A stretch of DNA of 35,380 bases from Cryomorphaceae bacterium (lineage in GTDB: Bacteria; Bacteroidota; Bacteroidia; Flavobacteriales_D; SKUL01), in contig REDV01000068.1 of NCBI GenBank assembly GCA_007695365.1, positions 1-35,380 on the forward strand, in the 5' to 3' direction. The position numbers and the translations under genes were made by a program. The number at the start of each line of letters is the position of its first letter. The first letter of the stretch is position 1. A model generated the notes under the pieces. The model searched no databases and was not told the DNA's origin. It worked only from the letters and a program-made list of their open reading frames with translations. This document shows, in pieces, positions 1 to 35,380 of this stretch.

Positions 1-431
1 CCTATCTTCAACTTGTCTTTTCCGAACTGTAGCTTGCGGAACCAGGGCAACAAATCCATCAGGGCAAAAATGATGAGCAGCAGGGCGATGATAAGTTTTA
101 CCGGACTGATTTCAAACTCATTTCCCAGAAGCATATAGGTGGCAAGAGCTTCAAAGTCTGAGATGTTCAGCAGCAGCCACGACCCGAGTATAGCCGCAAT
201 GATGGCCGGAATTCCAAAGCGCAGTACAACCCCCCGATCGGCTTTGCCTCCTACCAGTATCAGCTTGAAAATATTGTTGAAGAAATGCACCACTCCGGTA
301 AGAGCGATGGCCAGATCTACCGGAAAAAACACCATGAATACCGGAGTTAAAATGGTGCCCAGCCCAAAACCTGAGAAAAAAGTGAGAATGGCCACCACAA
401 ACGCAGCCAACGATATGATAATGATGTCCAT
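1..431 (-). CDS. TauE/SafE-family membrane permease, 3' end cut by window edge
   Basis: This open frame starts with ATG at 431 and runs off the left edge, leaving 143 visible codons. The visible protein is almost entirely hydrophobic. It opens with MDIIIISLAAFVVAILTF, followed by the glycine-rich FFSGFGLGTILTPVF segment typical of the first repeat of TauE/SafE (formerly DUF81) permeases. Later come GVVHFFNNIFKLIL and two further membrane segments. Family members export or import small sulfur compounds such as sulfite or sulfoacetate, but many have no known substrate, so the substrate here is open. The ATG directly follows the stop codon of the DoxX gene (TAG then ATG, no spacer), so the two are probably translationally coupled. 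Family assignment is by recognition of the motif and hydrophobicity pattern. Confidence 0.8.
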   Translation of the reverse strand, partial: MDIIIISLAAFVVAILTFFSGFGLGTILTPVFMVFFPVDLAIALTGVVHFFNNIFKLILVGGKADRGVVLRFGIPAIIAAILGSWLLLNISDFEALATYMLLGNEFEISPVKLIIALLLIIFALMDLLPWFRKLQFGKDKLKI

Positions 432-857
432 CTATGTTCGGTGTTGCAAAACCGAATCCACAGACCACCGGCCGCCTCCGCGAATAATCAGATAAATACT
501 GCCGAGCAACATGGCCCAATCAGTGCGGCTGCCGTGCATCATGGGCCAAAAGCCTTCCAACGCCAATACATCGGCTTTGGTCGTGGCAATAGCAACCAGC
601 ATAATGGTCAAGGTAGGAACGGCTGCCAAACGGGTGAACAACCCGGCGAGAATCAAAGCGCCGCTCAGTATTTCGAATACTCCTACAAAAGTGCCGAGAA
701 ACTCGGGTGAGGGCAACCCTATCTTTTCAAACCTGCCCGCACCTCTCAGTGCAGGAAAGAGCAGCTTCTGAATGCCTTCAGATAAAAATACTGCACCCAC
801 CATCAAGCGAATAAGTACCGTGGTTGCGGCGTTATCGGTAAGAAAAATACGTTTCAT
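432..857 (-). CDS. DoxX family membrane protein
   Basis: A 141-residue protein with four predicted membrane segments. The DoxX signature is visible as LIRLMVGAVFLSEGIQKLLFP near the N-terminus and GVFEILSGALILAGLFTRLAA in the middle. The frame is open further upstream to 938, but I choose the ATG at 857 because it overlaps the stop of the preceding lipoprotein gene in an ATGA arrangement and gives the usual family length. DoxX-family proteins are small quinone-interacting or poorly characterised membrane proteins, and the archaeal DoxD/DoxA relatives form thiosulfate:quinone oxidoreductase. The position between a heme-binding lipoprotein and a TauE/SafE permease hints at a redox or sulfur role, which is inference only. 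Confidence 0.85.
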   Translation of the reverse strand: MKRIFLTDNAATTVLIRLMVGAVFLSEGIQKLLFPALRGAGRFEKIGLPSPEFLGTFVGVFEILSGALILAGLFTRLAAVPTLTIMLVAIATTKADVLALEGFWPMMHGSRTDWAMLLGSIYLIIRGGGRWSVDSVLQHRT

Positions 858-1342
858 TCTGCGGGCTGCTGAATGATGGAATTTACCCGCTTTGGCGGCC
901 GAACTGTAAAGTGAGGAACATTTTCCATTTGGTGGCAACTATTGCAATGAGCAGTGAAGACCTTAAACTCCTGTTCAAAAGATGCAGGGTGAGGTTGGTC
1001 AAGAACCGCGAAAAGTCCGGGAATGGCCTCTTTCAAAAAGGGTTGGGCCGATGCCGCACGGGCCGGCCGACGCTCCAGGCCGTTCTCCACAGCCACTTTT
1101 ATTTTTTCCAATTGGTAACGCGCGTATTCCCAATTCTCATCCATGCCGGCCCAGTACAGCTCTTTGTAGCGATAGCCAGTTTCAACCATGGCTACATCAA
1201 ACCCTCTGAAATGACGTTCAATAGCCTCCAGTTGATCGTCGGGTTCACCTTTTATCCATTTGCCTTTTGTATCGGCTCCTGAACACCCAAAAAGCAGTGT
1301 CCACAGTCCGAAACCCAATAAGAAGATCGTGGTTTTCATCAT
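854..1342 (-). CDS. Lipoprotein with C-terminal heme c site (cytochrome c'/c-556-like)
   Basis: A 162-residue protein. It begins with a hydrophobic signal ending in LLFGC, a lipobox with the lipidated cysteine at residue 20, so it is probably a membrane-anchored periplasmic or surface lipoprotein. The body is polar and looks helical. A single CNSCH heme c attachment motif lies near the C-terminus at residues 133-137. A lone CxxCH close to the C-terminus of a helical protein is the arrangement of cytochrome c' and c-556, so I suggest that fold. Class II cytochrome membership is inference. Start: the frame is open to a TTG at 1369, but the ATG at 1342 gives a clean signal peptide and lies 3 bases after a perfect -7 element. 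First gene of a coupled set with DoxX and TauE/SafE. Confidence 0.7.
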   Translation of the reverse strand: MMKTTIFLLGFGLWTLLFGCSGADTKGKWIKGEPDDQLEAIERHFRGFDVAMVETGYRYKELYWAGMDENWEYARYQLEKIKVAVENGLERRPARAASAQPFLKEAIPGLFAVLDQPHPASFEQEFKVFTAHCNSCHQMENVPHFTVRPPKRVNSIIQQPAE

Positions 1343-1345
1343 CCT

Positions 1346-1353
1346 CAAAAGTA
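1346..1353 (-). promoter_or_regulatory. Candidate -7 promoter element (TACTTTTG)
   Basis: Read on the minus strand this is TACTTTTG, a perfect match to the Bacteroidota -7 consensus TAnnTTTG. It ends 3 bases before the ATG of the heme lipoprotein gene, so transcription would begin at or next to the start codon. No well-spaced -33 TTG was found; one lies 13 bases upstream, which is too close. Confidence 0.45.
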
Positions 1354-1377
1354 GAGATTTCTGATTCAAATAAGTGG

Positions 1378-3012
1378 CTATCGTCCTGTGAGCACCACTT
1401 TACCCGATTGCGACCAGGTACCATCCACCTGCTGCCATTGCAACAAGTATAGGCCGGGGTTAAATCCGCTCAGGGATACAGGCTCGGCGCTTCCCAACGA
1501 GGAAATAGACAATTGCTTTACCAATTGCCCTGAGGAATTAAATACCCGAACCATTCCGGGTGCAGCAAAAGGGGGTTCTACAAAAAATTCCCCTGCAGAG
1601 GGGTTCGGATAAACGCGCAATCCACCTGCTTGTACATGCTGTGTTACGGAGTGAACGACGTCACATTCACCATCCACAAACTCATTCACATTATGTGCCT
1701 TGTAACGAGCCATAAACTCTTGGAAATACTGATTGGCAATGTTTTCATCGTACACCACAACCACGTTCTCATCACTGCGTGAGTTCCCGTTTACAGACCA
1801 GTTTGCTGAACCCGTGTAGGCAATGGGTCGGCCCTCTGAGCAATTTGGGTCGAAAATGGCGTATTTGTGATGCCACATCGTGCCGAAGGCATCCAACACG
1901 AGTCGGTTTCCCAATCCGTTTTGAAGTATGGTGTAGGTGTTGGATGATGTGTTGATGTCCTGCACGATACCGGCTACGAAAATCCCTTGATTGGCACGAT
2001 CAGCCAGCGCCTGCGAGATATTGGCCCTGGTAAGCGTAAAGATGCCAAAGTAAATGTCAAAATCAGCCTGAGCGATGTTGTGGAGCAGCTCATTCTCCAC
2101 ACCGCTTTTTGGCGAGAACAATGCCTGAACGCGTTTGCCTCCTATGGCAAACTCACGCGGCGTTTTTACGCTTTTTGCCTGTCCGAAAACGCCGCTGAAC
2201 ATCTCCTCAAACTCAATGGTAAAACACCGGGCCAGGCTCTGATCCTGAAATATGATGAGGTTATTAGGGTCGATGCGAAGCTGGTTGTTGGTGAAATTGG
2301 TCGATCCGGTAATCACCACGGGGTCGTTGGGATCCGGTGAGTTGGCGTCAATGACAATAAACTTGTTGTGCATAGCGCCGATGTCATCGCCTTCAGGTCG
2401 CTGAATCTTGTTGCCCACACCGATGCTGATCGAGTTGTAGTTCCAGTTGGCAATGCCGTAGTTGCCCACAAACCGCACCTGCACACCGCGGTTGTATGCC
2501 GCGTTTATAGCGTCAATCACGCCGTTCTGGTTGTCGATGTTGTAAGCCGTAAAATCAACCGTGTATTTGGCGCGGTCAAGGTAGGCGATGATGGTGTCGG
2601 GAAAGTCCTGCCCCAAACTTATGGCGGGCTCCAACGCAGCTTCATCGTGGTCCACGGCGCTGTTGAAATACACCTTGATGATGCCGCTGGAAAGTGAGGC
2701 TGTCATCATAGGCTCCACATCGCTGTAGAGGGTATCGCCGGGCGCCAAAACAACTCCCGCACGAATGTGATACAAGGAGGCCGGCACCAAACCCGAAATG
2801 AAAATTTCATGGTCATTCAAAATTTCATTTCCGGCCAACACGCTGCCGCCAATAGGCGAAGTTCCGAATTTCAGGACACCCACTCCAGCAACGGAAGATG
2901 TGAATTGAACCGAAAAGCTCTCAGGGCTGATATTGCGCTGTTGGATGGATGTGATGTTGGCCAGACTGTTGAAGCACAGGCAAACACTCAATAGGATAAG
3001 GGTGAATTTCAC
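1378..3012 (-). CDS. Secreted phospholipase D-like protein with T9SS sorting domain
   Basis: A 544-residue protein. With the GTG start at 3012 it opens with a textbook signal peptide (MKFTLILLSVCLCFNSLA). Longer versions starting at a TTG at 3048 would bury that signal. A fibronectin-like N-terminal stretch (about residues 20-105) is followed by two phospholipase D halves. Each half has an HxKxxxxD motif: HNKFIVID (H215, K217, D222) followed by GSTNFT, and HHKYAIFD (H381, K383, D388) followed by GSANWS. Both catalytic histidines are present, so an active phosphodiesterase is expected. The substrate could be phospholipid or nucleic acid; the sequence does not decide. The C-terminus (about 466-544) is a type A T9SS sorting domain (VYPNPSAGEF, GLYLLQW). 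Divergent from the peptidase gene at 3134. Confidence 0.85.
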   Translation of the reverse strand: MKFTLILLSVCLCFNSLANITSIQQRNISPESFSVQFTSSVAGVGVLKFGTSPIGGSVLAGNEILNDHEIFISGLVPASLYHIRAGVVLAPGDTLYSDVEPMMTASLSSGIIKVYFNSAVDHDEAALEPAISLGQDFPDTIIAYLDRAKYTVDFTAYNIDNQNGVIDAINAAYNRGVQVRFVGNYGIANWNYNSISIGVGNKIQRPEGDDIGAMHNKFIVIDANSPDPNDPVVITGSTNFTNNQLRIDPNNLIIFQDQSLARCFTIEFEEMFSGVFGQAKSVKTPREFAIGGKRVQALFSPKSGVENELLHNIAQADFDIYFGIFTLTRANISQALADRANQGIFVAGIVQDINTSSNTYTILQNGLGNRLVLDAFGTMWHHKYAIFDPNCSEGRPIAYTGSANWSVNGNSRSDENVVVVYDENIANQYFQEFMARYKAHNVNEFVDGECDVVHSVTQHVQAGGLRVYPNPSAGEFFVEPPFAAPGMVRVFNSSGQLVKQLSISSLGSAEPVSLSGFNPGLYLLQWQQVDGTWSQSGKVVLTGR

Positions 3013-3035
3013 AAATAGTGCTCTTGTTTCGGTGC

Positions 3036-3043
3036 TAAAGTTA
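3036..3043 (-). promoter_or_regulatory. Candidate -7 element for the phospholipase D-like gene
   Basis: Minus-strand TAACTTTA is one mismatch from TAnnTTTG. It lies 23 bases before the chosen GTG start at 3012. Its position inside the longer open frame supports the shorter GTG start. Confidence 0.35.
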
Positions 3044-3108
3044 AGCAATAACGGGGGTTGTTGAGTGACTAACCGATAGAGTTACGCATTACTTTTCTGT
3101 TATTTGGA

Positions 3109-3116
3109 TACCTTCG
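3109..3116 (+). promoter_or_regulatory. Candidate -7 element for the M14 peptidase gene
   Basis: TACCTTCG, one mismatch from TAnnTTTG, 17 bases before the ATG at 3134. It sits in the divergent intergenic region shared with the phospholipase D-like gene. Confidence 0.35.
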
Positions 3117-3133
3117 CAAGCACTCAATCAATC

Positions 3134-4876
3134 ATGATGAAGCAGCTTGTTTTACTTTTGTTTTTGCAGTCTTGCACGTTGATAATCAGTGCGCAGGTTG
3201 ATTTGTTTTACGAAGACAACAAAAGCCTCACCTACGAGGAGACCATTGCCGCCTTTGAATTGCTGGCTTCAAAATACAAATCTGCCGAACTGAAAACCGC
3301 CGGAAGCACTGATTCCGGACTTCCTCTTCATTTGTTTGTGATAGACACCGATGGTGATTTTAATCCTGCGAGAGCCCGGCAGCGAAACAAACGCGTGCTG
3401 CTGGTTAACAACGGCATTCATCCCGGCGAACCATGTGGCATTGATGCGAGCATTGAGTGGGCACAGCAACTGTTGAGCAGCAACGATCCTTTGCTCAAAA
3501 ACACAGTGGTACTGATCATTCCGGTGTACAACGTGGGGGGGATGTTAAACCGTGGATGCTGCTTTCGCGCGAATCAGGATGGCCCGGAGATGCATGGCTT
3601 CAGGGGTAATGCGAAAAACCTGGACCTCAACCGCGACTTTATAAAATGCGACAGTCGCAACGCACGCAGCTTTAACGCGATGTTTCAGCAATGGAATCCC
3701 GATGTTTTTGTGGATACCCATACTACCAACGGGGCTGATTACAGCTACACAATGACACTGATTGCCCCCAATTCCGGAAAGATGTACAGCCTGCTTGGAG
3801 CCATTACCGACCGCGAGCTGGTGCCTTTTCTGTACAGCCGGATGGAGGAGCTCGGTTACCCTATGGCGCCCTATGTGAGCACCCGTAAAGGAACCCCGGA
3901 GAGTGGAATCATGCACTACCCCGATTCTCCGCGCTACTCTTCGGGCTACGCTAACCTGTTTCATGCACTGAGCTTTACGGCCGAAGCGCACATGCTAAAA
4001 CCTTTCTCTGAACGGGTGAAAGCCACCAAAGCACTGCTGCAGGCTCTTTTGGAGATGACAAGCCAACGTGGAGAAATCATTGCGCAGTTGCGGGCCAAGG
4101 CTGCTGAGTACACCTCTCAATCCAGGGAGGTAGAACTCAACCACCGCGTTGACACTACTCAGTATGATGTTTTTCGCTTTGCCGGATACGAAGTGGAGTA
4201 CCGCACCAGCAAGGTTACCGGAACCGAGCAGCGCCATTACAATACGGGCAAACCCTACGTAAAAGATGTGCCATGGTACAGAACGCTGGAGCCTCAGCTC
4301 ACAGTAAGCCTTCCTGAGTATTACATCATTCCACAGGCGTGGACGGAAGTGGTTGAGTTGCTTCGTCTCAACGGCGTACAAGTCAAAGAACTGCGCTCTG
4401 ACACTGAACTTTCTGTGAATGTGATGTACATCGCTGACTATCAGTCGTCACCCCGGCCCTACGAGGGGCACTATCTGCACCGGGATGTTCAGGTCAGACA
4501 AGAGCAGAAAAAATTGCCATTTCGAGCCGGTGATTTTGTGATTAAAACCAATCAGCCTACCAATCAGTATCTCGCCCACGTGTTGGACCCGCGATCGGAG
4601 GACGGTTTCTTCTGCTGGAATTTTTTCGACGCCATCCTGATGCAAAAGGAATACTTTTCGCCATATCTGTTTGATGCTGAAGCAGAGCGCCTGCTGGAGG
4701 AGGATCCCGAACTCAAGGCCCGCTTTCTGGCAAAAAAGAAAGACCCCGAATTTGCATCCGATGTGTGGCAGCAGCTCGACTTTATCTACCGGCGATCAAA
4801 GTGGTACGAGCCTACGCATAACCGCTATCCGGTGGTGGGTTTCAATGGTACTTTCCCCGATAACCTCGTGCGGTAA
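3134..4876 (+). CDS. Secreted M14-family zinc carboxypeptidase-like protein
   Basis: A 580-residue protein with a signal peptide (MMKQLVLLLFLQSCTLIISA). The M14 zinc site is recognisable: HPGE (H96 and E99) as the first two ligands and the histidine in VDTHTT (H196) as the third. The substrate-binding NR pair lies in DLNRDF (residues 166-167), and a candidate catalytic glutamate is E284 in FTAEAHM. The peptidase domain fills roughly residues 30-310. The C-terminal 270 residues have no domain I recognise and no T9SS sorting signal, so the product is probably periplasmic. Members cleave C-terminal residues from peptides or cell-wall peptides; specificity is not evident. A TTG-started extension to 3104 was rejected because it would precede the signal peptide. 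Confidence 0.8.
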   Translation: MMKQLVLLLFLQSCTLIISAQVDLFYEDNKSLTYEETIAAFELLASKYKSAELKTAGSTDSGLPLHLFVIDTDGDFNPARARQRNKRVLLVNNGIHPGEPCGIDASIEWAQQLLSSNDPLLKNTVVLIIPVYNVGGMLNRGCCFRANQDGPEMHGFRGNAKNLDLNRDFIKCDSRNARSFNAMFQQWNPDVFVDTHTTNGADYSYTMTLIAPNSGKMYSLLGAITDRELVPFLYSRMEELGYPMAPYVSTRKGTPESGIMHYPDSPRYSSGYANLFHALSFTAEAHMLKPFSERVKATKALLQALLEMTSQRGEIIAQLRAKAAEYTSQSREVELNHRVDTTQYDVFRFAGYEVEYRTSKVTGTEQRHYNTGKPYVKDVPWYRTLEPQLTVSLPEYYIIPQAWTEVVELLRLNGVQVKELRSDTELSVNVMYIADYQSSPRPYEGHYLHRDVQVRQEQKKLPFRAGDFVIKTNQPTNQYLAHVLDPRSEDGFFCWNFFDAILMQKEYFSPYLFDAEAERLLEEDPELKARFLAKKKDPEFASDVWQQLDFIYRRSKWYEPTHNRYPVVGFNGTFPDNLVR

Positions 4877-5095
4877 GGAGCGATGAATGCGTTTTTCATG
4901 AATCGGAATGAACTGCGAACAGGGCTTCACATAGCCGTAGTCCTAATTTTATGCCCGCAAACATGCCTATGTCAACGAAAGTAGGTTTCTTTGGCCATAG
5001 ACAGAGGTCGGATTTCGATGTTCATCATGCCGGGGCTGAAGGTATCCATAACCAAAAATTAACATGGGGCTGCCGCCGCTGATGTACGCGTGGTG

Positions 5096-5103
5096 TAGTT
5101 TCG
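5096..5103 (+). promoter_or_regulatory. Candidate -7 element for the Na/Pi cotransporter gene
   Basis: TAGTTTCG, one mismatch from TAnnTTTG, 24 bases before the ATG at 5128. It is the only regulatory signal I see in the 251-base gap 4877-5127; no terminator hairpin is evident there. Confidence 0.35.
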
Positions 5104-5127
5104 CCCTCTTGTAATGCAATCATTCTG

Positions 5128-6816
5128 ATGATGGAATTGAGCGTTTTGGAGTTTCTCACTTTGCTTGGCTCGCTGGGCTTCTTCATTTTTGGAATGAAGG
5201 TGATGAGCGAGGGTATCCAGAAAGTGTCGGGTAGCCGCATGCGTCAGGTGCTTGGTAACATGACAGGTACCCGGCTGGCAGGTGTAGGTAGTGGATTTCT
5301 CTCTACGGCATTGGTTCAATCATCTTCGGCCATCACCGTAATGATAGTGAGTTTTGTGAACGCAGGTTTGCTCAATCTCCGCCAGGCCATCGGTGTTATC
5401 ATGGGCGCCAACATCGGCACCAGCATGACGGTTTGGATGATTGTGATTCTCGGGTTTTCTCCTTTTGCAATCTACGATTACACCTTGCCTATCCTGGCTT
5501 TTGGGCTGCCGCTACTCTTCCTCAACAACAAGAACCTCAACAATTGGGGCGAGGTGGTGATTGGTTTCGCATTGGTTTTTATGAGTCTTGGCTTGCTCAA
5601 CTCCACGATGGCTCTTCTTAACCCTGACTTGTTGGTTTCGCTTGAGCGCCTGGCAGATATGGGGGTGTTGTCTGTTATTTTGTTTTTGTTTTTAGGGAGT
5701 ATTCTCACCATCGTGCTTCAATCATCCAGTGCGGCGCTTGTGCTTACCCTGGTGCTCTGCGTAAACGGCCTGCCTTTTGAACTTGGTGCAGCAACCATCC
5801 TCGGCGAAAACATCGGAACAACCGTTACGGCCAATTTGGCTGCATTGGTGGGAAACATCAGTGCCAAACGAGCTGCCCGTGCGCACTTTATTTTTAACGC
5901 AGCCGGGGTTATCTGGATGGTGTTGATTTTTGGCGGATTTTTAAGAAGCGTTGATCTTCTCACCCAAAACTGGGGGCTTGGTTCGGTTTTCGATCCCGAC
6001 GACCCGCAAGCGATCATTTACGGTCTTGCCATTTTTCACACCTCGTTCAATCTGATTACGGTGCTCATTCTGGTGGGGCTGGTGCCCCTTATTGAAAGAG
6101 TGGTCATCAAACTGGTTCCCTCGCGGGGAGATGATACAGTCTTCAGCCTGGAGTACATATCCACAGGTTTGATGGGGACGCCGGAACTATCGCTGCTGGA
6201 AGCCTACAAGGAAACCTCGCGATTCAGCACCCTAACGGCTAAAATGAACTCCATGACACTTGAATTGCTGGAAGAGAGCGATTCGAAGAAACGCAAAAAG
6301 CTCATTGAAAAAATCCGGAAATACGAGGAGATTACCGACCGGGTTGAGGTGGAAATCAGTAACTACCTGTCAAAGCTTTCTGAAGGCACCATCAGCATAC
6401 GAACCTCTGCTAAAGTGCGATCACTGCTGAGTATTGCCAACGACCTGGAGCGAATCGGCGACTTGTACTACCAGATGAGCAAGCGGCTGGAGCGCAAGAA
6501 CGACAACAAGATTTATTTCCTGCCGGAACAGCGCGAAAACATCAAAAAAATGCTGCTCTTGCTTGATGAAGCTTTTCGTTTGATGACCAACAACCTGAGC
6601 ACTGAGTCTGACAAGGTGCAGTTGGAGGCAGCCCAGTTAGCCGAAGCAGAAATCAATGCTTTGCGCGATGAGCTTCGCAAAAAGCACCTCAAAAACCTGG
6701 AGAAAGGAGTTTACTCCGTAAAAAGCGGCCTGTATTACAGCGACATGTTTGAGTTCTGCGAAAAAGTAGGCGATAACATCATGAGCATTTCAGAGGCCTA
6801 CGCGGGAAAGGTTTAA
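5128..6816 (+). CDS. Na+/phosphate cotransporter with C-terminal PhoU-like domain
   Basis: A 562-residue inner-membrane protein. The N-terminal 330 residues carry two Na/Pi-cotransporter repeats, each with the QSSSA signature (Q64-A68 and Q198-A202) and a following glycine motif (GANIGTS and GENIGTT). Such proteins (NptA/YjbB type, PF02690) move phosphate with sodium. The C-terminal part (about 345-555) is charged, helical and coiled-coil-like, with the ERIGDLYYQM element typical of PhoU helical bundles, which are associated with control of phosphate flux. Length and domain order are normal for the bacterial family. The start is ambiguous between two adjacent ATGs (5128 and 5131). It stands alone, converging on the lipoprotein gene at 6830. 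Confidence 0.9.
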   Translation: MMELSVLEFLTLLGSLGFFIFGMKVMSEGIQKVSGSRMRQVLGNMTGTRLAGVGSGFLSTALVQSSSAITVMIVSFVNAGLLNLRQAIGVIMGANIGTSMTVWMIVILGFSPFAIYDYTLPILAFGLPLLFLNNKNLNNWGEVVIGFALVFMSLGLLNSTMALLNPDLLVSLERLADMGVLSVILFLFLGSILTIVLQSSSAALVLTLVLCVNGLPFELGAATILGENIGTTVTANLAALVGNISAKRAARAHFIFNAAGVIWMVLIFGGFLRSVDLLTQNWGLGSVFDPDDPQAIIYGLAIFHTSFNLITVLILVGLVPLIERVVIKLVPSRGDDTVFSLEYISTGLMGTPELSLLEAYKETSRFSTLTAKMNSMTLELLEESDSKKRKKLIEKIRKYEEITDRVEVEISNYLSKLSEGTISIRTSAKVRSLLSIANDLERIGDLYYQMSKRLERKNDNKIYFLPEQRENIKKMLLLLDEAFRLMTNNLSTESDKVQLEAAQLAEAEINALRDELRKKHLKNLEKGVYSVKSGLYYSDMFEFCEKVGDNIMSISEAYAGKV

Positions 6817-6829
6817 CGCTCCTTTCACT

Positions 6830-7354
6830 CTACTGATTAGGGTATAACTCCGGCGATTGGGCTTCGTTACTGCGGTTCAAATCGCGGTCGAGCAAGATAA
6901 ACCCATACTTAATGGTGTCGTGGTCAGTAAGGGGAAACCACGTTGTCATGTCCACCACAATTTCACCTTCCAAAGCCTTGTTCTGCCCCTGGGGGTCAAG
7001 ACGGGGTATGCGAAAAAACGACGCGTTGGGGTCAAGGTAAAGTGGAGGGTCATTCTCGGCACTCAACACAAACCATTCGCCGTCCTGCTTAAAGTAGTAC
7101 TTCCACCATAGATTCCAGTGGTTGAGGTTGACAGGGTTGTTGGTGGCGTTAAAGGGAGCTATGGTGTCGCGATTGTCAAGCCCCACATTGCCATCGCCGT
7201 CGGTAAATTTAAAGCGCATTTCAGTTAGCCCTTCCTGGCGCTCAAAACTCAGGTACTCAAGATAAGGTTCATCCGGAAACTCACCGCGTTGCAGGCAGCC
7301 CGTAAGACCTGCAAATACTGCTATGCATACTATGAACCAATCTGTGCGCTTCAA
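6830..7354 (-). CDS. Small Bacteroidota lipoprotein of unknown function
   Basis: A 174-residue protein with a lipoprotein signal peptide ending in LTGC (lipidated cysteine at residue 20). The body contains FTDGDGNVG, a calcium-site-like turn often seen in Bacteroidota lipoproteins of unknown role, and a C-terminal portion rich in aromatic residues and aspartate. No enzymatic motif is recognised. No ATG lies between the upstream in-frame stop and the signal peptide, so the start must be the TTG at 7354. It is divergent from the LuxE-like gene at 7390, with only 35 bases between the two starts, and converges on the phosphate transporter with 13 bases between stops. Confidence 0.7.
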   Translation of the reverse strand: MKRTDWFIVCIAVFAGLTGCLQRGEFPDEPYLEYLSFERQEGLTEMRFKFTDGDGNVGLDNRDTIAPFNATNNPVNLNHWNLWWKYYFKQDGEWFVLSAENDPPLYLDPNASFFRIPRLDPQGQNKALEGEIVVDMTTWFPLTDHDTIKYGFILLDRDLNRSNEAQSPELYPNQ

Positions 7355-7361
7355 TTTAATG

Positions 7362-7369
7362 TAACTTTC
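7362..7369 (+). promoter_or_regulatory. Candidate -7 element for the LuxE-like gene
   Basis: TAACTTTC, one mismatch from TAnnTTTG, 20 bases before the TTG start at 7390. It lies in the very short divergent spacer 7355-7389. Confidence 0.35.
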
Positions 7370-7389
7370 GGGCTTTTAAAAAAACTGTT

Positions 7390-8373
7390 TTGCGCAGCGA
7401 ACTGCTTGCTGATATAAGGAACATTTCAGACGACCGTGGGTTCAACGAAACCGCGCTGAAAATATTTCGATACCAGGCCAAATTCAATCCGGTGTACCGC
7501 AAATTTCTGAATTTTTTGCGAGTAAGTTCAGATTCTGTTTTGTCCTTTCGTGAAATCCCGTGCATGCCTATTGAGTTTTTCCGCAACCACACGGTAGTTA
7601 CCGGACAGTTTGAGCCCGAAATTATTTTTACCAGCAGCGGAACCACAGGAGCTGAAACAAGCCGTCACCATGTTCGAAGTCTCGGGCTTTACACCGAGAG
7701 TTTCACGCGGACGTGGAATTTGTTTTACGGTCCGGCCTCCGATTATTGTGTGCTTGCGCTTTTGCCCTCATATCTGGAGCGAACAGGCTCTTCGTTGGTT
7801 TTCATGGCGCAGCATCTGATTGAACAAAGCCAACACCCGCTGAGCGGATTTTACCTCAATCAGTTGGGCGAGTTATCCACTGTGCTGAGTCAATTGGAGC
7901 AAGCAAAACAGTCCACCATTCTGCTCGGAGTGAGTTTTGCCCTGCTCGATCTGGCAGAGCAATTCCCTCAACGGCTTGAGCACACACTTGTAATGGAAAC
8001 AGGGGGTATGAAAGGCCGGCGGAAAGAACTCACACGATACGAGCTGCATTCAACCCTCAAAACAGCCTTTCAACTGGATGCCATACACTCGGAATACGGT
8101 ATGACCGAACTTCTGTCGCAAGCCTACGCAAAGTCTGATGGTTTCTTTCACTGCCCCCCGTGGATGCGGGTATTGGTGCGAGAAAGTGACGATCCGCTGC
8201 AATACGTAACCGGTAAAACCGGAGGAATCAACGTGATTGACCTTGCCAATATTGACTCGTGTTCCTTTATCGCTACACAGGATTTGGGTCGACTGTCAGA
8301 GGACGGAACCTTTGAGGTGCTGGGGCGATTTGATTACAGCGACATAAGGGGTTGCAACCTGATGGTGATTTGA
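7390..8373 (+). CDS. LuxE-like acyl-protein synthetase / acyltransferase
   Basis: A 327-residue protein resembling the LuxE acyl-protein synthetase family (PF04443). The ATP/acyl-adenylate loop TSSGTTG is at residues 81-87, and a second adenylating-enzyme-like stretch (HSEYGMTELLSQAY) follows around residue 235. LuxE proteins activate a fatty acid as acyl-AMP and hold it as a thioester for reduction in bioluminescence. No luxA, luxB or luxC lies nearby, so light production is unlikely. Stand-alone LuxE homologues in Bacteroidota probably activate an acyl group for another, unidentified acceptor. The start is taken at TTG 7390 because no in-frame ATG exists before residue 59. Translation could begin a few codons upstream at another non-ATG codon. 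Confidence 0.75.
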   Translation: MRSELLADIRNISDDRGFNETALKIFRYQAKFNPVYRKFLNFLRVSSDSVLSFREIPCMPIEFFRNHTVVTGQFEPEIIFTSSGTTGAETSRHHVRSLGLYTESFTRTWNLFYGPASDYCVLALLPSYLERTGSSLVFMAQHLIEQSQHPLSGFYLNQLGELSTVLSQLEQAKQSTILLGVSFALLDLAEQFPQRLEHTLVMETGGMKGRRKELTRYELHSTLKTAFQLDAIHSEYGMTELLSQAYAKSDGFFHCPPWMRVLVRESDDPLQYVTGKTGGINVIDLANIDSCSFIATQDLGRLSEDGTFEVLGRFDYSDIRGCNLMVI

Positions 8374-8458
8374 GGCAGTTCGGCAAAAAAAAAAACTACT
8401 GCGCATTTTTGTTGTTTCATAGAGTAGCATTCCCGACTCCTCTTGAACCCGAAATACC

Positions 8459-8466
8459 TAACTTCG
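8459..8466 (+). promoter_or_regulatory. Candidate -7 element abutting the cysQ start
   Basis: TAACTTCG, one mismatch from TAnnTTTG, 4 bases before the GTG of cysQ. The predicted transcription start coincides with the start codon. No -33 TTG at the right distance is visible. Confidence 0.4.
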
Positions 8467-8470
8467 CCCC

Positions 8471-9280
8471 GTGAGCATCAGTTTAAAAGATATTGAGTTG
8501 CTGGATGTGGCCATTGGCGCTGCCATCCGTGCAGGTACCGCCATCATGCACGTATATGACACGGCATTTAAGGTGGATGTGAAATCAGATCAATCACCCC
8601 TCACCAAAGCCGACCGCGACGCTCACCGCGTTATCTCAGAACAGCTTCAGTCTACAGGATTGCCTGTTCTCAGTGAGGAAGGTCGTGATGTGCCCTACGA
8701 AGAGCGCAAGCAATGGAAGCGCTTCTGGATGGTAGATCCGCTGGACGGTACCAAAGAATTTATCAAACGCAATGGAGAGTTTACCGTAAACATCGCGCTC
8801 ATTGAGGACAACCGCGCTATAGCCGGGGTCATTTTTGTGCCCGTTTCAAAGGTGCTTTACGCCGGTTGGGTGGGGGCTTCGGCCTGGAAATTCAAGCTAA
8901 CCGACCGCCGGCTTTCCTTCCTTTGGCGCGACCTAACCACGGTGGGCGAAAGACTCCCCATCATCCAACACACGCGTGAGTACCGTATTGTGGGCAGCAG
9001 GTCGCACCCCAGCCCCGATACTGAGGCTTTTATTGAGCGCTGTATGGAGAAATATGATGAGGTGCGACTGGTGAGCATGGGTAGTTCACTCAAAATCTGT
9101 CTGGTTGCCGAAGGTCAGGCCGATGTATATCCGCGTTTTGCTCCCACAATGGAATGGGATACAGCCGCCGGTCACGCCATTGCGAAAGCTGCCGGCAAAA
9201 ACATCACCGACCATATGACCCAAAGCGAAATGGAATACAACAAACCCTATTTGCTTAATAACTGGTTTGTGGTGGAGTAA
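8471..9280 (+). CDS. cysQ: 3'(2'),5'-bisphosphate nucleotidase CysQ
   Basis: A 269-residue member of the inositol monophosphatase / FIG superfamily. The metal-binding motifs are all present: SEE at residues 68-70, DPLDGTKEF at 89-97, and the C-terminal WDTAAGHAI. This set, with the KEF following DGT, is typical of CysQ, which hydrolyses adenosine 3',5'-bisphosphate (PAP) to AMP, recycling the by-product of sulfate assimilation and sulfotransfer. The length is normal. The start is GTG at 8471; no upstream ATG is in frame, and the -7 element just before it fixes the 5' end. Followed after 42 bases by the LPP20-like lipoprotein gene. Confidence 0.92.
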   Translation: MSISLKDIELLDVAIGAAIRAGTAIMHVYDTAFKVDVKSDQSPLTKADRDAHRVISEQLQSTGLPVLSEEGRDVPYEERKQWKRFWMVDPLDGTKEFIKRNGEFTVNIALIEDNRAIAGVIFVPVSKVLYAGWVGASAWKFKLTDRRLSFLWRDLTTVGERLPIIQHTREYRIVGSRSHPSPDTEAFIERCMEKYDEVRLVSMGSSLKICLVAEGQADVYPRFAPTMEWDTAAGHAIAKAAGKNITDHMTQSEMEYNKPYLLNNWFVVE

Positions 9281-9308
9281 CCGAAAAACCCACGGCACAA
9301 CTTTTGTC

Positions 9309-9316
9309 TATCTTCA
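9309..9316 (+). promoter_or_regulatory. Candidate -7 element abutting the LPP20-like gene
   Basis: TATCTTCA, two mismatches from TAnnTTTG, 6 bases before the GTG at 9323. It shares the trailing CGCCCCGTG context with the cysQ start (8465-8473), which is why I list it. Confidence 0.3.
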
Positions 9317-9322
9317 CGCCCC

Positions 9323-10231
9323 GTGAAAAAGCTTCTTTCCATATGGTTGATTGCCTTGATTGTGGTGTCCTGCGGCTCCCACCGCGCCACCATGCGATCC
9401 CAGCGTAAAGCCCCCGACTGGCTGCATGGCATTCAGCAGGGTTATGTGATAGCTGTAGGTACCGGTTGGAACCACGAGGAGGCGCGAGACCGTGCCATGA
9501 ACGCTGTGCGTGAGCAGATTGTAAATGCCATTGCCGTGCAGGTAATTGCCCAAACGGAGCAATTGACCCGGGAGGAAACCCGCAATCAGTTCACCAACTT
9601 TGTAGATCACTTTGAAACCACCGTCAACGCGCGGTCGGAGTTTGTAGATGCCCTCCGGGGTATTTCCATCAGTCGAGTGAATGACTTTTACTGGGAGCAA
9701 TTTGGCCGGGGCTCCGATGCCTTCATCTCCTACCACGTGAAATACCCATTCAGCGAGGCAGAGCTTCGCGGACTGATTGCAGATTTTGAGGCCTATGACC
9801 GAAGAATTGGCAATGAAATAGATGCCATTGAGCGGCGCAGAAACTACGACACCGTAGAGCAAATTCTCGAAGACATCAACCGCCTGAGGTATCTTGCTCA
9901 GATTGGTGCCAATGAAAAACAACGCCGGTCGCGCGCCCTGCGAAACAGGTTGGAGTACATGTTGCTCGACATCCGCATTCAGCGCATGGAAGACCGGCCC
10001 GGTTTTATCCGCTACCACCTGCGGTTGTACGACAGACCCATTGAAACACGCCAAACCCCCGATATTTTCGCAACCTGTCCCGTTCGCGTGGGAAAAGTAA
10101 CCGCGTTTCCGGAGTTTACCGAAGTGGATTACACCTTTGACGAATGCGATACCACAGCCCAACAGAGCCTAACCCTGTCATACTCTTTTGAAGGTTTCCG
10201 CACCGAGCGCACCTTTTCGTTTTTTCGCTGA
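9323..10231 (+). CDS. LPP20-family lipoprotein
   Basis: A 302-residue lipoprotein: signal MKKLLSIWLIALIVVSC with the lipidated cysteine at residue 17. The following region (APDWLHGI..GYVIAVGTG.....EEARDRAMNAVREQIVNAIAVQV) matches the LPP20 family pattern. In that pattern a short PDWV-like strand leads into a GxG turn and an alanine-rich helix that re-uses 'A..A...A' periodicity. The middle (about 150-210) is charged and helical. LPP20 family members are outer-membrane lipoproteins of unknown molecular role. The GTG at 9323 is used; it precedes the signal peptide directly. The gene sits between cysQ and the M16 peptidase gene, but each of the three has its own candidate -7 element, so they need not be one operon. 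Confidence 0.75.
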   Translation: MKKLLSIWLIALIVVSCGSHRATMRSQRKAPDWLHGIQQGYVIAVGTGWNHEEARDRAMNAVREQIVNAIAVQVIAQTEQLTREETRNQFTNFVDHFETTVNARSEFVDALRGISISRVNDFYWEQFGRGSDAFISYHVKYPFSEAELRGLIADFEAYDRRIGNEIDAIERRRNYDTVEQILEDINRLRYLAQIGANEKQRRSRALRNRLEYMLLDIRIQRMEDRPGFIRYHLRLYDRPIETRQTPDIFATCPVRVGKVTAFPEFTEVDYTFDECDTTAQQSLTLSYSFEGFRTERTFSFFR

Positions 10232-10252
10232 GAAAAAGCCGTTCGCAGACCG

Positions 10253-10260
10253 TACCTTTG
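10253..10260 (+). promoter_or_regulatory. Candidate -7 element for the M16 peptidase operon
   Basis: TACCTTTG is a perfect TAnnTTTG match, followed by C, and ends 8 bases before the ATG at 10269. It supports the short start over the open frame beginning at 10188. No clear -33 TTG at 17-23 bases. Confidence 0.5.
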
Positions 10261-10268
10261 CAGGCCCG

Positions 10269-11498
10269 ATGATGAAAGAATTCGAACAATGCACGCTGCC
10301 CAACGGCATACGCCTAATTCACCGCTACAAAAACGGGGTTGAAGTTTCGCATTGCGGGTTGATTATCAACGCCGGCTCGCGCGATGAAGAAGCTACCGAA
10401 CAAGGCCTTGCACACTACATTGAGCATTGCCTGTTTAAGGGCACTCAAAAGCGCAAAGCATACCATGTGTTAAGCCGGCTTGACAATGTAGGTGGCGAGC
10501 TGAACGCATACACCAGCAAGGAAGAAACCGCCATCTACGCTTCGTTTATGAGCGCTCATTACGAGAGGGCCATGGAGCTTATCGTGGATATTACCTTCAG
10601 GGCGTCCTATCCCGAAAAGGAGATTGCCAAGGAAAAAGAGGTGATCATTGACGAGATTCATTCCTACATGGACAGCCCGGCAGAACAGATTTTCGACGAG
10701 TTCGAAGAGCAGGTGTTTGCCGGTCACAGTATCGGACGCAACATTCTCGGCACGGTGGAAAGTGTGCGCGGTCTTACACGCACAAACATTCTGGACTTTG
10801 TGCACAAACGCTACCGAACCGATCAAATGGTATTTGCATCCGTGGGAAGTATGCCCTTTGAGAAAGTGCGCAAACTGGCCATAAAGCACCTTACCCACAT
10901 AAATCTCAGCGATGAGCCGGTAGACCGCATGGCCTTTGATTGCTACACGCCTCTGCACAACGAAGTAAAGCGTGATACTCACCAGGTGCATTACGTGCTG
11001 GGGGCGCCGTCTTACGATTACGCCCACGACCGTAAACGCGCCATGGTATTGCTCACCAATGTACTGGGTGGCCCGGGCATGAACAGTCGATTAAATCTCA
11101 ACATCAGGGAAAAACACGGTATTGCCTACAACATTGAGGCGCACTACCAGCCCTATACCGACACCGGCCTGTTTACAGTGTACCTCGGTACCGACCTTTC
11201 GCTGCTCAACCGCAGCAAACGGCTTTTGCGTGCCGAGCTCAGAAAACTACGCGAAAAGAAACTCGGAACCGCCCAGTTGCACCAGGCAAAGCAGCAACTT
11301 ATTGGCCATATCGCATTGGCCCAGGAGAGCGGTTCATCGCTGATGCTGGCCCTTGGTAAAAGTGCGCTGCTGTACGACCGGGTGGATACCACCGAAGAGA
11401 TTTTTCGCGAAGTGGAAACCATTACCGCCTCCGACCTGCTGGAAATTGCCAACGAAATGTTTGACGAACGCCGAATGAGCAGCCTAACCTTTTTGTAA
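10269..11498 (+). CDS. M16-family zinc metallopeptidase (pitrilysin/MPP-like)
   Basis: A 409-residue peptidase. The inverted zinc motif HYIEH is at residues 49-53 and the third ligand is E129 in VIIDEIH, 76 residues after H53, exactly the M16 spacing. The N-terminal catalytic domain includes GGELNAYTSKEETAIYASF. The inactive-like C-terminal half holds the GGPGMNSRLNLNIREKHGIAYNI stretch that closes the M16 chamber. No signal peptide is visible, so it is probably cytoplasmic. Small M16B enzymes of this length degrade short peptides or process precursors. I use the ATG at 10269; the frame is open to 10188 but that would overlap the lipoprotein gene and skip the promoter. The O-methyltransferase gene begins 1 base after its stop. 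Confidence 0.9.
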   Translation: MMKEFEQCTLPNGIRLIHRYKNGVEVSHCGLIINAGSRDEEATEQGLAHYIEHCLFKGTQKRKAYHVLSRLDNVGGELNAYTSKEETAIYASFMSAHYERAMELIVDITFRASYPEKEIAKEKEVIIDEIHSYMDSPAEQIFDEFEEQVFAGHSIGRNILGTVESVRGLTRTNILDFVHKRYRTDQMVFASVGSMPFEKVRKLAIKHLTHINLSDEPVDRMAFDCYTPLHNEVKRDTHQVHYVLGAPSYDYAHDRKRAMVLLTNVLGGPGMNSRLNLNIREKHGIAYNIEAHYQPYTDTGLFTVYLGTDLSLLNRSKRLLRAELRKLREKKLGTAQLHQAKQQLIGHIALAQESGSSLMLALGKSALLYDRVDTTEEIFREVETITASDLLEIANEMFDERRMSSLTFL

Positions 11499-11499
11499 G

Positions 11500-12144
11500 A
11501 TGGATTTTTTACCCCCGGAAATTGAACAATACGCGCTCAACCATACTTCTCACGAGCCTGAATACCTGAACGAACTGAACCGCCAAACCCACTTGCGACT
11601 GTTGCAGCCACGCATGCTGTCGGGGCATATGCAGGGTCGTATTTTGAGTATGCTGAGCCACATGATCGGGCCCCGTCGCATTCTCGAAATAGGGACGTAC
11701 TCCGGCTACTCTGCCCTGTGCATGGCTGAAGGAATGGCTCCCGACGGTGAGTTACACACCATTGACATCAACGAAGAGCTGGCACCCATTGTGAACGAAT
11801 ACATCGCAAAGGCTGGAATGCAAGGAAGAATTCACCCTCATTTCGGAGATGCCCTGCAAATCATACCTTCTCTGGATGGCGCATTTGATCTGGTTTTTAT
11901 CGATGCCGACAAAACCAACTACAGCGCCTACTACGACCTTGTGATTGATCGCATACCGTCAGGCGGATTTCTCATTGCCGACAATGTGCTGTGGAGCGGA
12001 AAAGTGCTCGATCCCGAAGAATCGGCCAACGACCCCGATACTTCTGCTCTGATAGCATTCAACAAGAAAATAAGCACCGACCCTCGCATTGAACATGTGC
12101 TGATGCCTGTGCGCGATGGACTCATGGTAATCCGCAAGAAATGA
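11500..12144 (+). CDS. Class I SAM-dependent O-methyltransferase
   Basis: A 214-residue protein of the COMT/CCoAOMT-like family (PF01596). SAM-binding motif I is [18 protein letters not shown] (about residues 59-76). The acidic residue after strand 2 is in HTIDINEEL, and the metal/catalytic segment is [10 protein letters not shown] (about 134-143), followed by [15 protein letters not shown]. Such enzymes methylate catechol-like hydroxyls in a divalent-metal-dependent way; many bacterial ones act on small aromatic or unknown substrates. It is tightly packed: 1 base after the M16 gene and overlapping the threonine aldolase gene by 4 bases (ATGA), so the three are almost certainly one operon. 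No secretion signal, so cytoplasmic. Confidence 0.9.
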
Positions 12145-13178
12145 TCATAGACCTGCGCAGCGATACTGTTACCAAGCCTACGCCGGCCATGCTTGAGGCC
12201 ATGATGGCCGCCCCTGTGGGCGACGATGTGTTCGGCGAAGACCCCACGGTAAATGCATTGGAAGAAAAAACCGCGGCCATCTTTGGTCATGAAGCAGGTC
12301 TGTTTTGCCCTTCGGGAACCATGACCAACCAGATTGCCATCAACGTGCACACCTCTCCGGGCGATGAGGTGATTTGCAGCGAACTGTCGCACATCTATTT
12401 GTACGAAGGGGGTGGGGTGGCGAGAAACTCTGGAGCGTCCGTGCGCCTGCTTGCCGGAAAAGATGGTCGGATTACCGCAGAACAGGTTGCGCGCTCCATC
12501 AACGATCCCGAAGCCGTGTACCTGCCGCTCACCTCGATGGTGTCGGTAGAAGATACTACCAACCGGGGTGGGGGAGCAGTGTACGACGTAGAAGAACTCA
12601 CACGCATTTCCACCTATTGCCGTGAGCAAGGACTTGCTTTTCACAACGATGGTGCACGCGTTTTTAACGCCCTGGCAGAAAACAACACCCCGCCACAGGT
12701 CTATGGTAAATTGTTCGATTCCATTTCGGTTTGCCTCTCCAAGGGTTTGGGTGCACCGGTTGGCTCAGTGCTATTGGGAAGCAAAGCGTTTGTTAAACGG
12801 GCCCGCCGGGTGCGCAAAGTATTGGGGGGTGGAATGCGCCAGGCGGGTTACCTCGCAGCGGCGGGCATCTACGCCCTCGATCACCACGTAGAGCGCTTGC
12901 GCCAAGACCACCAACACGCAATTCAATGTGCTGAGTTGCTCGCAAAGCAAGAATGGGTGGCAGAGGTGCTGCCGGTTTCTACCAATATCATTGTGTTTGA
13001 GCCATCGGTGCCTCGGGAAAACATTTTGAATCCTTTGCACCAGGCAGGGGTATATGCACTGCCTTTTGGCGACCACGGTATTCGAATGGTTTTTCATTTG
13101 GATGTAACGCCTCAAATGGTTGAAAAACTATTGCAGTGTATCGCTCGGCTCGAGCCGGGTATGCCTTTGCAGCCGTGA
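12141..13178 (+). CDS. ltaE: Low-specificity L-threonine aldolase
   Basis: A 345-residue PLP enzyme of fold type I. It begins [12 protein letters not shown], the family hallmark. H84 (in [11 protein letters not shown]) would stack on the PLP ring, D170 and R173 lie in [11 protein letters not shown], and the Schiff-base lysine is K201 in [14 protein letters not shown]. It cleaves L-threonine or L-allo-threonine to glycine and acetaldehyde. The length is normal and all key residues are present. The ATG overlaps the methyltransferase stop (ATGA), so translation is coupled. CorA follows after 30 bases with its own candidate -7 element. Confidence 0.93.
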
Positions 13179-13185
13179 AATTTCA

Positions 13186-13193
13186 TACCTTGC
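13186..13193 (+). promoter_or_regulatory. Candidate -7-like element for corA
   Basis: TACCTTGC, close to TAnnTTTG but one T short, 15 bases before the ATG at 13209. Weak match; corA may instead be read through from the threonine aldolase gene. Confidence 0.25.
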
Positions 13194-13208
13194 CCATCGG
13201 CAACGAGT

Positions 13209-14294
13209 ATGGCACGCAAAAAGCATCAAAAAACGGCAACCCATCGCCGGGCGGTCAAAACCGGACTCCCGCCGGGTACAGCCGTTTTTACCGGCCGTCG
13301 TTATATGGAGCATATTCGTTTATCGGATTTTCAGTACAATTCGGATGATTGCTTGGAGCGGGAAAATATTCATCTGCAGGATGTTCTGGAGACAGATCGC
13401 TCCCCGCACAACATCTCGTGGCTCAATATAGAAGGCCTCCACGAAGTCGAAACCATTGAGACGATGGGTGCACAGTGGGGCATGCACAAGCTTACCGTTG
13501 AAGATGTTCTCAATACAAGTCAGCGGCCCAAACTGGAAGAATTTGACAACTATCTCTACGTAGTGTTGAGGATGTTGCATTGGGATGAAGAAAACAAACG
13601 CCTGGAAGACGAGCAGGTCAGTTTTGTGCTCCTGCAAGGCAGGCTCATCACCTTTCAGGAGCGCACCGGAGATGTGTTTGACCATGTGCGCAAACGCTTG
13701 CGTGAGGGTAAAGGCCTGCTGCGGGGGCGCGGAGCCGACTATCTGCTCTACGCCCTGATTGACTCGGTGATTGATTATTACTTCCTGGTGCTCGAAAAGC
13801 TGGGCATGAGAATGGAAGAAATTGAAGACCTGGTGTTGGAGCAACCCGAGTCAGGCGTATTGGCTGAGCTGCACCGGATAAGAAGGGATATGCTTCATTT
13901 GAGGCGATCTGTGTATCCTTTGCGCGATGTGATGAACCGCTTTGAACGCGCCGAAGAACCCCATGTTCAGGAATCCACAAGGGTGTATATTCGTGATTTG
14001 TACGACCATACCATTCAGGTAATTGAGACCGTTGAGGTTTTTCGCGATATGGCCTCCGGAATGCTCGATTTGTACATGAACAGCTTGAGTAACCGCCTCA
14101 ATACGGTTATGAAAACCCTGACGGTGATAGCCACCATATTCATCCCCCTCACCTTTATTGTGGGAATCTACGGTATGAACTTCGAGCACATGCCCGAGCT
14201 GGCATGGGAGTGGGGTTATTTCGGTATTCTCGCCATCATGACCTTACTGGCACTCGGCATGCTTTTGTATTTCAGGGTGAAGAAGTGGTTTTAG
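13209..14294 (+). CDS. corA: CorA-family magnesium/cobalt transporter
   Basis: A 361-residue protein. The N-terminal two thirds are the cytoplasmic alpha/beta and long-helix funnel (KLTVEDVLNTSQRPKLEEFDNYLYVVLRML is typical). The C-terminus has two membrane segments (about 300-320 and 336-355) separated by the GMN selectivity motif at 322-324 in IYGMNFEHMPEL. The pentamer conducts Mg2+ and, in some members, Co2+ or Ni2+. The ATG at 13209 is chosen because the basic N-terminus running into GLPPGTAVFTG is common in Bacteroidota CorA proteins. Convergent with the DUF4236 gene, with 6 bases between stops. Confidence 0.93.
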   Translation: MARKKHQKTATHRRAVKTGLPPGTAVFTGRRYMEHIRLSDFQYNSDDCLERENIHLQDVLETDRSPHNISWLNIEGLHEVETIETMGAQWGMHKLTVEDVLNTSQRPKLEEFDNYLYVVLRMLHWDEENKRLEDEQVSFVLLQGRLITFQERTGDVFDHVRKRLREGKGLLRGRGADYLLYALIDSVIDYYFLVLEKLGMRMEEIEDLVLEQPESGVLAELHRIRRDMLHLRRSVYPLRDVMNRFERAEEPHVQESTRVYIRDLYDHTIQVIETVEVFRDMASGMLDLYMNSLSNRLNTVMKTLTVIATIFIPLTFIVGIYGMNFEHMPELAWEWGYFGILAIMTLLALGMLLYFRVKKWF

Positions 14295-14300
14295 GCAAGA

Positions 14301-15527
14301 TCAGCTTTCGTGCTGCTCCACTACTTTCTCGAGGGCCGTTGCAAACACCATCACATCAGAGGCGGTAATAATCACAGGGCTTTGACGGTTTTGCATGCTC
14401 ACTTCCACCACGCCTTCCTCGGGGTTTAGGCAAATATCCTCCACACCGCTGATGGGATAACTGCGGGGTAATCGTCCGTCGGGGTCCACTTCATAGACCG
14501 ATGAGGTAATGCGTAGCGTGCCCGATAATTCTTCGCGGTAACCTAGTTCGCGGAACTGCATGCCCTCGCGCTGAAAACGGTGCAGCACCACTTGTCTCAA
14601 CAGTTTTCCCGCACCTTCAAAGTAGCCCACTTCATTTCTCTTTAACTCACGGCTGATGGCCACCTCACTCAAAGGCTCATTCATTACCGAACGCAGGTTT
14701 CTAAACCGTTGTATCAGGTTGTGCTCCGAGTGCACCATGGCAGGGTCAATCTGCCAGGCTTCTTCAAGTTCCTTTAGAGACTCTTCTTCTTCCTCGCTGA
14801 GCATGTGGTCGGCCAGCATTTCGGTAAGTAGAAAACGATACCAGAAAAGTGCAAGGCTTTTGGCCCTCGCTTCCTCAACCGGCAGGAAAGAAGTCAGTGA
14901 ATCAAGGCTTACACGGGTTTCGGCGTCGCTCAATTGCTCCAGCCACATAAATAAAGCAGGCTCCGCCACAGCTTTGCGGTCGGAATCATCGAGATTTGAC
15001 GTTAAGCTTTTCCATGCAGCATGGTGGTCGTCGGAGGGTCGAACCTGAATAAGGGCGTCGAGCGCGTTTTTTCGTCGTTGCACTTTGTTCCGCGCGCGCA
15101 CGAACCAATATATCCCAACTGCACCTATGATGGCGAGCAACACGGCGGCCAGTGCATCTCCACTGATCAACCCGCCCACAATCAATACAATTCCAAGTAC
15201 AAGGCTCCAGTTGGGTAGGCGTTCGTCTAACCGGGGTATGTCAATCCGTGGTGGATTGATTCTCTCCACCCGGTGAGTAAGCCCGGTATCCACAAAAATA
15301 TCCCCGAAACTTCTGTCAAAAGCACTTCCTCCGTTTGAGCTTCGCGATTTTCCGCCAATGTTTTTTCGGTAGTACATGCCGTGCCGCCCACCATGCACGT
15401 AGGCTTGACCGCGAGAGTTAATTCCGACACGCGCTCCGGTTACGCCGGCAGAGAGGCCAATGCCGCTTTTTGAGAAGTTTACACGGAGCGGGCCGAAGTT
15501 GATTCCCCTGCGCAGGTAAAAAGCCAT
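14301..15527 (-). CDS. DUF4236 membrane protein with TerB-like and PH-like regions
   Basis: A 408-residue protein. Residues 1-58 match DUF4236 (PF14020): a glycine-rich N-terminus with FYLRRGINFGPLRVNFSKSG and GARVGINSRG. Two adjacent hydrophobic segments at about 105-142 anchor it in the membrane. The following helical region (150-290) contains LSEEEEESLKELEEAW, reminiscent of TerB-type acidic helices, and the last 90 residues (VEDICLNPEEGVVEVSM, then VIITASDVMVF) look like a PH-like beta domain. DUF4236 occurs in many bacteria as an N-terminal module of unknown role. The TerB and PH resemblances are my inference from short motifs. ATG at 15527; divergent from the secreted-protein gene at 15659. 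Confidence 0.75.
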   Translation of the reverse strand: MAFYLRRGINFGPLRVNFSKSGIGLSAGVTGARVGINSRGQAYVHGGRHGMYYRKNIGGKSRSSNGGSAFDRSFGDIFVDTGLTHRVERINPPRIDIPRLDERLPNWSLVLGIVLIVGGLISGDALAAVLLAIIGAVGIYWFVRARNKVQRRKNALDALIQVRPSDDHHAAWKSLTSNLDDSDRKAVAEPALFMWLEQLSDAETRVSLDSLTSFLPVEEARAKSLALFWYRFLLTEMLADHMLSEEEEESLKELEEAWQIDPAMVHSEHNLIQRFRNLRSVMNEPLSEVAISRELKRNEVGYFEGAGKLLRQVVLHRFQREGMQFRELGYREELSGTLRITSSVYEVDPDGRLPRSYPISGVEDICLNPEEGVVEVSMQNRQSPVIITASDVMVFATALEKVVEQHES

Positions 15528-15549
15528 AGTCTGAGTTTTATATGATGCT

Positions 15550-15557
15550 CAAAGGTA
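15550..15557 (-). promoter_or_regulatory. Candidate -7 element for the DUF4236 gene
   Basis: Minus-strand TACCTTTG is a perfect TAnnTTTG match, 22 bases before the ATG at 15527, in the 131-base divergent region 15528-15658. Confidence 0.45.
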
Positions 15558-15658
15558 AATAATACAGCTAGAATTGTTGAAAACTTGATTATTTGAACAC
15601 AGTCATTCAACGCCATAAATGTAATTTTAACTCCATAAACCAATCAAATCAAAACCTT

Positions 15659-16126
15659 ATGAAAAAGCTTACCTTAACTGTCGTTGCGTTGGTTAGCTCC
15701 GTGGGCCTGTTGCAAGCGCAGCAGTTCTCCAGTGGCAAACTTTCAGACGCTGAAAAGCAGCAGATCCGTATGGAGCGTGCTGAGCAATCAAAAGCTGAGT
15801 CGCAGCCTGAAGTAAAAACCCGGCCGGAGAGGTCAGGAAATCAGGCTTCCGGTGTGCACTCTACCTCAAATAAGGACCCCGAAACAATCGGGGTTAAAGC
15901 CAAATCCGATGGTGCTTCGGCGCGAAGCACGGCGGCTCCGTCTGCTCAAGCCGATGAATACCGCAGCATGTCGCCCGAGCGCATCACGTATCTTATCCTC
16001 AAACTGGAGCAACAACTTGCGGTAGAAGAAGATTCTTCTACTCTCAATCGTGAAAAAATCCAGGCCCGACTTGATGCGCTTCGCGCCCTTGCCAGTGAAA
16101 ACAACCAACCAGCATCAACCCGATAA
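15659..16126 (+). CDS. Small secreted protein of unknown function
   Basis: A 155-residue protein that I do not recognise. A clear signal peptide (MKKLTLTVVALVSSVGLLQA, cut before QQF) is followed by a low-complexity, charged region rich in Ser, Glu, Lys and Arg (about 25-110). A helical C-terminus follows (ITYLILKLEQQLAVEEDSS..NREKIQARLDALRALA), which may form a short coiled coil. There are no cysteines. The frame is open from a TTG at 15593, but the ATG at 15659 is the one in front of the signal peptide. It ends 11 bases before the large cysteine-rich T9SS gene and very likely shares its mRNA, so a chaperone, anchor or partner role is possible; this is inference from position. Confidence 0.7.
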   Translation: MKKLTLTVVALVSSVGLLQAQQFSSGKLSDAEKQQIRMERAEQSKAESQPEVKTRPERSGNQASGVHSTSNKDPETIGVKAKSDGASARSTAAPSAQADEYRSMSPERITYLILKLEQQLAVEEDSSTLNREKIQARLDALRALASENNQPASTR

Positions 16127-16137
16127 AACCAACCATT

Positions 16138-18993
16138 ATGAAAACACTAAGATCTTTTTTCCTTGCGGCTGTGATGCTCCTTGGAGCCCTCGAGGTGGCT
16201 CTGGCTCAGCCTTTTTGTAATCAGGCACAAACTACTGCAGGCTTTAGCTCTGCACCAGAATGTGCTGCCGCTGTTTGTGCTGATGACCCTTTTTGCTGTG
16301 AAACAGCGTGGGATGCGGCCTGTGCAAGTGGATCAATGGCTTACGACGAATGCATTGTTTGTCGGCAGTTTTGCACCAATGCAACAGGTGAGCCCGGTTA
16401 CCCCTCACTGAATGCTTGCCAAATTGCTGTTTGCAACATTGATAACTTTTGTTGCGAAACATCGTGGGACGGTGTTTGTGCCGGTATAGCCGCAGGTCAG
16501 GCCGAGTGCGAGCCCTGTGCTCAGCCTTTCTGCAATGAGGCACAGTCTTTTGCCGGGTTTGCTTTGGCACCGGCATGTGAGGCTGCCATTTGTGGTGATG
16601 ATCCTTTTTGCTGTATCTCATCATGGGATGGATTTTGTGCGGGATCTGCATTGGATGAACCGGCGTGTTTTCCGTGCTTCTCCCCCGGTACGCCTCAGCC
16701 ACCTTGTCCGTTGGAGCTGCCCTCCGTTCCATCAGAAGCAGTGAATGAAGATGAGCCATGTGGATTTGATTTCAATGGTGGATGTGATGGCGGTACTGCC
16801 TTTTTTGAAGAAATCACCTGTAATCAGACACTCATAGGGACTGCCTGGGCTGATGGCGGAGAGCGTGATACAGATTGGTACCTGTTTAACACAACCGATT
16901 TAGGTTCTGTTTCGGTGTTTGTTGAAGCGCAATTCCCGAGTGAGGTACTGGTTTATGAATTGTTTGAGGGATGTCCTGTCGGTGCGCCGACTTTGAGCTC
17001 TTCCACGGATGCCTATTGCGATTTTAGCGGTGTGCTTTTAAACCTTCAGGCTGGCACGCACGCCATTGTTGTAAGGCCCAGTGTAACTTCCGGATATCCA
17101 TGTGGATCAGGCCTGAATAACTATGTTCTTACCGTAACAGGTAATGTTTGCGGGGCGCAGTTCTGTAACTTCTCCTACGGTTTTGCTGGTTTCCCTGCTG
17201 ATCTCGATTGCCAGGAAGCAGTGTGCTTAGCCGACGCTTTCTGCTGTTTTGGCAGTTGGGATGGACTTTGTGCCGCAGAAGCACTCGACCAATCGGCATG
17301 TGAAGGCTGTTTGGCTTACTGCAACAACAACCTGGGGGTTCCCGGTTTCCCAATTGATCTCGACTGCCAGGAGGCTATTTGTTCATCAGACCCCTTCTGC
17401 TGCGATACGTCATGGGATGGCCTGTGTGCAGGACTCGCACTTGAAACACCAGCATGTATCAACTGTCTCTCACCCGGCACCCCGCCACCACCATGTGGAT
17501 TGGAGTTACCCGAAGTGCCCAATGAGGCTGTTCCGGAGGGTGAGACCTGTGGTGCTGATACCAATGGAGGCTGCAACATGGCTACACCTACGTTCAAAAC
17601 AGTAGCCTGCGGTCAGACGATTGTGGGTAGTGCATGGGCCGATGGAGGCACACGCGATACCGACTGGTACATCTTAACTACCACAATAGCCGGAGATGTC
17701 ATGCTTAACCTGGATGCTGAGTTCCCGGCGTTGCTCGGTGTAATCCTTGATTTTGAGGTTGCAGATTGCCCTTTTATAACAGATTTTGATGAATTTACCA
17801 CGAGCGAGTACTGTTCTTCAACCTCACTTACGGTAAACCTGCCAGTTGGAAATCATATCATTTTCGTGGCACCTAATGTTTTCAATGACTATCCCTGTGA
17901 TGGTGGAAACAACAACTACGTGCTCAGTATTGAGGGCGATCTTTGTGAAACAACGTTCTGCAACCTGGCCTATGGATTTGCAGGATTTCCGGCGGATTCA
18001 CCCTGCCAGCAAGCTGTTTGCGCCACAGATCCATTCTGCTGTAATACAGCCTGGGATGGGTTTTGTGCCGGCTCTACCTGGGTCATTGAAGAGTGTGCTG
18101 ATTGCCTGATGCACTGCAATGAAACATACGGTATTGTTGGATTCCCTGCAAGTCAGGATTGTGAGGATGCAGTTTGCGATTTTGATAGCTTTTGTTGTAC
18201 CACAGAATGGGATGGTATATGTGCCGGAGTTGCACTCGATATGCCTGAATGTGAATTCTGCCTATCTGCGCTACCTCCATCCTGTGGGCCGCTTACTATT
18301 CCCGCAGATGCTACTCCTGAAGGAGAAGTTTGTGGCACGGCAACCAATAACGGATGCTGGGGCGACCCTGTTCAGTTCGGCTCCGTTGGTTGTAGCGAAT
18401 CCATTCATGGCTCAGCGTTTGCCGCCCTGGGTGAAAGCGACATCGATGTATTCGCCTTTGAACTGACTGCAGCAGCATCCGTTACTGTTACCGGAATGTC
18501 CGAATTTGAGGCAGTATTTGCCATCCTCGAAGTCTCAGACTGCGAAAATGTTGAGGAAGTAGTATTTCAGGCGGTTGATGAGTGTGAGATGGTGGAGATG
18601 ATGTCCGATCTCGACCCTGGTAGCTATGCGGTTTACATTCAACCAATGGTTTTTAATGGGATTTCCTGCGATTCTGATAAAACCGATTACTACTTTACAC
18701 TGGACATAGACGGCCCTGATTGTGACCCCACGAGTGTAGAGGAAATTTCACAAGCGAGCCTCTCAGTTTACCCCAACCCAAGCCGCGGTCAGTTTGTGGT
18801 TGAACTACCAGGCGTAACAGGAACCGGCGTAATGCGCGTGGTGGATATCACCGGAAGACCCATCATCCACCGCGATGTATTCCTGAATGGAGATTTCCGC
18901 ACCGACGTTGAACTCAACGTTGCCCGCGGTACCTATGTCCTTCAAATCATCACCCCGGAAGGAGCCTTCACGCGTACCCTGGAAGTGATGTAA
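16138..18993 (+). CDS. Large cysteine-rich repeat protein with T9SS sorting domain
   Basis: A 951-residue secreted protein: signal peptide 1-23 (MKTLRSFFLAAVMLLGALEV then ALA). Seven cysteine modules of 51-53 residues occur in groups of three (25-180), two (340-443) and two (605-708). Each has eight cysteines in the pattern C..C..C..CCxxxWDxxC..C..C. After every group comes a module of about 156-161 residues (181-339, 444-604, 709-864). The first two contain TDWY and all have C-terminal strands resembling the pre-peptidase C-terminal (PPC) beta fold. The end (865-951) is a type A T9SS sorting domain (VYPNPSRGQF, GTYVLQI). The CCxxxWDxxC repeat is seen in other secreted bacterial proteins but its role is unknown. 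An extracellular, disulfide-stabilised adhesion or structural role is plausible. Ends in a strong terminator. Confidence 0.88.
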   Translation: MKTLRSFFLAAVMLLGALEVALAQPFCNQAQTTAGFSSAPECAAAVCADDPFCCETAWDAACASGSMAYDECIVCRQFCTNATGEPGYPSLNACQIAVCNIDNFCCETSWDGVCAGIAAGQAECEPCAQPFCNEAQSFAGFALAPACEAAICGDDPFCCISSWDGFCAGSALDEPACFPCFSPGTPQPPCPLELPSVPSEAVNEDEPCGFDFNGGCDGGTAFFEEITCNQTLIGTAWADGGERDTDWYLFNTTDLGSVSVFVEAQFPSEVLVYELFEGCPVGAPTLSSSTDAYCDFSGVLLNLQAGTHAIVVRPSVTSGYPCGSGLNNYVLTVTGNVCGAQFCNFSYGFAGFPADLDCQEAVCLADAFCCFGSWDGLCAAEALDQSACEGCLAYCNNNLGVPGFPIDLDCQEAICSSDPFCCDTSWDGLCAGLALETPACINCLSPGTPPPPCGLELPEVPNEAVPEGETCGADTNGGCNMATPTFKTVACGQTIVGSAWADGGTRDTDWYILTTTIAGDVMLNLDAEFPALLGVILDFEVADCPFITDFDEFTTSEYCSSTSLTVNLPVGNHIIFVAPNVFNDYPCDGGNNNYVLSIEGDLCETTFCNLAYGFAGFPADSPCQQAVCATDPFCCNTAWDGFCAGSTWVIEECADCLMHCNETYGIVGFPASQDCEDAVCDFDSFCCTTEWDGICAGVALDMPECEFCLSALPPSCGPLTIPADATPEGEVCGTATNNGCWGDPVQFGSVGCSESIHGSAFAALGESDIDVFAFELTAAASVTVTGMSEFEAVFAILEVSDCENVEEVVFQAVDECEMVEMMSDLDPGSYAVYIQPMVFNGISCDSDKTDYYFTLDIDGPDCDPTSVEEISQASLSVYPNPSRGQFVVELPGVTGTGVMRVVDITGRPIIHRDVFLNGDFRTDVELNVARGTYVLQIITPEGAFTRTLEVM
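16210..16677 (+). repeat. Cysteine modules 1-3 (tandem coding repeats)
   Basis: Three consecutive 51-53 codon units, residues 25-180 of the cysteine-rich protein. Each carries FC near its start, a C.(4)C pair, FCC-xxx-WD-xx-C and a closing C-xx-C, eight cysteines in all. Sequence between the cysteines varies freely. Confidence 0.85.
17155..17466 (+). repeat. Cysteine modules 4-5 (tandem coding repeats)
   Basis: Two 52-codon units, residues 340-443. Module 4 carries FCCFGSWDGLC and module 5 FCCDTSWDGLC. Both share GFP.DLDCQEA with each other, closer than to modules 1-3. Confidence 0.85.
17950..18261 (+). repeat. Cysteine modules 6-7 (tandem coding repeats)
   Basis: Two 52-codon units, residues 605-708. 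Module 6 (YGFAGFPAD, FCCNTAWDGFC) resembles module 4 and module 7 (FCCTTEWDGIC) resembles module 5, suggesting that pair-plus-PPC-like blocks were duplicated as a whole. Confidence 0.85.
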
Positions 18994-19016
18994 GCTTGAT
19001 TGTTTTTTCATAACTG

Positions 19017-19052
19017 AAATCCCCCGGCTGATATCAGCTGGGGGATTTTTTA
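19017..19052 (+). terminator. Rho-independent terminator after the cysteine-rich gene
   Basis: AAATCCCCC pairs with GGGGGATTT across an inner GCTGATATCAGC palindrome that extends the stem, followed by a T run. It begins 24 bases after the stop at 18993 and separates this unit from the GH92 gene. Confidence 0.9.
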
Positions 19053-19090
19053 TTCCTTGTCATCAAAACGACCCCCCACGCGATAACACT

Positions 19091-19098
19091 TACCTTTA
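19091..19098 (+). promoter_or_regulatory. Candidate -7 element for the GH92 gene
   Basis: TACCTTTA, one mismatch from TAnnTTTG, 17 bases before the ATG at 19116 and downstream of the terminator. Confidence 0.35.
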
Positions 19099-19115
19099 CT
19101 GCAAATTCTTCCGGA

Positions 19116-22010
19116 ATGCTTGCACGACTCACCCTTGGGGTTTTTGTATGTTTCGCTTTGAGTGGGTGCTCAAAAGAAACCGCTCCCGAAGCAAAAACCG
19201 TTGCTGACTATGTGAACCCCTTTATCGGCACGGGCGGACACGGACATACCTATCCCGGAGCAACCACCCCATTCGGAATGGTGCAACTCAGCCCGGATAC
19301 GCGCCTCGAAGGCTGGGACGGCTGCAGTGGCTACCATTTTACCGATACCGTTGTGTACGGCTTCAGCCACACCCACCTGAGCGGAACAGGAGTGAGCGAT
19401 TACGGCGACATCCTGCTTATGCCCAATACCGGTGATGTTCAATTCAGCAATGGTTATCCGGATAAAATCGAGTTGGGATATGCGTCTTCATTCAGTAAGA
19501 AAAGCGAAAAGGCTGCCCCCGGCTACTACGCGGTGCACCTGCGTGATTACAACATTGGCGTGGAGCTTACCGCTGCACCCAGGGTTGGGATGCACCGCTA
19601 CACCTTTCCCGAAGGAGAAGCACATGTAATTATTGACCTGGAGCACCGCGACAAGGTGCTAGATTTTGAGTTGATTCAAAGCGGCCCCGATGAAATCAGC
19701 GGTTACAGGATTTCCCAGTCCTGGGCCGACGAGCAGCACGTGTATTTTGTGGCACAATTCAGCCAGCCCATCCGTGAGGTGGAGTGGAACGAAAACGGTC
19801 GGGTTGCAGCCGTTCACTTCCAAAGCCCGGATACGCTGTTGGTGAAGGTGGGCATTTCGGCTGTATCAGTTGAGAATGCGCGCCAAAATACGGCGGCCGA
19901 GGTTCCTCATTGGAAGTTCAACCAATTGCACGCACAGGCCCGTAAGAGCTGGGAAGAACACCTCGGAAAAATTGAGGTATCCGGCGGCTCGGAAGATGAG
20001 CGCATCACTTTTTACACAGCGCTTTACCACACCATGCTGGCCCCCAATATTTTCAGCGATGTCAATGGCGAGTACCGCGGAATGGACGGTGAGGTGCATC
20101 ATGCGGACCACCTCGTCTATACGGTGTTTTCACTATGGGATACCTTTCGTGCACTGCACCCGCTTTTTACCATCATTGAACGCGAGCGCACTGCGGATTT
20201 TCTGCGCACTTTTCTCTTGCATTATGAGCAAAGCGGCAGACTTCCCGTGTGGGAACTGGCCGGCAATGAAACCGATTGCATGATTGGCTACCACAGTATT
20301 CCGGTGGTGGTTGATGCCTGGATGAAAGGAATCCGCGATTTTGATGCACAGGCTATGCTCAAGGCTATGCTCGACGTGAGCACCATGCCACATTTTGGGC
20401 TGGAGAGCTACATGAAGCACGGGGCCATTCTGGCAGCCGACGAACCCGAGAGCGTGAGTAAAACACTGGAATACGCCTACGACGACTGGTGCATTGCCCA
20501 ATTCGCCAAAGCTTTAGGTGACACCGCTTCCTGGCAAATGTATTCAGAGAGAGCACAGTACTACAAAAACCTGTTCGACCCCGAAACAAAGTTTTTCCGG
20601 GCGCGCATGGACGGCGGTTGGTTCGGCCCCTTCGACCCTTCGGAAGTAAACTACAACTACACCGAAGCCAACGCCTGGCACTACGCGCTGTTTGTTCCGC
20701 ACGATATTGAAGGCCTCATTGCGCTGCACGGAGGCGAAGCCGAACTAGAGGCCCATCTCGACCGGATGTTCAACGCGCCGAGTGAGACCACCGGCAGGGA
20801 TCAGGCCGATATTACGGGCTTAATCGGCCAGTACGCCCACGGAAATGAACCCAGTCACCACATGGCCTACCTTTACAACTACACGGGTCAGCCCTGGAAA
20901 ACGCAACAGCGCGTTCGGCAGATTGTGGATGAACTCTACACCATTCACCCCGACGGACTGAGCGGCAATGAAGATTGCGGACAGATGAGCGCGTGGTACG
21001 TGTTTAGCGCAATGGGCTTTTACCCCGTAACGCCGGGGAGCACACAGTACACCCTTGGTTCTCCGCTGTTTGATCACATTGCTATTCATTTGGAAAACGA
21101 GCGCACCTTCAACATCACCGTAAAAAACCAGGCACCGGAAAATGTATACGTGCAGGACGTTAAACTCAATGGAGGGGATTGGCCCAATCTCTACCTTCGT
21201 CACGATGACATCATGGCGGGCGGAGAAATGCAATTCACCATGGGACCTGAACCCAATACCGCAGGTGCGCTTCCTGAACTTCGTCCTCACTCAGCTATAA
21301 ATGCCCTGCCTATTGCCCCGCTTCCTTATTTCTTGAGCACATCCTCAACTTTTACGGATAGTGTGGAAGTGGCACTTGGATGCGTAGATTCACTGGTAAA
21401 TATTTTCGTTCGAAAGGACAATGGTTCGTTTTTCAGGTACGAGAAGCCAATTGTACTTCATAGTACCGCACATCTCGAAGCCTGGTCAATGATGCCCAAG
21501 GGAAATACAAGCAAATCGATAGCAAACACCTGGCACAAAATTGATGGAAAACGCAGTATCACCCTCGGAATGACCTATGCCAATCAGTACAGCGCGGGTG
21601 GGGACGGTGCGCTCATTGACTATCTGCGCGGCAGCAATAACTACCGCACGGGTCGCTGGCAGGGCTACCAGGCTCAGGATTTTGAGGTTGTATTGGATTT
21701 GGGAGAAGTACAACCGGTAAAAAAGGTAACAGTTGGGTTTTTACAAGACGTAAAAAGCTGGATATGGCTTCCGCCGGAGGTGAGGTTTTACGTTTCGGGA
21801 GATGGAAAACAGTTCAGTGAATTGGGAAGTGTTTTGCACAACATTCCTGACGACGCATACGGCGGAATGGTTTTCGACTTTCAGAAGTCTGTGGGCACGG
21901 ATGTGCGTTACATCAAAATTACCGCACCCAATTACGGCCCTTGCCCTGACTGGCATATAGGAGCCGGAGGTCAGAGCTGGTTGTTTGCAGATGAAATTGT
22001 GATTGAATGA
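19116..22010 (+). CDS. GH92 family alpha-mannosidase lipoprotein
   Basis: A 964-residue lipoprotein (signal ending in LSGC, lipidated C18). Residues 30-730 form a glycoside hydrolase family 92 catalytic region, recognisable from VNPFIGTGGHGHTYPGATTP, GCSGYHF and YGFSHTHLSGTG. Also present are GNEPSHHMAYLYN with a candidate general acid E578, and GNEDCGQMSAWYVFSAMGFYP with acidic residues around D620. GH92 enzymes are calcium-dependent exo-acting alpha-mannosidases, mostly alpha-1,2, that trim N-glycans or mannans. After this come a chitobiase C-terminal-like beta domain (about 745-800) and an F5/8 type C-like carbohydrate-binding domain (about 815-964). No SusC/SusD pair lies nearby, so this is not an obvious polysaccharide utilisation locus. 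Overlaps the YkgJ gene by 4 bases. Confidence 0.92.
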   Translation: MLARLTLGVFVCFALSGCSKETAPEAKTVADYVNPFIGTGGHGHTYPGATTPFGMVQLSPDTRLEGWDGCSGYHFTDTVVYGFSHTHLSGTGVSDYGDILLMPNTGDVQFSNGYPDKIELGYASSFSKKSEKAAPGYYAVHLRDYNIGVELTAAPRVGMHRYTFPEGEAHVIIDLEHRDKVLDFELIQSGPDEISGYRISQSWADEQHVYFVAQFSQPIREVEWNENGRVAAVHFQSPDTLLVKVGISAVSVENARQNTAAEVPHWKFNQLHAQARKSWEEHLGKIEVSGGSEDERITFYTALYHTMLAPNIFSDVNGEYRGMDGEVHHADHLVYTVFSLWDTFRALHPLFTIIERERTADFLRTFLLHYEQSGRLPVWELAGNETDCMIGYHSIPVVVDAWMKGIRDFDAQAMLKAMLDVSTMPHFGLESYMKHGAILAADEPESVSKTLEYAYDDWCIAQFAKALGDTASWQMYSERAQYYKNLFDPETKFFRARMDGGWFGPFDPSEVNYNYTEANAWHYALFVPHDIEGLIALHGGEAELEAHLDRMFNAPSETTGRDQADITGLIGQYAHGNEPSHHMAYLYNYTGQPWKTQQRVRQIVDELYTIHPDGLSGNEDCGQMSAWYVFSAMGFYPVTPGSTQYTLGSPLFDHIAIHLENERTFNITVKNQAPENVYVQDVKLNGGDWPNLYLRHDDIMAGGEMQFTMGPEPNTAGALPELRPHSAINALPIAPLPYFLSTSSTFTDSVEVALGCVDSLVNIFVRKDNGSFFRYEKPIVLHSTAHLEAWSMMPKGNTSKSIANTWHKIDGKRSITLGMTYANQYSAGGDGALIDYLRGSNNYRTGRWQGYQAQDFEVVLDLGEVQPVKKVTVGFLQDVKSWIWLPPEVRFYVSGDGKQFSELGSVLHNIPDDAYGGMVFDFQKSVGTDVRYIKITAPNYGPCPDWHIGAGGQSWLFADEIVIE

Positions 22011-22501
22011 ATGAAGAACTTTTGAATCTCAAGCAGCGTGCGGCCGGACTTAAAAAACAGCACCGAAAGCTCGTTCAGAAGCTACAAGCAATGCCATCTT
22101 CCAAGGCGGATGAGCTGATTCATGAGGCGCACGAGGATGTTTTTGCCTGCACCGATTGCCTGCAATGTGCCAACTGCTGTAAAACCACCGGCCCGCTTTT
22201 CACCGATAAGGATATTGAACGCATCGCGAGGTATCTGAAGATGCGTCCGGCAGCATTTATTGAGCGCTATTTACGGGTGGATGAAGACCGTGACTATGTG
22301 CTGCAAAAAGTGCCTTGCGCTTTTCTGGGTGCGGATAATTACTGCAGCATCTACGATGTTCGGCCCAAAGCATGCCGGGAATATCCTCACACAGATAGGC
22401 GAAATATGCAGGAAATTATGTCGCTAACGCTAAAGAATGCCGCTGTTTGTCCTGCCGTTCTGAACATTCTTGAACTAGTGCGCGAGAAGGTAGGGAAATA
22501 G
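22007..22501 (+). CDS. YkgJ-family CxxCxxCC cysteine-cluster protein
   Basis: A 164-residue cytoplasmic protein of the YkgJ/UPF0153 family (PF03692). The metal-binding cluster is CTDCLQCANCC (C48, C51, C54, C57, C58), followed by C104, C113 and C123 in VPCAFLGADNYCSIYDVRPKAC. The family is thought to bind zinc or an Fe-S cluster, but its reaction is unknown. The N-terminal 45 residues are a charged helix. The ATG overlaps the stop of the GH92 gene, so the two share an mRNA. A functional link between a surface mannosidase and this protein is not obvious and may only reflect compact packing. Confidence 0.88.
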   Translation: MNEELLNLKQRAAGLKKQHRKLVQKLQAMPSSKADELIHEAHEDVFACTDCLQCANCCKTTGPLFTDKDIERIARYLKMRPAAFIERYLRVDEDRDYVLQKVPCAFLGADNYCSIYDVRPKACREYPHTDRRNMQEIMSLTLKNAAVCPAVLNILELVREKVGK

Positions 22502-22571
22502 GACTTTTCCGTGGTGGCGCACAATGTTAATTTCGATTTACCGTTGACACATGGCCCGAAAGTTGTAATTT

Positions 22572-22579
22572 TACCTTTC
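22572..22579 (+). promoter_or_regulatory. Candidate -7 element for the small Cys-rich gene
   Basis: TACCTTTC, one mismatch from TAnnTTTG, 29 bases before the ATG at 22609. A TTG lies 25 bases upstream, slightly beyond the usual 17-23 base spacing. Confidence 0.35.
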
Positions 22580-22608
22580 AGGAAACAACACTTAATACCC
22601 CTACACCC

Positions 22609-22962
22609 ATGACTAAGATTTTGATGATTTTTTCGATGATGCTGGCCCTGACCGTGCTTTCGCACGAAACATTTGCCCAGGACAGTGCAACCGCCACATC
22701 TGAGACTGCTGTAAAAAGCTGTGCCGGCGATAAAGCTGATGCCGGTAAAAAAGCGTGCTGCGCTTCCAAAGCTTCTGCTTCTGCGGACGCTTCTACATCT
22801 GAAACCGCAACTGCCGATACCAAGAAGTCTTGCAGTGGCGAAGCTGCCAAAAAGTGCGATAAGCCCTGCTCCGGAGCAAGCGCAACCGCTAGCAAAGGCA
22901 AATCAGGTTGTTGCAGTGCTACCGCAGCCCGCGAAGAGAAGGCAGAGGAAAAAGACCTCTAA
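22609..22962 (+). CDS. Small secreted cysteine-rich, alanine/lysine-rich protein
   Basis: A 117-residue protein that I cannot assign to a family. The signal peptide is residues 1-23 (cut after ETFA). The mature part is low-complexity Ala, Ser, Thr and Lys with eight cysteines in three clusters: SCAGDKADAGKKACC, SCSGEAAKKCDKPC and SGCC. There are almost no hydrophobic residues, so a conventional folded core is unlikely. The cysteine and lysine arrangement suggests metal binding (metallothionein-like) or extensive disulfide cross-linking; neither is shown. It has its own candidate promoter and a strong terminator, so it is transcribed alone and is probably a real, well expressed gene. Confidence 0.75.
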   Translation: MTKILMIFSMMLALTVLSHETFAQDSATATSETAVKSCAGDKADAGKKACCASKASASADASTSETATADTKKSCSGEAAKKCDKPCSGASATASKGKSGCCSATAAREEKAEEKDL

Positions 22963-22986
22963 GCCAGAATGAAATTCCCGAGATTC

Positions 22987-23021
22987 ATCCGACCTCCTGC
23001 AAAGGGGGTCGGATTTTTTTT
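22987..23021 (+). terminator. Rho-independent terminator after the small Cys-rich gene
   Basis: ATCCGACC pairs perfectly with GGTCGGAT around a 12-base loop and is followed by eight Ts. It starts 25 bases after the stop at 22962. The minus strand lacks a T run, so it serves the plus-strand gene only. Confidence 0.9.
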
Positions 23022-23040
23022 GATCGCTTGTGATGCCAGT

Positions 23041-24177
23041 TTATTGCAGAAGCCCTGAGTAGGACTCTTTGAATGCGGACTTTGTGAAGTAATCGTTTGC
23101 CAGAGCATGGTTCTTCGTTCTTTCAGCCTCCGAAGCGGTCTGCAATGAGGCGATGGGTAAGCCGATGCCATCCAGTACGAAGCCACAGCCTTTTTCCTCC
23201 ACAAATGCGCTGAAATCACCAATTTGCGGACTGATTAGCACACCAAGACCGGCGCTGAGATACTCTGCAAACTTGGTGGGTGATGCAACCTGATTGGTAA
23301 CACTTGGTTCGCGCAGGAGCAAACCGTAGTCGGCCAAAGCCAGTATCTTATCGACTTCATTGGGTTTCACCCAACGCAATTGTACCCGGTCCTTGAATTT
23401 GGCAAGCGGGGTTCCTTCAAGCGTGTCCATCGGCGTGAGCAGCCAGATATGCAGCAATGGTTCATCGTGCAGCCAGCCTGCCATGGATTCCATCAGCACA
23501 TTAAGCGATTGCCAGCCCGCAGCCGAACCTGAGTACACAAGGCAGATGTTTTCCGCAGTGAGGCCGGCTTCTTTGCGGAGCTTTTCTCTCTGTTCTGATG
23601 GCATCAGAGCCGAATCATGTTTAGAGGAAAGGGTGCAAGGTATTACCTGCGTATTTTTGCCTTCAAAACCAAAGTACTTCTTCCAGTAGGCCACCAATGA
23701 CCTGGAAACGGCAAGTTGTGCATCCGACTGTTGCAGGGCTTGTTTTTCGAGTTCCCGAACTCTGCCTATAAACGCATCATCATCTACCACACGGTACTCT
23801 TCAAACTCGGCAAAATAAGCTCCTCTCGCATCGAGAACCAGCTTGAAATGTGGCAGGAGCTTTCGGGCCGACGCGGCAAGGTGAAACGAAAAAACTCCGC
23901 GGGCCATCACATTTTTGGGCCGGAGCAGCAACAGGATAAGCCACAGCGATGGGGCGTTCCAACGCCAGTTTTGCATCCTCGGAACCATCGGAAACACCCA
24001 TGCCGACGGGCTTAAAGCCTTGATTTTCTTCCGTGAATCGGAATACCGTCGTACCGACACAAAGGCCACCAACTTTGTTTTGCTGACTCCTTCCCGGTTC
24101 AGAAATGCAACCACGTCACACACCTGACTGGCGTACACTCCTGAAGGCTGGTCGTTGTAGGTTACATACACGGTCAT
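23041..24177 (-). CDS. GT4-like glycosyltransferase
   Basis: A 378-residue protein with a GT-B layout. The N-terminal Rossmann-like half contains YNDQPSGVYASQVCDVVAFL and VLDARGAYFAEFEEY. The C-terminal half contains ICLVYSGSAAGWQSL, then the nucleotide-sugar-binding SPTKFAEYLSAGLGVLIS with the family glutamate and an EYLSxG turn. This matches family 4 (glycogen synthase-like) glycosyltransferases that retain the anomeric configuration and build surface polysaccharide or glycolipid. Donor and acceptor cannot be told. There are no other polysaccharide genes around it, so it stands alone. ATG at 24177; a -7 element lies 5 bases upstream. It is divergent from the two-repeat T9SS gene. Confidence 0.8.
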   Translation of the reverse strand: MTVYVTYNDQPSGVYASQVCDVVAFLNREGVSKTKLVAFVSVRRYSDSRKKIKALSPSAWVFPMVPRMQNWRWNAPSLWLILLLLRPKNVMARGVFSFHLAASARKLLPHFKLVLDARGAYFAEFEEYRVVDDDAFIGRVRELEKQALQQSDAQLAVSRSLVAYWKKYFGFEGKNTQVIPCTLSSKHDSALMPSEQREKLRKEAGLTAENICLVYSGSAAGWQSLNVLMESMAGWLHDEPLLHIWLLTPMDTLEGTPLAKFKDRVQLRWVKPNEVDKILALADYGLLLREPSVTNQVASPTKFAEYLSAGLGVLISPQIGDFSAFVEEKGCGFVLDGIGLPIASLQTASEAERTKNHALANDYFTKSAFKESYSGLLQ

Positions 24178-24182
24178 CGGGG

Positions 24183-24190
24183 CAAAGCTA
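24183..24190 (-). promoter_or_regulatory. Candidate -7 element abutting the glycosyltransferase start
   Basis: Minus-strand TAGCTTTG is a perfect TAnnTTTG match, followed by CCCCG and then the ATG, with a gap of 5 bases. The same CCCCG context precedes the cysQ and LPP20-like starts. Confidence 0.5.
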
Positions 24191-24309
24191 AGGAAATGCC
24201 CTGCTCAGCCTGCGCTGCCCGACCCGTTAAACCTCAAATCACCCAAACGGGTGACGACTGCACAAGGCGTTTACCGGTATTTTGCCAACAAACCAAACCT
24301 AAAAACACC

Positions 24310-26580
24310 ATGAAGAATTTTTACGCACTTGCTGTTGCCACGATTTTGTCGGCATCGCTTATCGCTCAAGACTACTACTGGGTAGGCGATGGTGGTAACT
24401 GGAGCGACCTATCGCATTGGGCAACTACTTCCGGTGGAAGTACTTTACACACCGAGCTACCGGGCCCTGATAATGACGTTTACTTTGATGCCAACTCATT
24501 TTCCACCATCGGCCAAACAGTTACACTCGACCTGCCCGAAACCTACTGCCGAAACTTCACGGCGGTAAATGTGCAGCACAATCCCACCATTGTCGGATTG
24601 AATTTCTACGATCAGATTCATATTTACGGCGATTTGAACATGTCTTCGGCCATGGGCAGAAGTTTCCGGATGATGATGATGATGAGTGACACCGAAGCCC
24701 AGATTACCACCGGTGAGCTTAACCTGGGCGGATTCTTACAACTGGTAGGTGGAGGGAGTTTCCATCAAAACGACTCCATTTCTGCGGATAATGTATATGT
24801 GTACGGGAGTGAACTCAACACCAACAACCATCCCATCCATACTACACAGCGCATATATGGTAACCAGCCCAATTCCACCCTCAATCTGGGAACGTCCAAC
24901 ATCTATACCCGCTTGTGGTGGATGATACCGGGCACCAACCTGGATGCAGGCAATGCCACCATTTATTTCGGAAGCCAAAACAACATTTTCGGTGATTTTT
25001 ACGGTGCGGGGCACTACTATAACTACGTGGTTTTTACAGGTGAGGCCGAAATCAAAGGCGAGAACTTTTTCGGTACGTTTGAGGCCATTCCCGGGGCAGA
25101 TATTGCTCTGACGGCCGGGACTGTGCAAACAGCCGATCAGTTTGTGCTTCACGGCTCGTCTGCAGAGGCGGCATCCATTCGATCTACCACCGTGGGCACA
25201 CAAGCCACGCTTTATCAGGCCTCTGGCGAGGTGAATGCTTCGTATCTCATTCTTCAGGACAACAATGCAAGCGGTGGCGCTGAATTCAACGCCGAAGAAA
25301 GCATCGATCAGGGAAACAACACCGGCTGGAACATTTCCATTACCGTACCAATGGATTACTACTGGGTAGGTGGCGCAGGAAGCTGGGACGATATGAGCCA
25401 CTGGGCAACAACCTCCGGCGGAAGCAGCTTTCACACGAGCCCTCCCACGGCGGTGGATGATGTGTACTTCGACGAGAACTCCGGTTTGAATTCGGGAAAC
25501 AATGTAAACCTTGGAACTACCACCCGCAGCTGCAGAAATTTCACCATCACCAATGTGAGTGAAAATGCAATCATTAATCAACCGGGCACGGGAAATCTTA
25601 ACGTGTATGGAAACTTCATCAGCGACAGCGACGTGTTTATTTCACTGGGAAATGTGAGTCTGCTTTCAGAATCAGATGTAACCCTTTCGGTTGCGGGCGG
25701 GAGCATGGGCAACAGCTGCAACCTTACAGTCAACACCGGTGGCTCCGTGCAGTTGCTCACCCCTTTATCGCTCCGAAGCCTGGCTTTCCAAAGCGGAAAC
25801 TTCTTTGCCAATGGCAATGATATCAATGTGTTGTTTCAGCTTCAATTTACTTCCAATTCGGTGGCATTTGCCGATCTGTCAGGCATCTCGCTGAGTGTTC
25901 GCTTGTTCCAGAACAGCGCTCCTCCGGGGCAGTTTGCGCTGAGCAACACTGAGATATTCTCCAGCGGGTCCTTCCATTCCAACGGTCAGGATTATTACAA
26001 GGTATATCTCGAAGGTGCAGCGGGAAGCCCTACACAAAATGTATACGGAAGCTTTTTTGCAGTGGAACTTACCATCCTTCCCGGTGCCATTGTGGAGCTT
26101 CAGGCGGGCATTACGGTCACAACCGAAGCACTGATTGTTGAGGGTACGGCTGAAGAGCCCATTGAGATCTTCAGTTCGCAGGAGGGTTCGGAAGCAACCT
26201 TCAGCCAGTCCTCGGGAACTGTAACTGGCAATTTCCTGATTCTTCAGGATAACCACGCAACAGGTGGCGCAACCTTTATCGCCAACAACAGCCAGGAATT
26301 GAGTAATGTCGTAGGCTGGAACGTGGTGACTTCAACCCACGAAATTGCAACTAACGAAATACCCGCGGCTTTTCCCAACCCTGCAATGAATGTGGTCAAT
26401 GTGTGGGGCTATCACGGCGAAACGCTGCATATTTTCAGTATGACAGGAGCTTTGGTGAAGTCGGTTGCGCTGATGGAAGGCAACAACACCATTGGCTTAG
26501 ATGGATTATCGCCCGGGATGTACATCCTTGACATTGCCTCGGACGTGCAGTGCCGCAGCGAGCGTATTGTGGTGAAATAG
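24310..26580 (+). CDS. Two-repeat secreted T9SS protein (YYWVGxxGxW repeats)
   Basis: A 756-residue protein: signal peptide MKNFYALAVATILSASLIAQ. Two homologous repeats of about 328 residues start at DYYWVGDGGNWSDLSHWATT (21) and DYYWVGGAGSWDDMSHWATT (349). Each runs through a CRNFT strand, many short beta strands and a closing LILQDN.A.GGA.F......GWN. This regular pattern suggests a right-handed beta-helix or similar stacked-strand fold; no catalytic motif was recognised. The C-terminus (about 680-756) is a T9SS sorting domain (FPNPAMNVVNV, GMYILDI). Such repeats are common in Bacteroidota surface proteins of unknown role. The frame is open from 24196, but the ATG at 24310 is directly before the signal peptide. 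Confidence 0.85.
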   Translation: MKNFYALAVATILSASLIAQDYYWVGDGGNWSDLSHWATTSGGSTLHTELPGPDNDVYFDANSFSTIGQTVTLDLPETYCRNFTAVNVQHNPTIVGLNFYDQIHIYGDLNMSSAMGRSFRMMMMMSDTEAQITTGELNLGGFLQLVGGGSFHQNDSISADNVYVYGSELNTNNHPIHTTQRIYGNQPNSTLNLGTSNIYTRLWWMIPGTNLDAGNATIYFGSQNNIFGDFYGAGHYYNYVVFTGEAEIKGENFFGTFEAIPGADIALTAGTVQTADQFVLHGSSAEAASIRSTTVGTQATLYQASGEVNASYLILQDNNASGGAEFNAEESIDQGNNTGWNISITVPMDYYWVGGAGSWDDMSHWATTSGGSSFHTSPPTAVDDVYFDENSGLNSGNNVNLGTTTRSCRNFTITNVSENAIINQPGTGNLNVYGNFISDSDVFISLGNVSLLSESDVTLSVAGGSMGNSCNLTVNTGGSVQLLTPLSLRSLAFQSGNFFANGNDINVLFQLQFTSNSVAFADLSGISLSVRLFQNSAPPGQFALSNTEIFSSGSFHSNGQDYYKVYLEGAAGSPTQNVYGSFFAVELTILPGAIVELQAGITVTTEALIVEGTAEEPIEIFSSQEGSEATFSQSSGTVTGNFLILQDNHATGGATFIANNSQELSNVVGWNVVTSTHEIATNEIPAAFPNPAMNVVNVWGYHGETLHIFSMTGALVKSVALMEGNNTIGLDGLSPGMYILDIASDVQCRSERIVVK

Positions 26581-26616
26581 ACCAACCGTTTTTGTCCCAA
26601 TGATTGCCAAATTAAG

Positions 26617-26649
26617 TTGTGACAATCTTTGAATGGGTCATTAATTTTG
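26617..26649 (+). promoter_or_regulatory. Promoter of the hybrid sensor gene (TTG, 22 bases, TAATTTTG)
   Basis: A TTG at 26617-26619 and a perfect -7 element TAATTTTG at 26642-26649 are separated by 22 bases, within the range described for Flavobacterium promoters. The -7 element ends 7 bases before the ATG at 26657, so the leader would be nearly absent. Confidence 0.55.
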
Positions 26650-26656
26650 CGGGCAG

Positions 26657-29308
26657 ATGAAAACGGTGTACAACATCGGGTCTGCCCGTTTTTTTATGTT
26701 CGTGCTGCGAGGTTGTTTTTTCCTCGTTTTGAGCAGTAGAGTATGCGCTCAGCCAGAAAGTGATTTGGCTGCTGATTGCCACCGGCAAATTCATGAAGCC
26801 AACGCGCTACTCGCCAATCACCCTGACTCTGCATTTGCCATTGGAAATGATGTGCTGGCTGCAGATTGCGCTGCGGAATCCATAGTGCGAATGAACGCCT
26901 CGGCTTTGGTTGCCGAAGCCGCGCAGCAACTCGGTAAGTATGACTTATCGTCTGAGTTTTTTCTCCGCGCCATTGAATTAGCCCGTTCTGAAAACGATCC
27001 CCACAAACTCGCGTCGTTTTACAATGGCCTGGCATCAAACTTCTACTATCTCGGCAACCTACCCAAGGCTGCAAATTACCTGCAACAGGCGGCGGATTTC
27101 AAACTTCAGGCGGGTGATTTGCGGTACTATGCTGTTGTTATGGGTAACCTGGCCACTATATATCACGCGCAGGTGGAGCATGATAAGGCCATGATCATTT
27201 TGCGCAATGCCGAGCAACAGCTTTTTAAAGACTCCGGCGATGAGGTACCCTTTTACACGGCCGGATTGTACAACGCCATGGGCAGTATCCAGCAAGTGGG
27301 CTTAAGCCATCTCGATTCCGCCGCTTATTACTTTGAAAAAGCACTGCTTAGCGCTCAAATGCATGAGGACTTACCCAATGAAATTACCGCGCGTCACAAC
27401 CTGGGTGAAGTGTACACCCATCTCGGTAAACTTCAGGAAGCACGCTCTTTGCTGGAGGGAGCCCTCGAAATGAGCGAGCAGGCTTCGCGCCCCTACATTA
27501 CACTCAATATCTATCGCAGTTTGGCCTTTCTGCACGAAAAAATGGGTAACTATCAACGCGCCTATGATTACAAAAAGCAACAACTCGAACTTCGTGAAGA
27601 ACTTTACGAAGACGAAACCCGAAACAAGGTAGAGCAGCTCGAAACGCAGTTCAGAACGGCGCTCAAAGACGAGCAAATTGAGCGGCAGCAATCCGAAATC
27701 CTTCAGCAGCAGCTGGAGGCTGAAAAATTCCGCAGCCGATGGATTAACCTGTTGCTCGGCCTGCTCGTATTGCTTCTTATCACGGCCATGATTGCGCTTT
27801 ATTACTACCAGCGCAAACGCTCACGCGAACGTCTGGAAGAGGCCAAAGCGCGCATCTACCAACACATTGTACACGACATCCGAACGCCTCTGAGCTTGAT
27901 TACCGGCCCGCTCAACAAAATCAGGCATCGGTTTAATGCCCCCGAGTTTGAGGAAGACTTCATCCTCATTGAACGCAATGCGCGGCGTTTGGTAAATCTG
28001 GTGAATGAACTGCTCGAAGTTTCAAGGCTCGATAGCGGCCGTTATCGCCTGGCCGTTCAGCAAGGCAACCCTGTTGAGTTTATCCGTGGACTGGCAGAGG
28101 CTTTTCGCGCCGAGGCAGAAGCCAATGGCGTTTCGTTGCAGGTGAATGCCCCGGAAGTGGAGGCGAATTACAGGTTTCCGGCCAACGCGCTTGAGCACAT
28201 TACGGCCAATCTTGTCTCCAATGCCATAAAATTCACCCCATTGGGTGGTGAGGTGCGCGTTACGGTATCACTCAATCCCCAACATGATTTAATGATTGAA
28301 GTGAGTGACAACGGACCGGGAATAGCGGAAGAGTGGCACGAACGCATCTTTGAGCGTTTCAACAGAGGTGAAGCCGGTAAGGATGTACCCGGAACAGGAG
28401 TTGGCCTTTCGGTGGTGCGCGAACTCAGCAACCTGGTGGACGCTTCCGTAAAACTGAGCAGCGAGCCGGGCAAGGGCACCACCTTTACGGTGAGCCTGAA
28501 TCTAGGCAAGCCTGTGTTGTTGCCGGAGCAGATGGAAGATGTTGAAGAATTACCGGATGAACGACCGCTTGTGTTGCTTGTGGAAGATGACCCTGATATG
28601 GCCACCTTTACAGCGGGCTTGTTGCGCGCTGAGTACCGTGTGCTGCACGTGTCCAATGGTGTTGAAGGGCTTGCAACGGCCCTGCGCGAAATGCCTGATG
28701 TCATCTTAACCGACGTGGTAATGCCGGGGATGGACGGCATAGAAATGCTGCGAAAACTGCGGGCCAACACCCTTTGTGAGCACATTCCGGTGATCGTTTT
28801 TTCAGCTAAAAGTTCGGTACAAAGCCGTGTGGAAGGTCTTGAAGCCGGAGCCATTACCTACCTCGCCAAGCCTTTTCACCCCGACGAATTAATGCTTCAG
28901 TGCCGGAACCTGTTTGCCTACCTCGAACAATTGAAAGCCCGATTTCAGGAGAGCACGGGCAATGAAGACATAACACTGGAGGAGCGCCTGAGCGCCGGAA
29001 ATCCATACCTGAAAGAAGTTGTTGAGAAGTTACTGGCACGTTTGGACGACAGTGCTTTTGGTGTTCCTGAACTGTCGGATGCCATGCACTTGAGCCGAAG
29101 TCAGCTTCACCGCAAGATTAAGTCGCTTACAGGTCATTCAACCGGTCAGTTTATGCGGGTAGTACGACTCGAAAAGGCACATGAGCTACTAAAAACCACC
29201 CACCTCAATGTAACGGAGGTAGCTTATGCTTGTGGCTTTGGCGGCCAGAGCCAGTTCACGCGGTCTTTTACCCAGCACTTCGGGTTTGCCCCAAGTAAAC
29301 TGAGCTGA
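26657..29308 (+). CDS. Hybrid sensor kinase: TPR, histidine kinase, receiver, AraC output
   Basis: An 883-residue one-polypeptide two-component system. A signal peptide (1-31) leads into a periplasmic TPR region (about 35-315), then a coiled coil (320-360) and a membrane segment (362-385). The kinase follows: H-box HIVHDIRTPLSL with phosphorylated H406, N-box ITANLVSNAIKFT (515-527), and G-boxes DNGPGIAEEW and GTGVGLSVV (551-587). The receiver (637-755) has acidic E643/D644/D645, phospho-acceptor D686 and K738. The C-terminus (about 790-883) is an AraC-type double helix-turn-helix ending CGFGGQSQFTRSFTQHFG. The order is that of Bacteroidota hybrid systems that sense periplasmic signals and control nearby genes. 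Here the sensor part is TPR rather than beta-propeller. Target genes are probably the two LamG genes just downstream. Confidence 0.93.
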   Translation: MKTVYNIGSARFFMFVLRGCFFLVLSSRVCAQPESDLAADCHRQIHEANALLANHPDSAFAIGNDVLAADCAAESIVRMNASALVAEAAQQLGKYDLSSEFFLRAIELARSENDPHKLASFYNGLASNFYYLGNLPKAANYLQQAADFKLQAGDLRYYAVVMGNLATIYHAQVEHDKAMIILRNAEQQLFKDSGDEVPFYTAGLYNAMGSIQQVGLSHLDSAAYYFEKALLSAQMHEDLPNEITARHNLGEVYTHLGKLQEARSLLEGALEMSEQASRPYITLNIYRSLAFLHEKMGNYQRAYDYKKQQLELREELYEDETRNKVEQLETQFRTALKDEQIERQQSEILQQQLEAEKFRSRWINLLLGLLVLLLITAMIALYYYQRKRSRERLEEAKARIYQHIVHDIRTPLSLITGPLNKIRHRFNAPEFEEDFILIERNARRLVNLVNELLEVSRLDSGRYRLAVQQGNPVEFIRGLAEAFRAEAEANGVSLQVNAPEVEANYRFPANALEHITANLVSNAIKFTPLGGEVRVTVSLNPQHDLMIEVSDNGPGIAEEWHERIFERFNRGEAGKDVPGTGVGLSVVRELSNLVDASVKLSSEPGKGTTFTVSLNLGKPVLLPEQMEDVEELPDERPLVLLVEDDPDMATFTAGLLRAEYRVLHVSNGVEGLATALREMPDVILTDVVMPGMDGIEMLRKLRANTLCEHIPVIVFSAKSSVQSRVEGLEAGAITYLAKPFHPDELMLQCRNLFAYLEQLKARFQESTGNEDITLEERLSAGNPYLKEVVEKLLARLDDSAFGVPELSDAMHLSRSQLHRKIKSLTGHSTGQFMRVVRLEKAHELLKTTHLNVTEVAYACGFGGQSQFTRSFTQHFGFAPSKLS

Positions 29309-29329
29309 AAAGCAGGGTTTTTGCTTTCA

Positions 29330-29356
29330 TGCAACAAAATGTGATGGAGTTGCAAC
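29330..29356 (+). promoter_or_regulatory. TGCAAC direct repeat upstream of LamG gene 1
   Basis: TGCAAC occurs at 29330-29335 and 29351-29356, 21 bases apart, about two helical turns on the same face. The second copy begins 37 bases before the -7-like element at 29388. AraC-family proteins typically bind such direct repeats. A third, looser TGCAGG follows at 29366. Confidence 0.45.
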
Positions 29357-29387
29357 TGACGGCAATGCAGGTTATGGCAGGGCTTCG

Positions 29388-29395
29388 GAGATTTG
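29388..29395 (+). promoter_or_regulatory. Candidate -7-like element for LamG gene 1
   Basis: GAGATTTG, one mismatch from TAnnTTTG, followed by C, 23 bases before the ATG at 29419. The surrounding CGGAGATTTGCAG is conserved at the second LamG gene. No -33 TTG at the expected distance, consistent with an activator-dependent promoter. Confidence 0.4.
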
Positions 29396-29418
29396 CAGTA
29401 AACAAATCTTCAGCAAAC

Positions 29419-32253
29419 ATGAAACTACGCAACCTTATCGCATCGCTCTTGCTTCTACCCCTTTTTGTACAGGCTCAAATTGATTTTACACCTGGGCTTC
29501 GCAGTTACCATCCGACAAATGGTGATAATTACAATGCTTCATCGAGCGCATTTACTTTTCACGCCTCGTTTTTCAATTCATCCTTTGGCGAAAATGCTGC
29601 AGGAATTGACGATGCGGCCGGTTTTTTTGGAGGAGCAAACAGGGTGAACCTCAGCAACCGGTTGGTGAATCACACAGCCAACTTTTCCGTTGAGCTATGG
29701 TTTCGCGCCGAATCAGAGTTTTTTCAGGTGCTCTTTTGGGAGGGAGCCATGGACCAGCGAAGCGTATGGATTCGGGTAGAGCCTTCAAACAACCGTATTC
29801 GCTGCTATGCTGGCCAGCCGGGCAATACTGCCTCTGCCATGACAAGCAGTGCATATAATGACGGAGAGTGGCATCACCTCGTTTTTACCGGCTCAGGGGC
29901 GAACCTTCTCAGAGTGTATGTAGATGGTGAGCTTGAGCAGGAGGTGATACAGGGCTATTCATCGGGTGCCACCACACAATTCTCGCGCTTCGGGTGCCGG
30001 GCAGACCTTTCGCAATATCTTACCGGCGGACTGGATGAGGTGCGTGTCTGGAACTACCCACTTAGCGCCGCAGAGGTAAGTGCCCTCTACAACCAACCCC
30101 GCATCATGATTGACCAGGAGGACCTTGGTTCGTTTTGTGCCGGGGCCACTGTTCAGGTTCCCTTTGCGGTGATTGGTAATAACCAGTTTGAACAGGACAA
30201 TACATTTTACCTGCAACTATCCAACAAGGAGGGCAGTTTCCGTTATCCCAAAACCATAGGTAGCGCAGCCGGCACCGGTAGCGGAACCATTCAGGCTGCC
30301 ATTCCTGATGACGTGGGCTCGGGCAACAACTATCGCCTGCGCGTGGTGGCCTCGCGCTATCCAAAAGTTTCAGACAACACCGCAAGTCTCAGCATCAACA
30401 ACCCCAATGCTGCGTTGGGTAATGATATCAACTCCGACCTGCTCTTGTACTATCCTTTTGATGGCGACGCAACCGATTTTTCAGGATTTGGGCTGGACGG
30501 TGCCATGTCAGGAAGCCTCGTGCCCGTGCAAGACCGAAACGGCAATCCAAACAGCGCTTTGAGCTTCGGAAGCCAGGGACGTGTTGAGGTTGGTGCTCCG
30601 TATCAACTCACTTCGTTCAACCAAACCCAAAACCCCATTTCGTTTTCGTTCTGGATTCGTCAAAGTTCTACCCCCATGACATACAGCTATATTTTCTCGG
30701 CGTGGCAGCAGCCCATTTCAGGCCCTGGCGAAGGACTCTGGATAGGCACCGGTAGCTTTGGGGCGGTCATGTTTCGGGTAAACGGCAACCAAACCGTTAC
30801 GGCTGCAATCACCAACAACGCCTGGCAGCATTTTGTATGTGTTTACACCGGTAGCCAAATTCAGATTTACCGTAGCGGAAACCTTATCAATACCAGCAAT
30901 GTAACGGGCAATGTGCGCATACTCACACCCATAGAAATGGGGCGCAACACACAAGGCTTTACCAGTCCGCAGGAATTGAACGGCCGCCTGGACGAGTTCA
31001 GGATTTATGGCCGGGCGCTCACTGCCATCGAGGTTTCTACGCTGCACCAAGATGGTTTGGTGCGCAACAATGGTCCGCTGTGCGATGGGGATACAGCACA
31101 GTTTTTCGGCCCCGGGTTTCCTGAGTACATCTACGATTGGAGCGGTCCGGCGGGCTTTAGCAGCGACGAGCAAAATCCGCAATTTGCTCCCTATAATGCC
31201 ATTGTGCACTCCGGCGATTATTCACTTTCGCTTATGCACGAAGGATGCGTGGGTACTCCGCTGATTACGCATCTAACCTCAGATGTGGCTCCTGTGGCGG
31301 GCGTGCAGGGAGCGGAGATTTGTATCGGCGATTCGGCCACCATCAGCGCATCGGGCGCCGAGCTCGATGAGCATTACCGCTGGTACGCCGATGAGTTGGG
31401 TGAGGAGCTTATTGCGAGCGGAACTTCATCCATCACCGTATTGCCCGATCAAACCACCACGTACTATGTGAACATCAAGCCCACCGAAGACTGCCAGGGC
31501 CCCATTACCCCCGTATTGGTAAGCGTGGGTGCCGATAACGTGCAGGCCTCGGCCAGTGCTGCGGAAATATGTCCCGGAGATGAAGTCACCCTCACAGGAT
31601 CCGGTGCAGCCACCTACAGTTGGAGCGGAGGCGCTGTTGACGGAGTGCCCTTTGTGCCCCAGCAAAGCACCACCTATGTGCTTACCGGAACTGATTCAGC
31701 CGGGTGTGTAGGCGTGGATTCAGTGTTGGTTACCTTGCTTAACCAACCGCTCACACCCCAAATCCAGGGAGATATGTTTTTGGATTGCGATGCAGCGGGC
31801 GTGGTGTACCACGTGGAATCTCAGCCCGGTTTTACCTATGAGTGGACGGTTCCCGATGGCGCAGGGTTTTCCGGCCAAGGCGCTGACTCCATTGTGGTGG
31901 ATTTCAACAGCCAGTTTGGATGGATTACCGTAACAGCCATTTCGCCCGACGGCTGCGCGGGTAACGTCGAAGAGATTTTTGTGCAATGTGTGACCAGTAT
32001 TGAGGAGCTCACAGAAGCGGGCATCACCCTTTACCCAAATCCCGTAAGCAATATGCTGTTTCTGGATTTGAGCAACAACAGCGATTTGCGCGGAGTGGAG
32101 CTGTACGATGCATCCGGCAGATTGCTCAAAACACTCCCCGTTAAGCCGGGCACCCTGCACCATGTAGATGTGGCCGGCTGGGCTGCGGGGCTGTATATCC
32201 TCAGGGCTTACAACAATGAAAAAACCATTTCATTCCGCGTAGTGAAAATGTAG
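29419..32253 (+). CDS. LamG/Ig-like surface protein with T9SS sorting domain, copy 1
   Basis: A 944-residue secreted protein. The signal peptide is MKLRNLIASLLLLPLFVQAQ. There are two concanavalin A-like LamG domains: the first (about 45-222) contains FSVELWFRAESEF, EWHHLVFTG and LDEVRVWNYPLSAAEV. The second (334-545) contains LLLYYPFDGDATDFSG, ISFSFWIRQS and LDEFRIYGRALTAIEV. Residues 550-860 hold PKD/Ig-like modules with SGDYSLSL, TTYYVNI and TTYVLTG. Residues 868-944 are a T9SS type A sorting domain (LYPNPVSNMLFLDL, GLYILRAY). LamG domains usually bind glycans or proteins, so a lectin or adhesin role is plausible. The frame is open to 29329, but the ATG at 29419 fronts the signal peptide. 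From 31075 onward it is identical to copy 2. Confidence 0.88.
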   Translation: MKLRNLIASLLLLPLFVQAQIDFTPGLRSYHPTNGDNYNASSSAFTFHASFFNSSFGENAAGIDDAAGFFGGANRVNLSNRLVNHTANFSVELWFRAESEFFQVLFWEGAMDQRSVWIRVEPSNNRIRCYAGQPGNTASAMTSSAYNDGEWHHLVFTGSGANLLRVYVDGELEQEVIQGYSSGATTQFSRFGCRADLSQYLTGGLDEVRVWNYPLSAAEVSALYNQPRIMIDQEDLGSFCAGATVQVPFAVIGNNQFEQDNTFYLQLSNKEGSFRYPKTIGSAAGTGSGTIQAAIPDDVGSGNNYRLRVVASRYPKVSDNTASLSINNPNAALGNDINSDLLLYYPFDGDATDFSGFGLDGAMSGSLVPVQDRNGNPNSALSFGSQGRVEVGAPYQLTSFNQTQNPISFSFWIRQSSTPMTYSYIFSAWQQPISGPGEGLWIGTGSFGAVMFRVNGNQTVTAAITNNAWQHFVCVYTGSQIQIYRSGNLINTSNVTGNVRILTPIEMGRNTQGFTSPQELNGRLDEFRIYGRALTAIEVSTLHQDGLVRNNGPLCDGDTAQFFGPGFPEYIYDWSGPAGFSSDEQNPQFAPYNAIVHSGDYSLSLMHEGCVGTPLITHLTSDVAPVAGVQGAEICIGDSATISASGAELDEHYRWYADELGEELIASGTSSITVLPDQTTTYYVNIKPTEDCQGPITPVLVSVGADNVQASASAAEICPGDEVTLTGSGAATYSWSGGAVDGVPFVPQQSTTYVLTGTDSAGCVGVDSVLVTLLNQPLTPQIQGDMFLDCDAAGVVYHVESQPGFTYEWTVPDGAGFSGQGADSIVVDFNSQFGWITVTAISPDGCAGNVEEIFVQCVTSIEELTEAGITLYPNPVSNMLFLDLSNNSDLRGVELYDASGRLLKTLPVKPGTLHHVDVAGWAAGLYILRAYNNEKTISFRVVKM

Positions 32254-32293
32254 TCTCGTTCATGTTGATTCGTGAGAGCGCGCAGAATCGGTT
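31075..32293 (+). repeat. Identical block, copy 1 (C-terminal half of LamG gene 1)
   Basis: This block matches 34162-35380 base for base wherever I compared it, at a constant offset of 3,087 bases. It covers the last 392 codons, the stop, the 3' UTR and the first part of the terminator. The 30 bases before 31075 differ at many positions, so the left edge is sharp. The right edge cannot be seen because the second copy is cut by the window end. Confidence 0.9.
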
Positions 32294-32311
32294 CGGTTCT
32301 GCGCGTTTTTT
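32279..32311 (+). terminator. Rho-independent terminator after LamG gene 1
   Basis: CGCGCAGAA pairs perfectly with TTCTGCGCG around a 9-base loop, followed by six Ts. It begins 26 bases after the stop at 32253. Confidence 0.92.
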
Positions 32312-32336
32312 CTTGTGCATGCTTATTCAAATGGTT

Positions 32337-32358
32337 GTTGTTGCCAAATTGCAACAAC
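32337..32358 (+). repeat. Operator-like inverted repeat upstream of LamG gene 2
   Basis: GTTGTTGC and GCAACAAC form a perfect 8-base inverted repeat around a 6-base spacer. It has no T run and lies after the terminator, so it is more likely a protein-binding site than a terminator. Its GCAAC core is shared with the direct repeats at 32420 and 32441. Confidence 0.5.
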
Positions 32359-32419
32359 GATTCAAGCTGTAAACTAATTCCTTGCGGCAAGTAGTCCCGA
32401 AGTAATAATCAGCGCTGAA

Positions 32420-32446
32420 TGCAACAGTTTGTAATGAACATGCAAC
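32420..32446 (+). promoter_or_regulatory. TGCAAC direct repeat upstream of LamG gene 2
   Basis: TGCAAC at 32420-32425 and 32441-32446, 21 bases apart. The wider units (ATGCAACAGTTTGTAA and ATGCAACAGCGTGTAA) are more alike than those at gene 1, and a degenerate third unit (ATGTTAACAAGCGTGT) follows. The second copy begins 37 bases before the -7-like element at 32478, the same distance as at gene 1. Confidence 0.5.
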
Positions 32447-32477
32447 AGCGTGTAACGCATGTTAACAAGCGTGTTCG

Positions 32478-32485
32478 GAGATTTG
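32478..32485 (+). promoter_or_regulatory. Candidate -7-like element for LamG gene 2
   Basis: GAGATTTG followed by C, 23 bases before the ATG at 32509. Position and context match the element of gene 1. Confidence 0.4.
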
Positions 32486-32508
32486 CAGCAAACAAATCTT
32501 TCGAAAAT

Positions 32509-35340
32509 ATGAAACTACGCAACCTTATCGCAGCACTCTTCTTATTGCCGCTTTTTGTACAGGCCCAAATTGACTTTTCGCCCGGACTTCGGAGTTATCA
32601 TCCCATGAATGGTGACTATGACAACGTATCGAATAGCGCGTTCAATTTTCACAGTAGCTTTTTCAACGCGTCATTTGGCGAGAACGCAGCAGGGTTAGAC
32701 AGTACTGCCGGAGCCTTTGACGGAGCCAGCAGGGTAAATGTAAACACCCGTCTTGTCAATCAAATTGCCAATTTTTCGGTCGAAATGTGGTTTAGGGCGG
32801 AGTCTGAGTTTTTCCAGGTTCTTTTCTGGGAAGGGCTCCTCAACCAGCGGAGTGTTTGGATACGTGTTGAGCCTGTAAACAACCGGATACGATGCATTGC
32901 AGGAACTCCCAGCAGTGCTGCCATTGTGAACACGGATAGTTCTTTTGCCGATGGCGAGTGGCATCACCTGGTGCTGACTGCGGCTAATAACAATCTTTTG
33001 AGTGTGTATGTGGATGGGGTACTAAACGCTCAGGTACAGGAAAACTATACTGGTGGAGCCACAACGCAGTTTACACGCTTCGGATGTCGGGAAGATTTGA
33101 GTCAGTTTCTTACCGGTAACCTCGATGAGGTGCGCGTCTGGAACTATCCTCTTAGCGCCGCAGAGGTAAGTGCCCTCTACAACCAACCCCGCATCATGAT
33201 AGACACAGAAGACCTTGGTTCTTTTTGTGCCGGGGCCACAGTTCAGGTTCCCTTTACACTGATTGGCAGTAACCAGTTTGAGGAGGATAACACCTTCTAC
33301 CTGCAGCTCTCTAATCCGCAGGGCAGTTTCCGCTATCCCACAACCATTGGTAGCGCTGCCGGCACAGGCAGCGGAACCATTCAGGCTACCATTCCCGATG
33401 ACGTGGGCTCGGGCAACAACTACCGTGTGCGCGTGGTGGCCTCACGGTACCCGAAAGTTTCAGACAACACCGCAAGTCTTAGCATCAACAACCCCAACGC
33501 AGCTTTGGGTAATGACATCCTTTCCGACTTACTGCTGTATTATCCTTTTGACGGCGATGCAACCGACTTTTCGGGCTTGGGACTCAATGGCTCCATGTCG
33601 GGTAGCCTTGTACCCGTTGACGATCGAAACGGCAATCCCAACAGCGCTTTGAGTTTTGGCTCAGGCGCACGCGTTGGAGTCGGCAGCCCCTTTCCTCTAA
33701 CACAATTCCACAACACCCAGAATCCCATTTCCATTGCTTTCTGGCTACGCCAGAGCAGCACGCCGGCGAGTTTTGGCTATGTATTCTCAGCATGGCAGCC
33801 AACAGCAGGAGGTGGGGATGGACTGTGGATTGGCACTACCAGCAGTGGTACGGTGCGCTGGCGAGTGAACGGAAACCAGTTTGTGCAGGCAGGCAATACC
33901 AATAATCAGTGGCAGCATTTCACCTGTGTGTACACCGGTAGCCAGCTACAGATATACCGAAACGGCACCCTCATCAACACAAGCAATGTAACTGGAAACG
34001 TACGCATTCTGTCTACCATTGAAATGGGCCGCAATACTCAAGGTAATTCAGGAGCACAGGAGCTGACAGGACGGCTCGACGAGTTTAGAATTTATGGCCG
34101 GGCGCTGACTGAACATGAGGCTATGACGCTGTTTCACGATGGCCTGGTGCGCAACAACGGACCGCTGTGCGATGGGGATACAGCACAGTTTTTCGGCCCC
34201 GGGTTTCCTGAGTACATCTACGATTGGAGCGGTCCGGCGGGCTTTAGCAGCGACGAGCAAAATCCGCAATTTGCTCCCTATAATGCCATTGTGCACTCCG
34301 GCGATTATTCACTTTCGCTTATGCACGAAGGATGCGTGGGTACTCCGCTGATTACGCATCTAACCTCAGATGTGGCTCCTGTGGCGGGCGTGCAGGGAGC
34401 GGAGATTTGTATCGGCGATTCGGCCACCATCAGCGCATCGGGCGCCGAGCTCGATGAGCATTACCGCTGGTACGCCGATGAGTTGGGTGAGGAGCTTATT
34501 GCGAGCGGAACTTCATCCATCACCGTATTGCCCGATCAAACCACCACGTACTATGTGAACATCAAGCCCACCGAAGACTGCCAGGGCCCCATTACCCCCG
34601 TATTGGTAAGCGTGGGTGCCGATAACGTGCAGGCCTCGGCCAGTGCTGCGGAAATATGTCCCGGAGATGAAGTCACCCTCACAGGATCCGGTGCAGCCAC
34701 CTACAGTTGGAGCGGAGGCGCTGTTGACGGAGTGCCCTTTGTGCCCCAGCAAAGCACCACCTATGTGCTTACCGGAACTGATTCAGCCGGGTGTGTAGGC
34801 GTGGATTCAGTGTTGGTTACCTTGCTTAACCAACCGCTCACACCCCAAATCCAGGGAGATATGTTTTTGGATTGCGATGCAGCGGGCGTGGTGTACCACG
34901 TGGAATCTCAGCCCGGTTTTACCTATGAGTGGACGGTTCCCGATGGCGCAGGGTTTTCCGGCCAAGGCGCTGACTCCATTGTGGTGGATTTCAACAGCCA
35001 GTTTGGATGGATTACCGTAACAGCCATTTCGCCCGACGGCTGCGCGGGTAACGTCGAAGAGATTTTTGTGCAATGTGTGACCAGTATTGAGGAGCTCACA
35101 GAAGCGGGCATCACCCTTTACCCAAATCCCGTAAGCAATATGCTGTTTCTGGATTTGAGCAACAACAGCGATTTGCGCGGAGTGGAGCTGTACGATGCAT
35201 CCGGCAGATTGCTCAAAACACTCCCCGTTAAGCCGGGCACCCTGCACCATGTAGATGTGGCCGGCTGGGCTGCGGGGCTGTATATCCTCAGGGCTTACAA
35301 CAATGAAAAAACCATTTCATTCCGCGTAGTGAAAATGTAG
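32509..35340 (+). CDS. LamG/Ig-like surface protein with T9SS sorting domain, copy 2
   Basis: A 943-residue tandem paralogue of the preceding gene, with the same order: signal peptide (MKLRNLIAALFLLPLFVQAQ), LamG 1 (about 45-222), LamG 2 (about 334-545), PKD/Ig-like modules and T9SS type A domain. The first LamG domain has many substitutions relative to copy 1, the region around 230-340 is closer, and everything after residue 551 is identical, including synonymous positions. The pair differs in length by one codon. The variable part is therefore the presumed ligand-binding face and the constant part is the stalk and secretion signal. The start at 32509 is chosen as in copy 1; the frame is open to 32419 but that stretch holds the promoter-like repeats. 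Confidence 0.88.
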   Translation: MKLRNLIAALFLLPLFVQAQIDFSPGLRSYHPMNGDYDNVSNSAFNFHSSFFNASFGENAAGLDSTAGAFDGASRVNVNTRLVNQIANFSVEMWFRAESEFFQVLFWEGLLNQRSVWIRVEPVNNRIRCIAGTPSSAAIVNTDSSFADGEWHHLVLTAANNNLLSVYVDGVLNAQVQENYTGGATTQFTRFGCREDLSQFLTGNLDEVRVWNYPLSAAEVSALYNQPRIMIDTEDLGSFCAGATVQVPFTLIGSNQFEEDNTFYLQLSNPQGSFRYPTTIGSAAGTGSGTIQATIPDDVGSGNNYRVRVVASRYPKVSDNTASLSINNPNAALGNDILSDLLLYYPFDGDATDFSGLGLNGSMSGSLVPVDDRNGNPNSALSFGSGARVGVGSPFPLTQFHNTQNPISIAFWLRQSSTPASFGYVFSAWQPTAGGGDGLWIGTTSSGTVRWRVNGNQFVQAGNTNNQWQHFTCVYTGSQLQIYRNGTLINTSNVTGNVRILSTIEMGRNTQGNSGAQELTGRLDEFRIYGRALTEHEAMTLFHDGLVRNNGPLCDGDTAQFFGPGFPEYIYDWSGPAGFSSDEQNPQFAPYNAIVHSGDYSLSLMHEGCVGTPLITHLTSDVAPVAGVQGAEICIGDSATISASGAELDEHYRWYADELGEELIASGTSSITVLPDQTTTYYVNIKPTEDCQGPITPVLVSVGADNVQASASAAEICPGDEVTLTGSGAATYSWSGGAVDGVPFVPQQSTTYVLTGTDSAGCVGVDSVLVTLLNQPLTPQIQGDMFLDCDAAGVVYHVESQPGFTYEWTVPDGAGFSGQGADSIVVDFNSQFGWITVTAISPDGCAGNVEEIFVQCVTSIEELTEAGITLYPNPVSNMLFLDLSNNSDLRGVELYDASGRLLKTLPVKPGTLHHVDVAGWAAGLYILRAYNNEKTISFRVVKM

Positions 35341-35380
35341 TCTCGTTCATGTTGATTCGTGAGAGCGCGCAGAATCGGTT
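34162..35380 (+). repeat. Identical block, copy 2 (reaches the window end)
   Basis: Second copy of the 1,219-base block at 31075-32293. It continues identically through the stop codon and the last 40 bases of the window, so the true length of the identity is unknown. Confidence 0.9.
35366..35380 (+). terminator. Partial terminator after LamG gene 2, cut by window end
   Basis: The left arm CGCGCAGAA and the start of the loop match the terminator at 32279. The right arm and T run lie outside the window. Confidence 0.6.

Follow-up and report, generated by a model that had tools for sequence, protein, structure and literature searches.

Tandem LamG surface-protein genes of a Cryomorphaceae bacterium with diverged 5' halves and an identical 3' half: a probable case of partial gene conversion

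Two neighboring genes at the end of a contig from a Cryomorphaceae bacterium raise the question of how a head-to-tail pair can be widely diverged over its first half and the same, base for base, over its second. The window analyzed here, that is, the whole stretch of 35,380 nucleotides, is the complete contig G000:C68:1-35380 of a draft with 154 contigs and 3.52 Mb, rated 99.98% complete. Both genes lie on the forward strand, gene 1 at 29329..32253 and gene 2, its tandem paralog with the same domain order, at 32419..35340, with an offset of 3087-3090 bases between them. In each case the start given by the ORF finder sits 30 codons upstream of the likely one, which is the ATG at 29419 (MKLRNLIASLLLLPLFVQAQ) for gene 1 and position 32509 for gene 2.

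Both genes are complete, and each has its own leader. The products begin with a signal peptide, read by eye as MKLRNLIA(S/A)L(L/F)LLPLFVQAQ, and continue with two LamG domains (both LamG_3 in Pfam; the LamG2 match of gene 2 ends at residue 567), Ig_7, PKD_6, and a T9SS type A sorting tail. The last of these scores 42.3 and 42.5 bits against TIGR04183 (cut-off 23) and 33.8 and 33.9 bits against PF18962 (cut-off 27). Because a signal peptide is combined with LamG, Ig_7, and PKD_6 domains and a T9SS tail, the proteins are probably exported, surface-bound adhesins or glycan binders; judging from the domains, the LamG heads probably differ in ligand, and the stalk and sorting tail are probably interchangeable. 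Membership in the TafC family of fimbrial proteins (NF052521) was considered and rejected, as the scores of 68.3 and 50.7 bits, with the best stretch in the LamG2 region, lie below the equivalog cut-off of 410. A hybrid two-component regulator with TPR, HisKA, HATPase, receiver, and AraC-type HTH domains (26657-29308), 20 bases upstream of the gene 1 ORF, may control the pair. The same contig also carries a glycosidase of family GH92 (19116-22010), in which an F5/8 type C stretch is weakly matched, and, on the reverse strand at 1378-3048, a phospholipase D-like protein with two PLDc_2 stretches, a weak RE_NgoFVII match, and a T9SS sorting tail, which is possibly an exported nuclease or phospholipase.

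The 5' halves of the genes (29329..31074 and 32419..34161) comprise the leader, LamG1, a linker, and LamG2. In a codon-aware alignment, 472 of 1743 aligned bases are substituted, and there is one 3-base gap, the extra codon being present in gene 1 only. The two proteins are 77% identical in amino acids over this N half, and 123 of 220 fourfold sites differ. Synonymous divergence is high (dS from 1.35 by YN00 to 1.55 by NG86, with the LamG windows saturated), while dN is about 0.17 and dN/dS about 0.12; the 5' halves are under purifying, not diversifying, selection. Given these values of dS and dN, the duplication would be old, with purifying selection maintaining both copies. The leaders that precede the signal peptide are old, diverged duplicates as well.

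Identity along the pair forms a mosaic. Per 100 bases it is 57-77% in LamG1, mostly 79-93% over approximately 30064-30560, 60-74% in LamG2, and 100% from there on. A preliminary description of this DNA had reported the wide differences in LamG1 and the closer middle, both of which are borne out by this profile, but had omitted the renewed divergence in LamG2. The identical 50-base patch that it had pointed out (30061-30110 versus 33151-33200) is real; no identical run in the 5' half is longer, and a run of this length was reached in 3 of 5000 codon shuffles. The patch belongs to a less diverged middle tract on the forward strand (30019..30423, with its partner at approximately 33109-33513), in which 22 of 66 fourfold sites differ, versus 101 of 154 in the remaining 5' half (Fisher p = 1.4e-5, for limits that were picked after viewing the profile). 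This second, older drop in synonymous divergence would fit an older conversion tract, for which the region is a candidate.

The last difference between the genes is found at 31074 (T/A), which corresponds to 34161 in gene 2. Beyond it, the forward-strand segment 31075..32293 equals 34162..35380 exactly for 1219 nt, from codon 583, shortly past the end of LamG2, to 40 bases beyond the stop codon, in the 3' UTR. None of the 208 fourfold sites in this block differs, and dS is 0. At the divergence of the 5' half, a run of 1219 bases would have a log10 P of about -168; in 2000 whole-gene shuffles no run approached this length, the longest being 95 bases. The preliminary description was thus right that the identity extends to synonymous sites and the 3' UTR, and right to doubt uniform divergence after a single duplication, which is rejected by the sharp shift from 472/1743 to 0/1219 differences. 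This same shift argues in favor of conversion. An AlphaFold model of LamG2 together with the boundary had a mean pLDDT of 35 and was too poor to use.

A gene pair that is 77% alike in its first half should differ comparably in its second, and there not a single residue differs. Strong constraint on the 3' half was considered as the cause and is ruled out by the 0/208 fourfold sites together with the distant homologs. At E <= 1e-25, a homolog of the N half is present in 7 other genomes among 395 in the class, with one match each. Of the two closest distant homologs, that of G596 is 43.0% identical over the N half versus 38.6% over the first 219 residues of the C half, and that of G379 is 38.7% identical before the boundary versus 37.5% after it. 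Since conservation in distant homologs is no higher over the 3' half than over the 5' half, constraint cannot give 100% versus 77%. Furthermore, homologs belonging to other families carry the LamG pair and the opening 60-220 residues of the 3' half in collinear order within a single ORF, and consequently the architecture is ancestral. The earlier proposal that N-termini have been swapped onto a constant stalk is therefore not favored. In the G379 homolog (L118:7393-10938, 1182 aa), the match to gene 1 from residue 581 onward occurs at three offsets, as if the stalk were built from repeated modules.

The one congener assembly compared, G001, allows the identity to be placed in time. It keeps the last 118 codons (354 coding bases) of the block before its own contig end, at a dS of 0.33-0.41 from G000. 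Over 399-418 bases the two G000 copies are 100% alike, and each is 89% identical to the G001 copy. A dS of 0.33-0.41 between the genomes, set against 0 within G000, would make the identity inside G000 younger than the split of G000 and G001. A comparison across differing segments suggests that the duplication, in turn, is older than this split. No 5' half was found in G001, which thus cannot show the pair. In that genome a contig end likewise interrupts the orthologous 3' block (L051:3992-4348, on G001:C18), at 118 codons from the stop, and a gene of 216 aa follows the block; the break might be a repeat effect there too, a weak indication in an assembly of 380 contigs.

Taken together, these results have led us to propose, with a probability of roughly 0.74, that an old tandem duplication was followed, much more recently, by gene conversion or unequal crossing-over that covered the 3' half. 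The old head-to-tail duplication would have given rise to two T9SS-exported double-LamG surface proteins, both of which would have been kept as working, diverging genes. Recent RecA-type homologous recombination between the copies, by gene conversion or by unequal crossing-over of sister chromosomes, would then have copied one 3' half over the other, starting at codon 583, running past the stop codon, and reaching the terminator at least. That the tract stops just after LamG2, where the alignment falls to about 70% identity, would reflect the dependence of recombination on long tracts of near identity. We infer how, in which direction, and when this overwrite took place; the pattern itself is that of gene conversion or concerted evolution of tandem paralogs, with a tract of zero synonymous change adjoining near-saturated divergence, paralogs within the genome that are closer over the tract than orthologs from a related species, and no stronger constraint to explain it. 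Gene conversion or recombination, favored from the outset in the preliminary description, is thus the best explanation by virtue of the mosaic, which it accounts for in a single event, and the zero synonymous change.

The same mosaic would result if, after a recent tandem duplication, another strain had supplied a diverged allele that replaced one 5' half. Porphyromonas gingivalis provides a documented case of natural allelic exchange affecting surface-protein domains (PMC5266723). However, such horizontal allelic exchange requires two events and a donor, and since the leaders too are old diverged duplicates, the exchange must have included the leader and ended immediately ahead of the block. 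There is no known donor, the sole congener assembly compared being without the 5' half, and we consider this history improbable.

The main rival to conversion is an effect of assembly, in which gene 2 was run into the only assembled 3' block, or similar blocks were collapsed, so that the identity or the join is artificial. The chief point against conversion is indeed that the contig ends inside the repeat, where collapse or false extension is likeliest. The left boundary of the tract is visible at 31074/31075, but the right one is past the contig end: because position 35380, as the preliminary description had no means of knowing, is the end of the contig, where the second copy stops, the right-hand limit of the identity and any gene downstream of copy 2 lie beyond the sequence. 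Gene 1 is followed by a forward-strand terminator hairpin at 32279..32305 (CGCGCAGAATCG-GTT-CGGTTCTGCGCG, then T6; MFE -29.3 kcal/mol, z -4.3), and copy 2 terminates at the apex of this common hairpin, at the base matching 32293. The fragmentation of the draft suggests that it was built from short reads, and a stop at the end of the block is what a repeat in a short-read graph would be expected to yield; the hagA, rgpA, and kgp repeats of P. gingivalis likewise defeated a short-read assembler, and contigs broke at them (PMC5266723). Consequently, part of the perfect identity may come from consensus building, and two may not be the true count of tandem units.

Several results nevertheless speak against an assembly effect. 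Blocks as unlike as the 5' halves (27%) would not collapse, and one full block stands between two different flanks, with the second behind a different 5' half. In addition, with its completeness rated at 99.98%, the assembly should show any differing second 3' block at another place, and G000 contains no such alternative 3' half. The preliminary description had proposed looking for the block elsewhere in the genome; in the G000 assembly it occurs exactly twice, both times in C68, and no further copies were found. For the flank of copy 2, G000 was searched with the block DNA, the terminator's right arm, and the final 16 bases, and no partner contig turned up; nor does G000 contain a match to the 216 aa gene located behind the block in G001. 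A single pattern match near a contig start (C70:168) was rejected as a candidate downstream contig, as it is not this terminator. A plasmid search gave no match. All told, an artifact of assembly is judged unlikely.

If conversion is accepted, it may be asked whether it is a lasting process. One could imagine selected concerted evolution, with the stalk and sorting half repeatedly homogenized, the LamG heads left to diverge, and copy number variable in the genus, so that the pair would be a small modular system of heads and stalks. With both genes compared in a single genome, we hold such a lasting process to be doubtful. A related proposal is that the contig carries two members of an array of at least three such genes, in which unequal crossing-over keeps the 3' halves alike and alters copy number. 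A tandem unit with an identical block would loop in the assembly graph, and the contig does stop at the block end; however, no third related LamG half was found anywhere in the G000 assembly (an identical copy would be hidden), and an array of this kind is very improbable.

Variable heads on constant tails in tandem copies recall antigenic variation. In the Neisseria pilE/pilS, Borrelia vlsE, and Treponema tprK systems, non-reciprocal recombination acts within one gene, between constant and variable parts, a trait that the present pair would share; there is one expression site with silent donors, and the variation lies in the converted part. Here, by contrast, conversion would have acted on the constant part, and each gene is intact. 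What points to a programmed locus for antigen or phase variation, with LamG heads shuffled onto a constant stalk, is the layout only, and the likeness drawn in the preliminary description finds no support, every feature examined being absent: the 5' halves are under purifying selection (dN ~0.17, dS ~1.4-1.5; dN/dS of the heads ~0.12), and both genes are intact with their own leaders. Beyond the two complete genes, the assembly has neither extra heads nor donor cassettes, whether silent or partial; a search for long, well-matched inverted repeats found none, and no recombinase is present among the 16 ORFs scanned with Pfam. The chance that this is such a locus is minimal.

The gene pair is instead most likely a fresh example of an already known kind of event, partial gene conversion, and it changes the picture of no known mechanism. 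Concerted evolution and partial gene conversion of paralogs are described for prokaryotes generally (PMC6053082), and partial conversion between paralogs is described for antigen loci of M. tuberculosis (PMC13061034). As in those cases, paralogs within the genome are closer in the tract than orthologs between species; the difference is that the tract here is confined to one gene half (PMC6053082, PMC13061034). The locus offers a clean case of gene conversion limited to the half of T9SS adhesins that holds stalk and sorting domain, and it brings its own control with it. Furthermore, since short-read contigs stop at such repeats, drafts of bacteria with a T9SS probably give too low a count of adhesin arrays.

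The nearest published parallel is found in the shared repeats of P. gingivalis rgpA, kgp, and hagA, T9SS cargo with identical adhesin repeats at which draft assemblies broke (PMC5266723). There, as here, T9SS-exported surface proteins carry identical blocks, within and between genes, that end short-read contigs, and recombination has been invoked for mosaic alleles (PMC5266723). Unlike the present pair, the P. gingivalis families are gingipain/CAD rather than LamG and are not described as one tandem pair; their catalytic domains differ, their repeats are adhesins, and many strains were compared, as against the one genome here.
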